49,411 nucleotides of DNA. Origin: Treponema denticola (GTDB lineage: Bacteria; Spirochaetota; Spirochaetia; Treponematales; Breznakiellaceae). The position numbers were made by a program, and so were the translations under genes. Positions 1 to 49,411 of this stretch are shown here, one piece after another. The first letter of the stretch is position 1; each line of letters opens with the position of its first letter. The stretch spans positions 1-49,411 of the forward strand of contig DYPP01000011.1 of NCBI GenBank assembly GCA_020719845.1. The letters run 5' to 3'. The notes under the pieces were generated by a model. It worked only from the letters and a program-made list of their open reading frames with translations, searched no databases and was not told where the DNA came from.

Positions 1-2031
1 GTTCTTGTCGGCTTTTTTCTCGAAATGGGAAAACTCCATCGCAAATGTGGCGCGGCCTTGGCTGACGGAGCGGAGGGCGGTCATGAAGCCGAACATTTTG
101 GCCATCGGCGCCTGGGCCTTGACGTGGTCGGCGCTGGTTTTGCTGTCCATGCTCTGCACGATCCCGCCCCGCTGGACCACCAGGCTGATCACTTCGCCCA
201 CAAAATCCTTGGGCGAGATCAGGTCCACCGCCATGATCGGCTCCAGCAGGATGGGGTCCGCCTGGCGGCAGGCTTCGTCCAGGCCCAGGCTGGCGCAGGC
301 TTCAAAGGCAAACTCCGACCCGGTCAGCTCGGAATACTTCAGGTCCGTCAGCGTGACGCCGACGTCGATGCAGGGATAGCCCAGCACGATGCCCGAAGGG
401 AAGGCGGCGTTGACCCCCCGTTCCACGGCTTCGTAGATTTCTTCCGGCGCCTGGTTCTTCCTTATGCCGCAGGTATAGCGGTTGCCCGTGCCCCGGGGCA
501 GGCTTTCCACCCGCAGGCTCAGGGCCGCGGCGTTTTCCCTGCCCGCCAGGATCTTGGAAAAAACCTGGGTATGCTCCACCGTCCGGGATACCGACTCCCG
601 GTAGGTGACCTGGGGATTGCCGACCTTGGCGCCGACCTTGTATTCCTTGAGAATCCGGGTCACCAGCACGTCCAGGTGCAGTTCGCCCATGCCGGAGATG
701 ATCAGCTGGCCGGTTTCTTCGTCGTCTTTGGTGGTGAAGGTGGGGTCTTCCCGGGAAAGGATGTCCAGGACTTCCTTCAGTTTTTCCTGTTCCGACATGG
801 TCTTGGGTTCGATGGCCACCGAAATGACCGGTTCGGGAAAATGCATCTTTTCCAGCACCACCGGCCAACCCTCGCTGCCGATGGTATCCCCGGTCTGGGC
901 CAGCTTGAAGCCGATGATGACGCCGATGTCCCCGGCGGACAGCTCGTCCAGAGGTTCGGACTTGTTGGAATGCATGCGCAGGATGCGGTTGGCCCGTTCC
1001 CGCTTTTTCTTGCCTACGTTGTACACCACCGCGCCGGGCTTGAGCGTGCCCGAATACATGCGCACGTAGCAGAGGCTGCCCGCTTCCCGGTCGTACTGGA
1101 TCTTGAAGATCAGCCCCAGGGGCGTGCCCTTGGGGTCGCAGGGTACGGAAACGTCCTCTTCTTTTTTGAGGTGATGCCCCTGGGCGGGGACGACTTCGTC
1201 CGGCGAGGGCAGGTAGGCGACGATGGCGTCGATCAGCGGCTGGACGCCCATGTTCCGCCGGGAAGCGCCGCACAGGATGGGCACCAGGGCCCGCTCCAGC
1301 ACGGCGGAACGCAGTTCCCGGCGGATCAGCTCGGCGGGAAGGTCCTGTCCGTCCAGGTACAGCTCGGTGATGGCGTCGGAACGGGAAGACAGGGCGTCGA
1401 TCAGGGTTTCCCGCCACTGGCGGGCCGCCGCTTCCCGTTCCGGAGCGACCGGTGCGTAGAGCATGGTTTCGCCGTCCGTACCGGCGTCCCAGCGGATCTC
1501 CCGCCAGTCGACCAGATCGACCACGCCTTCAAAGCCGCCCTCCTTGCCGATGGGCAGCTGCAGCGGCAGCGGCTGGACGCCCAGCTTGGCTTGAATGTCC
1601 GCCACTACCTGAAAAAAGTCGGCGCCCGTGCGGTCCATCTTGTTGATGAAGCCGATGCGCGGCACCTTGTACCGGTCCGCCTGATGCCAGACGGTCTCGG
1701 TCTGGGGCTCGACGCCGCCGACGGCGCAAAAAACGCCCACCGCGCCGTCCAGGACCCGCAGGGAACGCTCCACTTCGGCGGTAAAATCCACGTGTCCCGG
1801 CGTATCGATGATGTTGATCTGGTAATCCTTCCAGTAGGTAGTGGTGGCGGCGCTCTGGATGGTGATGCCCCGCTCCTGTTCCTGTTCCATCCAATCCATA
1901 ATGGCTTCGCCGTCGTCGACCTCGCCGATCTTGTGGCTTTTGCCGGTATAATAGAGGATTCGTTCCGTCGTGGTGGTCTTGCCGGCGTCGATATGGGCCA
2001 TGATACCGATGTTGCGCATACGCTCGAGCAT
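1..2031 (-). CDS. fusA: Elongation factor G (translation GTPase), truncated by the window edge
   Basis: This protein catalyses GTP-dependent translocation of the ribosome in the cytoplasm. The visible 677 codons carry the P-loop AHIDAGKT at residues 12-19, the switch region QERGITI, DTPGH at 76-80 and NKMD at 130-133. The domain order is that of a full EF-G. The frame is open at base 1 with only the extreme C-terminus missing, since the last visible residues match the usual end of domain V. The start is the ATG at 2031; a second ATG four codons in is possible. Spirochaetes commonly carry more than one EF-G, and the stretch [15 protein letters not shown] is of the kind seen in the second (spd-type) group, so it may be the paralogue rather than the main factor. 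It is transcribed divergently from the symporter gene at 2352. Confidence 0.95.
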
Positions 2032-2094
2032 GGGGCGGACTCCTCTGGTTCGTAGATTGATCCGCCGATTGTACCCGCAAAACCGCCTGAGGAT

Positions 2095-2128
2095 CAACAT
2101 ACTCCGCCCCTTGGGGCGGAGTATGTTG
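2095..2128. repeat. Perfect 16-bp inverted repeat upstream of fusA
   Basis: The arms are 2095-2110 and 2113-2128, with only TT between them, so the dyad is almost continuous. It lies between the divergent starts of fusA (2031) and the symporter (2352). There is no T tract on either side, so it is not an ordinary terminator. It could be an operator or an RNA hairpin in the fusA leader. Confidence 0.6.
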
Positions 2129-2151
2129 GTTCTGCAAGGTATGGATTGTAT

Positions 2152-2243
2152 GCGGGATTCAAACCCCGTACCGCAACCTTTGGCAAGGCAGTTGGCCGGC
2201 TCGATTCCGAAGGGCGCGGCTAATCGCAGGGTATGAATCCCGC
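2152..2243. repeat. Long-range inverted repeat in the fusA-gltS intergenic region
   Basis: The arms at 2152-2166 and 2229-2243 are 15 nt with a single mismatch, and about 62 nt lie between them. The interior contains smaller hairpin possibilities. I checked it for a tRNA cloverleaf and did not find one. Together with the dyad at 2095-2128 it accounts for much of the 320-nt non-coding gap at 2032-2351, in which I see no gene. Confidence 0.4.
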
Positions 2244-2351
2244 GGGCGAATCAAGGATCGGCGCCGATCAGGATGAATAAGCCGTCAAAAGGGAGTCCTA
2301 AACTTCACAAGCCGCGACTTGGATGGTATCTTGGATACCTAAGGAGATCAT

Positions 2352-3764
2352 ATGGACTTTTCATGGAAGATCATCATCGACGCCGGAAGCGTCTCCCTGG
2401 CTTTGCTCGTGGCTACGCTGATCCGCTCCCGTTTCCGGTTCCTTCAGCGTTTTATGATCCCCAACGCCATCACGGCGGGTTTTTTACTGCTGCCGCTGTA
2501 TAACTATCTGCTCCCGGCCATCGGCTACGGTGGCCATCGCCTGGGGGAACTGGTGTACCATCTGCTCAACATCTCCTTCGTCGCCATGACGCTGCGCTCG
2601 CCGCCGGTGCAGACGCAGCGCAAATCCGGCGGCGTGCTGGGCACCACGGTCGGCATCCTGTCCCAGTACGCCATGCAGGCCCTGCTGGGCCTGCTGCTCA
2701 CCTACCTGCTGATCGTCACCGTATCCCCCGGACTGTCCCCCGCCTTCGGATTGTTCTTGCCCCTGGGCTTTGCCCTGGGTCCGGGACAGGCTTTTGCCAT
2801 CGGCCGGGGCTGGGAAGCGCTGGGCTTCGGCGGCGCGTCCTCCATCGGCCTGACCTTTGCCGCCATCGGTTACCTGTGGGCCTGTTTCGCCGGCATCCTT
2901 TTGATCGGCTACGGCGCCAAAAAGGGCTGGCTGAGCAAAGAAACCGCGGAATTGTTCCAGGACAAGGGCATGATGAGCGGGATCATTCCCCGGGGCGCGG
3001 AAAAGCCCGTCGGGTCCCGGCTGACCACGGATTCGGAAGCCATCGACTCGCTCAGCTTCCACGCCGCCGTGGTCGCGGCCACCTACTTCCTTTCTTATTT
3101 ATTCCTCAAGGCGCTGACTTTCGGACTCGCCTTCGCGGGCAACGCCGGCCGGGAACTGGCCCTGAACCTGTGGGGCATCAATTTTATTTTTTCTTCCCTG
3201 ACCGCCCAGGTGGTGCGTTCCCTGATGACCAGGGCGAAGGTGAATACCCTGCTGGACGACCTGACCCTGTCGCGGATCTCCGGCTTTGCCGTGGACTACA
3301 TGGTGGTCGGCGCGGTAGCCGCCATATCGCTGGTCTTCGTGGGCCGCTACTGGCTGGAAATTCTGCTGATCACCACTTTCGGCGGCCTGCTCACCACCGT
3401 CACCGTCCCCTGGATGGCCGCCCGGATGTTCAAGGATTACCGCTTTGAGCGCATGATGATGATCTACGGCGTCTCCACCGGGACGCTTTCCACCGGCCTG
3501 GCCCTGCTGCGGGTGCTGGATCCGGAGTTCCGTTCGCCGGTTACCTCGGACTACATGGTCTCCGCGGGGCTGACCTTTCTTTTCGCCATTCCCTTCATCC
3601 TGGCCATCAACCTGCCCGCCAAGGCCGGCCAGGCGGGAAACCTGACCCTGTTCTGGGCCATGGTGCTGATCAGCGCCGCCTACCTGCTGCTGACCCTGAT
3701 CGGCTACTTTATTCTGGCCCGCAAAAAAGCGCTGGCCAAACCCGGAACGGTCTGGATCGACTAG
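2352..3764 (+). CDS. gltS: Sodium:glutamate symporter family (ESS/GltS-like) membrane protein
   Basis: This is a polytopic inner-membrane protein of 470 aa whose fold and length suit the ESS family of Na+-coupled glutamate carriers. The start is well set: AAGGAG lies 6 nt before the ATG. Hydrophobic segments run through the protein, with a hydrophilic loop at about residues 198-235. The family's glycine-rich re-entrant motif is seen here as GPGQA at residues 143-147, followed by GASSIGLTFAA. As I recall, E. coli GltS has a GGHGT-type sequence at this site, so substrate specificity may differ from glutamate. The gene ends in a 4-base convergent overlap with the acyltransferase gene on the other strand. 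No operon partner is visible. Confidence 0.8.
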   Translation: MDFSWKIIIDAGSVSLALLVATLIRSRFRFLQRFMIPNAITAGFLLLPLYNYLLPAIGYGGHRLGELVYHLLNISFVAMTLRSPPVQTQRKSGGVLGTTVGILSQYAMQALLGLLLTYLLIVTVSPGLSPAFGLFLPLGFALGPGQAFAIGRGWEALGFGGASSIGLTFAAIGYLWACFAGILLIGYGAKKGWLSKETAELFQDKGMMSGIIPRGAEKPVGSRLTTDSEAIDSLSFHAAVVAATYFLSYLFLKALTFGLAFAGNAGRELALNLWGINFIFSSLTAQVVRSLMTRAKVNTLLDDLTLSRISGFAVDYMVVGAVAAISLVFVGRYWLEILLITTFGGLLTTVTVPWMAARMFKDYRFERMMMIYGVSTGTLSTGLALLRVLDPEFRSPVTSDYMVSAGLTFLFAIPFILAINLPAKAGQAGNLTLFWAMVLISAAYLLLTLIGYFILARKKALAKPGTVWID

Positions 3765-5032
3765 GAGTTTGTCGCGGCCACGCCGGGGCCGACCTGACCG
3801 GCGGCGGCAACCGCCGCCTGGTCCCGCAGGGTCTTGATGGCCATGATCCAGCGCCGGGCCGACGCGTGCCGGGTGGCAAAGTGAATCTGGTAGAGCATTT
3901 TGCCGTGGTAGAATTCCAGCATGTTGCGCTTGAACACGCCTTCGCCGTCGATTTCGGCCAAGGGAAAGGTCACGGTGTCCTTGCGCAGCGTCCGCAGCTC
4001 GACGCGGTCCGGAAAGAGGCTCAGGCGGCCGGCTCGGAAACGGCGCAGGGGGTTGAGTTTCCGGCCCCGCAGCGCCAGCACGCCGTCGTCGGCGAACAAC
4101 GCGGTTTCCGGCGCCGCCGCGGCTTGGCGGCGCAGCTGGGCCGGGAACTCCTCTGACTGCCGGAGGGACCAGGACCGGATGGTGGTGACCGCTTCGACGC
4201 CCTTCCCCACCGCGTGCAGATGATTGAACCGGTCCAGACGATAGGCTGCGCCGCAGGCGCGGCAAAAGAAGCGCGCTCCGTTGCTGCGCATGGTGTCCGT
4301 CCTGCCGCAGGACGGACACTGGAATAGGACGGTTTCCAGGTTTTCCGCCGGCCGCGCGCCGTAGAAGGGGATCCGGTTCTCTTCCTGCCACTGGTCTTCG
4401 TCGTACTCCAGCGCCGCCACCAGGCGGGTATAAATTTCTTCCGACCCCAAGGTCTTGGTGTCCCCGGCGCTCAGGGCTACCTTGAACTGCAGTTCAATCC
4501 GGCCCCGCTTGTGCCGCCAGCTCCAGCGGGGCATGGACGAGAAGGCGCCCTTCAGCAGCACCACCACCACCGGCACCTTGAGCAGCCGCAGCAGCTTGCC
4601 CGTGGCCGGGACCACTTCCTGGGTGTGGCCGTCGAAGCTCGCCGTGCCCTCCGGAAAGATCCCCACCACGCCGTGCCGTTTGCGGATCACGTCGACGATG
4701 GCGTTGATGGTTTCCAGGTCGGGGATGAACTTGGACTTGGGAATGGTGCCCACCAGGCGCAGCAGGGCGCGCAGGATGGTGGTGCGCAGGTTGCTGTCGC
4801 TGGCGATCCAGTACACCGGGGTGGGCACGAAGCTGCCCACCAGGAAGGCGTCCAGCATGGCCACGTGGTTGGGCACGATCACGTAGGGCGGCTTGAGCTG
4901 CTCGAACAGCTCCAGGCCGGAAAAACTGATCCGGTAGCGGTGGCGCAGGTAAAAGCCATAGCTGACCCGGAGCAGACGGTTGAACCAGCGGAAATTGTCG
5001 GGGCGATACGCCTTTTTGCGTGAAATCGGCAT
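3761..5032 (-). CDS. PlsC-type acyltransferase with C-terminal zinc-ribbon extension
   Basis: The N-terminal half is a 1-acyl-glycerol-3-phosphate acyltransferase domain, with the catalytic NHVAMLD at residues 55-61 (NHxxxxD) and the substrate-binding FPEGT at 126-130. After the acyltransferase comes a CPSC/CRAC zinc ribbon (239-242 and 257-260) and about 160 residues of unrecognised sequence. The protein is 423 aa, much longer than a plain PlsC of about 240. I chose the ATG at 5032 because a good promoter ends 5 nt upstream and there is no Shine-Dalgarno sequence; a TTG at 5059 keeps the same frame. Its likely role is phospholipid or other acyl transfer at the membrane. It lies just downstream of two further genes in the same direction, one an acyl-transfer-like protein. 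Confidence 0.75.
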   Translation of the reverse strand: MPISRKKAYRPDNFRWFNRLLRVSYGFYLRHRYRISFSGLELFEQLKPPYVIVPNHVAMLDAFLVGSFVPTPVYWIASDSNLRTTILRALLRLVGTIPKSKFIPDLETINAIVDVIRKRHGVVGIFPEGTASFDGHTQEVVPATGKLLRLLKVPVVVVLLKGAFSSMPRWSWRHKRGRIELQFKVALSAGDTKTLGSEEIYTRLVAALEYDEDQWQEENRIPFYGARPAENLETVLFQCPSCGRTDTMRSNGARFFCRACGAAYRLDRFNHLHAVGKGVEAVTTIRSWSLRQSEEFPAQLRRQAAAAPETALFADDGVLALRGRKLNPLRRFRAGRLSLFPDRVELRTLRKDTVTFPLAEIDGEGVFKRNMLEFYHGKMLYQIHFATRHASARRWIMAIKTLRDQAAVAAAGQVGPGVAATNS

Positions 5033-5037
5033 GGGTA

Positions 5038-5067
5038 TGTATAGCAGGTCGGCGGGCAAAGGTTCAA
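5038..5067 (-). promoter_or_regulatory. Promoter of the PlsC-type gene, probably leaderless
   Basis: Read on the minus strand, TTGAAC (5062-5067) is followed after 18 nt by TATACA (5038-5043). The ATG at 5032 begins 5 nt beyond the -10 box. Transcription would start at or next to the start codon. Confidence 0.55.
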
Positions 5068-5086
5068 GCTCGCCCGGGGGGGACTC

Positions 5087-5800
5087 CTAGAGCCGGAAGA
5101 GCTTGCGCAGCGATGCCCGGTGGACGATGCGGTAGTGCAGGTAGAACAGGATGCCCGCGCTGGGCAGCAGGGCAAAAGCTACGACCACCGACCAGGTCAG
5201 GGCAAAGCGGGAATGCAGGTCGAGGATGACTTCCACGCCGAAGCAGAACAGGGCGGCAAAGGACAGGACCACGGCGATGACGTTGAGCCCCTTGCGGTGC
5301 ATGGCGGCGATGATGGCGCCCGCCCCGGCGACGCCGGCGACCGCCGCCAGCGCCAGCGGCAGCCCGTAGGATGGAAACCAGGTGATCCGGCCGTCGAAGA
5401 CGTCCACCAAAAAAACCATCAGCACCAGGGACGGCGCCAGCACCGCAAAGCTCAGCCAACTGCGGCGGCGAAAAATGAGGGGCATGGCGGAAAAAAGCCA
5501 GGCGCCCACGAGGACCACCGAGGAATACCGGGACCAGGTAAAGCTCCGGGCGGAAAAAAGGTCCGCCAGCAGGGAAACCGCCAGGGCGATGCCGAAGGCG
5601 ACGGTCAGCAGTTCCAGGGCGATCCGGCCGCGCTCGTCCCGGGTCAGGGCTTCCGGCGGCAGGGCGGCAGGGGCGGCCTTTTCCGGCGACGGATACGCCG
5701 GAACGGATTCCCCCGCGTAGGGCGCGCCGGGGTCGTCGCAGAGGGGACAGCGTTCCACGTCATCCTCAAAAATGACGCCGCAGCGTGGGCAGTACTTCAT
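5087..5800 (-). CDS. Zinc-ribbon membrane protein (DUF6320-like)
   Basis: The 237-aa protein begins with a small zinc ribbon (CPRCG at residues 4-8 and CPLC at 18-21), followed by a proline- and alanine-rich linker to about residue 50. Six or so hydrophobic segments then fill the rest. This layout matches the DUF6320-type proteins that I recall being found next to alcohol-acetyltransferase-like condensation proteins, which is exactly the neighbour here. The start overlaps the upstream gene's stop by 4 bases (ATGA at 5797-5800), so the two are co-transcribed and probably translationally coupled. No catalytic residues are evident. A partner or membrane anchor for the acyltransferase is an inference. 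Confidence 0.65.
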   Translation of the reverse strand: MKYCPRCGVIFEDDVERCPLCDDPGAPYAGESVPAYPSPEKAAPAALPPEALTRDERGRIALELLTVAFGIALAVSLLADLFSARSFTWSRYSSVVLVGAWLFSAMPLIFRRRSWLSFAVLAPSLVLMVFLVDVFDGRITWFPSYGLPLALAAVAGVAGAGAIIAAMHRKGLNVIAVVLSFAALFCFGVEVILDLHSRFALTWSVVVAFALLPSAGILFYLHYRIVHRASLRKLFRL

Positions 5801-7140
5801 GGCCCAACTCCTGGATGATCGGGATAGTTGGATTCCACGTGCACCTCCGGACCGAAGGCGGCGAGGCGGCGGAAGAAAAAGCGCTCAAAGTCCCGGTTGC
5901 CGATCAGGCTGCCCACCGAAACGTACACATTTTCCCGCCAGGTGAGCACCCCGACGTTGGCTCCCGTACCCCGCGCCCGGGAAGGCACGAATTCAAATCG
6001 ATCCACGACGGCGGCGAAGGGCTCGGGCAGATCGAATACGCCCAGGTTGGACAGGGAGCCCGAATAGGCGGCCACGCCGATCAGGCGGTTGACGAGGCGC
6101 AGGATCAGGGCTTTCAGGGGCAGCAGGATCGGCCGGCCCAGGGGATTCCGTTCCCCGCCGACGTTCCGTTTCAGCTGGCGCAGCAGTTCCTTCTTTTCCA
6201 TGCCCAGGCGCAGCTGGTGGTGCACCCGGCGCAGGATTTCTTCGAATTCCCAGTGGCCCAGGCGCAGGTCGATGGTCGGCGCGGCAAAGAGAAAAAAATT
6301 GCGCAGCGTCCGGGAGGGGTAGATCTTCCGCAAATTGACGGGTATCTGCAGGGCGATGCGCGGTCGGGCGCGGCGCCGGCGGCCCGGGGAAAGGGCTCGG
6401 TAGACGTCCTGCAGGGCGGCGATGTGCAGGGCGGACAGGAATTCGGTCAGGGTGACCTTCAGCTCCCGGGTCACCGCCAGGAGCGGCGCCAGGGGAACGC
6501 GGCCCAGCATCAGCCGGTAGCCGTCGTCCAGCCTCCGGCCGGGCAGCAGAAAAGCCCGGCCCGTCTTTTCCGGGACCGGGGCGGCGGGCCGGAAATAGCG
6601 GGCGTAGCCGTCTTCTTCCTCCTCCGGGGGCACCGCCTGCCCGGGCCGCGGGATGCCCGCCAGGGCCGCCCCGTCCACCTCCCGGCCGATGCCGCGCCGC
6701 CGGAGGTACTCCACCGCCAGGGCGCGCAGAAAAGCGGCGGCGCCGGTGCCGTCGGTGACCACGTGGTGGAATTCGCAGGACAGGAGCCCGCCGTAGGCCA
6801 GCACCCGCACCAGGGGACGGTTGTGCCGCCGGACCATGCCGCCGCAGGGATAGGGCGTATCCCGCTCCAGGCGGGCGCCGGAGGCCACCGGATCCAGGTA
6901 ATGCCAGAACACGCCGGGCCGGAGGGAAACAAAAAAGTACGGAAACCGGCCCTGCAGGGCGGACAGCGCGGCCTGCAGGTCCGCGGCGTGGATCGGCTCT
7001 TTGAAACGGCAGGAAAGGCGAAACACGAAGGGCCCCGACGCGCCGGCGATGGCGGCCATGAAGACCGCGCTGTTGTCCAATTGATAAAAGCGGTCTTCCG
7101 CCGCAGCCCGTTTGTTTTTTTTGCCCTTGATCCGCGACAT
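5797..7140 (-). CDS. Alcohol acetyltransferase/condensation-domain-like acyltransferase
   Basis: This is a 447-aa soluble protein of the chloramphenicol-acetyltransferase/condensation-domain fold. The active-site motif is HHVVTDG at residues 125-131 (HHxxxDG). The C-terminal SLSNLGVFDLP is the kind of sequence seen in alcohol acetyltransferase and polyketide-associated acyltransferases. It probably moves an acyl group from a thioester donor to an alcohol or lipid acceptor; neither substrate can be read from the sequence. I chose the ATG at 7140 because a TATACT box lies 6 nt upstream with no Shine-Dalgarno sequence. A start at 7158 is possible but would sit inside that box. It is the first gene of a pair with the DUF6320-like gene, ahead of the PlsC-type gene. 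Confidence 0.7.
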   Translation of the reverse strand: MSRIKGKKNKRAAAEDRFYQLDNSAVFMAAIAGASGPFVFRLSCRFKEPIHAADLQAALSALQGRFPYFFVSLRPGVFWHYLDPVASGARLERDTPYPCGGMVRRHNRPLVRVLAYGGLLSCEFHHVVTDGTGAAAFLRALAVEYLRRRGIGREVDGAALAGIPRPGQAVPPEEEEDGYARYFRPAAPVPEKTGRAFLLPGRRLDDGYRLMLGRVPLAPLLAVTRELKVTLTEFLSALHIAALQDVYRALSPGRRRRARPRIALQIPVNLRKIYPSRTLRNFFLFAAPTIDLRLGHWEFEEILRRVHHQLRLGMEKKELLRQLKRNVGGERNPLGRPILLPLKALILRLVNRLIGVAAYSGSLSNLGVFDLPEPFAAVVDRFEFVPSRARGTGANVGVLTWRENVYVSVGSLIGNRDFERFFFRRLAAFGPEVHVESNYPDHPGVGP

Positions 7141-7146
7141 ACCTAC

Positions 7147-7152
7147 AGTATA
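7147..7152 (-). promoter_or_regulatory. -10 box next to the start of the condensation-like gene
   Basis: TATACT on the minus strand is separated by 6 nt from the ATG at 7140. No convincing -35 hexamer is seen. The geometry is the same as at 16527 and 28237. Confidence 0.4.
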
Positions 7153-7241
7153 GACCAAAACCGGCCTTCCGGGTTGCGGAAGTTTCGGCCCGGGGGTCGA
7201 GCATTCGTGTTCACCAAAAGTGCGGACAAACCGTTTTTAGC

Positions 7242-7269
7242 TTGACAGGGGGGTAATAAATGCTATACT
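7242..7269 (+). promoter_or_regulatory. Strong promoter of the sugar ABC/GH4 operon
   Basis: A perfect TTGACA (7242-7247) is followed after 16 nt by TATACT (7264-7269). Two palindromic sites lie just downstream at 7280 and 7311, and the first gene starts at 7351. This is the best consensus promoter in the GC-rich part of the window. Confidence 0.8.
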
Positions 7270-7279
7270 TGGGCTGAGA

Positions 7280-7322
7280 TGTTACGTAACACCTAGGCCG
7301 TTACCGGCGTGGGTACGTAACA
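7280..7322. promoter_or_regulatory. Two candidate repressor operators
   Basis: TGTTACGTAACA at 7280-7291 is a perfect 12-bp palindrome with a central CG, as is usual for LacI/GalR operators. GGGTACGTAACA at 7311-7322 matches it at 9 of 12 positions. The centres are 31 bp apart, about three helical turns, just downstream of the promoter's -10 box. The obvious candidate ligand is the LacI-type regulator at 12020. Confidence 0.6.
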
Positions 7323-7350
7323 CGAACGCAATACAAGGGGGACTAGAACG

Positions 7351-8628
7351 ATGAAAAAGACAGTGTTGAAAGCCCTGACCATCGGCGTCATGCTTGCTGC
7401 CGTTCCTGCAGCAGTTTTTTGCTCGGGAGGAGCGGAAAAACCGAAAGAAGCCACGGTCAACATGTTCCAGCTCAAGGTCGAAATCAAGGACGCCATCGAT
7501 GCCTACGCGGCCAAATATACCGCGGCCAACCCGGGCGTAACGGTCAAGGTTGAAACCCTCGGCGGCGGCGGCGACTACGGCGGCGCCATGAAGGCCAAGG
7601 CCCAGGCTGGACAGATGCCGGACATTTTCATGATCGAAGGCAAGGGCGGCTACGATATCTGGAAGGACTACATCGCCGACCTGAGCGCCGAGCCCTGGGT
7701 CAAGGATACGGACCTGTCCTTCAAGGTCGACGGCAAGGTCGTCGGCTTCCCGGTGGCCATCGAAGGCTACGGACTGGCCTACAACGCCGACATCCTGCAG
7801 AAAGCGGGCATCGATCCGGCTTCGCTGACCACCCGGGCGGCCTACGAGAAGGCGCTCAAGCTGCTGGATTCCAAGAAGGCCGAACTGGGCATCGACGCGC
7901 CGGTGGCCATGGCCGCGTCCGTGGCCGGCGGCATGTGGTGGGTAGCGGCCCAGCACAACCTGGCCGCCTACTGGGGTGGCGGACTGGGCTTCAATGACAC
8001 CAGCGTGATCGAGAAGGCGCTCAAGGGCCAGCTGGACGATGGCCGGTTCCTGCAGTACACCAAGTACCTGCAGCTGCTGTTCAAGTACGCGGACAAGAAA
8101 ATCCTGCTCAACGGCAGCTATGACGACCAGGTCGGCGCCTTTGCCCAGGGCAAGACCGCCTTCCTGCACCAGGGCAACTGGGTAGACCCCAACCTCAAGC
8201 AGCTCGGCGTCACCTTCAAGATCGGCTACGCGCCCCACGCCTTCCTGGACGCTGAAGAGAAGGGCCTCTACCTGTTCGCGCCCAGCTGGTACTGCGTCAA
8301 CGCCAAGAGCCCCAACGCCACGGCGGCCAAGGCCTTCCTGGCTTCCATCGCCGGCACGCCGGAAGGCCATGACTACATGGTCAACCAGGCGGGCATGATC
8401 CCGGCCTTCAAGTCGGTCACCCTCAAGCCCGCGGGCCAGCTCAGCCAGGCCCTGATGGCCGCCAACGCCCGGGGCGGCAACTACGGCGTCTTCTTCGGCA
8501 TGCTGCCCGACGGCGCCGGCCAGAACGTCTTCGGCCCCATCTTCGACCTGTTCGCCCAGAACCCGGACAACACGGACCAGTTCATCGCGGACATGAAGAA
8601 GGCGGTCGCCAACCTTCCCAAAATGTAG
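7351..8628 (+). CDS. Sugar ABC transporter substrate-binding lipoprotein
   Basis: This is a 425-aa family 1 extracellular solute-binding protein. The signal peptide ends in a lipobox with the lipidated cysteine at residue 25 (AVFC then SGGAEK), so it is tethered to a membrane facing the periplasm. The rest has the usual two-lobed binding-protein pattern, including QAGQMPDIFMIEGKGG and GKTAFLHQGNW. It captures a sugar or oligosaccharide for the two permeases encoded next. A GGGGGA stretch lies before the ATG. The gene follows a consensus promoter and two operators, so it is probably repressed in the absence of substrate. No ATPase gene is present in this operon; such systems often borrow a shared MsmK/UgpC-type ATPase. 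Confidence 0.9.
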   Translation: MKKTVLKALTIGVMLAAVPAAVFCSGGAEKPKEATVNMFQLKVEIKDAIDAYAAKYTAANPGVTVKVETLGGGGDYGGAMKAKAQAGQMPDIFMIEGKGGYDIWKDYIADLSAEPWVKDTDLSFKVDGKVVGFPVAIEGYGLAYNADILQKAGIDPASLTTRAAYEKALKLLDSKKAELGIDAPVAMAASVAGGMWWVAAQHNLAAYWGGGLGFNDTSVIEKALKGQLDDGRFLQYTKYLQLLFKYADKKILLNGSYDDQVGAFAQGKTAFLHQGNWVDPNLKQLGVTFKIGYAPHAFLDAEEKGLYLFAPSWYCVNAKSPNATAAKAFLASIAGTPEGHDYMVNQAGMIPAFKSVTLKPAGQLSQALMAANARGGNYGVFFGMLPDGAGQNVFGPIFDLFAQNPDNTDQFIADMKKAVANLPKM

Positions 8629-8637
8629 CCAGCCTTG

Positions 8638-8756
8638 GTCCGCCGGACTTCCGTCCGGCGGACGATCGCGCTGCACGGCAGCACCTACGGATCCCGCCCG
8701 CGCCACGGCCGGGCGCGGGTCCCGGCCGGCGGAGGCAGCCCCGGGCGGCCTCCGCC
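8638..8756 (+). other. Three consecutive hairpins between binding-protein and permease genes
   Basis: The hairpins are: an 11-bp stem with a TTCC loop (8638-8648/8653-8663), an 8-bp stem (8697-8704/8712-8719) and a 9-bp stem (8728-8736/8748-8756). None has a T tract. In maltose-type operons such intergenic hairpins protect the upstream mRNA and raise binding-protein output over permeases; that role is inferred here. They account for most of the 149-nt gap. Confidence 0.65.
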
Positions 8757-8777
8757 CCCTATCGGGAGCGGAAAAAC

Positions 8778-9665
8778 ATGAAGCAAAGTCGTCTGGTCAA
8801 CATCCTGTTCGTAGCGCCCTGCGTCGTGGCGTTCACCATGATCATCATCATTCCCTTCTTTTTCGGTCTGTACTATTCCATGACCGACTGGAACGGCGTC
8901 AACAACGCGGTCAACTTTGTGGGCTTTAAAAACTTCCGGCTCCTGTTTTCTTCGCCGGACTTTCTGTATTCCTTTTTGATCACCATCGCCTATACGCTGA
9001 TCAACATCGTCCTGGTCAACGTCGTCAGCTTCAGCCTTTCGTTGATGGTCACCAGCAAGCTGAAGCGGCGCAATTTTTACCGGGCCGGCTTTTTTGTGCC
9101 CTACCTGATCGGCGGCATCGTCCTGGGCTACATCTGGCAGTTCATCCTGAACAATATCCTGGTCGACCTGGGCAATTCCCTTTCCATCGCCGTGCTGCAG
9201 ACCTCCTTCCTCAGCCTGCCCAACTCGGTCATCTGGACCATGGCGGCGGTGAACACCTGGCAGTACGCGGGCTACATCATGCTGATCTACGTCGCCTCGA
9301 TCCAGAGCATTCCCGCCTCGCTGATGGAAGCCGCCAGCGTGGACGGCGCCAACTTTTTTTCCCGGGTCTTCCACATCCTGATGCCGATGATGGCCAACGC
9401 CTTTACCATATCTCTCTTCTTGACCCTGACCACGTCGTTCAAGCAGTTCGACATGAACCTGACGCTGACCAACGGCGGCCCGGCTACCCGCTTCCTGGAC
9501 GTGCCGGTCAAAGCCAGTCAGCTGCTGGCCATGAACATCTTCAATACCGCCACGGCCAACCGCATGGCCGAAGCCCAGGCCAAGGCGGTGGTCCTGTTCA
9601 TCGCCCTGCTGGTGGTTTCGCTGTTGCAGGTCTCGGTGAATAAAAAGAAAGAGGTGGAGATGTGA
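8778..9665 (+). CDS. Sugar ABC transporter permease, MalF-type
   Basis: The 295-aa protein has six predicted membrane segments. The cytoplasmic EAA loop reads EAASVDGANFFSRVFHILMP, which contacts the ATPase. It forms the inner-membrane channel with the following MalG-type permease. The start has GGGAGCGGAAAAAC immediately upstream. It overlaps the next gene by 4 bases. The sequence matches the carbohydrate-uptake-1 class of importers; the sugar cannot be named from the permease. Confidence 0.9.
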   Translation: MKQSRLVNILFVAPCVVAFTMIIIIPFFFGLYYSMTDWNGVNNAVNFVGFKNFRLLFSSPDFLYSFLITIAYTLINIVLVNVVSFSLSLMVTSKLKRRNFYRAGFFVPYLIGGIVLGYIWQFILNNILVDLGNSLSIAVLQTSFLSLPNSVIWTMAAVNTWQYAGYIMLIYVASIQSIPASLMEAASVDGANFFSRVFHILMPMMANAFTISLFLTLTTSFKQFDMNLTLTNGGPATRFLDVPVKASQLLAMNIFNTATANRMAEAQAKAVVLFIALLVVSLLQVSVNKKKEVEM

Positions 9666-10552
9666 ACACGCCCCAACAACCGCGGATCAAACCCCGGCCG
9701 ACATTCAAACCGGGCCTGGCGCTGCTGGAAATCGGCACCGTCTTCCTGTTCATCCTGTTCATGATTCCCTTCGGGATGGTGGTGCTCAACTCGGCCAAGA
9801 CTTCCAAAGAAATCATTTTCGACGCCATCGCCCTGCCTTCCGACTGGGGACAGCTGGCGGTCAATGTTTCGCTCATTTTCAACAACCCCACCGTCGACTA
9901 TCTGGGCGCCTTCGGGGACAGCATCCTGATCACCCTGTTCTCCCTGCTGGTCATCGTCGTTTTTTCATCCATGTGCGCCTGGGTGCTGGTGCGCAACAAG
10001 ACGCGCTGGTCCGCGGTCCTGTTCATGGCCTTCGTCGCCGCCATGGTCATCCCTTTCCAGGTGTTGATGTATCCTCTGGTGCGCTGGATGCGCCTCAGCG
10101 GCGATTTTTTGCACTTCCGCCTGCTGGGCACCATCCCGGGCATCGTCTTTGCCTACCTGGGCTTCGGCAGTCCGCTTTCGATCTTTATTTTTCACGGCTT
10201 CATCAAGAACATCCCCTACGAGCTGGAAGAATCGGCGACCATCGACGGTTGTTCCCGGGGCCGGACTTTTTTTGAGATCGTGTTCCCCCTGCTGCAGCCG
10301 ATCATCGTGACGGTGCTCATTCTCAACGGCATCTGGATCTGGAACGATTACCTGCTGCCCCTGCTCATGCTCGGGTCCAACGGCCTGGTGCAGACCCTGC
10401 CGATCGCGGTTACCGCCTTTGCGGGAGCCTACCTGAAGCAATGGGATTTGATCCTGACCTCGACCCTGATCGCCATGCTTCCGGTCATCGTGCTCTACCT
10501 CTTTGCGCAGCGCTACATCATCAAGGGCATGGTGGAAGGTTCCATCAAATAA
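9662..10552 (+). CDS. Sugar ABC transporter permease, MalG-type
   Basis: This 296-aa membrane protein is the second half of the transport channel. The EAA loop reads EESATIDGCSRGRTFFEIVF. It begins with GTG at 9662 inside the ATGTGA junction with the previous gene, so the two are translationally coupled; the Shine-Dalgarno AGGTGGAG lies in the end of the upstream gene. The glycosidase gene starts 17 nt after its stop. Confidence 0.9.
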   Translation: MNTPQQPRIKPRPTFKPGLALLEIGTVFLFILFMIPFGMVVLNSAKTSKEIIFDAIALPSDWGQLAVNVSLIFNNPTVDYLGAFGDSILITLFSLLVIVVFSSMCAWVLVRNKTRWSAVLFMAFVAAMVIPFQVLMYPLVRWMRLSGDFLHFRLLGTIPGIVFAYLGFGSPLSIFIFHGFIKNIPYELEESATIDGCSRGRTFFEIVFPLLQPIIVTVLILNGIWIWNDYLLPLLMLGSNGLVQTLPIAVTAFAGAYLKQWDLILTSTLIAMLPVIVLYLFAQRYIIKGMVEGSIK

Positions 10553-10569
10553 ACCAATCGGAGGAAAAC

Positions 10570-11925
10570 ATGAAGATAGTTCTGGTAGGCGCGGGAAGCG
10601 TCCAGTTCGGATACGGTACGCTGGGGGATATTTTCAACAGCCCCACGCTGGCGGGGAGCGAGATTACCCTGCTGGACATCAACGCCGAAGCTCTGCAGAG
10701 CGTACTGAAGACCGCCAAAGCTTTTATCGAACAGCAGGCCCTCAAATTCACCGTCAACGCCACGACGGACCGCCGGGCGGCGTTCCAGAAGGCGGACTTC
10801 ATCATTTCGTCCATCGAAGTGGGCAATCGCTTCCAGCTCTGGGACGAAGACTGGAAGATACCCCTGCAGTACGGGGTGCACCAGGTGTACGGCGAAAACG
10901 GCGGTCCCGGAGGCATCTTCCATTCCTTGCGCATCGGCCGGGTCATCCTGGACATCATGAAGGACGCCATGGAAATCTGCCCCGACGCCTGGGTGTTCAA
11001 CTATTCCAACCCCATGACGGCGATCTGCACCACCGTCCACCGGGCCTATCCCCAGGCCAAGTTCGTCGGCATGTGCCACGAGATCGGCTGGCTGGGCCGC
11101 TGGCTGCCCCGCATGCTGGGCATGAAGCTGGAAGACCTGCACTTCCGCGCCGCCGGGCTGAACCACTTCAGCTGCATGCTGGAGCTGAAGGACCGCCGGA
11201 ACGGCAAGGATCTGTACCCGGAGGTACTGAAAAAAGCCGACGCCTTCTTCCTGCGCGAACCGGGCTACAGCGATCTGCTGGACGAATTCCGGCGCACCGG
11301 AAAGCTGGACGCGGCGGAAAAGTACGACAAGGGCCAGGAAGTGCGCCCGAGCGCCTACGAATGGGCGGACCGGCGGCTGGTCCAGTTCATGCTCAAAAAC
11401 TATCAGTTGCTGCCGATCACCACGGACAGTCATTTCGGCGAATACTTAAGTTGGGCCTGGGACGTGGTCGACCATCGGGGTATCCTGGATTTCTACGACG
11501 TCTACAAGGTCATGCTGACCCAGGAAGCGCGGCACGATATCCGCCTGGAAACCGCCGAACGGGTGGTGCCGATCATCGACGGCATGCTCAACGATTCGGG
11601 CTACGAGGAAGCGGCGGTCAACGTCCCCAACGACGGCCTGATCGAAGACCTGCCGTCCTGGATCGCCGTGGAAGTGCCGGCGATCATCGGCAAGGGCGGG
11701 GTCAAGGGCATCCCGATGCCCGGCGTGCCCAAGGGCTATCTGGCCTTGCTCCGGTCCTACACCAGCGTCTACGACCTGACCGCGGAGGCCATTATCCGGG
11801 GCAAAAAATCGCTTGTACTGCAGGCGATGCTGGCCAATCCGGTGGTGCACCAGGCGGTCCACCTGGAAGCGATGGTGGACCGGATGATCGACCAGCAGCA
11901 AAAATGGCTCGGATACTTGAAATGA
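10570..11925 (+). CDS. Family 4 glycosyl hydrolase (NAD+- and Mn2+-dependent; alpha-galactosidase/alpha-glucosidase-like)
   Basis: GH4 enzymes cleave glycosides by an oxidation-elimination route in the cytoplasm using NAD+ and a divalent metal. The 451-aa product has the N-terminal NAD-binding GAGSVQFG at residues 7-14, NYSNPM at 144-149, the metal-binding Cys169-His170 in GMCHEIGW and His199 in GLNHF. The length is normal for the family. The start is the ATG at 10570, preceded by GGAGGA 5 nt upstream; the reading frame is open further upstream but that part overlaps the permease. As last gene of the transporter operon it probably hydrolyses the imported alpha-linked disaccharide. The MelA-like features favour an alpha-galactoside, but the specificity is not proven. 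Confidence 0.85.
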   Translation: MKIVLVGAGSVQFGYGTLGDIFNSPTLAGSEITLLDINAEALQSVLKTAKAFIEQQALKFTVNATTDRRAAFQKADFIISSIEVGNRFQLWDEDWKIPLQYGVHQVYGENGGPGGIFHSLRIGRVILDIMKDAMEICPDAWVFNYSNPMTAICTTVHRAYPQAKFVGMCHEIGWLGRWLPRMLGMKLEDLHFRAAGLNHFSCMLELKDRRNGKDLYPEVLKKADAFFLREPGYSDLLDEFRRTGKLDAAEKYDKGQEVRPSAYEWADRRLVQFMLKNYQLLPITTDSHFGEYLSWAWDVVDHRGILDFYDVYKVMLTQEARHDIRLETAERVVPIIDGMLNDSGYEEAAVNVPNDGLIEDLPSWIAVEVPAIIGKGGVKGIPMPGVPKGYLALLRSYTSVYDLTAEAIIRGKKSLVLQAMLANPVVHQAVHLEAMVDRMIDQQQKWLGYLK

Positions 11926-11942
11926 CAACCGGCTAAGGCGGG

Positions 11943-11970
11943 ACCCCGGCGGCGAACTGCCGCGCGGGGT
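11943..11970 (+). other. GC-rich hairpin between GH4 and lacI-type genes
   Basis: An 11-bp stem with a one-base bulge forms from ACCCCG-GCGGC and GCCGC-G-CGGGGT around a GAACT loop. There is no T run, so it is a weak terminator at best. It may partly separate the operon from the regulator gene. Confidence 0.35.
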
Positions 11971-12019
11971 GCCCCCGGCACGGTTCGACAACGCCCTATG
12001 ACTAGGTACGGTACCCCGA

Positions 12020-13048
12020 ATGTCCACGATCAAGAGAATTGCGCAGCAGGCGGGGGTCAGTCCCACCACGGTGGCCAACGTCCTGCACGGAAACAACGGC
12101 AAAGTATCGCCGTCCACCCGGGAAAAGGTGCAGGCCATCATCGCCGCGGAAAAATACGCCCCGAACATGGGCGCCATCATCCTGGCGCACAGCAATTCCC
12201 GGATCATCGGGGTGATCATGTTCCAGGAACCCCGGCGCGACGAAACGGTGTTGGAAGATCCTTTTTCTTCGGCCATCCTGGGCGCCATGGAACGGGAGAT
12301 CCGGGACAACGGCTATTTCGTGATGCTGCATACCACCAGCGACGAGGACGAAGTCGTACGCTTGGCCAAAGCCTGGAAGCTGGACGGACTGGTGCTGGTG
12401 TGGGTGCCCGGCGACATCTGCCGCGTCATCAGCGGCAGCATCGAAACCCCGCTGGTCTACATCGACTGCTATTTTACCGACAGCGATCGGGTCTACTACA
12501 ACATCGGCCTCCAGGATGAACGCGGCGGCTACGAAGTCGCCCGCTACCTGCTGTCCAGGGGACACAAGGACGTCGTCTTCCTGGCCAACAACCCCCTGTT
12601 CACCGGCGGCGATCCGGCGCGCTTCGACGGCTGCCGGACCGCGTTCCGGGAACGGGGGCGGGACCTGGCCAAAGACCGCTACCTGCCGCTGCCCAAGGAT
12701 CGCCGGGAACGGGAAAGCTTGTACCGACGGTTGGTCGACCAGGCGTCGCCCTATACGGCGCTGGTGTTTTCCGCCGACTACTACGCCGCCGAAGCGGTTT
12801 CCTTTTACCAGGACGCGGACGTCCCGGTTCCCGGGCGCGTATCGGTCACCGGCTTCGACGACAACATCTTTGCCCGCCTGGTCCGCCCCCGGCTGACCAC
12901 GGTACACCAGGATTCGGGCGAAAAGGGCCGCCTGGCCATCGCCATGCTGATGCGCCTGATCCGCGGGGAGCCGGTCGGCCAGGCCGACGTCCGGCTGCCG
13001 GTGCACCTGGAAATCCGGGATTCCGTGCGTCGGCTTACCGACGCCTGA
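12020..13048 (+). CDS. LacI/GalR-family transcriptional regulator
   Basis: The 342-aa protein starts with the classical LacI helix-turn-helix (TIKRIAQQAGVSPTTVANVL) and hinge, followed by a periplasmic-binding-protein-like sugar sensor domain ending in the typical SVTGFDDN and LTTVHQD motifs. It is placed immediately after a sugar transporter and glycosidase operon, so it most likely represses that operon by binding the palindromes at 7280-7322. No Shine-Dalgarno sequence is evident before the ATG. A TACGGT lies 7 nt upstream, so it could have its own leaderless transcript or be read from the operon promoter. Confidence 0.9.
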   Translation: MSTIKRIAQQAGVSPTTVANVLHGNNGKVSPSTREKVQAIIAAEKYAPNMGAIILAHSNSRIIGVIMFQEPRRDETVLEDPFSSAILGAMEREIRDNGYFVMLHTTSDEDEVVRLAKAWKLDGLVLVWVPGDICRVISGSIETPLVYIDCYFTDSDRVYYNIGLQDERGGYEVARYLLSRGHKDVVFLANNPLFTGGDPARFDGCRTAFRERGRDLAKDRYLPLPKDRRERESLYRRLVDQASPYTALVFSADYYAAEAVSFYQDADVPVPGRVSVTGFDDNIFARLVRPRLTTVHQDSGEKGRLAIAMLMRLIRGEPVGQADVRLPVHLEIRDSVRRLTDA

Positions 13049-13062
13049 TCCCGGCGTCGGAC

Positions 13063-13090
13063 TTGCAAGATTCCCGATCTATGGTTTAAT
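13063..13090 (+). promoter_or_regulatory. Promoter of the O-acetylhomoserine sulfhydrylase gene
   Basis: TTGCAA (13063-13068), a 16-nt spacer and TTTAAT (13085-13090) lie between the LacI-type gene and metY. This gives a leader of about 30 nt containing AGGAGG before the ATG at 13127. Confidence 0.55.
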
Positions 13091-13126
13091 ATGACCGGCG
13101 TACTCATAAAAGACCAGGAGGCCGCC

Positions 13127-14428
13127 ATGCGGATCAAGGACCAGAAAGGCAGGCAATTCGGCACCAGCGCGGTGCACGGCGGACAGACGCCCGATCCGAC
13201 CACCCTTTCCCGGGCCACCCCGGTGCACCGAACCAGCTCGTTCGTCTTCAAGAGCGCCGAACACGCGGCCAACCTTTTTGCGCTCAAGGAGCTGGGCTAC
13301 ATCTATTCCCGCCTGGGCAATCCGACCACCGAGGTGCTGGAAAAAATGGTGGCCGAGCTGGAAGGCGGCGTCGCTTCGGTGGCCGTGGCTTCCGGCACCG
13401 CGGCCGTCTTCAATACCGTGGTCACCATCGCCCGCGTCGGGGACGAGCTGGTGGCGGCGACCAACCTGTACGGCGGCACGTACACCATGTTCGACGCCAT
13501 CCTGCCGGATATGGGCATCCAGACCCGCTGGGCGGACGTCAAGGATCCGGACAGCTTCCGGCGGGGGATCAACGAAAAAACGCGGCTGGTCTATATCGAA
13601 ACCATCGGCAACCCGGCCCTGGACGTAGCCGACGTCCGGGCCATCGCGGACATCGCCCACGAACACGGCCTGCCGCTGGTGGTGGACGGAACCTTCACCA
13701 CCCCCTACCTGCTGCGCAGCATCGAGTACGGGGCGGATATCGTCATCAATTCCCTGACCAAATGGCTGGGCGGCCACGGCGCCGCCATCGGCGGCATCGT
13801 CACCGACGCGGGGACCTTCGACTGGTCGGATCCCAAATTCGCCCTGTTTACCCAGCCGGACAAGAACTACCACGGCCTGCGCTGGGCCTTCGATCTGCCC
13901 GCGGCGCTATCCGGGATGGCCTTTGCGCTCCGTTTCCGGACGGTGCCGTTGCGCAACCTGGGGGCCTGCCTGTCGCCGGACAACGCCTGGCTCTTTATCC
14001 AGGGCATCGAAACGCTGCACCTGCGCATGGACCGCCACAGCCAGAACGCGCTGGCGGTGGCCCGCTTTCTGCAGAAGCACCCCAAAGCGGCCTGGGTCCG
14101 CTACCCGGGCCTGCCCGAAGATCCCGCCCACCCGACGGCGACGCGTTACCTGGATAAAGGATTCGGCGGCATGGTGGTCTTCGGCGTCAAGGGCGGCCGC
14201 CGGGCGGGGGAAAAGTTCATCGAAGCCCTGACCCTCTTTTCCCACTTGGCCAACGTAGGGGACGCCAAATCCCTGGCCCTGCACCCGGCCAGCACGTCCC
14301 ACTCGCAGCTGACCGAAGAGCAGCAGCTGGCCGGCGGCGTGACCCCCGACCTGGTGCGCCTTTCCATCGGCCTGGAAGACATCGACGATATACTGGCGGA
14401 TCTGGAACAGGGTCTGGCGGCGGTCTAA
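13127..14428 (+). CDS. metY: O-acetylhomoserine (thiol)-lyase / sulfhydrylase
   Basis: This is a PLP enzyme of the Cys/Met metabolism family that joins sulfide (or methanethiol) to O-acetylhomoserine. The 433-aa length fits MetY rather than the shorter cystathionine gamma-synthases of about 380-400 aa. The PLP lysine is K212 in SLTKWLGGHG, and D187 (VVDGTF) lies where the cofactor's pyridine nitrogen is bound. SRLGNPTTEVLE at residues 61-72 and the N-terminal FGTSAVHGGQ are family hallmarks. The start at 13127 has AGGAGG 7 nt upstream; an earlier ATG at 13091 sits directly on the -10 box and is unlikely. The rhodanese genes on the other strand suggest a shared sulfur theme. Confidence 0.88.
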   Translation: MRIKDQKGRQFGTSAVHGGQTPDPTTLSRATPVHRTSSFVFKSAEHAANLFALKELGYIYSRLGNPTTEVLEKMVAELEGGVASVAVASGTAAVFNTVVTIARVGDELVAATNLYGGTYTMFDAILPDMGIQTRWADVKDPDSFRRGINEKTRLVYIETIGNPALDVADVRAIADIAHEHGLPLVVDGTFTTPYLLRSIEYGADIVINSLTKWLGGHGAAIGGIVTDAGTFDWSDPKFALFTQPDKNYHGLRWAFDLPAALSGMAFALRFRTVPLRNLGACLSPDNAWLFIQGIETLHLRMDRHSQNALAVARFLQKHPKAAWVRYPGLPEDPAHPTATRYLDKGFGGMVVFGVKGGRRAGEKFIEALTLFSHLANVGDAKSLALHPASTSHSQLTEEQQLAGGVTPDLVRLSIGLEDIDDILADLEQGLAAV

Positions 14429-14465
14429 AAAAAAGGTCTGGAAACCCTTTCGGCTTCCGGACCTT
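14427..14465 (-). terminator. Intrinsic terminator of the rhodanese operon, possibly bidirectional
   Basis: The stem is 11 bp (14433-14443/14455-14465) with one G-T pair. Read on the minus strand it is followed by eight T residues (14427-14434), a clear terminator for the gene ending at 14492. On the plus strand the T-rich CTTCATTT follows the stem, so it may also end metY. Confidence 0.8.
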
Positions 14466-14491
14466 CATTTCGGTTCAGGCGGACAAACCCG

Positions 14492-15391
14492 CTATTTTAC
14501 GACCGGAAAGCCCTTGTTGGCCCAGCCGAAGGGCACGTTGACGGGCATGCCGATGCCGCCGCGGATGCTGACCGCGTCGTAGCCCAGGATGCGCAGGGCG
14601 GCGACGGTCTGGCCGGCGGTCTGGCCGGTATAGCAGTACACCAGCAGTTTCTTGTTCTTGGGCAGGCTGGCGAATCCGGCCTGCATGCCCTTGGCCCAGG
14701 GAACGTTCACCGCGCCTTCGATGTGCCCCTTGGCGTAGTCGGCGGCGCTGCGGACCGAAACGACCTGGATGGCAGGATCCTTGGCGTCGATCAGTTTTTT
14801 GGCGTCTTCCTCGGTGATGATGTTGTTGGCGTAGATGGTGCCCGCAACCTTGCCCAGGCCGCTGAAGTAATCGACGACGATCTGCTTGAGCGCCGGATCA
14901 TAGGCGGTATCCTTGCCCAGGAAGCTGCGGGGCGTGGTTTCCAGGTAGGCGTCCACGCCTTCCACCTTGGAAATGCCGAAATTGAAGCCCAGGTTGACCG
15001 AACGGGCCTGCACGCCGGCGATGTTGAGGGGCACGACGGCCTGTCCGGCGGTCTGGCCGCTGACGCAGTAGACCATAACCGGCTTGTCTTTGGGCAGCTT
15101 TTCCAGCACCGCGCCCATCGAGGGTCCCCAGGGAGCGTTGACGGCGCCCTTGACGTGGCTCTTGTTGTAGTCCGCGGCGGAGCGAATGTCCAGGATGACC
15201 ATGTCTTCGCTAGCCTTGACCTTGGCGATGAAGTCGGCCTGGGTGATCTTGTAGCTGTCCGCGGGCATGTTGGCCAGGTAGGCGTTGGCCTTCTGGCCGG
15301 CGAGGGCGCTGGTGGCGGGATTTTCCGCGGACAGGGCGGCGGACAAACCCATTACCAGGAACAGGGCGAATACACGTTTGATCAGATTCAT
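14492..15391 (-). CDS. Exported tandem rhodanese-domain protein
   Basis: The 299-aa product has a signal peptide (positive NLIKR start, hydrophobic core, cleavage near SAE at 21-23) followed by two rhodanese domains. Both domains keep an active-site cysteine: C109 in YCVSGQTAGQ and C253 in YCYTGQTAGQ. The near-identical active loops suggest internal duplication. The protein probably handles sulfane sulfur in the periplasm. The start has AAGGAG at a good distance. It follows the thiosulfate-sulfurtransferase-like lipoprotein gene after 33 nt, and the pair ends in a strong terminator. Confidence 0.8.
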   Translation of the reverse strand: MNLIKRVFALFLVMGLSAALSAENPATSALAGQKANAYLANMPADSYKITQADFIAKVKASEDMVILDIRSAADYNKSHVKGAVNAPWGPSMGAVLEKLPKDKPVMVYCVSGQTAGQAVVPLNIAGVQARSVNLGFNFGISKVEGVDAYLETTPRSFLGKDTAYDPALKQIVVDYFSGLGKVAGTIYANNIITEEDAKKLIDAKDPAIQVVSVRSAADYAKGHIEGAVNVPWAKGMQAGFASLPKNKKLLVYCYTGQTAGQTVAALRILGYDAVSIRGGIGMPVNVPFGWANKGFPVVK

Positions 15392-15424
15392 GCTGCACTC
15401 CTTGGATACGAATTTCTTGGCTGA

Positions 15425-16357
15425 CTAGGATCCGTCCTGAACGGTCAGGGCGGGAAGCTCCGTTGCTGTCGGGGTCTGGACCGGGACGGCCTGGGGAATA
15501 CCCGCCGCGTCGGACCATTCGACCCAGGCGCCGTCGTACAGTTTCAGGTTGCGGTACCCCGCGTTGTACAAGGCCAGGTAGGACTGGGCGCCCCGGATCG
15601 AGGTTTTGCAGAAAAGGATGACCGTCTTGGCGGGATCGATCTCCTGGTCAAGATAGATCAGGCGAATCTGGGAGACCGGCCGATAGGTGCCTTCCACCAC
15701 GTTGTTCCGGGTAAAGTTGACGTGCCGGGAGCCCGGGATGGTACCGGCTTCAAATTCTTCGTCCGTGCGGGTATCGACGATGACCGTTTTGGGGTCCGGG
15801 TTGTCCACCTGGGCCTGGACTTCGGCCTTGGTGGCCAACATGGCCGGATTCAGGTCTGCGGCTTGGTAGGCGGCGGTTTTCGGCTGCACCGGGTCGGCGT
15901 TCACCGCCGCGCCCGCGGCCTTGAGCGCCTTGATGCCGCCGCTGACCACCAGCACCTTTTCCGGATCATGCCCGTAGGCTGCCAGGGTCCACCAGAAGCG
16001 GGCGGCGTCCATGTTCTGGTTGCCGTCGTAGACCAGCACCGTCGCGTCGTTGCCGATGCCCCGGCTGCCCAGTACGGCTTCGATCTGGGTTTTGTCCGCC
16101 ACCAGGCTGGGATAGGGATAATTGACGGTAATGTCCGCCCGGGAAACGCAGACCGCTCCCGCCAGGTGTTCCTTGTCGTACTCGTCCGGGTTGCGGGCGT
16201 CCACGACGACCAGATTGCCCGCGGAGATCAGGGTCAGCGCTTTTTTGGCGTCCAGTATCTGCTTGCCGGCGGAGGAATAGTCGGGTCCGCAAGCGGTAAA
16301 TAAAACGGTTATGGTCAGAAATAGGAACGGCAATCGTACCTTGTGTAATACCATCAT
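15425..16357 (-). CDS. Two-domain rhodanese lipoprotein (thiosulfate sulfurtransferase-like)
   Basis: From the ATG at 16357 the product has 310 residues. It starts with a lipoprotein signal whose lipobox is LFTAC (Cys23). The first rhodanese domain reads VYDGNQ where the catalytic loop should be and lacks the cysteine. The second has the active FCKTSIRGA loop (Cys250). An inactive first and active second domain is the usual plan of thiosulfate or 3-mercaptopyruvate sulfurtransferases. The start was chosen because GGGGGAGGA lies 7 nt upstream and the lipobox is then correctly placed; the frame runs open to 16507 through hairpin element A. Being lipidated it acts on the outer face of the inner membrane or in the periplasm. 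Confidence 0.78.
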   Translation of the reverse strand: MMVLHKVRLPFLFLTITVLFTACGPDYSSAGKQILDAKKALTLISAGNLVVVDARNPDEYDKEHLAGAVCVSRADITVNYPYPSLVADKTQIEAVLGSRGIGNDATVLVYDGNQNMDAARFWWTLAAYGHDPEKVLVVSGGIKALKAAGAAVNADPVQPKTAAYQAADLNPAMLATKAEVQAQVDNPDPKTVIVDTRTDEEFEAGTIPGSRHVNFTRNNVVEGTYRPVSQIRLIYLDQEIDPAKTVILFCKTSIRGAQSYLALYNAGYRNLKLYDGAWVEWSDAAGIPQAVPVQTPTATELPALTVQDGS

Positions 16358-16386
16358 CCAACATCCTCCCCCGGCAATCATTAGCA

Positions 16387-16512
16387 GGGTGTTGAAAAAG
16401 CCGGTTGCTTTTCCAACACCCTTCGCATTTGTTCGCGTTTCTAGTGAAACGCTGCACAAATGCAACATCAAGGTAGGCTGTTGAACAATCGCATACGCGA
16501 TTTTCAACAGCC
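16387..16512 (+). repeat. Three-hairpin intergenic element, copy A
   Basis: Hairpin 1 is 16387-16421: 8 bp, a mismatch, 5 bp, loop CCGGTTG. Hairpin 2 is 16425-16463: GCATTTGT/ACAAATGC, an internal loop, GCGTTTC/GAAACGC, loop TAGT. Hairpin 3 is 16476-16512: 10 bp, a bulged C, 6 bp, loop ATAC. The first and last arms can also pair with each other. It lies between the divergent rhodanese and GT39 genes. Related copies are at 38831-38943 and, inverted, at 48980-49104. Confidence 0.75.
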
Positions 16513-16526
16513 TGTTAGTTATATGC

Positions 16527-16532
16527 TATAGT
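16527..16532 (+). promoter_or_regulatory. -10 box of the GT39 gene
   Basis: TATAGT ends 6 nt before the ATG at 16539 and no Shine-Dalgarno sequence is present. The -35 region would fall in the right arm of hairpin 3 of element A (TTCAAC), so that structure could influence transcription. Confidence 0.4.
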
Positions 16533-16538
16533 ACTGTC

Positions 16539-18203
16539 ATGTTGAATTTACACCATTATCAATGGTCGCGCAAGCCCTTAAATACTTTTTATATCTATTC
16601 TTTTTTATCTATATACTTTTTTTTCAATATGTCCATACTGACATACTACCCCTTCGTGCACAGCGACGAAGCTTGGCTCAGCGGCCTGAGCCGCGCCTGG
16701 CTGCGCGAAGCCTCGGTCACGGTGACCGAACCGTTCTTCGACCTCTATCCCCGGGCGCCCCACGCCCTGAAAATCATTTTCCACGGTATTCAGGCCGCCT
16801 TTTTCAGCGTCGCGGGTTACGGAATATTCCAGGCCAGGCTGGTTTCGCTCCTTTTCGGCCTGGGCTCCCTGGCGCTCTTCTACCGGCTGACGACACGGCT
16901 GACGGCGCGCGACATGTCGGGGCGCGCACCGGAAATAAACCGGAACGGATACGCCGGCCTGTTCACCACCCTGCTGGCGCTGGACCCGCAGTTCATCGCC
17001 GCCGCCCACCTGGGACGGCAGGAAATCCTGCTTGTGTTCCTGCTGCTGGCCGGCTTGAACGTGTGGTCGGCGGAACCGCCCCCGGGCGGCGGCTTCAGGC
17101 GGGGGCTCCTGACCGGCGGCGTCGTGGCCGTCGGGATCGGCGTGCATCCGGCCATCTTTCTGGTCGCCGCGGCGCTGGCCGGTGCCCTGCTGGTCTCCCG
17201 ACGCCGCTTTGCCGCCCTGGGCGGCCTGGCGCTGGTTTCCGCCGCCGGCGCCCTGCTGTTCGTCCTGCTGAGTTGGGGCATGAATCCCGATTTTTTCCGG
17301 GACTACGCGGCTTTCGGGGATGCCGTCGAAGTCGGCGTGCCCGGGTACATCAAGCTGGTCCGGTTCCCCGATTATTACCAAAAAATCTGGTTCCGCCATT
17401 CGGGCACCTATTTTATCCCGGAGCTGCGCCCTCTTTTTCCCTTCTACCTTTTTGCCCCTGTGCTCAGCACCGCCCTGGGCTTTTGGCGCCGCGACCGAAA
17501 CCTGCTGCTGCCCGGCCTGGCCCTGGCGGCCTTCAACGTCGCCCTGATCATCCTGGGCAAGTACGGACCGCCGCTCTTCGCGCTGCAGCTGCCGCTCTGC
17601 TACCTGGCCGCCGCCCTGGTCTACGCCCAGGTCTTCAGCCGCTCCGACGCCCCGACGCGGCGCGTCGCGGGGGCGGCGGTCGGCGTCGCCCTGGCGCTGC
17701 TGGTGGGCGGCAGCGCGGCGTACAACCTGACGGAGGCCCCCCGGCGTAAAACGGAAACCTACGCCGCCTACGCCGCGTCGATCCGGGACGCGCTGGCGCC
17801 GGAAATCGCGCTGTTCCCGGCCCGGAACGAACCGATCCGCGTGCTGGGCAACCTGAACGCCGAGTACGCCCTGCCCTACGCCGGCCTGCTGGACTTCCGG
17901 AACCTGGACCATCTTGAAAAGACGGGAATCGACTTCGCGGCCTATATCCGCAGCCGGGGGATTACGCATATCCTCTATCCGGAAGAGATGGATGTGATCT
18001 ACCGGGAACGGCCGGTCTGGAATATCCTGTACGGCAACGTCGCCGCCTACTACGCCGACCTGCGCCGCTTCGTGGACGGCCGGTGCCTGCGGGTGGCGAG
18101 CTTCGCTTCCCCGCGCTACGGGATGCGGATCGTGGCCTACAGCGGAAAAAAGGCCTGGAAGGTCACGCTGTACCGCGTTCAAAGCGACGCCGGAGATCCC
18201 TGA
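16539..18203 (+). CDS. GT39/ArnT-type membrane glycosyltransferase
   Basis: The 554-aa protein is a GT-C membrane enzyme. The first membrane segment (about residues 16-36) is followed by the acidic HSDEAW motif with D43-E44, the catalytic pair of PMT/ArnT-type transferases that use a polyprenyl-phosphate sugar donor. Many further membrane segments follow, and the last 160 residues form a mostly soluble domain. It would act on the periplasmic side of the inner membrane. The gene is preceded by hairpin element A and a leaderless-type promoter. Its 3' end overlaps the ABC ATPase gene on the other strand by 41 bp. It lies 2.5 kb from a GT2-ATP-grasp gene and two ArnE/ArnF-like genes, a possible functional link. 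Confidence 0.7.
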   Translation: MLNLHHYQWSRKPLNTFYIYSFLSIYFFFNMSILTYYPFVHSDEAWLSGLSRAWLREASVTVTEPFFDLYPRAPHALKIIFHGIQAAFFSVAGYGIFQARLVSLLFGLGSLALFYRLTTRLTARDMSGRAPEINRNGYAGLFTTLLALDPQFIAAAHLGRQEILLVFLLLAGLNVWSAEPPPGGGFRRGLLTGGVVAVGIGVHPAIFLVAAALAGALLVSRRRFAALGGLALVSAAGALLFVLLSWGMNPDFFRDYAAFGDAVEVGVPGYIKLVRFPDYYQKIWFRHSGTYFIPELRPLFPFYLFAPVLSTALGFWRRDRNLLLPGLALAAFNVALIILGKYGPPLFALQLPLCYLAAALVYAQVFSRSDAPTRRVAGAAVGVALALLVGGSAAYNLTEAPRRKTETYAAYAASIRDALAPEIALFPARNEPIRVLGNLNAEYALPYAGLLDFRNLDHLEKTGIDFAAYIRSRGITHILYPEEMDVIYRERPVWNILYGNVAAYYADLRRFVDGRCLRVASFASPRYGMRIVAYSGKKAWKVTLYRVQSDAGDP

Positions 18204-18945
18204 GCAGCACCAGGGCTTCCGGCGTATCCAGGTCGCGCAGCGCCGTCCCCGGCGGCAAAATACGTTCCATCCCGCCGGCGCCGCCGATGCCGCGGCCGGG
18301 ATGCATGAACCAGATTTCGGCGCCCATGCGCAGGGCTTCCCGCAGGTCGTGGGTGACGAAAAGGACGCTGGATCCGTGCCGCCGCCAGCTTTCCACCAGC
18401 AGTTCCTGCAGGCCTTCCCGGCTGAAGGCGTCCAGGCTGGCGAAGGGCTCGTCCAGCAGCAGCAGCGGGGCGCGGACCGCCAGCGCCCGGGCCAGGACCG
18501 CCCGCTGCTTCATGCCGCCGGACAGTTGGTGGGGAAAAGCGTCCAACCGGTCGCCGAGGCCGACCTGGACCAAAGCCGCCCGGGCGCGGTCTTCCGCCTC
18601 CGAACGGGGGCAGGCTTCGGGACCCCAGACCAGGGGCAGGGCGGTGTTGCCCAGCAGCCGCAGCCAGGGAAAAAGCTGATCCTGTTCCTGGTAGATCAGC
18701 AGGCGCCGCCGGTCGGGCCGCCGGACGGCTTGGCCTGAAAAAAGGACCGCCCCGGAACGGGGCAACAAAAAACCTGCGGCCAGCCGCAGCAGCGTGCTCT
18801 TGCCGCAGCCGCTGGGGCCGAGCAGGACCGCGAAAGACCCCGGCTCCAGGGTGATCGAGAGCCGCTGAAACAGCGCCGTCCCGGTGCCGTAGCCGAAAGT
18901 GAGTTCCCGGAATTCGATCCGTCCGCCATCCGTCCGGGTATTCAT
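18163..18945 (-). CDS. ABC transporter ATPase, SsuB/TauB type
   Basis: This 260-aa ATPase has Walker A GPSGCGKS, a Q-loop (YQEQD), signature LSGGMKQR, Walker B LLLLDEP and the switch histidine in VTHDLREAL. It belongs to the nitrate/sulfonate/taurine importer class and powers the permease encoded just upstream, with which it overlaps by 4 bases (18942-18945). It is the last gene of a long minus-strand run. Its end overlaps the end of the GT39 gene by 41 bp, so read-through from either side would create antisense RNA. Confidence 0.88.
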   Translation of the reverse strand: MNTRTDGGRIEFRELTFGYGTGTALFQRLSITLEPGSFAVLLGPSGCGKSTLLRLAAGFLLPRSGAVLFSGQAVRRPDRRRLLIYQEQDQLFPWLRLLGNTALPLVWGPEACPRSEAEDRARAALVQVGLGDRLDAFPHQLSGGMKQRAVLARALAVRAPLLLLDEPFASLDAFSREGLQELLVESWRRHGSSVLFVTHDLREALRMGAEIWFMHPGRGIGGAGGMERILPPGTALRDLDTPEALVLLRDLRRRFERGTA

Positions 18946-19697
18946 CGTGTTGTCCGACCCCAGCGGCGGGCGGTATACCGTTCCAGGGTACCGAAGAGCA
19001 GGGCGTCCATCGCCACCCCGGCCAGCATCACCAGCAACAGCCCGGCGTACAAGCCGGGGCTATCCATATACACCCGGCGTTCGAACAGGTACCAGCCGAT
19101 GCCGCCGTACAGCCCCGCCGCGCCGAAGACCATCTCCGCGGCGATCAGCGCCCGCCAGCCCCGGGCCCAGGCGGTCCGGAGTCCGGCGAGCAGACTGGGG
19201 AACACCGCGGGCACCAGCACGTGCAGCAGGGTGCCCCGGCGCCGCAGTTCCCAGTTGCGCGTCATTTCCCGGTAGCGGCCGGGAATTTCATCCAGGGCGG
19301 ACTGCAGGTTGAGGTACACCGGCCAGAGCGCGGCGTGGACGATGACCAGCAGGACCGCGGGGGTGCCCGTCCCCGCCCAGAGCACGACCAGGGGCAGCAG
19401 GGCGATGCCCGGCAGGGGATGCAGCAGGGTCGTGAGCAGCCCCACGACGTCCCGGGACCGGCGGCCGACCGCTGCGGCGAACGCCAGCAGGACGGCGAAA
19501 AAGGCCCCCGCCAGGGTTCCGGCGCCGACCAGGGCCAGGGAAAACGCCAGCTGCCGCAGCAGGGTCCCGTGCAGCAGGTCCCGGCCCAGCGCCGCCAGGA
19601 TCAGCTGCAGGCGGGGGATCAAGATCGGGGAAACCCGGCCGCTGGAGGCCAGCGCCTGCCAGCCGGCCAGGAACAGGGCCGCCAGCAGCACCCTCAC
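18942..19697 (-). CDS. ABC transporter permease, SsuC/TauC type
   Basis: This inner-membrane permease has about 251 residues with six hydrophobic segments and the cytoplasmic coupling sequence EIPGRYREMTRNWELRRRG. I chose the GTG at 19697, which gives the common 4-base GTGA overlap with the binding-protein gene and has GGGAG upstream; an ATG at 19727 would add ten residues. It pairs with the ATPase and binding lipoprotein on either side. The family imports sulfonates, nitrate, taurine, pyrimidines or thiamine precursors, and the sequence alone does not decide among these. Confidence 0.82.
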   Translation of the reverse strand: MRVLLAALFLAGWQALASSGRVSPILIPRLQLILAALGRDLLHGTLLRQLAFSLALVGAGTLAGAFFAVLLAFAAAVGRRSRDVVGLLTTLLHPLPGIALLPLVVLWAGTGTPAVLLVIVHAALWPVYLNLQSALDEIPGRYREMTRNWELRRRGTLLHVLVPAVFPSLLAGLRTAWARGWRALIAAEMVFGAAGLYGGIGWYLFERRVYMDSPGLYAGLLLVMLAGVAMDALLFGTLERYTARRWGRTTR

Positions 19698-20674
19698 TGC
19701 GGCGGCTCCCGGACGGCGGGGTCCCAAAAGAGGGCGTCGCCGTCATCGAAGTCTTGCGGCAGATAGGCCGTGGCGGTCATAAAATCCACAAATCGCTCCA
19801 CCCCGCACACGGCTTCGCCGTATTCGTTGCCCGCTTCGGTGAGCAGGGTCCTGATCGTCTGGGCGTCCAGGTCGTAGATCGGGGCCAGCAGGCGGGCGCT
19901 GCGGTCCGGCTCGGCGCGCACAAAGGCGATGCCCCGGCGGATGCCCGCCAGGAAGGCCTGGTATTCCCGGGGCCGCCTGCGGGCCAGCTCTTCGGTCGCC
20001 ACGGTGACGATGAAGGTAAAGGGGCCGCCGAAGCATTCGTCCCCGCGGATCACTTCCCGGACGCCGGCCTGCCGCAGCTCCAGGGCCAGGTAGGGCGGCG
20101 CGCTGAAGTGGGCGGCGATTTCCCTTCCCGCCAGCAGGGCCTGGGTGGCGTCGGGATGGCTCAGGGTCACCAGCTGCCGGTCGAAACGCCGGGGGTCCCC
20201 CAGCTGCCGCTCCGCCCCCATGGCCAGCAGGATGTGCTGGATGCTGCCCGGCTGGGGCAGGGCGATGCGGTCCTCGGGTCGGATGTCGGCCAGGCTGCGG
20301 ATGTGGTCCCGGCCGGTCACCAGGGCCAGGGGAGACCGGTTGAGCCCGGCGGCGATGCGCCAGTCCATGCCCCCGGCCTTGCTGATCAGGTAGGGCGGTA
20401 TGCCCATGAAGGCCGCGTCCACCCGGCCGGCCACGGCGGCTTCCCGGATGGTGGCCGTGTTGGCCAGCCGCAGCCATTCGACCCGGGTGTCCAGGCCCGC
20501 CTGCTCAAGGGCTTCTTCGACAAAACCGAGTTCCCGGGCGATGGTGACCGGCGCGTAGGCCAGCCCGAACTGTTCGGCCACGCGCAGCGCCGTCGGCTTC
20601 TTGCCGCAGGAGGCAAGCATCGACAACAATACAAGACCGGGGAAAAACAGGAAAGCAGGGCGCCGTTGGGGCAT
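19694..20674 (-). CDS. ABC transporter substrate-binding lipoprotein, SsuA/NMT1 type
   Basis: The 326-aa lipoprotein has a lipobox ending at Cys23 (MLASC). Then comes an NMT1/SsuA-like fold: LAYAPVTIARELGFVEEAL near the start and GRVDAAFMGIPPYL further on are typical. The start at 20674 is supported by GGAGG a few bases upstream and by the correctly placed signal; the frame is open for another 30 codons. It follows the GT2-ATP-grasp gene by only 19 nt, so it is probably in the same transcript. Ligand unknown; a sulfonate or other small organic anion is the family default. Confidence 0.82.
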   Translation of the reverse strand: MPQRRPAFLFFPGLVLLSMLASCGKKPTALRVAEQFGLAYAPVTIARELGFVEEALEQAGLDTRVEWLRLANTATIREAAVAGRVDAAFMGIPPYLISKAGGMDWRIAAGLNRSPLALVTGRDHIRSLADIRPEDRIALPQPGSIQHILLAMGAERQLGDPRRFDRQLVTLSHPDATQALLAGREIAAHFSAPPYLALELRQAGVREVIRGDECFGGPFTFIVTVATEELARRRPREYQAFLAGIRRGIAFVRAEPDRSARLLAPIYDLDAQTIRTLLTEAGNEYGEAVCGVERFVDFMTATAYLPQDFDDGDALFWDPAVREPPQ

Positions 20675-20693
20675 GGATCCTCCGGGAAACGAA

Positions 20694-22742
20694 CTAACGC
20701 CGGTGCAGGGCGGCGGCGGGCAAAGCGCGCACCAGATTTTCGCCCGAATCGCCGCGAACTTCAAGGGTGTCGTAGAAGGCGCGGACGCGCCGGTTGATCC
20801 GGCTCCGGTGGCGGGCGACGACGATGCCCCAGGCGGCGCGGCCGGTGGAATTGACCAGCGGGCCGATCTCGGCGCCCGGCGCCAGCAGGTAGTCGGCGTC
20901 CACCACCCCGGGCAGGGAAGTCAGGCGCTCCCGCTCCCCTACCCGCCGGACCCTTCCTTCCCGGGCAAAAACCAGCAGCACCGTGGCGTAGCCCGGGGCC
21001 GGCCAGAGGCGGGCCGCCCGATCCAGGGCCGCCGCCGAAGCGGGGCTCAGTACGCCTTCCAGGGCCAGCTCCAGCTGCAGGTCCAGCAGGTCGACGCCGG
21101 TCAGCCGGGGCACCAGGACTTCCTCATACGCGCCGCCGATGCGGCCGGCGACTTCGTTGATCACCACGCCTTCGGCGCCGACCAGCAGCTGGACGTACAC
21201 CGGCCCCTGCCGAATGCCGAATCCGGCGACGAAGCGGCGGCAGATAGCCAGGATTTCTTGGCCATAGGCCTTGAAATGCCGGGACGGATAGCGGTGGGCC
21301 GGACAGATGCCGATGTGCGGTCCGGAGCTCATCGTAGCCCGGTCGGTCAGCAGCAGGGGGTAGAGGATGCCCTGGTGAACCCAGCCGCTGAAAGTGACTT
21401 CTTCCGCGGGATAAAAGCGTTCCAGCATAGCCTGATCCTGCCGGCTGCAGGCCAGGGTCTCGGGCAGATACCCGAAGAGCTCCGCGTCGCTGTGCACCAA
21501 GAAAATGCCCCGCTGGCCCTGGCTGTCCACGGGTTTGACCACCGCCGCACCGCCTATAGCCAGGGCGGCGACGGGGTTCGCGCCCGCGTCCGCCGGCCCC
21601 ACCAGGCGCCAGGACAGCGTGGGCAGGCCCAGTTCATCCAGCAGCCGCTTCATGACCGCCTTGTCGGTCACCGCCCGGGCCAGCGGATAGGCCAGGGCCC
21701 CGCCCAGGCCGAAGGCTTCGGCCACCGCCGCCACGGTCAGCACGGGCTGATCCGTCCCGGCGGTGGCCGCGCCGTCGATCCGGAAGCCCGCCGCGGCGGC
21801 CCGCCGGAGCGCGGCCACCGTTCCCGGCGGATCAAAGGTGTCGGCTTCGATAAAATGGGGCACAAGGGCCGCGCCCGGCGCCTGACGGTCCCGATCACTG
21901 ACCGCGACGGTCAAGCCCTGATCCCGGGCGCGGCGGATCAAGCCCAGCTGGCCCCGCCCGGCGCCGACGACCAGCAGCGTGCCCGACCGCTTCCGGATAT
22001 CCCGGACCGGGGCCCGGCCCAGGCCGCCTGAGAGCCGGCGCAGCGCCGGAGGGAAAAGGGGCAGGTACAGAGCCAGGGACCCCAGCGACCGGACCAGGGA
22101 CCAGGCGCGGTGCCGGCTCGGCGCAGGAGTCCCGGACTGAGCCGCGCCGGGGGCTTCCGTCAAGGGCACCGACCGGGCCCGGTCGGCGCGGCGCGCCAAT
22201 TCCACCGAAAGGTAGGCGCACGAACCCGGATCAGACAGCAGGGCCGCGGCGCAGGGCCGGGTGAACAGGCGGAAGCTGGAGGGCACCAGGTCCGGCGCGG
22301 TCCGGGCCACCCGGCGGAACAGGGCGCTGCGCAAGCGGCCGCCCAGGTTCCGGCCGGCGGATCGGCCGGCGGTCGGCGGCAGGGCGAACAGCAGGTCCCC
22401 GCCGGCCAGGCTGCGGTCCAGCAGGTTCAAAAGTCCGGGGAGCGCCGCGGGAGGATGGCCGAAGTCGTCGTCCAGGGTGACCAGCAGGTCCCCCCGGGCG
22501 GCGGCCAGGGCACGGAGCGTCGCCCGCTGCTGGCCGTTCCGCCGACGGAGCACGATCAGGCGCTGCACCGTTCCCGCCGCCAGCAGGGGCTGAAGCCGGG
22601 CTTCGCTGTCGTCCGTCGAGCCGTCCAGCACGACGATGATTTCCCGCTCCTCGCCGCTAGAGTCCAGCACCGCCGCAGTCGCGGCGCAGAGGGCCGGCAG
22701 GGTCGCCGCGCCGTTGCAGCTGGGAATGCAGACCGAAATCAT
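20694..22742 (-). CDS. Fusion of GT2 glycosyltransferase and ATP-grasp ligase
   Basis: This 682-aa protein has two enzymes in one chain. Residues 1-240 form a GT2 glycosyltransferase of the polyprenyl-phosphate sugar transferase type: ISVCIPSCN start, VVLDGSTDD and the DxD-containing DDDFGHPP at 91-98. One hydrophobic stretch lies at about 218-235. Residues 254-302 form a Rossmann-like pre-ATP-grasp domain (LLVVGAGRGQLGL). Residues 350-560 form the ATP-grasp core, with VVKPVDSQGQRG at 401-412, EEVT at 447-450 and INEVAGRIGG at 528-537. ATP-grasp enzymes make acyl-phosphate intermediates and join carboxylates to amines or thiols. The start is the ATG at 22742, overlapping the upstream gene by ATGA. 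The longer frame to 23108 only shadows that neighbour. The combined reaction is unknown. Confidence 0.8.
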   Translation of the reverse strand: MISVCIPSCNGAATLPALCAATAAVLDSSGEEREIIVVLDGSTDDSEARLQPLLAAGTVQRLIVLRRRNGQQRATLRALAAARGDLLVTLDDDFGHPPAALPGLLNLLDRSLAGGDLLFALPPTAGRSAGRNLGGRLRSALFRRVARTAPDLVPSSFRLFTRPCAAALLSDPGSCAYLSVELARRADRARSVPLTEAPGAAQSGTPAPSRHRAWSLVRSLGSLALYLPLFPPALRRLSGGLGRAPVRDIRKRSGTLLVVGAGRGQLGLIRRARDQGLTVAVSDRDRQAPGAALVPHFIEADTFDPPGTVAALRRAAAAGFRIDGAATAGTDQPVLTVAAVAEAFGLGGALAYPLARAVTDKAVMKRLLDELGLPTLSWRLVGPADAGANPVAALAIGGAAVVKPVDSQGQRGIFLVHSDAELFGYLPETLACSRQDQAMLERFYPAEEVTFSGWVHQGILYPLLLTDRATMSSGPHIGICPAHRYPSRHFKAYGQEILAICRRFVAGFGIRQGPVYVQLLVGAEGVVINEVAGRIGGAYEEVLVPRLTGVDLLDLQLELALEGVLSPASAAALDRAARLWPAPGYATVLLVFAREGRVRRVGERERLTSLPGVVDADYLLAPGAEIGPLVNSTGRAAWGIVVARHRSRINRRVRAFYDTLEVRGDSGENLVRALPAAALHRR

Positions 22743-23092
22743 CGCCCGCCGCTCCAGACCAGAAAACCCGCCAGGATCAATAGCCCGCCGGCGTACTGCC
22801 TCAGGCGGATCCGTTCTTTGAGAAAGAACGCGCTTCCCATCATGACCAGGGGATAACTGAGCCCCGTAGCGGCGTAAGCCCGGGACAGCGCCGTTCCGGC
22901 AAGGACACGGGTATACAAGAGGGGAACCAGGGCCACGCAGGCCATGCCGGCCAGCAGAAAGGGGTTCAGCGCCCGGCGCAGAAAGCTCTTGTTCCCGACC
23001 GCTGCGGAATTCCGCCGGGTCCGGTCCGCCCCGGCCTTGACCAACAGCTGGCCTGCGGCGGAAAGCAGCACCACCAGCAGCAGGGGGTTCAT
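22739..23092 (-). CDS. Small EamA/ArnE-ArnF-like membrane protein (second of pair)
   Basis: This 117-aa protein has four hydrophobic segments and the C-terminal pattern of half-size EamA transporters (SRAYAATGLSYPLVMMGS and FFLKERIRLRQYAGGLLI). It resembles ArnE/ArnF, small proteins that flip undecaprenyl-phosphate-linked aminoarabinose across the inner membrane as a pair. A longer loop with RTRRNSAAVGNKS follows the first segment. Its start overlaps the partner's stop and its stop overlaps the glycosyltransferase start, each by 4 bases. A role in flipping the product of that enzyme is inferred from this coupling. Confidence 0.72.
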   Translation of the reverse strand: MNPLLLVVLLSAAGQLLVKAGADRTRRNSAAVGNKSFLRRALNPFLLAGMACVALVPLLYTRVLAGTALSRAYAATGLSYPLVMMGSAFFLKERIRLRQYAGGLLILAGFLVWSGGR

Positions 23093-23436
23093 CGGTCCGG
23101 CGCCTCAAGCCCGCCGGAAGCGATCAAGGCCACGCCGGCGCCGATCAGCGCCATGCCGGCCAGGCTCCGGGCGTCCAGGCTTTCGCCGAGCAGCAGCGCC
23201 GCCAGCAGGGGAACCAGACAGTAGGCCAGGCTCAGCACCGGGTAGGCCCGGGAAAGGGGGAAATTCCGCACGATCAGCACCCAACTCAGGCCGCGGAGCC
23301 CCAGAAATAGGTAGGCGCCCAGGGTGTAGACGTTCAGGGCGGAGGCGCCCGCCGCGATGGCCCGGCCGGACAGGGCGGCGGACAACTGGCCTGCGGACAG
23401 GAGCAGCAGGGGAATGATGAGTACCGGAACCGACAC
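23089..23436 (-). CDS. Small EamA/ArnE-ArnF-like membrane protein (first of pair)
   Basis: This 115-aa, four-segment membrane protein has the same fold as its neighbour, with SRAYPVLSLAYCLVPLLA and LGESLDARSLAGMALI as EamA hallmarks. It starts with GTG at 23436, 9 nt after the chemoreceptor gene's stop, with AGGGCG as a weak ribosome site. Two unequal half-transporters encoded together are the rule for heterodimeric ArnE/ArnF or EmrE-like pairs. The pair probably forms one flippase or small exporter. Confidence 0.7.
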   Translation of the reverse strand: MSVPVLIIPLLLLSAGQLSAALSGRAIAAGASALNVYTLGAYLFLGLRGLSWVLIVRNFPLSRAYPVLSLAYCLVPLLAALLLGESLDARSLAGMALIGAGVALIASGGLEAPDR

Positions 23437-23445
23437 GGGAACGCC

Positions 23446-25074
23446 CTAGGCTTCGCTGCCGGCCAGACTGCTGGTCCGGTGCAGTTTGGCCGCGTTTTCC
23501 CGGGCTTCCTCGCCGATCCGGCCTACGGCGTCCATCTCCGACAGAATGGCGGCGTCTTTTTCCCGGATCTGCTCCGCGTCGCCGCGCAGGGCGCCCAGGG
23601 CGCTGAGGGTGCTCTTCTGCAGGCTTTCCAGCGTTTTCTGGGCTTCGCCCATCTCGGAACCGCCGTTCTTGACCCGCACCGACATTTCGCTCAGCGTCCG
23701 CAGGGCTTCCAGAATCTGACGCCCGCCCTCGGCCAGCTCACCGGTGGCGGCGGTTATTTCCTGGAAGGCGTCGATGGCGCCGTTGATTTCGGTCCGGATT
23801 TCATGGAACGAATCCCGGGTCCGGCCGCTTTCGTCCGCCGCCCGGGTGATGATGGCGATGACTTCCTTGAGTTGGCGGCCGATCTCCTTGGCGTTTTTGC
23901 CGGAAGTGTCCGCCAGCTTGCGGATTTCTTCGGCCACCACGGCGAACCCCCGCCCCGCCTCGCCGGCGTGGGCGGCCTCGATGGCGGCGTTCATGGAAAG
24001 CAGGTTGGTGGAACCCGCGATGGCGTTGATCACCTTCACCATCTCCTGGATCGACCCGATGCTGCCTTCGATCTGGGCGATGTATTCCAGCAGGGATCCC
24101 AGGCGGATCATGCCGTCGTCGGTGGTGCCCGCCAGGATTTCCATCGCCGTCCGGCGCCGGGTAGCCGAATCGGCCACCGACCGGATGGAGGCCACCATCT
24201 GGTTGATGGAAGCCGAAGACTGGATCTGGGCCGCGGATTCTTCTTCAATGCTCCGGTTCAGGTCGCCCACCCGGTCGCCGATCCGTTCCGCCGCCGCAGT
24301 GGATTTTTGCGACGAGTTTTCCAGCTCGCCGACCCGGCTTTCGATGGCCCGGACGGCCACCGTGGCGTCCTCCGCCAGCCGCCGGATATCGACTACCCGC
24401 TGATTGAGGGTCCCCAGGGAACTCAGGTTGGATGCCGTACCCTGCACCACCCGGGAAAGCTGGTCCAGCCGCTGCTGGTTGAGGTTCCGCTCGGCGTGCA
24501 GCTCGCCGGTCAGCTGCTGGGCCAGGCCGGCGGCCTTGATGATGAAGAAGGAAGTCAGGCTGAACGTGGCCAGGCTCATCACCGTTTCCACCGCGATCTG
24601 GGCCAACTTCAGTCCCGCGGGCAACAGGCGCAACAGGCCGAACAGCGGCAGGGCCAGGGCGTAGACGACGGCCATCACCAGGGGCACGCGGGAATCCGGG
24701 AGCAGCAGGAGCGCCAGGGACAAGGCCAGAATATAGTACACCTGGTTGCGGAACAGCAGCATGGTCTCCGGCCGCGTCACGAGCAGGGACATGACCAGCA
24801 TCATCGCAAAGGTCGTCCCGACCACAATGCGGGAGGCAACGTGGTAGTGACCCCGGTACAGCACCAGCAGGGAGGTGATCATGACCACCAGCACGCCGGT
24901 TTCCAGCGCGGCGTTGACCGGATCGCCGCTCAGATAATCCGCCAGGGCGGTGATCGGCAGGATGACGATCACCAGCGCCAGTATCATCCGGAGCAGGGCG
25001 GCTTTCCGGCGTAGATCCGGGTCCTGGGTGGAAAAGCGTTCAAAAAAAGACCCCGGGGAAGCGCTAGCGGCCAT
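23446..25074 (-). CDS. Methyl-accepting chemotaxis protein
   Basis: This 542-aa receptor has a membrane region of about six hydrophobic segments (residues 27-182) and no large periplasmic sensor, then a long cytoplasmic coiled coil. The signalling tip at about 348-388 ([20 protein letters not shown] onwards, then [15 protein letters not shown]) contacts CheA and CheW. There is no canonical HAMP domain that I can pick out. The start at 25074 has GGAGG 5 nt upstream and its own promoter. The next gene begins 9 nt after its stop, so the receptor may be co-transcribed with the flippase-like genes. A membrane-embedded sensor suggests detection of energy state or a membrane-soluble cue. Confidence 0.88.
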
Positions 25075-25088
25075 AGTATCCTCCGGTT

Positions 25089-25116
25089 CCAGTATACGTA
25101 CAAATCAGAGCCTTAC
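25089..25116 (-). promoter_or_regulatory. Promoter of the chemoreceptor operon
   Basis: On the minus strand TTGTAA (25111-25116) is followed after 16 nt by TATACT (25089-25094), then GGAGG and the ATG at 25074. It would drive the run from 25074 to 18163. Confidence 0.55.
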
Positions 25117-25140
25117 AAGGGTGTCGTCTTGCGTCAGCGG

Positions 25141-25542
25141 TCAGACAAAGCCCAGGGCAAAGTCGCCGATGATCTTGAAGCGGGGGCCGTCCCGGACTAC
25201 CCGCAGCGACCGTTCCGGAAAATAGCGGGGCAGCAGTTCCTGAATGGCTGCGGCGGATTCGGCCATCAGGTCTTCGTAGCGGGCGGCGTCCACCTTTTCC
25301 AGGGTGGCGATGCGCAGGGAGATGATGTAGCCCCGGCCCAGCTCGGTGCCGATGCCGGGGGTAAAGTCCGGGGCGATCTCGAAAAGGCCGTCCATCTCCG
25401 GGTCGGCGGTGGCTCCCCGGCGGGGCCGGTTGGGGTGCCGGGAAAAAGCGTCGCCCCAGCGATCCTCCAGACGGCGGTCGACTTCGGCGAACAGGGACCG
25501 CAGTTGGGCGTCGAAGGCCCGCAGCTTGGCGTGGCTGTACAT
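25141..25542 (-). CDS. Conserved-looking small protein downstream of lon
   Basis: I do not recognise this 133-aa protein. It is mixed alpha/beta by composition, has no signal peptide or membrane segment, and contains a basic stretch HPNRPRRGATADPEMDG and a C-terminal SLRVVRDGPRFKIIGDF. The gene starts 12 nt after lon stops, with AGGA some 10 nt before the ATG, so it is probably expressed with lon. Codon use is like its neighbours, which supports it being a real gene. A link with proteolysis rests only on position. Confidence 0.6.
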   Translation of the reverse strand: MYSHAKLRAFDAQLRSLFAEVDRRLEDRWGDAFSRHPNRPRRGATADPEMDGLFEIAPDFTPGIGTELGRGYIISLRIATLEKVDAARYEDLMAESAAAIQELLPRYFPERSLRVVRDGPRFKIIGDFALGFV

Positions 25543-25554
25543 GCGCCGCCGTTC

Positions 25555-27963
25555 CTATTGATCCGGCAGCACCAGGGCCAGGACTTCCTCGTAGCGCTCC
25601 ACCGGGTGGAACTCGATGCCCTTCCTGACGTGTTCGGGGATGTCGTCCAGGTCCCGCAGGTTCTGCTTGGGAATGATGATGTGCCTGGCCAGGTTGCGCC
25701 GGGCGGCGATGGTCTTTTCCTTGAGGCCGCCGATGGGCAGCACCTGTCCGGTCAGGCTCAGTTCGCCGGTCATCACCATCCGGTCGGCGATGGTCCGGTT
25801 GATCACCAGGGAGATCAGGGCGGTGGCCATGGTGATGCCCGCCGACGGACCGTCCTTGGGGGTGGCGCCTTCGGGTATGTGCAGGTGGATGTGGTTTTGT
25901 TCAAACCACTCTTTGCCGACGCCGTACTTTTCCGCCGTCAGCTTGCGGGTATAGGTGTAGGCGATGGTGGCGGATTCCTTCATAACCTCGCCCATCTTGC
26001 CGGTCAGGGTGATGCCCTCCTTGCCCGGGGTGGACACGGCTTCGATGACCAGGGTATCGCCGCCCATGCTGGTCCAGGCCAGCCCCACGGAAATGCCCGG
26101 CCGGTCGGCGCGCTTGACTTCTTCTTCCGCGAAGATCGGTTTGCCCAGGTGTTTTTCCACCGCCGGTTTGTCGATGGCGAATTTTTCCGCCGGGCCGGCT
26201 TTTTCGGCGGGCAGCGCCCGGCCTTCTTCGGCGGCCTTCAGCAACGCCGCCTCGGAAGCCTCCACCAGGTGCTTGGCCAGCTTGCGGTGGATTTTATCCA
26301 GGTTCTTTTCAAAATTGCGCACCCCCGCCTCCCGGGCGTAGCCGTTGGCGATATGCAGCAGCGCGTCCCGGGTATACTTGACCTGCGTCTTCTTCAACCC
26401 GTTCTTCTCCAGGCTCTTGGGCAGCAGGTAGCGCTTGGCGATCTCCAGCTTTTCCGTATCGATATAGCCCGGCAGCTGGATGATCTCCATCCGGTCGATC
26501 AGGGGCGAAGGAATGGTGTCCAGCGTGTTGGCGGTGACGATGAAGAAGATGTGGGACACGTCGAAGGGCAGGTCCAGGTAGTGGTCCCGGAAGCTGAAGT
26601 TCTGCTCCGGGTCCAGCACTTCCAGCAGCGCGCTGGAAGGATCCCCCTGGTAGCTGACGCCCATCTTGTCGATTTCGTCGATCATGAACACCGGGTCCTT
26701 GGCCTTGACGATTTTCAGCCCCTGGATGATCTTGCCCGGCATGGCGCCCACGTAGGTGCGCCGGTGGCCCTTGATTTCCGCCTCGTCCCGCATGCCGCCC
26801 ACGGAAAAGCGGAAGAACTGCTTGTTCAGCGCCCGGGCGATGGACCGGCCCACGGACGTCTTGCCCACCCCCGGCGGACCCACCAGGCAGACGATGGAGC
26901 CCTTGGTGTCCTTGCGCAGCTTGCGCACCGCCAGATACTCGACGATGCGGTTTTTGACGTCCTCCAGGCCGTAGTGGTCTTCTTCCAGGATCCGGCGGGC
27001 TTCCCGCAGGTCGAAGTGTTCCGGCGACGGCTCGTTCCAGGGCAGGTTGACGATCACGTCCAGGTAATTGCGGGTAACGATGAACTCCGACGAATTCGGG
27101 TCCATCAGGCTGAATTTCTCCAGCTCCTGGTCCACGGTTTCCTTGATTTCCCCTTCGAACTTGAAGGCGTCCACCCGGTCCTTGAAGCGCTGGTACTCGC
27201 TGGACTTGGCGTCCGTGGTCATGCCCAGCTCGGTTTTGATCGCCTTGAGCTCTTCCTTCAAAAAATAGTCCCGCTGGCTTTTTTCGATTTTTTCGTTGAT
27301 CTCTTTCTGGATCTTTTTCTGGATGCGCAGCAGTTCCTGCTCTTTCTTGATGAAGACCAGGACCTGCTCCATGCGCTTGCGCACGTTGAGCATCTCCAGG
27401 ATGCGCTGCTGCTCGGATTTTTCGATGTTGAGGATGCTGGCGATGAAGTCGGCGATCTTGCCGGGGTGGTCGATGTTGATCATGTTGAGCCGCATTTCTT
27501 CGGAAAACAGGGGATTGTTCTCCGAAATCTGCTTCATCTCGCTGATCAGCGCCCGGGTCAGGGCCTTGACTTCGCTGGTGTCGTCCTCTTCGTCCTCCAG
27601 GTACTCCACCGCCGCGACGATGGGGTTGACCGCGTTCAGCGCCTTTTTAATCCGGAAGCGCTTGAGGGTGGAAATGAAGATGTTCACCCCCCCGTCGGGC
27701 AGGTTGATCTTCTTGACGATTTTGGCCGCCGTGCCGACCTGGTGCAGGTCGTCGATCGTGGGCGACTCGGATTCGTTCTGCAGCATCACCAGTCCGATCA
27801 GGCCGTCGCCGGATACGGCTTCGTCCACCACTTTGACGTCCACCGGGTTGCCGATCATGATGGGCGTAAAGATGCCGGGGAATATGGGGCGGCCCATGAG
27901 GGCCACCAGGTGCAGTTTATTGGGTAAAATTTGGTCGATGGGAATGATGCTCTGCTCAGACAT
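25555..27963 (-). CDS. lon: ATP-dependent Lon protease
   Basis: Lon degrades damaged and regulatory proteins in the cytoplasm as a hexamer. The 802-aa chain has the N-terminal substrate-binding LAN domain, a central coiled coil (about 195-245), an AAA+ domain with Walker A GPPGVGKTS at 362-370 and Walker B FMIDEIDK, and the C-terminal serine protease domain. The catalytic dyad is S707 (PKDGPSAG) and K750 (GGLKEK). The region around residues 570-605 is rich in Ala and Glu and looks like an insert before the protease domain. AAAGGA precedes the start by 8 nt. The small unknown gene follows in the same direction. Confidence 0.96.
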   Translation of the reverse strand: MSEQSIIPIDQILPNKLHLVALMGRPIFPGIFTPIMIGNPVDVKVVDEAVSGDGLIGLVMLQNESESPTIDDLHQVGTAAKIVKKINLPDGGVNIFISTLKRFRIKKALNAVNPIVAAVEYLEDEEDDTSEVKALTRALISEMKQISENNPLFSEEMRLNMINIDHPGKIADFIASILNIEKSEQQRILEMLNVRKRMEQVLVFIKKEQELLRIQKKIQKEINEKIEKSQRDYFLKEELKAIKTELGMTTDAKSSEYQRFKDRVDAFKFEGEIKETVDQELEKFSLMDPNSSEFIVTRNYLDVIVNLPWNEPSPEHFDLREARRILEEDHYGLEDVKNRIVEYLAVRKLRKDTKGSIVCLVGPPGVGKTSVGRSIARALNKQFFRFSVGGMRDEAEIKGHRRTYVGAMPGKIIQGLKIVKAKDPVFMIDEIDKMGVSYQGDPSSALLEVLDPEQNFSFRDHYLDLPFDVSHIFFIVTANTLDTIPSPLIDRMEIIQLPGYIDTEKLEIAKRYLLPKSLEKNGLKKTQVKYTRDALLHIANGYAREAGVRNFEKNLDKIHRKLAKHLVEASEAALLKAAEEGRALPAEKAGPAEKFAIDKPAVEKHLGKPIFAEEEVKRADRPGISVGLAWTSMGGDTLVIEAVSTPGKEGITLTGKMGEVMKESATIAYTYTRKLTAEKYGVGKEWFEQNHIHLHIPEGATPKDGPSAGITMATALISLVINRTIADRMVMTGELSLTGQVLPIGGLKEKTIAARRNLARHIIIPKQNLRDLDDIPEHVRKGIEFHPVERYEEVLALVLPDQ

Positions 27964-28248
27964 GAATAGCGTCCTTTCGGGGAATGAATAGGAAAGTCAT
28001 GGTTAAAATATCACATAAGTGGGGTAAAAAGGCAAGAACAACGGTCAAGACGGCCTAACGGGACGTCTCCTGCGGGGAGTGGACCGGGGGTTTGAAGACC
28101 AGCTCCCGTTGTCCCGGATGAGGATCCGGAGAGCCGGGGGTATGGCTTGCGGCCCGACAGTTCAGCCGCACCGGCATACGGGAACCGCTGTCAATGGGCT
28201 TCCGCCCAGGGCCTTCACTTTCCGGCGCTGACCGACTAGAATCCGGGT
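27964..28248. other. Divergent lon-argA intergenic region
   Basis: The 285-nt gap between the divergent lon and argA starts contains an AT-richer part next to lon with only weak promoter-like hexamers, and a GC-rich part next to argA with small hairpins, for example CCGGAT-GAGG-ATCCGG. The argA promoter is at 28214-28242. I see no tRNA, no known riboswitch and no credible small gene. Confidence 0.4.
28214..28242 (+). promoter_or_regulatory. Promoter of argA, probably leaderless
   Basis: TTCACT (28214-28219), a 17-nt spacer and TAGAAT (28237-28242) are followed after 6 nt by the ATG at 28249. No Shine-Dalgarno sequence is visible. Confidence 0.5.
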
Positions 28249-29583
28249 ATGAACGATACCAGCCGGGGTCAGGTGGACCTGATCCGCGAAGCCTTCTATT
28301 ACCAGAGCCGCTTCGACGGCAGCACCATGGTGTTCAAGGTGGATTTTCCGGTCACCGATGACGCGGGATTTCCCTTCTTGATGAAGGACCTGGCCCTGCT
28401 GGCCAAAACCGGCATCCGGGTGGTCATCGTCCCGGGGGCCAAAGAGTGGATCGACGCGGTGCTCAAGGAATACGACATCGTTTCCGGCTACCGGGGCAGC
28501 GTCCGCATCACCGAGGAAGAAGCCATCCCCTTCGTCAAAATGGCCGCCTTCGACGTGGCCACCCGCTTCATGACCGAACTGTCCGCCGCCCAGGTGGACG
28601 CGGTGATCGGCAACTTTGTCCGCGCCCGGGGCCTGGGCGTGGTGGACGGCACGGACTACGGCCACACCGGCATGGTGGACAAAATCATGGTGGAACCCCT
28701 GAAGCGGATGATGGAAAGCGGCATGGTGCCCATCCTGCCCTGCATCGGCTGGAGCGCCGCGGGCAAACCCTACAATCTGCCCAGCGACGAGATCGCCCTG
28801 GAAGCCTGCAAGGCCCTGGGGGCGGTCAAGTTCTTCATCGTCTCCGCGGACCAGGGCATCCGGTCCGCCCGCTACCGGCTGCCCGAAACGGTGCAGCGCA
28901 CCGACGACGGCCGGCTGGCCCGGCTGACCCCGGCGGAAGCCGAAGCCATCCTGGCCGTCAACGGCGAAGCTCGGGAAGACCGCACCCTGGTGGAACTGGA
29001 ACTGGCGCTCAAGGCGTCCCGGGCCGGGGTGGAACGGGTGCACGTCGTCGACGGCCGGGACGAGGGCGCGGTGCTCCGGGAACTGTTCTCCAACCTGGGG
29101 GTCGGCACCATGGTCTATGCCGACGAATACGAGTCCATCCGGCCGCTGCTGGCCGGGGACGTGCCGGAGGTGCTCCGGCTGATGGAACCCCTGATGGAAA
29201 AGGGCATCCTGCTGCGCCGCTCCGCCGAACAGGTGCTGGAGAAAAAAGACGACTACGCCGTCTTCGAGGTGGACGATTCGGTGCACGCCTGCGCGGCCCT
29301 GCACGACTGGGGCGAGGGCCAGGGCGAAATCGCCGCCCTGGCCACCGACCCGGCCTATACCGACCTGGGACTGGGCCGGCGCATCGTGCGCTACCTGATC
29401 GACCGGGCGGCGAAGGCCGGTTTCCGGCGGGTCTTCGTGCTCACCACCCGGACCCACGACTGGTTCGAATTGCTGGGCTTCCGGGAAGTCCCGGTAGCCA
29501 GCCTGCCGGAACGCAAGCGGCGGTTCTACGACGCCAACCGGAAAAGCATGGTCTTTGCCCTGGACATCCGTGCGGCCCCATGA
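28249..29583 (+). CDS. argA: N-acetylglutamate synthase, kinase-GNAT fusion type
   Basis: This 444-aa enzyme makes N-acetylglutamate, the first step of arginine biosynthesis. Residues 1-290 are an amino-acid-kinase-like domain (VVIVPGAKEWID near 53-64) that binds arginine in related enzymes. Residues 290-444 are a GNAT acetyltransferase with the acetyl-CoA loop DLGLGRRIVRYLI. The size and order match the classical ArgA of E. coli. The start is supported by a -10 box 6 nt upstream. The stop overlaps the recO start by 4 bases. No other arginine gene is in the window, and feedback inhibition by arginine is expected from the family. Confidence 0.88.
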   Translation: MNDTSRGQVDLIREAFYYQSRFDGSTMVFKVDFPVTDDAGFPFLMKDLALLAKTGIRVVIVPGAKEWIDAVLKEYDIVSGYRGSVRITEEEAIPFVKMAAFDVATRFMTELSAAQVDAVIGNFVRARGLGVVDGTDYGHTGMVDKIMVEPLKRMMESGMVPILPCIGWSAAGKPYNLPSDEIALEACKALGAVKFFIVSADQGIRSARYRLPETVQRTDDGRLARLTPAEAEAILAVNGEAREDRTLVELELALKASRAGVERVHVVDGRDEGAVLRELFSNLGVGTMVYADEYESIRPLLAGDVPEVLRLMEPLMEKGILLRRSAEQVLEKKDDYAVFEVDDSVHACAALHDWGEGQGEIAALATDPAYTDLGLGRRIVRYLIDRAAKAGFRRVFVLTTRTHDWFELLGFREVPVASLPERKRRFYDANRKSMVFALDIRAAP

Positions 29584-30350
29584 CCCGCAGCTTTACCTAC
29601 GCCGCCCTGGTGCTGCAGGTCCGCTCCTCCGGGGAAGCCAACCGGGACGCGGCCTTTCTGACCGCCGAGGAAGGCATCATCTGGGCCACCGTGTTCGGCG
29701 GGCCGAAGAGCAAGCTCCGGGCCTACGTGGCGCCCTACAACCGGGGGACCCTCTGGGTCTACCGCGATCCGGTGCGCAATACCCGCAAGGTCAGCGATTT
29801 CGACGTGGCCGCCTGGCGGCCGGGACTGCGGGACAGCTACGACCGCCTGCGCGCCGCCGGCGCCGTAGCCGAGACCATCACCGCCAGCCACGGCGGCGGC
29901 GGCGCCTGGCCGCAAGCCCTGGCCCTGGCGGACGAAACCCTGGATTGCCTGGCGGACAGCGACGCCGAAGCCGGCCGCCGCGTCCTGCTCCGTTTCTTGT
30001 GGAAGTGGACCGGCCAGCTCGGCGTCGGCCCGGATCTGCGGTCCTGTTCCCGCTGCGCTTGTAGACCGGCGCCGGATGAAGTAGTATGGTACTCCCGTTC
30101 GGAGGGCGCTTTTCTGTGCGCCGCCTGCGCCGCGCCCTTCCTGCGCTCCGACCGGCCCTCGCTGCTGGACTTTGGTCCCGGCGCGCGGCGCTGGCTGGAC
30201 AAGGCGGACACCCTGGAAGCCCGGGAAGCCCTGCGCTACGGCATGGACGCCGCCTCGGCCGCCCAGGTTGCGGCGATCGTCACTGAAATAACCGCCGGGG
30301 CCCTGGGCCGGCGTCCGGCTTCATGGGACAGCCTGAATCCGACATCCTGA
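29580..30350 (+). CDS. recO: DNA repair protein RecO
   Basis: RecO helps load RecA on single-stranded DNA with RecF and RecR. The 256-aa protein has the N-terminal OB-fold (LQVRSSGEANRDAAFLTAEE), a helical middle, and a zinc-binding motif with CSRC (residues about 160-163) and a distant CAAC. The ATG at 29580 overlaps the argA stop (ATGA), although the same frame is open far upstream inside argA. Its end overlaps the upstream part of the next frame, whose true start is at 30371. Confidence 0.82.
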   Translation: MTRSFTYAALVLQVRSSGEANRDAAFLTAEEGIIWATVFGGPKSKLRAYVAPYNRGTLWVYRDPVRNTRKVSDFDVAAWRPGLRDSYDRLRAAGAVAETITASHGGGGAWPQALALADETLDCLADSDAEAGRRVLLRFLWKWTGQLGVGPDLRSCSRCACRPAPDEVVWYSRSEGAFLCAACAAPFLRSDRPSLLDFGPGARRWLDKADTLEAREALRYGMDAASAAQVAAIVTEITAGALGRRPASWDSLNPTS

Positions 30351-30370
30351 ACATCACCGGGAGGAATCCG

Positions 30371-31681
30371 ATGCGCGCGGTGGACATCATCATGAAAAAA
30401 CGTTCCGGAGCGGAACTGAAGCGGGAAGAGATCGAATTCCTGATCGGCGGCTACGTGGCGGGCACCATCCCGGATTACCAGGTATCCGCCTGGGCCATGG
30501 CCGTCTTTTTCCGCGGCATGACGGCCGCCGAAACCGGCGTGCTGACCGAAACGATGCTCCGTTCCGGGGACGTCATCGACCTGTCCGGCATCGCCGGCCC
30601 CTTCGTGGACAAGCATTCCACCGGCGGCGTGGGCGACAAGACCAGCCTGATCCTGGCGCCCCTGGCCGCTTCCCTGGGCATCCGGGACCCGATGATGTCC
30701 GGCCGCGCCCTGGGGCATACCGGGGGCACCCTGGACAAGCTGGAAGCCATTCCCGGCTACCGCACGGGCCTTTCGGTAGCCGAATTCCGGGCCATCATCG
30801 AGCGCGACGGCTTCGCCATGACCGGCCAGACCAAAGAGATCGTCCCCGCCGACCGGCTGCTGTACGCCCTGCGGGACGTGACCGCCACGGTGGAATCCAT
30901 CCCGCTGATCACCGCCAGCATCCTGTCCAAGAAGGTAGCCGAAGGCGCGGACGGCCTGGTCTTCGACGTCAAGTTCGGCTCCGGCGCCTTCATGAAGGAT
31001 CCCGCCGACGGCGAGCGGCTGGCGCGCTCCCTGGTGGACACCGGCGCGGCCATGGGCAAGCGCATCATCGCCCTGCTGACGGACATGAACGAACCCCTGG
31101 GCAACATGGTGGGCAATTTTGTGGAAATCGAAGAAAGCCTGGACTGCCTTGAAGGACGGGGACCGGCGGACTTGATGACCGTAACCCTGGAGCTGGGCGC
31201 CCGCATGGCCGTCATCGGCGGCAAGGCGGCGGACGCCGCCGCGGGCCGCCTGCTCTGCGAGCGGGCGCTGGCCTCCGGCGAGCCGCGGCGGCGCTTTCTG
31301 GACAACGTGCGCAGCCAGGGCGGCGATCCGGACCAGCTGCTGGCCCTGCGGGGCACGTACCGCTCGGAGCACCGGGCGACGGTCGCCGCTGCCCGGTCGG
31401 GCTACCTGTCCCGCATCGACGCCTTCAAGGTGGGTCTGGCGGGGGTCAACCTGGGGGTCGGCCGCAACCGGACCGAGGATTCGGTCAGTCCCGTGGCCGG
31501 CATCCAGCTGCACAAGAAGGGCGGCGACCGGGTCAGCGCCGGAGAAACCGTCCTGACCGTCTGGGGCCGGGACGCGGCGGGGCTGTCCTCCGCCCTGCCC
31601 CTGCTGGCGGACGCCCTGGAATACTCGGACCAAGCCCCGGCGGCACGGCAGTTGATATTGAAGGAAATAGCATCCGCATGA
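30371..31681 (+). CDS. deoA: Pyrimidine-nucleoside (thymidine) phosphorylase
   Basis: This enzyme splits thymidine or uridine with phosphate to give the base and (deoxy)ribose-1-phosphate. The 436-aa product carries the family signature with phosphate-binding KHSTGGVGDKTS at residues 81-92, preceded by a helical alpha domain and followed by the C-terminal alpha/beta domain. The start at 30371 has GGGAGG 6 nt upstream; an ATG at 30323 would overlap recO. The stop overlaps the recJ start by 4 bases, so repair and nucleotide salvage genes share one transcript. Whether it is thymidine-specific (DeoA) or broad (Pdp) is not clear. Confidence 0.9.
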   Translation: MRAVDIIMKKRSGAELKREEIEFLIGGYVAGTIPDYQVSAWAMAVFFRGMTAAETGVLTETMLRSGDVIDLSGIAGPFVDKHSTGGVGDKTSLILAPLAASLGIRDPMMSGRALGHTGGTLDKLEAIPGYRTGLSVAEFRAIIERDGFAMTGQTKEIVPADRLLYALRDVTATVESIPLITASILSKKVAEGADGLVFDVKFGSGAFMKDPADGERLARSLVDTGAAMGKRIIALLTDMNEPLGNMVGNFVEIEESLDCLEGRGPADLMTVTLELGARMAVIGGKAADAAAGRLLCERALASGEPRRRFLDNVRSQGGDPDQLLALRGTYRSEHRATVAAARSGYLSRIDAFKVGLAGVNLGVGRNRTEDSVSPVAGIQLHKKGGDRVSAGETVLTVWGRDAAGLSSALPLLADALEYSDQAPAARQLILKEIASA

Positions 31682-33804
31682 ACTGGGAAAAAAAAGAAGT
31701 CGCCCCGGAAACGGTGCGGGACCTGGCGGCCAAGTACGGCTGCGACCTGCTGACCGCGTCCATCCTGGTCCGCCGGGGCATCACCTCCGGGGACGATATC
31801 CGCTTTTACCTGGAGGACGACCCCCGGCACCTGCGCAACCCCTTTGAGCTGCCGGGCATGGAAGACGCGGTGGACCGCATCCTGGCGGCCAAGGATGAGG
31901 GCGAAAAGGTGCTCGTCTTCGGCGACCGGGACGTGGACGGCATCACCAGCACCACCCTGATCACCAGCCTGCTGCAGGAAATCGGCGTGGACGTCGCCTG
32001 GCGGGTGCCCGTGGGGGACGAAGCCTACGGGCTCTCGCTGGCCGCAGTCGAAGAATTCGCCGCCGCCTACGGCACGCTGATCATCACCGTGGACTGCGGC
32101 ATCTCCAACCTCCAGGAGATCGACCGGGCCGCCGAGCTGGGGGTGGACGTCATCGTCACCGACCACCACAACCCGCAGGCCGAACTGCCCCGGGCGCTGG
32201 CCATCGTCAACCCCAAGCTGGCCTCGTCGACCTATCCCTTCCGGGACCTGGCGGGCTGCGGCGTAGCCTACAAACTGGCGTCGGCGCTGCGCTTTGCCCT
32301 GAAGAGCGAACTCTACGGCCAGCAGATCTGCCTGCTCAATACCCGCCCCGTCAACGACGCCTACGTCGTCGAAGCGGTGCGCCTGCGCAACCTGACCGTG
32401 GTGGACCAACTGTCGGAAACCCTGGTGCCCGGCCTGGCGGGCATCGGGCAGACCCGGCTGTTGAGCTTTTTGTCCGGCCAGCAGATCATGGTCTGGGACG
32501 CGGCGCTGCAGAAACGGACCATCGTCAAGATCTTCGGCACCGGCATCGAAGTCAACACCTTCGACATCGCCCCGGAGATCGGCAAGGAGATTCCCTCCGT
32601 GGCGGGAAAAAGCCTGCTGCGCATCCGGGAACTGTCCCGGATCGCCAAGTACGATGAGAAGGCCACGGGCGAGCTGGACGTCTTCGTCAACCTGTTCGTC
32701 TCTTTTGCCCACCGGCGGGAAGCCTTCTTTACCGACGCCGATACGGCGGACCTGCAGCTGGCCGCCCTGGGCACCATGGCGGACCTGATGCCCCTGCGGG
32801 ACGAAAACCGGATCATCGTCCGGGCCGGCCTGGCGGCGCTGGCCCAGAAGCCCCGGCCGGGCATCGCCGACATCCTGTTCAAGCTGGGGCTGGCGGGCCG
32901 CCGGATCGGCGCGTCCGAAGTGTCCTGGCAGCTCAGTCCGGCCATCAACGCCACCGGGCGCATGGGCCAGGCGGACACGGCGGTGCGGCTCTTCCTGCAC
33001 CAGGATCCGGCCGAACGGGACCGCCTGGCCGAGGCGGTGGTCAGGATGAACGAAGACCGCAAGAAGATCGGCACCGACATCTGGACCATCGTGGAGCCCC
33101 TGGCCGCCGCCAGCCTGGAGGCGCTCAACGGCAAGCTGGTGCTGGCCTACGGCGAAGAAATCCACCGGGGAGTGTCGGGCATCATGGCCAACCGGCTGGT
33201 CAACCGGTTCAAGACCCCTGCGGTCGTCGTCGCCTTCAACGGCCCCGACATGGCCACCGGTTCGCTGCGCTCCACCCGGGGCTACGACCTGCGGGGCCTG
33301 CTGGAGCAGTGCGCGGATCTGTTCATCGACTGGGGCGGCCACGACTTCGCCGCGGGCTTCAGCATGTACCGCAAGCATTGGGATACCTTTCTGCAGCGCC
33401 TGACCGCCGCTTCCGCAGCCATCGAGCTGGGCGCCGACGACGCCGGGGAATCGGTGACCGTGGACGCCGAACTGCCCCAGTCCTTTCTGACGCCCGACCT
33501 GCTCAAGCTGGTGGACCGCTTTGAGCCCTACGGCGAGGACAACGACCAGCTGATGTTCCTGGCCCGGGGCCTCCGGGTGACCGACTTGGCGCTGATGGGC
33601 AAATCCGAAGTCAAGCACGTCAAGCTGACCCTGGACGCGGGCAAGCACAAGTGGCCCGCCGTCTACTGGCAGGCAGCGGAAAAGGTCAAGCGCGAATTCG
33701 ACCTGGAAGATACGGTGGACCTGGTCTTCCGGGTAGGCCGGAACTGGTTCAACGGCAACGAGATCCCCCAGTTCATCGTCACCGACCTGAAGCGGTCCTC
33801 CTGA
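31678..33804 (+). CDS. recJ: Single-stranded-DNA-specific exonuclease RecJ
   Basis: RecJ is a 5'-3' exonuclease that works with RecO in recombination and mismatch repair. The 708-aa protein has the DHH phosphoesterase motifs: DRDVDG at residues 83-88, TVDCGIS at 138-143, TDHH at 161-164, and the DHHA1 motif GGHDFAAGFS further on. It is longer than the E. coli enzyme (about 577 aa), with extra sequence between the DHH and DHHA1 parts. It is translationally coupled to the nucleoside phosphorylase by ATGA at 31678. The peptidase gene starts 2 nt after its stop. Confidence 0.93.
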   Translation: MNWEKKEVAPETVRDLAAKYGCDLLTASILVRRGITSGDDIRFYLEDDPRHLRNPFELPGMEDAVDRILAAKDEGEKVLVFGDRDVDGITSTTLITSLLQEIGVDVAWRVPVGDEAYGLSLAAVEEFAAAYGTLIITVDCGISNLQEIDRAAELGVDVIVTDHHNPQAELPRALAIVNPKLASSTYPFRDLAGCGVAYKLASALRFALKSELYGQQICLLNTRPVNDAYVVEAVRLRNLTVVDQLSETLVPGLAGIGQTRLLSFLSGQQIMVWDAALQKRTIVKIFGTGIEVNTFDIAPEIGKEIPSVAGKSLLRIRELSRIAKYDEKATGELDVFVNLFVSFAHRREAFFTDADTADLQLAALGTMADLMPLRDENRIIVRAGLAALAQKPRPGIADILFKLGLAGRRIGASEVSWQLSPAINATGRMGQADTAVRLFLHQDPAERDRLAEAVVRMNEDRKKIGTDIWTIVEPLAAASLEALNGKLVLAYGEEIHRGVSGIMANRLVNRFKTPAVVVAFNGPDMATGSLRSTRGYDLRGLLEQCADLFIDWGGHDFAAGFSMYRKHWDTFLQRLTAASAAIELGADDAGESVTVDAELPQSFLTPDLLKLVDRFEPYGEDNDQLMFLARGLRVTDLALMGKSEVKHVKLTLDAGKHKWPAVYWQAAEKVKREFDLEDTVDLVFRVGRNWFNGNEIPQFIVTDLKRSS

Positions 33805-33806
33805 AC

Positions 33807-34811
33807 ATGGGCACGCCGGCGCGCCGCGCCTTAACGGCGGTTCTGGCCGCGGGGTTCCTGCTTCTGGCCCTGTTCACCACCGGCGCCGCCGGTTTCCGGG
33901 AACCCCGGGCCGATCTGGTCCTGGTGGTGCCCGAAAATCCGTTGCCGGGAGAACCGGTGACCGTCGCCCTGCTGCCCGGTGCCCCGGAAAAGGGAGATCC
34001 CGAGTATTCGGTGGCCCTGATCGACGCCGACGGCCGACGGCTCGGCGCGGCGCCGCTGGTGCCTTTTGCCGAAACTCCGGCGGGGGACCGGGTATACGCG
34101 GCGCTGATCGCCGTGCCCAACACCGCCGCCGCCGGCGCCGCCACGCTGCGCATCGACGGCCTGCCCCGGGGCAGCCAGGAGCGCCCGCTGTCCATCGGGG
34201 CCCGGACTTTCATCGCCGAAGAGATCCCCCTGGGTCCGGAGAACACCGCCCTGCGCACCGAGCCGGACCCCCGCAAGGAAGCCGAAGCCCGGGAATTATG
34301 GCGCCTGCTCAGCCTTGAGAACCGCGACTTCTACGCTTCCGGAACCTTCGCGCTCCCGGTGGACAGCGAACGGCGAACCAGCCGTTACGCCGACCGCCGC
34401 ACCTACCGCTACACGGATCGGCGCACCGAGCGCAGCATCCACGCGGGCATCGACTTCGGCGTGCCCCAGGGCACCGCCGTGGCCGCCTGCGCCGCCGGGC
34501 GGGTCGTGCTGGCCCGGAATCGCGTCGTCACCGGATTCTCCGTGGTCATCGAGCACCTGCCCGGCGTATTTTCGCTCTACTACCACCTGGACTCCCTGAC
34601 CGTCCGCCCCGGCGACCTGGTCACGGCGGGCACGCTGGTCGGCCGCTCCGGTTCCTCCGGGCTTTCCACCGGTCCCCACCTGCACTGGGAAATCCGCGTG
34701 CACGGCGAAGCGGCGGACCCGGACGCCTTTGTCCGGCGGCCCGTCCTTGACAAAGACCTTATTTTACGTACAATAGCGGAACAAACTGACCGGTCGGCGG
34801 AAGGGAGGTGA
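33807..34811 (+). CDS. M23-family peptidase (LytM/lysostaphin-like), exported
   Basis: The 334-aa protein has an N-terminal signal or anchor (AVLAAGFLLLALF), an Ig-like middle region, and a C-terminal M23 domain. The zinc ligands are visible: H212 and D216 in IHAGIDFG, H293 (H291 also present) in GPHLHWE, with YYHLD at 259-262. It would cut peptidoglycan cross-links in the periplasm or activate an amidase. Just before the catalytic histidine there are three copies of an 8-residue basic repeat (188-211). The start at 33807 was chosen because the gene then begins 2 nt after recJ stops. The ribosomal gene follows after 6 nt. Confidence 0.85.
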   Translation: MGTPARRALTAVLAAGFLLLALFTTGAAGFREPRADLVLVVPENPLPGEPVTVALLPGAPEKGDPEYSVALIDADGRRLGAAPLVPFAETPAGDRVYAALIAVPNTAAAGAATLRIDGLPRGSQERPLSIGARTFIAEEIPLGPENTALRTEPDPRKEAEARELWRLLSLENRDFYASGTFALPVDSERRTSRYADRRTYRYTDRRTERSIHAGIDFGVPQGTAVAACAAGRVVLARNRVVTGFSVVIEHLPGVFSLYYHLDSLTVRPGDLVTAGTLVGRSGSSGLSTGPHLHWEIRVHGEAADPDAFVRRPVLDKDLILRTIAEQTDRSAEGR

Positions 34812-34817
34812 ATTACA

Positions 34818-35021
34818 TTGGCGCACATTATCGTAGACGATAACGAGATGCTGGAAAAAGCCATCAAGCGTTTCAAACGCATGGTGGAAAAAGAAGGCAT
34901 CATTCGGGAATACAAAAAACGCGAGTATTTTGAAAAACCTTCCACCATCCTCAACCGGAAGAAAAAAGCCATCCAGCGCAAGCTGATGAAGAAAACCAGA
35001 AAGGGCAAGCCCGAGTATTAG
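34818..35021 (+). CDS. rpsU: Small ribosomal subunit protein bS21
   Basis: This 67-aa basic protein matches bS21, which helps mRNA recruitment on the 30S subunit. The sequence [20 protein letters not shown] and the conserved [11 protein letters not shown] are diagnostic. It starts with TTG at 34818, with GGGAGGTGA about 9 nt upstream; no ATG in frame lies near the start. It is the last gene before a strong terminator, ending the recJ-peptidase transcript. The weak start codon could limit its synthesis. Confidence 0.92.
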
Positions 35022-35030
35022 CGGCTCAGG

Positions 35031-35070
35031 CGGTCCGAAGGCGCGCGGCGCTTTCGGACCGTTTTTTTTT
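35031..35070 (+). terminator. Strong intrinsic terminator after rpsU
   Basis: A 14-bp stem (35031-35044/35048-35061) with one G-T pair is followed by nine T residues (35062-35070). It closes the argA-rpsU run. A TATACT at 35075-35080 just beyond may serve the next gene. Confidence 0.92.
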
Positions 35071-35093
35071 CGTGTATACTCCCGATCAACGCC

Positions 35094-35975
35094 ATGAAAC
35101 ACCGCCGGTACCCGACTCCCCTGCTCTACCCGCTCATCCTGGCCGCCGCGCTGTCCTCCTGCGCCACGTTCCGGTCCGGTGGTCCGCTGCCGCAGGAAAT
35201 CGTCCCGGTTGCGGCCGCCCGGCCGGAGCGGATCGACCCCGTCTGGCAACCCCTGGGACCAGGGCTCGACTTTTTCGCCGCCGACGTCGCCGAGCCGGCG
35301 CTGCAGCTGCGCGCCCTGCGGGTCGACTTGAACGAACCGAAGCTCACCGTTGTGCTGGGGCCTCCGGGACCGGGGGATGGAACCACCCTGAGCCTCAAGA
35401 CCAGCACCTTTGTCCGGGACTACGGCTGCGCGGCGGGCATCAACACCCTGCCCTTCGAGCCGGCTTCCGCGGCGGAGGGCGAAGCGCGGCGCATCGCCGG
35501 GATCAGCGTCGCCGACGGCTACCGCATCGCCCCGCCGGACCCGCGCTACGCGGCGCTGATCTTCCGGGCCGACGGCAGCGCCGCGGTGCGGCAGCAGGCC
35601 GACCTGGCCGCCGACGACCCGCCCCGGCAGGCGGCGGGAGGGTTCTTCATCGTGCTGGACCGGGGACAGCCCCAGGGCAACGACCGCTACCGCAACCCCC
35701 GCACCGCCGCGGGCGTAGCCGCCGACGGGCGGACCCTGTACCTGCTGGTCGTCGACGGCCGCCGCCGGGCCAGCGTCGGCGCCACCGCCCGGGAAACGGG
35801 GCTGATCCTGGCCCGCCTGGGCGCGGTGGACGGCCTGATCCTGGACGGCGGCGGTTCCAGCGCCATGGCGCTGCGGGGAGACGACGGGACGGTGCGGTTG
35901 GTCAACGTTCCGGTGCATTCGCGCTTTTTCGGCGGCGAGCGGGCCGTAGCCGGCTGTCTGGGTCTGCGGTACTGA
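35094..35975 (+). CDS. Phosphodiester glycosidase (NAGPA-domain) lipoprotein
   Basis: The 293-aa product is a lipoprotein (lipobox LSSC, Cys23). The C-terminal half has the NAGPA/DUF2233 pattern: NPRTAAGVAADGRTLYLLVV, then DGLILDGGGSSAMAL with DGGGSS at 251-256. Homologues remove covering sugars from phosphodiesters or act on cell-wall glycans. Being lipidated it works outside the cytoplasm. There is no clear Shine-Dalgarno sequence; a TATACT box ends 13 nt before the ATG, giving a leader of only a few bases. The remnant of an MFS gene follows 4 nt after the stop. Confidence 0.78.
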   Translation: MKHRRYPTPLLYPLILAAALSSCATFRSGGPLPQEIVPVAAARPERIDPVWQPLGPGLDFFAADVAEPALQLRALRVDLNEPKLTVVLGPPGPGDGTTLSLKTSTFVRDYGCAAGINTLPFEPASAAEGEARRIAGISVADGYRIAPPDPRYAALIFRADGSAAVRQQADLAADDPPRQAAGGFFIVLDRGQPQGNDRYRNPRTAAGVAADGRTLYLLVVDGRRRASVGATARETGLILARLGAVDGLILDGGGSSAMALRGDDGTVRLVNVPVHSRFFGGERAVAGCLGLRY

Positions 35976-35979
35976 CCGG

Positions 35980-36334
35980 ATGCGCAACACCTACCTGTCC
36001 CGGGCGTTTATTTCGCTGTTTACGCAGAATTTTCTGGTATTTGCGATCTTCAACCTGCGCAGCGTCTTTCCGGATCATCTGGCCGGTTTGGGGGCTTCCA
36101 AAACCTGGATCCGCCTGTTCATCAGCCTCAATTCCCTGGCTCTGGGGTTGCTGGTCATCCCCCCAGCCGCCATACAGACCGGATCGGGCGGAAGCCTTCA
36201 ACCTGTTCCCCCGGGTGTCGGTGATCGCCCTGGCCTACCCGCAGACCTATTTTCTGCGCAATCCCCTGCCGGCGGCCCTCATGGTCCCCCTGGGCCTGGT
36301 CGGCTTGCGGGGACCAGGCTGGGCGGCGGACTAG
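35980..36334 (+). pseudogene. Broken MFS transporter remnant
   Basis: The first 62 codons (MRNTYLSRAFISLFTQNFLV onward) read like the start of a major-facilitator permease with two membrane segments. The frame is then lost at about 36165-36180. A different frame continues with AFNLFPRVSVIALAYPQTYF and ends at the TAG at 36332-36334. The whole is only 355 bp against about 1.2 kb for a working MFS gene, so a large internal deletion is likely. The original frame runs on to 36423 as low-complexity sequence and is not credible. Confidence 0.6.
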
Positions 36335-36355
36335 CGGGGTGCCGGCCCGACCGCT

Positions 36356-36880
36356 TCAGTAGCGGCCGGCGGCGTATTGGACCCAGCCGCCGGCTTGCAC
36401 CAGCGCCCTTTCAAACTCGTTGAGCTTGAAGGGAACGATCCGCTCGCCGCCGGCGGCGGAAAACACCATTTTTTGGGCTTCCAGGTCCACGTTCAGGGTG
36501 GTTTCCCGGGCCGAAAAGTCGCGGAACAGGTCGTCCAGCACCGGGGCGGGCAGCTCGACGGCGATCATGCCGCCGTTGAACATGTTCTGCCGGAAAATCC
36601 GGGCAAAATTCTCCGCCGCGACGATATGGATGCCGTTGGACTCGAAGGCCCAAGGGGCGTGTTCCCGGGAACTGCCGCAGCCGAAGTTGGACCGGCTGAG
36701 GATGGCTCCCTTGCCGGGAATGTCCCGCCCCGGCTCAAAGCCCGGCAGCTTGAGGTCTTCCAGGCAGTGGGGCCGCAGGGCTTCTTTGGAAAGCTCGGTC
36801 AGGTACTTGGCCGGGATGATCTCGTCGGTGTTGATGTCGCTCCGGTCCAGAAACAGGACGCGGCCGCCGAATGTCCTCAT
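36356..36880 (-). CDS. leuD: 3-isopropylmalate/homoaconitate-type dehydratase small subunit
   Basis: This 174-aa swivel subunit partners the large iron-sulfur subunit encoded just upstream (3 nt gap). It contains the conserved NFGCGSSREHAPWA and the N-terminal DRSDINTDEIIPAKYL typical of the short LeuD/HacB type. The pair isomerises a 2-malate derivative such as isopropylmalate. No other leucine gene is in the window, so a related substrate (homoaconitate, citramalate or dimethylmalate) cannot be excluded. Confidence 0.85.
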   Translation of the reverse strand: MRTFGGRVLFLDRSDINTDEIIPAKYLTELSKEALRPHCLEDLKLPGFEPGRDIPGKGAILSRSNFGCGSSREHAPWAFESNGIHIVAAENFARIFRQNMFNGGMIAVELPAPVLDDLFRDFSARETTLNVDLEAQKMVFSAAGGERIVPFKLNEFERALVQAGGWVQYAAGRY

Positions 36881-36883
36881 GGT

Positions 36884-38185
36884 TTACTCCTGCCTCGACG
36901 TTTCGGGACTGACGATCCGGCCGGCAAGGGCCGTGGCCGCCGCGGAAGCGGGGCTCATCAGGTGCACCATGCCGCCCTTGCCCATGCGGCCGTTGAAATT
37001 GCGGTTGGTGGTTGAAGCGCAGACTTCGCCCGAAGCCAGCACGCCGTTGGACATGCCCAGACAGGCGCCGCAGGTCGGGTTGGTCACGCAGAAGCCCGAG
37101 TCCATGAAGATCTTGATCAGCCCTTCGTCCAGGGCCTGCTGAAATACCGCCGGGGTGGCCGGAGACACGACGCCCCGCACCGTCGCCGCGATCTGCCTGC
37201 CCTTGAGCACCGCCGCCGCCTGGCGCAGGTCTTCGATCCGGCCGTTGGTGCAGGAACCGATGTAGACCTGGTCCACCCGGGTGTCGCCCAGTTCCCGGAC
37301 CGGCACCACCTGGTCCGGCTTGTAGCCCACCGTGGAAAGGGGTTCCAGGGTCGAACAGTCCAGGTCGACGACGCCCGCGTAGTCGGCGTCGGCGTCGCTC
37401 CACCAGCGCCGGTACGCGGCCAGCGCCGCTTCCTGGGTCGCGAAGCTCCCGTCCCCCGCCGGGCCGATGAAGGGCCAGAGATAGCGGACGGTGGTCAGGT
37501 CGGGCAGGCAGACGCCGCTGGTGCCGCCGGCTTCCACCGCCATGTTGCAGAGCGTCATGCGGCCTTCCATGCTCAGCGCGTCCACCACGGGCCCGCGGAA
37601 CTCCATTACCTGGTCGGTGGCGCCGTTGACGCCGATTCTGGCGATCACCGCCAGGATCGCGTCCTTGGCGGTAACCCCCGGGGGGAGCGCGCCGTTCAGG
37701 TTGACCCGCAGGGTGTCGGGCTTGCGGAAGGCGCAGACCCCCTTGAGGATGCCCACTTCCAGGTCCGTGGTGCCCACCCCGGCGGCGAAGGCGCCGAAGG
37801 CGCCGTGGGTGCAGGTGTGGCTGTCGCCCATGATCACCGTGTAGCCCGGGCGCACAAAGCCCTTTTCCGGAAAAAGGGCGTGGCAGACGCCGTTCCGGCC
37901 GATGTCGAAGAAGTCCTTGATGCCCCGGCGGCGAGCCCAGTCGCGCAGGATCTTGCCCTGCTCGGCGGTCAGCGAATCCTTGGCCGGGCTGACGTGGTCG
38001 ATGACCACCTTGATCTTGTCCGGGTCAAAGACCCGGTCCATCCCCTGGGCCACCAGGTCGTTGATGGCGATCGGCGTGGTGATCTCGTGGCAAAACACCG
38101 CGTCCAGTTTGAGCACCCAAGTGTCGGCAAAGGGCCGGTCCACCAGGTGGGCGTCGAAAATCTTCTGCGCCAGGGTCGAACCCAT
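36884..38185 (-). CDS. leuC: 3-isopropylmalate/homoaconitate-type dehydratase large subunit
   Basis: This is an aconitase-family enzyme of 433 aa, the short archaeal-like LeuC type. The [4Fe-4S] cysteines are C312 (IGSCTNGR), C372 and C375 (NPTCGACLG); VIMGDSHTCTHGAFGAFA is the substrate-side signature. I chose the ATG at 38185, which has GGGAGG 6 nt upstream; the earlier ATG at 38191 touches that ribosome site. The gene follows the XRE-cupin regulator after 2 nt and is followed by the small subunit, forming a three-gene unit. Confidence 0.87.
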   Translation of the reverse strand: MGSTLAQKIFDAHLVDRPFADTWVLKLDAVFCHEITTPIAINDLVAQGMDRVFDPDKIKVVIDHVSPAKDSLTAEQGKILRDWARRRGIKDFFDIGRNGVCHALFPEKGFVRPGYTVIMGDSHTCTHGAFGAFAAGVGTTDLEVGILKGVCAFRKPDTLRVNLNGALPPGVTAKDAILAVIARIGVNGATDQVMEFRGPVVDALSMEGRMTLCNMAVEAGGTSGVCLPDLTTVRYLWPFIGPAGDGSFATQEAALAAYRRWWSDADADYAGVVDLDCSTLEPLSTVGYKPDQVVPVRELGDTRVDQVYIGSCTNGRIEDLRQAAAVLKGRQIAATVRGVVSPATPAVFQQALDEGLIKIFMDSGFCVTNPTCGACLGMSNGVLASGEVCASTTNRNFNGRMGKGGMVHLMSPASAAATALAGRIVSPETSRQE

Positions 38186-38187
38186 AT

Positions 38188-38766
38188 TCATCCTCCCGTT
38201 CCTATTTCGCCCTTCGGCGGGGTAATGATCCAGAAAACCCGCAGCTGTTCCGGCCCGGCGTTGGCCAGCACGTGGGGCGCGTCGGCCCGGAAGCTGGCCG
38301 AATCGCCCACCTCCAGCGTGTAGGTGCGGGTGCCGACGGTCAGTTCCGCCCGGCCCTGCTCCACGATGCCCAGCTCCCAGCCCGGATGGCCGTACTCCGT
38401 GCCCCCGGTGCGGGCGCCCGCTTCGATGCTGATCCGGTAGGCTTCGATGCCGTCCGAACCCTTGACGCTGCCTTCCAGCTGGGCCAGCCGCTCGTAGAGC
38501 ACCCCGGGTCGGGAAAACACCGCCCGGTCGCCGGCGCGCACCACCCGGACCGCCCGTTCGCGCCGATAGTCGGCAAACAGGTACTCCAGGTCGATGTCCA
38601 GCGCGTCCGCCAGGGACAGCAGGGTATCGATGGCCGGGGAAACCCGGTTGCGTTCGATCTGGGACACCAGGCTCTCGCTGAAGCCCGCCCGGTCGGCCAC
38701 CTCTTTCAGGGTCAGGGACCGCCGTTCCCGGACCGCCCGTATCTTTTCACCGAATCGATAGCGCAC
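38188..38766 (-). CDS. XRE-family regulator with C-terminal cupin domain
   Basis: The 192-aa protein has an XRE helix-turn-helix in residues 1-60 (LTLKEVADRAGFSESLVSQI) and a cupin sensor domain in about 110-185 (GHPGWELGIVEQGRAEL). Such proteins usually sense a small metabolite and repress a neighbouring operon. It begins with GTG at 38766, with AGAGG 5 nt upstream. It leads the leuCD-like genes, so it probably controls its own transcript in response to an intermediate of that pathway. Confidence 0.85.
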   Translation of the reverse strand: MRYRFGEKIRAVRERRSLTLKEVADRAGFSESLVSQIERNRVSPAIDTLLSLADALDIDLEYLFADYRRERAVRVVRAGDRAVFSRPGVLYERLAQLEGSVKGSDGIEAYRISIEAGARTGGTEYGHPGWELGIVEQGRAELTVGTRTYTLEVGDSASFRADAPHVLANAGPEQLRVFWIITPPKGEIGTGG

Positions 38767-38798
38767 GCCCGCCTCTTTATCTAGACTTAATATAATGC

Positions 38799-38828
38799 AG
38801 TTTAATTAAAGTATGGGGCTTTTGTCAA
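38799..38828 (-). promoter_or_regulatory. Promoter and candidate operator of the XRE-leuCD unit
   Basis: A perfect TTGACA (38823-38828 on the minus strand) is followed after 18 nt by TAAACT (38799-38804). The palindrome TTTAATTAAA at 38801-38810 overlaps the -10 and spacer, a natural place for autorepression. Element C begins 2 nt upstream of the -35 box. Confidence 0.45.
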
Positions 38829-38830
38829 GG

Positions 38831-38943
38831 ATGAGTCCGCTCCAAAAACCGGTTGTTTTTAGAACGGACTTGAGCAATTCCTTACAGGAATTGCGTTTTA
38901 AGCGGAACAAGTCTATAAACTGAAGTTTTTGGAGTTGACTCAT
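38831..38943 (+). repeat. Three-hairpin intergenic element, copy C
   Basis: Outer arms at 38831-38849 and 38925-38943 match in 17 of 19 positions. The left arm can instead form hairpin 1 with its neighbour, closing a CCGGTTG loop flanked by AAAAA and TTTTT, the same loop as in copy A. Hairpin 2 is GCAATTCCT-TAC-AGGAATTGC (38874-38894). The element lies between the end of the dehydrogenase gene and the XRE promoter, at the left edge of the low-GC island. Confidence 0.7.
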
Positions 38944-38986
38944 AACTAGATAGCATACGAAAGAAGGTTGCATAATCCGGTTTTAC

Positions 38987-39012
38987 GTGGAGTTTCAACG
39001 CGGAAACTCCAC
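38987..39012 (-). terminator. Hairpin after the dehydrogenase gene
   Basis: A 9-bp perfect stem GTGGAGTTT/AAACTCCAC around CAACGCGG lies 17 nt past the stop at 39029. There is no clear T run on the minus strand, so termination is possible but unproven. Confidence 0.4.
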
Positions 39013-39028
39013 AGGGCTTTCAACCAGG

Positions 39029-40174
39029 TCAATGTTTCCGGGCGTAGCTAATCCAGCTTCGTTTCTGAACGCTTTCCACGATTTTATCCAGCAGGAGCAT
39101 TTCTTCCGTGCCGTGGTAGAAGGTAGGCAGATTGGGCGCTACGGACGTCGTGCCCTCTTCTACGGCCCGATAAAAATCCGAGAAAAGGTTGTATACCGCG
39201 TCGTAGTAGCCCAGCGGATGCCCACCGGGTAAACTTGAATAGGGTTTTACCGAGGGAGAAAGCAGGGCCGGCCCTTCAATTAAAATTTGATTTGGTTCGT
39301 CCCGTTTGCCGATCCACAGTTCGTTCGATCGGGCGTGGTTCCACGCCAGGGAGCCCTTAGACCCGTAAATCTGGAATTCGGTCTCGGACTTTCTTCCGGC
39401 GCAGGCTTGGCACGCGGTAAAAGTGCCAGGGACGTTTCCTTCCAGCCGAAAGGTCATGGCGGCGTATTCTTCCAGCTCAACTTGAACCGATTGCCCTTCA
39501 CCAGAGGCCGCGCTAAAGGCTTCATTGGCCCTTCTGGGTTTGATCCTTTGGGGAATGAGGGTCTTAAAATCGGCCAGTATTTCAGCTACCGAAAGCCCCG
39601 TGGTAAAACGGATCAGGTCAAACCAGTGACTACCCAGGTCCGCCGCTACGTTGGAATCCCCGCTTTCGGATTTTTCCAAACGCCAACTATAATCGGTGGC
39701 GTGGAAGAGCCAATCCTGAAACCAGGACCCGGTAACCATTCTAACGTCCCCAATAAAACCATCCCGGATTCTTTGTCGCGCCTCCAAGACTACGGGGTAG
39801 TAACGGTAACAGAAGTCGATACCGGTTACCGCGTTTTTCCTAAGGGATAGATCGTACAGTTCTTGGGCCTGGGCCGAATTGATGGCCAGGGGCTTTTCGG
39901 AAAAAACCGCCTTGCCAGACTCAAGCGCCGCCTTGCTTTGTTCGTAGTGTAGGGAGTTGGGACTGCAGACGTGGATTACGTCTATGCTGTCGTCGGCAAT
40001 CGCGTCCCTATAATCGGACCCAAAGGCGGGAATCCCGTGGGCCTGGGCAACCTGTTCCGCGGCGTGGGCATCCTTGTCCACCACCATGGCGAGTTCTATC
40101 CCCGAAAGTCGCTTGAGCGTTTCCACGTGTACCTTTCCGATATACCCACAACCTATTACGGCTACCTTTTTCAT
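39029..40174 (-). CDS. Gfo/Idh/MocA-family NAD(P)-dependent dehydrogenase
   Basis: This 381-aa oxidoreductase has the N-terminal Rossmann fold (VIGCGYIGKVH at residues 6-16), the EKPLAIN motif near residue 95 that includes the catalytic-region lysine, and DLGSHWFD in the C-terminal domain with the likely catalytic histidine. Members oxidise or reduce hydroxyl groups of sugars, amino sugars and inositols. The start overlaps the aminotransferase stop by 4 bases, so the two enzymes are made together and probably act in sequence on a keto/amino sugar or cyclitol. GC content is lower than in genes before 38 kb. Confidence 0.88.
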   Translation of the reverse strand: MKKVAVIGCGYIGKVHVETLKRLSGIELAMVVDKDAHAAEQVAQAHGIPAFGSDYRDAIADDSIDVIHVCSPNSLHYEQSKAALESGKAVFSEKPLAINSAQAQELYDLSLRKNAVTGIDFCYRYYPVVLEARQRIRDGFIGDVRMVTGSWFQDWLFHATDYSWRLEKSESGDSNVAADLGSHWFDLIRFTTGLSVAEILADFKTLIPQRIKPRRANEAFSAASGEGQSVQVELEEYAAMTFRLEGNVPGTFTACQACAGRKSETEFQIYGSKGSLAWNHARSNELWIGKRDEPNQILIEGPALLSPSVKPYSSLPGGHPLGYYDAVYNLFSDFYRAVEEGTTSVAPNLPTFYHGTEEMLLLDKIVESVQKRSWISYARKH

Positions 40175-41409
40175 AGGGCCCTCACCTGGAGTAAGGTCTG
40201 GGCTATTTTGTCGGCTATGGCTTCTACATCCGTGTCGCTCGATTTGGGATTCGCGCCGTAGGGAGCGCCCAGACCGGCGTCAATGACGCCGATGGAGATG
40301 TTTACCGCCCGGGATAATATTTCGTCCGTTCTGGGGAGCATTCCCTTATGATACTCGACGTCCGTCGGGTATTCTTTGCTATGGAAGGGGTATTCCTTGG
40401 ACGTAACGGTCTTTTTCTGCAAAAGCTGTTCCATGTTGGTGTACACGTGCCAGCCGGAGGAATTCAACGGCTTTGTCCCGATGCGTTCGGCAAACGCCTT
40501 GGCTTCGCCGGGGGTATCCAAAAGTAGGGTTAGCAGGGTAGCGCATTCCCCCTCGGAGTCGTTAAGGACGCGATAGCCAACACGAACCTTTTTGTACAGT
40601 TCCGCCTTCAACGTGTCCTTTACATGGTGCAGGGTTTTAATTATGTGCCCTATTTTTCTGAACTGGGCCAATGCTACGGCGCCGGTAAGTTCGTTCATCC
40701 TGAAATTTTGACCGATAATAGACCTATTTCCAATCTCGGTCCCCGTTCGCAGGGGCAGGTGCCCTTGATCGTGGTACGCGAAGGATCGCTCGTACAGGTT
40801 TTTATCCGACGTTACCACGAGGCCACCGTCGCCAGAGGTAATGGTCTTGAATATGTTCAATGAATAAATGCCGATGTCGCCGATCGTTCCCAAGGCTTTT
40901 CCGTGATAGTATCCGCCAAAGGCTTGGGCCGCGTCCTCGATGAGGTAAAGATTATGGTCCTTCGCTATTTTGCTTAACGAGTCTAAATCGCAGGGATTTC
41001 CCAGCATATGGACCGCCATGATAGCCCGGGTCCGGCTCGTTATTTTTCTTTTTACGTCTTCCACGTCCAAGGTCAGGCTTTCGTCAATTTCCGCCAATAC
41101 GGGAACGGCCCCGCGATTGATGATGGAAGAAATGGACGCGATGAACGTATAACCCGGTACGATGACCTCGTCGCCAGGGCCTATTCCCAGGGCCGCCAGG
41201 GCGGTAATGAGCGCCGCGGTTCCCGAGGTAACGGCCAGCGCGTGGGGAACGTTGAAGGTCACTTGAACTTCTTGTTCCAAGGTGTAGACCTTCCGTTTAA
41301 ACCGGGTGTCGCTTTCGCTGCCGTATCGGAAGAACCATCCCGATTCCAAAACATCCATTACTTCTTTCTTTTCTTCCTCACCTATAAACATGAATCCCGG
41401 ACCGGCCAT
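40171..41409 (-). CDS. DegT/DnrJ/EryC1/StrS-family aminotransferase
   Basis: This PLP-dependent sugar aminotransferase has 412 aa. The PLP lysine is K188 in NIFKTITSGDGG; TSGTAAL at 61-67 binds the phosphate and EDAAQAFGG at 158-166 holds the ring-contacting aspartate. The family interconverts keto sugars or ketocyclitols and their amino forms. It is first in a two-gene operon with the Gfo/Idh dehydrogenase, an arrangement known from kanosamine (NtdA/NtdC) and aminocyclitol pathways. AGGAGG lies 6 nt before the start. No nucleotide-sugar synthesis genes are near, so a free sugar or cyclitol substrate is more likely than a nucleotide sugar. Confidence 0.86.
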   Translation of the reverse strand: MAGPGFMFIGEEEKKEVMDVLESGWFFRYGSESDTRFKRKVYTLEQEVQVTFNVPHALAVTSGTAALITALAALGIGPGDEVIVPGYTFIASISSIINRGAVPVLAEIDESLTLDVEDVKRKITSRTRAIMAVHMLGNPCDLDSLSKIAKDHNLYLIEDAAQAFGGYYHGKALGTIGDIGIYSLNIFKTITSGDGGLVVTSDKNLYERSFAYHDQGHLPLRTGTEIGNRSIIGQNFRMNELTGAVALAQFRKIGHIIKTLHHVKDTLKAELYKKVRVGYRVLNDSEGECATLLTLLLDTPGEAKAFAERIGTKPLNSSGWHVYTNMEQLLQKKTVTSKEYPFHSKEYPTDVEYHKGMLPRTDEILSRAVNISIGVIDAGLGAPYGANPKSSDTDVEAIADKIAQTLLQVRAL

Positions 41410-41437
41410 AAACCACCTCCTGTGTGATATTGAATAT

Positions 41438-41467
41438 ATTATAGGCCAGTAAATAAAAATATGTCAA
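41438..41467 (-). promoter_or_regulatory. Promoter of the aminotransferase-dehydrogenase operon
   Basis: Perfect TTGACA (41462-41467) and TATAAT (41438-41443) on the minus strand are 18 nt apart, about 30 nt upstream of the start. The surrounding divergent region (41410-41627) is extremely AT-rich, unlike the rest of the window. Confidence 0.75.
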
Positions 41468-41519
41468 CATATAAATAAAATATATTATATTATTATTAGT
41501 AATAAACGCCGATATTTGC

Positions 41520-41525
41520 TATAAT
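41520..41525 (+). promoter_or_regulatory. -10 box candidate for the ROK regulator gene
   Basis: TATAAT preceded by TTGC lies about 100 nt upstream of the ROK start; the -35 region is poor. A second candidate, TATACT at 41610-41615, is 12 nt before the ATG. The AT-rich region between could hold ROK binding sites, but I could not define one. Confidence 0.3.
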
Positions 41526-41627
41526 ATGTAATTTTTATACATAATATAAGAAACGCGCTTTAAAGGGATTTATTGTATCTTTATTAAGGAAGTGGGACAA
41601 ATCAGGGATTATACTGTATGATTACCT

Positions 41628-42818
41628 ATGAATTTTAACAAAAAAGAACGGTTGATATTCAAGGCTATTAATGCGCTGGATGTGCCCACCTGCAACTCAA
41701 TTTCGGATCACGTTGGACTAAGCCGGGTTCTTGTGTCTTCTATCCTCACCGAAATGAAGGCCAAGCAGTATATCGCCGAAGAGGGAAAGACAAAGCAGGG
41801 AAGCGGACGTCCGTCCCATATTTATGAAATTTCGGCCCAAGTAGTGCGTACGCTGGGCATTTCGATGGGGCGGGACGCGATACACTGGGTTTCGTTGGAT
41901 TCTCGGGGAACGGCGATAGATTCCGGAATGATCGAGGGTGGTTTAGCCTCTATTGACGTGTTGGACGATGACGCGCTGCTTGGGCTGCTTAAGCCCATCG
42001 TGGCCGACCATGCGTCCGATAAGGATGGAAAAGGTCCCTTGGGAAGCATCGGTATTTCTATTCCAGGAATCGTTGATTATCAGTCTGGCCTTTGGCTTCA
42101 TGACTTTCGGCATCCGCGTTTTATTCCCAAGCCGCTCAAAGTTTTGGTGGAAAAGGCCTTTTCCACCAAAACAATCGTGGAGGACGCGGCTCGTTCCATC
42201 ACCTATCAGTTTTACCGAGCCGAAAAGTCCATTGGGGAACCGCTTATCTATATCTATTTAGGAGACGGCGTCGGGACGGGTATCATTATTAATGACGCCC
42301 TTTTCCGGGGCGCCGATGGCCTAGCCGGCGAAGTGGGGCACATTACGGTCAATCCGTCGGGTATTCGCTGTAGTTGTGGGAATATCGGTTGTCTAGAAAC
42401 CGTGGTTTCGACCCCGAACGTGCTCCGACAAATCCGGGATCGTCTGCAGGAAGGGGTGTTCTCGTCTTTGCACGGCGTATCGGACGGAGACTATTCCCAG
42501 ATAGGCGCGGATGTTATCGTCGCGGCGGCGAAGGAGGGGGATAAACTCGCGGAGTCGACCCTCTACGAGATTGGGGAATACTTGGCGGACGCGGTCATCC
42601 TCTTGACCAAGCTTTTTAATCCCCGGTCGATCGTTCTGGGTGGACCGGGTAGCGTGTATGGAAACTATTATACGACCCCAATCGAGCTCAAGATGCGGCA
42701 ATTCGTACGAACCGAAATGCTTTCGCATCTTCGTGTGTACATCGCTTCCTACGAAAGCCATCAAGAGGCGGCGGGTGCGGGACTATTAGCCTTGGACGAA
42801 TATTGGAACAACCTATAG
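41628..42818 (+). CDS. ROK-family transcriptional repressor (NagC/XylR-like)
   Basis: The 396-aa protein has a winged helix-turn-helix in residues 1-60 (TCNSISDHVGLSRVLVSSIL) and a ROK sugar-kinase-like domain. The ROK zinc site is intact: H238 with C248, C250 and C255 in CSCGNIGCLE. VEDAARS stands where active kinases have NDANAA-type sequence, so it is probably a sensor rather than a kinase. It is divergent from the aminotransferase operon and convergent, with a 6-base overlap, to the ceramidase-like gene. It likely controls the whole island in response to a sugar or amino sugar. No Shine-Dalgarno sequence is clear. Confidence 0.87.
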   Translation: MNFNKKERLIFKAINALDVPTCNSISDHVGLSRVLVSSILTEMKAKQYIAEEGKTKQGSGRPSHIYEISAQVVRTLGISMGRDAIHWVSLDSRGTAIDSGMIEGGLASIDVLDDDALLGLLKPIVADHASDKDGKGPLGSIGISIPGIVDYQSGLWLHDFRHPRFIPKPLKVLVEKAFSTKTIVEDAARSITYQFYRAEKSIGEPLIYIYLGDGVGTGIIINDALFRGADGLAGEVGHITVNPSGIRCSCGNIGCLETVVSTPNVLRQIRDRLQEGVFSSLHGVSDGDYSQIGADVIVAAAKEGDKLAESTLYEIGEYLADAVILLTKLFNPRSIVLGGPGSVYGNYYTTPIELKMRQFVRTEMLSHLRVYIASYESHQEAAGAGLLALDEYWNNL

Positions 42819-44228
42819 GTCAGACGCGCCGAGTAGGCGGGCGCTCATCTCGGCGCTGTATTGGGAAAACGCCGATTCGGCGAAAATAGTGCTGACCGTT
42901 TCGTACCGTAGATCGGACGACGCTTCCGCGAAATTTTCCGGTACCGGTAAATACCCGTACCAACCATTCACGATAGAGAGTATCCATACGGAACGTCCTG
43001 GAAAGTTGTTTCGAACGACGGCGTTCGCCTCGTTCAAGACCTCCATGGGTAGTCCGAACGCGAGGAGTCTTTTGCCCCGCAGAACGACCGAGTCCACTTC
43101 GACCATACCTTCCGAAAGCCTTGCCCGTTTTCCACCAAAATTCCAGCGATACATGAGTAGGAAGGAAATAAACGAAAATTGTTTAGCCACCAGGTGTCCG
43201 ACGCTTTGCGCCGGGAGCTTCAACTCCACGGCCCTTTTTTTTACCAAACCGTTTAATTCGGTGCCTTCGGGTATTTCATCCTCGCGTAAGGATAAGGCCT
43301 GGGCGAAAAATTGCTTATGCCTTTGAATCTCTTTCTCGATCCCCCGTTCGTCCAGGGGGCCATACCGCAACGGAAAGGAGAAGCGCTGGATCGTTAGGCG
43401 CAGGGGTCCTTCCGCTTCTCCGGGGCTACGCTCTATGGCCTCAAAGAGGGCCTTCGCCAGGATTGTTCCCAATTCTGAGGCTTCCTGAAAGGATGCTCCC
43501 TTGGACTGATCGCCGTCGTTCATGTCCAGAATGCCCCGGGTCTTTGGGTCGACGTTTCCCTCGGGGCCCTGGACGAACATAAGTGGCTCGTGGTATCGCT
43601 GGGCGTACGCTTCCCGGGTGTAGTGCAGCCAGTCCGCGCTGATCAGCCTATTGTCGGACCCCAGGACGGTGAGGTGACAGGGATAGGTAAAGAGGGTCCC
43701 CAGGTGCCGCTTATCCGGGGTCCTGAAGCGTACTATTCCCAGGTCTCCCGCGTACTCTTGCGTACCCCGCCGGCGGTTAACGCCGATGAAGGCTGCGGAC
43801 TGGTACGCTATGGCCTCCGCGGGTTCGGCCTTGGCTTTGGCACCGACCGCGACCTGAGCCAGGAGCGCGCCTAGAGTTTCGATATACTCAAGCGCCCAGG
43901 GCCGTTTTTCGTCGCTAAAGGTTCGCAGGTCTGGTCCCGCGTGGGTGTGTACCGCGGAAAACACGATGCGTTCCTGGGGTATTTCGACGGCCGCAGAGAC
44001 GAGTGTCGCCAGGTGATCCCGCATCTCGACGCTCAGGAGGCATACGTCCAAGGCTATCCATAACCACGCCGACTCACCGTCATTACTGTACAGGGCCACG
44101 GCGTATAGATCGTCGTGGATTCCTTCGGAAAAACCTGTCCTGTCTCCGTAGCCTTGAAGTTCGACGGATATGTCCGGCGTTATTCTCACGCGATCCATCC
44201 CGTATACGGCCGATAGTTGGTCGCTCAT
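42813..44228 (-). CDS. Cytoplasmic neutral ceramidase-like hydrolase
   Basis: The 471-aa product resembles the N-terminal catalytic domain of neutral/alkaline ceramidases, zinc enzymes that cut an N-acyl bond. The zinc-binding HTHAGPD (about residues 93-99), FTYPCHLTVLG and the late GPEGNVDP motif are visible. There is no signal peptide, and the C-terminal Ig-like domain of true ceramidases is absent, so it probably acts in the cytoplasm on something other than ceramide. The start at 44228 overlaps the upstream gene's stop (ATGA); the frame is open for 60 more codons inside that gene. It is the last gene of the transporter operon. Removing an acyl group from an imported N-acyl amino sugar is a reasonable hypothesis. 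Confidence 0.72.
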   Translation of the reverse strand: MSDQLSAVYGMDRVRITPDISVELQGYGDRTGFSEGIHDDLYAVALYSNDGESAWLWIALDVCLLSVEMRDHLATLVSAAVEIPQERIVFSAVHTHAGPDLRTFSDEKRPWALEYIETLGALLAQVAVGAKAKAEPAEAIAYQSAAFIGVNRRRGTQEYAGDLGIVRFRTPDKRHLGTLFTYPCHLTVLGSDNRLISADWLHYTREAYAQRYHEPLMFVQGPEGNVDPKTRGILDMNDGDQSKGASFQEASELGTILAKALFEAIERSPGEAEGPLRLTIQRFSFPLRYGPLDERGIEKEIQRHKQFFAQALSLREDEIPEGTELNGLVKKRAVELKLPAQSVGHLVAKQFSFISFLLMYRWNFGGKRARLSEGMVEVDSVVLRGKRLLAFGLPMEVLNEANAVVRNNFPGRSVWILSIVNGWYGYLPVPENFAEASSDLRYETVSTIFAESAFSQYSAEMSARLLGASDL

Positions 44229-45517
44229 AGGCCGTAGATCCGCTTGGGGTTTTCGTAAAAACCCTGTTCGATGATTCGTTGGGCGGTTTGTAGGGTATAC
44301 CGTCCCCGTTCCACCCGCTCTATAAGGATGTGCCCCAGAATATCCTTGACAAGGTAAAGCTTTGGGTGGCACCATTCGGCCGTGTAGGCGTCTGAAAAGT
44401 AAAGGCAAATCTTGTTCATGGGGATCATATCAAGCCGTGTTTCCAGGGATCGTCGGATATATTCCGGGTATAGGGTATGCCACCAATACCCGGCCACGCT
44501 GATGTTCGGGAAGTGGCGGCCCAATACGCCCAGATCCTGGGTATACACGTCCGACGCGGCTGAAATGTTAAAGTGAAGGTGTTCAAACGCGTTGGCCAGG
44601 GCGGCCATGCCCAGGCTAAAGTGGGGACTCCAGGCGCTAATAGCCCGGTGGGGAGGAAGGGCGTCGGCGCCGACCAGGACCTGTATCGTCTTAGCCCCAC
44701 GGCGAGAAAGGTTGTCCAGGTAGTGTCGCATTCCGTACATGCAAAAGGACCCCTGTTCTTCCTGGGTCAGGGCCTTGTCCTTCCAGGCCTTTCTAAGAAT
44801 GGCGTCTATGTCCGTGTCTCTATAATAAGTTTCGTTGATTGCCGGGTGTATCCAGGCACCTACAAAATGGTCCTGGGCCTGATCGAATTTTTGAGCCGAG
44901 ACACGCAGAAAGTCCCGATAATTCCGGGAATCTCGGATGCTCGCCTTTGAATCCCGCTCCCATTCCCGTAGGACTTCTCGGGGGGATTGTTTACCGTTGG
45001 ACAGTCGTACGGGCGCCAATTCCAGGCCCTGCTTGACACGATTTTGCCACGAGGGCGTCCCTCGGCCCTCAACGCTGATGGAACTTTCTATATTGCAGAG
45101 GCCTTTCAATAATCGTTCGGGGTACGCGGGGTCCGCGGCATTGGCCAACGAGGTTTCGACGATAGCTTCGTAGTTATCCCTTGTTAGTTCGTCAACCTGG
45201 TAGACGTCGCGCAAAATCAAACGGATAAAGTAGCCAAGGACCGTGTTGTCTATCATGGGCAGCCACGGTAGGACGTTACGGACCCGCTCAAAGGGGCCCA
45301 TCTCCGGGTCTGGCCCTTCGTGGGGCAGCCCCGCCTTGGACACCGTGAAGGGGTCCATCCCCGCGGAGACCAATTCTATCCAAACGTGGTGGTACAACAG
45401 AACCCGATCTAAAGACGACCCCTGGGGGGCCGAGGGGCTTAAATGACAGTGGGGATCAACGACTTTTATATCGCGCAGGGCCTCTTCAATTGATTCTTGG
45501 ATCAAAACGCTGTTCAT
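44225..45517 (-). CDS. Uronate isomerase/amidohydrolase-superfamily protein
   Basis: The 430-aa protein starts with KVVDPHCHLSP, the metal-binding HxH of the amidohydrolase superfamily in the form seen in uronate isomerases (UxaC). The C-terminal FSDAYTAEWCHPKLYLVKDI with its Asp is typical of a UxaC-like branch. It could isomerise or hydrolyse a sugar acid, lactone or cyclitol derivative. The start is the ATG at 45517, with AGGAG 5 nt upstream; a GTG one codon earlier is too close to the ribosome site. It lies 8 nt after the MalG-type permease gene and is coupled to the ceramidase-like gene, so it belongs to the transporter operon. Confidence 0.7.
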   Translation of the reverse strand: MNSVLIQESIEEALRDIKVVDPHCHLSPSAPQGSSLDRVLLYHHVWIELVSAGMDPFTVSKAGLPHEGPDPEMGPFERVRNVLPWLPMIDNTVLGYFIRLILRDVYQVDELTRDNYEAIVETSLANAADPAYPERLLKGLCNIESSISVEGRGTPSWQNRVKQGLELAPVRLSNGKQSPREVLREWERDSKASIRDSRNYRDFLRVSAQKFDQAQDHFVGAWIHPAINETYYRDTDIDAILRKAWKDKALTQEEQGSFCMYGMRHYLDNLSRRGAKTIQVLVGADALPPHRAISAWSPHFSLGMAALANAFEHLHFNISAASDVYTQDLGVLGRHFPNISVAGYWWHTLYPEYIRRSLETRLDMIPMNKICLYFSDAYTAEWCHPKLYLVKDILGHILIERVERGRYTLQTAQRIIEQGFYENPKRIYGL

Positions 45518-45525
45518 CACTACTC

Positions 45526-46374
45526 CTATTTCAACAGGGCCCCCGCGGTTAGGGCTTTTTCAACCCGTTCGCTGAAAAAGAGGTATACCGCGACAAGGGG
45601 TATGCTGGTTACCATGAGCGAAGCCGACATGGCGCCCCAATCCACGGATGTACTCGTCATAAAATGAAGAACCCCCAGGGGAAGGGTCTTTAGCTCGCTT
45701 TTTCGAATAAATATGTAGGCAAGAAAGAACTCGTTCCATATGGTGACAAAAAGCCAGATGACCAGGGTTGATATGGCGGAGCTAACCATGGGAAATATGA
45801 TTTTAAAAAAGGCCGTAATCAAGCTAGCGCCTTCGATGCACGCTGATTCTTCGATTTCTATGGGTATGCTTCGGTAAAACGCGTAAAACATAAGAATAGT
45901 GACCGAGAGATTGAAGGCCGTATAGGGCAAAATAAGGGACTGGTAGGTATTAAGAAATCCCAGTGATTTTTCGATCATGAAAATTGGCAGAACGATTACC
46001 TCGACGGGAATTATTAATCCCAGGGTACTGTAAAACCGCAGGCCCTTATTGGCGGAAAAGCGCATCCTGCTTATCGCGTAGCCAAAGGTACTACCCATAA
46101 AAATAGACGCGATGGTTGTAGAGAGGGTGTACAAAAGGCTATTAAAAAAATAACGTATGATCGGATAAGAAGTCACCGCCTTGCTGTAGTTGTCAAGCCT
46201 CCACACGCTGGGTAAGCCAAGAATGTCTCCACCATAAATAGCGCTATTATCCTTGAACGATAGGAGGGCGATCCACAAAAATGGATAGACAACGCTTACC
46301 GCCATGGCCGCTAAAAAAAGGATAAACACCCAGTGGGGAACCCTTTTGAGGCTTTTGATGAATATATTCCCCAT
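45526..46374 (-). CDS. Sugar ABC transporter permease, MalG-type (island)
   Basis: This 282-aa permease has six membrane segments and the EAA loop EESACIEGASLITAFFKIIF. It pairs with the MalF-type permease ending 8 nt upstream. It is only distantly similar to the permease at 9662, so the two transporters are separate systems. The codon use is AT-richer than in the first operon. Confidence 0.9.
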   Translation of the reverse strand: MGNIFIKSLKRVPHWVFILFLAAMAVSVVYPFLWIALLSFKDNSAIYGGDILGLPSVWRLDNYSKAVTSYPIIRYFFNSLLYTLSTTIASIFMGSTFGYAISRMRFSANKGLRFYSTLGLIIPVEVIVLPIFMIEKSLGFLNTYQSLILPYTAFNLSVTILMFYAFYRSIPIEIEESACIEGASLITAFFKIIFPMVSSAISTLVIWLFVTIWNEFFLAYIFIRKSELKTLPLGVLHFMTSTSVDWGAMSASLMVTSIPLVAVYLFFSERVEKALTAGALLK

Positions 46375-46382
46375 ATCGACTC

Positions 46383-47267
46383 CTAATATTCAATTTTTTC
46401 CCGTCCTACCAGGGAATTAATAAGTAGGGTAACGATTAAGCCCTCAAGGATATACACCACGGCCATGGCGCTACCCATGCCAAAACGGTTCCGCGCGAAG
46501 GAATATTCGTACAGCATAAAAACCATGGTGTAGGACGCGTCTCCGGGGCCCCCTCGGGTCATAAGTTGCACGTGGGCAAACACCCGCAGAGCCGAGAGCG
46601 TCGTAGTGATGAGAAGAAATTTTATAACCTCCCTGAGCAGGGGAACGATAATCACCGTCATTATTTGGGCCATGGATGCGCCATCAATTTTCGCGGCTTC
46701 AAAATACTGTTCGGGTATGTTTTTAATGCCCGCGTAAAAAATTACTATATTAAATCCAGTCCATTGCCATAGTATGGCCATAACAATAGAAGGAATGACC
46801 GTCGCCTTTGTACCCAACCATACGGGTTGCAACCAATCCATGCCCGCGAGCTGTAATAGCTTGTTGAGGAGCCCCCAGTTGGGCTGATAGATGGCGATCC
46901 AGAGCTGGCAGATGACGATGGTAGAGATGACCACGGGTAAGAAATAAATTGCCCGTAGTACCTTCTTGAAGGGAAACTTTCCGTAGGCAAAGTAAAAAGC
47001 GACCGCTATCGATACGGGAAAATTAATCAAGACCAAAAGAATCATTATGTACAGGTTGTTTAGATTGGCCTTCCAGAAAGTACTATTTTGAAAAATTTCG
47101 AAATAATTACGGAGGCCAACAAATCCAAAGGGAGCTATCCCATCGTGTTTTTGAAAACTCGTGATTAAGAGGGGCAGAATGGGATAGGTTACAAATAGCG
47201 TAAAAAGTATAAGGCCGGGCAGTATGAATAGGAGGTATACCCCCACATTGCGAAAGTATTTATCCAT
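46383..47267 (-). CDS. Sugar ABC transporter permease, MalF-type (island)
   Basis: From the ATG at 47267 (GGAGG 7 nt upstream) the product has 294 aa and six membrane segments, with EAAKIDGASMAQIMTVIIVP as the EAA loop. The frame is open to 47357, but that part falls in the hairpin region and is not typical of permeases. It forms the importer channel with the MalG-type partner. No ATPase gene is present, so a shared ATPase elsewhere in the genome is needed. Confidence 0.9.
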   Translation of the reverse strand: MDKYFRNVGVYLLFILPGLILFTLFVTYPILPLLITSFQKHDGIAPFGFVGLRNYFEIFQNSTFWKANLNNLYIMILLVLINFPVSIAVAFYFAYGKFPFKKVLRAIYFLPVVISTIVICQLWIAIYQPNWGLLNKLLQLAGMDWLQPVWLGTKATVIPSIVMAILWQWTGFNIVIFYAGIKNIPEQYFEAAKIDGASMAQIMTVIIVPLLREVIKFLLITTTLSALRVFAHVQLMTRGGPGDASYTMVFMLYEYSFARNRFGMGSAMAVVYILEGLIVTLLINSLVGREKIEY

Positions 47268-47345
47268 AACACAACCTCCCACGGTAGGGGTATCCCAAGT
47301 CGAAGGGTTTTGGGGTATTGCCCATTCAAGTATTGCGCGACCCTG

Positions 47346-47412
47346 GGCTTGTTTCAAAGACTTTCATGGTCGTTCCAAACCTCGGGTTTGCGAAGAGGGT
47401 TTGGAACAAACC
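47346..47412 (-). other. Hairpin region between binding-protein and permease genes (island)
   Basis: TTCCAAACC (47373-47381) pairs perfectly with GGTTTGGAA (47398-47406). The same right arm can instead pair with 47346-47358 (11 pairs plus a wobble over 13 nt). The position matches the hairpins at 8638-8756 in the other sugar operon. It may set the ratio of binding protein to permeases. Confidence 0.55.
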
Positions 47413-47427
47413 ATCAGCCTATAGGAC

Positions 47428-48738
47428 TTATTGCAAAGCCTGTCCCAAAATTTCCACGAATTCCTCTGGCGTGGTGTCCAGGGCCATGAGTTTTTGACTG
47501 GACATGATCACGTTGCCGATACCGTCCGCGTTCAGCTGGAAGGCTATCCATTGATACGCGTAATCAGGCTTGGAGATAGCCTGGAAATAGCGTTCCATAA
47601 GGGGGTGCATGCCCTCAATCTTTTTTCCAGGATCGAATAGCACGGGACTCTTTAGTTCCTGGACGTAGAAAAGGGCGTTTTCCTCGACAAGGAACTTCAA
47701 ATAATCTACCGTCGCCTTAACATCCTTCGTCTTGCTACTTATGGAGAAGCCCAGCATGGGGTCGTACTGTAGGGCAAAGGTTTTTGAAAGATCCAGGGAT
47801 TCATCAACCTTAGGGTAGGGCAGATAGTCGAGGAATTTCTCCACCGCCGGATCCTTCAGGTAGGGACCCAGGGACCAGGTAACGGCAAATTGCATGGCAG
47901 ATCGCTCGGCCTTAAAATCGGCTTCGGCCTGGGGCCAATCGCTCAGCAGGAAACCCTTCTGGAAGGCTCCGATCTTAACCAATTGTTGGAGCCGTTTCGC
48001 GGCGTTCAGGAATACGGGATCGCTGATTCTGCGAGGATCGGCGGCGACCCGCTCCATTGCCCGGGGATCCTCGGCGTAAACGAGCATTTCGTACAGGGCG
48101 ATGGGGGAACTGATGGTTTTGCCGTCTATGGTGATGGGGGTGATGCCCTTTTTCTTGAATTGTTCAATGACGGTAAGCAATTCGTTCCAGGTCTGGGGTG
48201 GTTTGACGCCGTTTTCGGCGAAGATACGCTTGTTATAGTAGAGGATTTGGGTGAACAGGGGGTCAAAGCCGGCTTCCAGGGCGTAGACGTTGCCATCCGA
48301 GTAGGGCGTAAGGGGTTTATCATTTAAGAATTTGGCAAGCCATTCTTTTTCAAGGTATTTATTCAGGGGGACGAGCGCGTTTGCCCTTAGGAAGGGTTCC
48401 GCCATCTGGCTACCCTGCATGAAAAAAATGTCCGGAAGCTGTTCGGCGACCAGGTAGGTTTTAAGTTGGGCTATATACGTGTTGCTGTCTACCGCTCCCG
48501 TATCAAAGCTGACCCGCCATCCGGGGAATTTCTCGGCCGTATGAGGTTTGTAGTACTCCTCCAACACACGTTTCCTGGTTTCATCCCAGTGAATCACAAG
48601 AACGTTGAGATTCGCGTTTTTAGCGCTGGTCGCCGCGGCGTCCTTTGACGAACCGGAGTCCGCCTTACCACCGGCAAAAGCGACGCTGGACAGGGCTAAT
48701 CCAATAGCCGCCGTGATGACAAAGGTTTTTCCTTTCAT
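47428..48738 (-). CDS. Sugar ABC transporter substrate-binding protein (island)
   Basis: This is a 436-aa family 1 extracellular binding protein. The start at 48738 has GGAGG 7 nt upstream and puts a signal peptide at the N-terminus; the longer frame to 48825 runs into the promoter. The signal ends SSVAFAGGKADSG: there is no cysteine, so it would be cut by signal peptidase I and be free in the periplasm, unlike the lipidated protein at 7351. Typical motifs include EQLPDIFFMQGSQMAEPF near residues 105-125. It is the first gene of a five-gene operon down to 42813. The ligand is probably the substrate of the island's enzymes. Confidence 0.88.
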   Translation of the reverse strand: MKGKTFVITAAIGLALSSVAFAGGKADSGSSKDAAATSAKNANLNVLVIHWDETRKRVLEEYYKPHTAEKFPGWRVSFDTGAVDSNTYIAQLKTYLVAEQLPDIFFMQGSQMAEPFLRANALVPLNKYLEKEWLAKFLNDKPLTPYSDGNVYALEAGFDPLFTQILYYNKRIFAENGVKPPQTWNELLTVIEQFKKKGITPITIDGKTISSPIALYEMLVYAEDPRAMERVAADPRRISDPVFLNAAKRLQQLVKIGAFQKGFLLSDWPQAEADFKAERSAMQFAVTWSLGPYLKDPAVEKFLDYLPYPKVDESLDLSKTFALQYDPMLGFSISSKTKDVKATVDYLKFLVEENALFYVQELKSPVLFDPGKKIEGMHPLMERYFQAISKPDYAYQWIAFQLNADGIGNVIMSSQKLMALDTTPEEFVEILGQALQ

Positions 48739-48796
48739 CGCAATTCCTCCCTTATCGATATGCCTTGCTGTATCCCCTGATCGGGATTTAACTAAA

Positions 48797-48825
48797 TTTT
48801 TACACCTGAATTGCCAAATTGTCAA
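48797..48825 (-). promoter_or_regulatory. Promoter of the island transporter operon
   Basis: Perfect TTGACA (48820-48825 on the minus strand), a 17-nt spacer and TAAAAA (48797-48802) lie about 60 nt before the start at 48738. ATCCC-N6-GGGAT at 48772-48787, between promoter and gene, is a possible but weak operator. Upstream sequence 48826-48910 is almost pure A/T and may act as an UP-element. Confidence 0.65.
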
Positions 48826-48979
48826 GAAATATTACGCTTATAAATAAATATGTTTATAATTACCTATTATAATCCTAAATATATCGTTTATTTTATTAAT
48901 ATTTTTACATTATTGCCGTTTCTGGTACTCCGGGAACCCTTTCTGAAAAAGGGGAATTTTAATCGTACACTACAGAGGG

Positions 48980-49104
48980 TTTTTCAAAATGCAGACGCAT
49001 TTTGAAAAAGCTACCTTATTTTGCGGCATTTGCGCACGGTTTCAAAGAAACCGGAGCAAATGCGGAGGCGCTTTCAAAAATAACCGATTTTTGAAAGCGC
49101 CTCC
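48980..49104 (-). repeat. Three-hairpin intergenic element, copy B (inverted)
   Basis: Read on the minus strand: hairpin 1 is a perfect 18-bp stem (49064-49081/49087-49104) with loop CGGTT flanked by AAAAAT and ATTTTT. Hairpin 2 has GCATTTGC/GCAAATGC outside and GGTTTC/GAAACC inside (49026-49063). Hairpin 3 is a perfect 13-bp stem (48980-48992/48997-49009). The order and loop match copies A and C in reverse orientation. It lies at the right edge of the low-GC island. Confidence 0.75.
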
Positions 49105-49119
49105 AGTAAGAGGTATAGT

Positions 49120-49411
49120 ATGGATCGGATTGAGAAACGTGGCGCGGCGAACCGGGCATGGATAACCGCGGCCGGGGCTCGGGCATAAACGCGCCGTGCG
49201 GCCCTTGGCTGTTTATGGTAAAGAAGGGGTTATCATCGCGGGGAGCGACGCGGATACGGAAGCGGAAGAATGAGCCCTGTGGAATCGTTTACGAAAAACC
49301 TACGAGAGCCTATCCCGACTTGAATCGGTTCCTTTGATCGGTAATAAATTGTTTGGTCTTATGGACACGCTTCTTTCAATTCCTACCCAATATCCTTTAG
49401 GGACCTATCGC
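49120..49411 (+). pseudogene. Possible decayed gene at the right edge
   Basis: An ATG at 49120 has AAGAGG 6 nt upstream but its frame stops after 22 codons (49186). A second frame reads protein-like from about 49187 (RAVRPLAVYGKEGVIIAG), meets a TGA at 49271 and continues protein-like (ALWNRLRKTYESLSRLE and more) to the window end. This looks like one gene broken by a frameshift and a nonsense codon. I do not recognise the family. It could also be non-coding sequence followed by a new gene. Confidence 0.3.

Follow-up and report, generated by a model that had tools for sequence, protein, structure and literature searches.

Three-hairpin repeats of a Treponema denticola genome as likely members of an IS5-linked MITE superfamily

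We analyzed 49,411 nucleotides of a Treponema denticola contig (DYPP01000011.1; here, the window) and found that three stretches within it, copies A, B and C, are very probably members of an IS5-linked MITE superfamily, moved in trans and possessing a conserved three-hairpin fold. The copies are insertions, and the superfamily shares its ends with insertion sequences (IS) of related spirochaetes; from the sharp ends, the target duplications and the matching IS, we infer that the elements are MITEs mobilized in trans. The original prediction had left a choice between a structure under selection and a mobile fold-back element. Evidence for the latter comes from terminal inverted repeats (TIRs), the sharp boundaries of the elements, their 4-bp duplications, their dispersal in dozens of copies, and autonomous IS in two relatives that carry the same ends, whereas a non-coding RNA, the other form the prediction could take, is disfavored by the mismatch spectrum of the helices and by the Rfam searches described below.

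The three copies and their families in the host genome

Copies A, B and C share an ordered fold consisting of H1 (an A-run, CGGTT and a T-run), H2 and H3, and in all three the outermost arms are mutually complementary, as originally described. The folds of all three surpass those of dinucleotide-preserving shuffles by a wide margin (z: A, -10.3; B, -5.7; C, -10.6). A covariance model, R1, trained on A, C, two A-type copies and eleven elements from related genomes, with B left out, recovered every one of the copies in the window at E-values far outside chance (6e-19, 7e-16 and 1.7e-12 among the three). Apart from these, R1 matched the window only on the reverse strand of A and C and, weakly (E 0.2), at one place overlapping B. 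The existence of the copies thus held, and their exact ends, previously placed at 16387-16512, 38831-38943 and 48980-49104, were revised, those of copy A by alignment with near-identical copies on contigs C186 and C16. The features, named according to the MITE reading, are as follows.

16381..16384, forward strand: left 4-bp target-site duplication (TSD) TTAG of copy A, from the sequence and the TSD table
16385..16514, forward strand: copy A, a complete 130-bp three-hairpin MITE, from alignment to near-identical copies; covariance model score 82.2 bits
16386..16422, forward strand: H1 of copy A, with the left terminal repeat, the CGGTT loop (16402-16406) and the inverted terminal repeat
16425..16463, forward strand: H2 of copy A, with the internal loop TC (16433-16434) / TGC (16453-16455)
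16472..16476, forward strand: conserved GGTAG of copy A, the 5' foot of H3, from the sequence; GG columns conserved
16475..16513, forward strand: H3 of copy A, with the right terminal repeat at its end
16515..16518, forward strand: right 4-bp TSD TTAG of copy A, from the sequence and the TSD table
38832..38942, forward strand: copy B, a 111-bp three-hairpin MITE with terminal repeats TGAGTC...GACTCA; model score 66.3 bits although held out of training
38850-38854, forward strand: H1 loop CGGTT of copy B
38874..38894, forward strand: H2 of copy B (GCAATTCCT tac AGGAATTGC), without the TC/TRC internal loop
38909..38936, forward strand: H3 of copy B, decayed here and perfect in the family consensus
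48975..49104, reverse strand: copy C, a complete 130-bp three-hairpin MITE, with copies in C130 and C121 and subfamily C2 elsewhere; model score 96.8 bits
48980..49009, reverse strand: H3 of copy C, a 13-bp perfect stem
49011..49015, reverse strand: conserved GGTAG of copy C, before H3
49026..49063, reverse strand: H2 of copy C, with the TC/TGC internal loop
49064..49104, reverse strand: H1 of copy C, with the CGGTT loop and a perfect 18-bp stem

Some details of the original description had to be reassigned. The H2 arms GCATTTG/CAAATGC outside and GTTTC/GAAAC inside, attributed to A and B, in fact belong to A and C, copy B having GCAATTCCT/AGGAATTGC instead, and the third hairpin, attributed to the same pair, is present in A, decayed in B, and clearest in A and C. 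The example of compensatory change, GGGTGTTG/CAACACCC against GGAGGCGC/GCGCCTCC, is correct and applies to A against C. The absence of coding capacity was likewise upheld, the elements being short (109-168 bp) and gene-less. Palindromes of other kinds also occur in the window: a perfect 32-bp palindrome (GTTTTGGTGGAAAAGGCCTTTTCCACCAAAAC, 42141-42172), of a type other than the three-hairpin one; a hairpin with 21-bp arms and a 2-base loop (2090-2133), just past the stop of a 676-aa ORF (25-2055), perhaps a terminator; and, adjoining copy B, the hairpin GTGGAGTTTC/GAAACTCCAC (38990-39012) at the 3' end of a GFO/IDH/MocA-type gene (39029-40174), perhaps the terminator of that gene.

DNA searches showed that every window copy belongs to a repeat family of the host genome (3.3-Mb, 252 contigs), in which R1 found at least 67 places at E<1e-5, two of them overlapping, a lower bound obtained with 150 of the 728 candidates scored. 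Family A comprises two near-identical copies and a diverged subfamily, whereas in family C two copies are close and about ten others form a subfamily whose H2 differs. Family B is represented by about 20 full copies, to which copy B aligns with 84-95% identity, and an approximately equal number of fragments; many of its copies match the family consensus with 96-100% identity, implying that this family has recently spread in the host. An exact match to the B H2 palindrome on three distant contigs of other species was taken as chance. Two more host families, D (168 bp) and F (109 bp), were found by R1. A hybrid locus on host contig C121 (L033/L014), in which TGAGTC...GACTCA termini of the B type enclose a core of the C type, indicates that parts are exchanged between families. 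Separately, host contigs C195, C189, C5, C248, C147 and C28 end in or beside elements, which may contribute to the fragmentation of the assembly.

Insertion, target duplications and partner insertion sequences

Among 48 copies with defined ends, a set that counts the copies of three relatives in both orientations, the flanking 4-mers were identical in 21, compared with a mean of 1.3 and a maximum of 7 in 2,000 shuffles; flank identity over 3 or 5 bases showed no excess over the shuffles for these 48 copies. These flanking 4-bp duplications identify the copies as insertions. The two sisters of copy A are flanked by CTAG or CTAA/CTAG, family D has AATT on both sides in 3 of its 4 copies, and the duplications in relatives include TTCA, TTCT, TTTA, TAGT, AGAT, AGTA, CGTT and others. 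In the subfamily starting with GGACTTG, the duplication appears by eye to be nearer 3 bp, and window copies B and C have no exact 4-bp duplication. Relatives G176, G142 and G038 also have solo hairpins of 39-40 bp, built from both outer arms; in G176 and G142, 5 of 9 retain exact 4-bp duplications. The appearance of these hairpins suggests loss of the interior through deletion between the inner arms repeated in H1 and H3.

Autonomous insertion sequences with the same ends were identified in two relatives. In G028, an IS of 1,246 bp with terminal repeats GGGAACCTCTAAAAAC / GGGCATCTCTAAAAAC is present in at least three copies, three of which have a 4-bp duplication each (TAAA, ATAT and ATAT); it encodes a 343-aa IS5-family transposase (NF033581, 293 bits vs a cut-off of 140), and its ends are those of MITEs in G014, G078 and G038, with the same left repeat in host family F (L162). 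In G176, a search with the terminal-repeat pattern returned MITEs, solo hairpins and a single pair 1,322 bp apart, namely, an IS (L257, 1542-2863, 1,322 bp) that starts with GAGCCAATTTCAAAAGTC, ends with the inverse of GAGGCTCTTGCAAAAGTC and has ATAT on both sides. Its transposase gene specifies DUF772 together with a weak DDE_Tnp_1 domain and contains a few unread bases and one in-frame stop; the product scores under the cut-off for all named families, and the element is IS5/IS1182-like. Its left repeat is carried exactly by MITEs of the same genome. Both IS are without the hairpins.

The host genome yielded no match to PF01609 or PF05598 (DDE_Tnp_1, DUF772), so that the host partner must have been lost, be missing from the assembly or be of a different type; a partner IS in the host would be expected to bear TGAGTC..., CAGGGTGTTGAAAA... 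or GAGGC...TTTCAAAA ends. Across 35 genomes, there was no clear association between DUF772 transposases and MITEs, no convincing inverted terminal-repeat pairs 1-3 kb apart were found in G038, and the H3 core had no match in viral contigs.

The outermost 16-18 bp of the gene-less element are TIRs matching those of IS5-type (DUF772 plus DDE domain) IS of related spirochaetes. Under the mechanism we propose, the transposase of such an IS would bind these repeats in trans and excise or copy the element, which would be inserted by a 4-bp staggered cut; the ends, the duplications and the matching IS are observed, and the catalytic step is conjectural. Each terminal repeat is paired with its own inverted copy, giving a hairpin at each end (H1 and H3) with H2 between them, and the stems change through paired substitutions while the loops stay fixed. 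Pairing may be kept at the DNA level by hairpin or cruciform reading during transposition, or by template-switch correction of the palindrome arms.

Conserved shape, changing sequence and competing explanations

At E<=1e-6, R1 matches were found in 169 of the 294 genomes of the spirochaete order Treponematales, representing 61 of 83 genera and five families, with copies read by eye in families f1 and f4 and with the matches in f2, f3 and f5 resting on model score; the weak f3 matches may be partly due to chance. The covariance search for many copies with compensatory changes that had been suggested at the outset was thus positive. In all element families, H1 is a 15-18 bp hairpin with a CGGTT loop, and the 3' arm of H3 is the element end. 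Across 24 clusters, defined at less than 75% identity and averaging 0.50 in pairwise comparisons, the loop of H1 was conserved as C in 21/24, G in 24/24, G in 23/24, T in 24/24 and T in 24/24. Inside H2 lies an internal loop, TC / T(G,A)C, which families B and F do not have; across clusters, it reads T in 22/24 and C in 22/22 on one side, and T in 20/21 and C in 19/22 on the opposite side. The linker before H3 in most cases ends with GG plus two or three bases, G being present in 17/23 and 19/23 clusters. A 141-bp class at L111 and L114 (genomes G016 and G102) agrees in H1 and H3 but has an AT-rich H2 of another sequence (GGAGAAAAT...), and GGGTAAG stands before its H3.

The stems, meanwhile, change in a paired fashion. 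In an alignment that had been fitted to R1, 36 of 40 pairs had changes on both sides, 96.4% of the cells were pairing vs 68.2% after shuffling, and the covariation score was 0.715 vs 0.192 shuffled and at most 0.116 with partners slid by one to three columns; covariation therefore exceeds shuffled-sequence chance, as the original prediction required. A smaller MAFFT alignment agrees (24 of 40 pairs; 0.471 vs 0.147). Pairing within hairpins (95-98%) is kept much better than the identity between left and right terminal repeats (0.72; shuffled 0.59, maximum 0.65). Unusual features of these elements are hairpin pairing that outlasts terminal-repeat identity, the TC/TRC internal loop and the invariance of CGGTT in the H1 loop. 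The conservation of H2 and both loops is left unexplained by a plain MITE model, since the IS partners are without hairpins.

These features leave room for recognition of the fold, without amounting to proof. Within the MITE explanation, transposition could read the folded hairpins, as an extruded cruciform or a single strand, such that the substrate is the fold rather than the repeat sequence. We consider this possible but unlikely. The disparity between hairpin pairing and left-right repeat identity, the nearly invariant H1 and H2 internal loops, and the L033/L014 mosaic of B termini on a C core are all consistent with it, but the IS partners function with plain terminal repeats, and palindromes are able to self-correct by template switching without selection. 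It is a speculative, and likewise unlikely, suggestion that the machinery recognizes three-hairpin DNA, with CGGTT and TC/TRC as contacts, and that paired substitutions let the element change its terminal sequence, and hence its IS host, with the shape kept. If true, this would describe a shape-conserved, host-switching DNA parasite of a whole bacterial order.

The very strong covariation, together with the conservation of the unpaired CGGTT, TC/TRC and GG before H3 as stems change, would also be expected of a structured non-coding RNA family (sRNA or cis-regulatory), multicopy by chance, with pairing selected in the transcript. An RNA read from one strand is expected to tolerate G·U in helices, but isolated helix mismatches comprised 22 G·T and 29 A·C (totals 56 vs 40 among 2,873 cells). 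Because isolated G·T is not more common than isolated A·C, pairing kept at the DNA level is favored over a transcribed RNA. Furthermore, the elements occupy unrelated loci with target duplications, and no Rfam family matched at the gathering or a permissive threshold, either in the window or for the elements at six loci. An RNA family is therefore very unlikely.

The GGTAG that immediately precedes a hairpin in copies A and C and in family D, along with two Y1 transposase genes in the host genome, brings to mind REP/REPIN-like repeats moved by a Y1 tyrosine transposase (RAYT), GTAG plus H3 resembling a REP. Single-strand transposition by Y1 enzymes makes no target duplications, in conflict with the 4-bp duplications present here. 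Moreover, no element lies beside the Y1 genes of the host or of G038, the GTAG position reads GGTAA, GGTTG or GGAAC in most relatives, and the terminal repeats are carried by IS5-type partners. We rejected a RAYT/Y1 partner given the target duplications and the lack of linkage in the host, and regard this origin as extremely improbable. In G038, Y1 (RAYT-like) genes at L187 and L184 do lie amid repeated short palindromes (GGTGACTGTCACC at L187; GGTGCCAGGCACC/GGTGCCTGGCACC at L184), apparently a separate REP-RAYT system, and the 3.6-Mb genome G118 has 38 Y1_Tnp (PF01797) matches, far above nine relatives.

That the hairpins are host-kept intrinsic terminators or REP-like nucleoid or processing sites is hardly credible: they are intergenic in the window, but the T-tract after H3 is inconsistent, copy A is flanked by divergent genes, where a terminator would be out of place, and the 4-bp duplications attest to insertion. 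An integron attC site, suggested by the tail sequence of copy A, was dropped given the 4-bp duplications and the dispersed copies.

Implications and comparison with known systems

The MITE explanation would imply that host-associated spirochaetes harbor tiny mobile elements of a single family throughout an order, a family for which we found no description in Rfam or in open papers. Given that the conserved trait is the fold and not the sequence, ordinary BLAST repeat searches miss the family across genera. Paired changes in mobile DNA that shows no sign of RNA function set apart two customary interpretations of covariation and are a warning for structured-RNA discovery, and the diverged terminal repeats with their partner IS provide a natural series for studying co-evolution of DDE transposases and MITEs.

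Free-standing stem loops derived from IS605 on Borrelia plasmids are another spirochaete case of spread without a transposase and with compensatory changes; several evolve G-U pairs, which the authors read as RNA-level function (PMC2775950). Those are of the IS605 type, plasmid-borne and with G-U pairs, whereas the present elements have no G-U excess. REP/REPIN sequences and their RAYTs (PMC3116915, PMC3733652, PMC2817692) share with them the coexistence of solo and composite forms and perhaps foot-tagged hairpins (GTAG in A, C and D), but here there are 4-bp duplications and TIRs, no RAYT adjoins the elements in the host or G038, and the tag varies among relatives. ERIC/RU-1 (127 bp), RU-2 (168 bp) and RU-3 of enterobacteria (PMC2759123) are similar in size range, intergenic location and MITE-like character; they have no known sequence relation to the present elements, for which IS with the same ends are present in relatives. 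The closest parallels in kind are IS5-family MITEs, likewise gene-less, about 110-170 bp long, with TIRs in common with IS of related genomes, a 4-bp duplication and dozens of copies per genome. What sets the spirochaete elements apart from these is that their repeats are doubled into hairpins with a third hairpin between them, and that the fold and its loops are kept order-wide while the stem sequences turn over.
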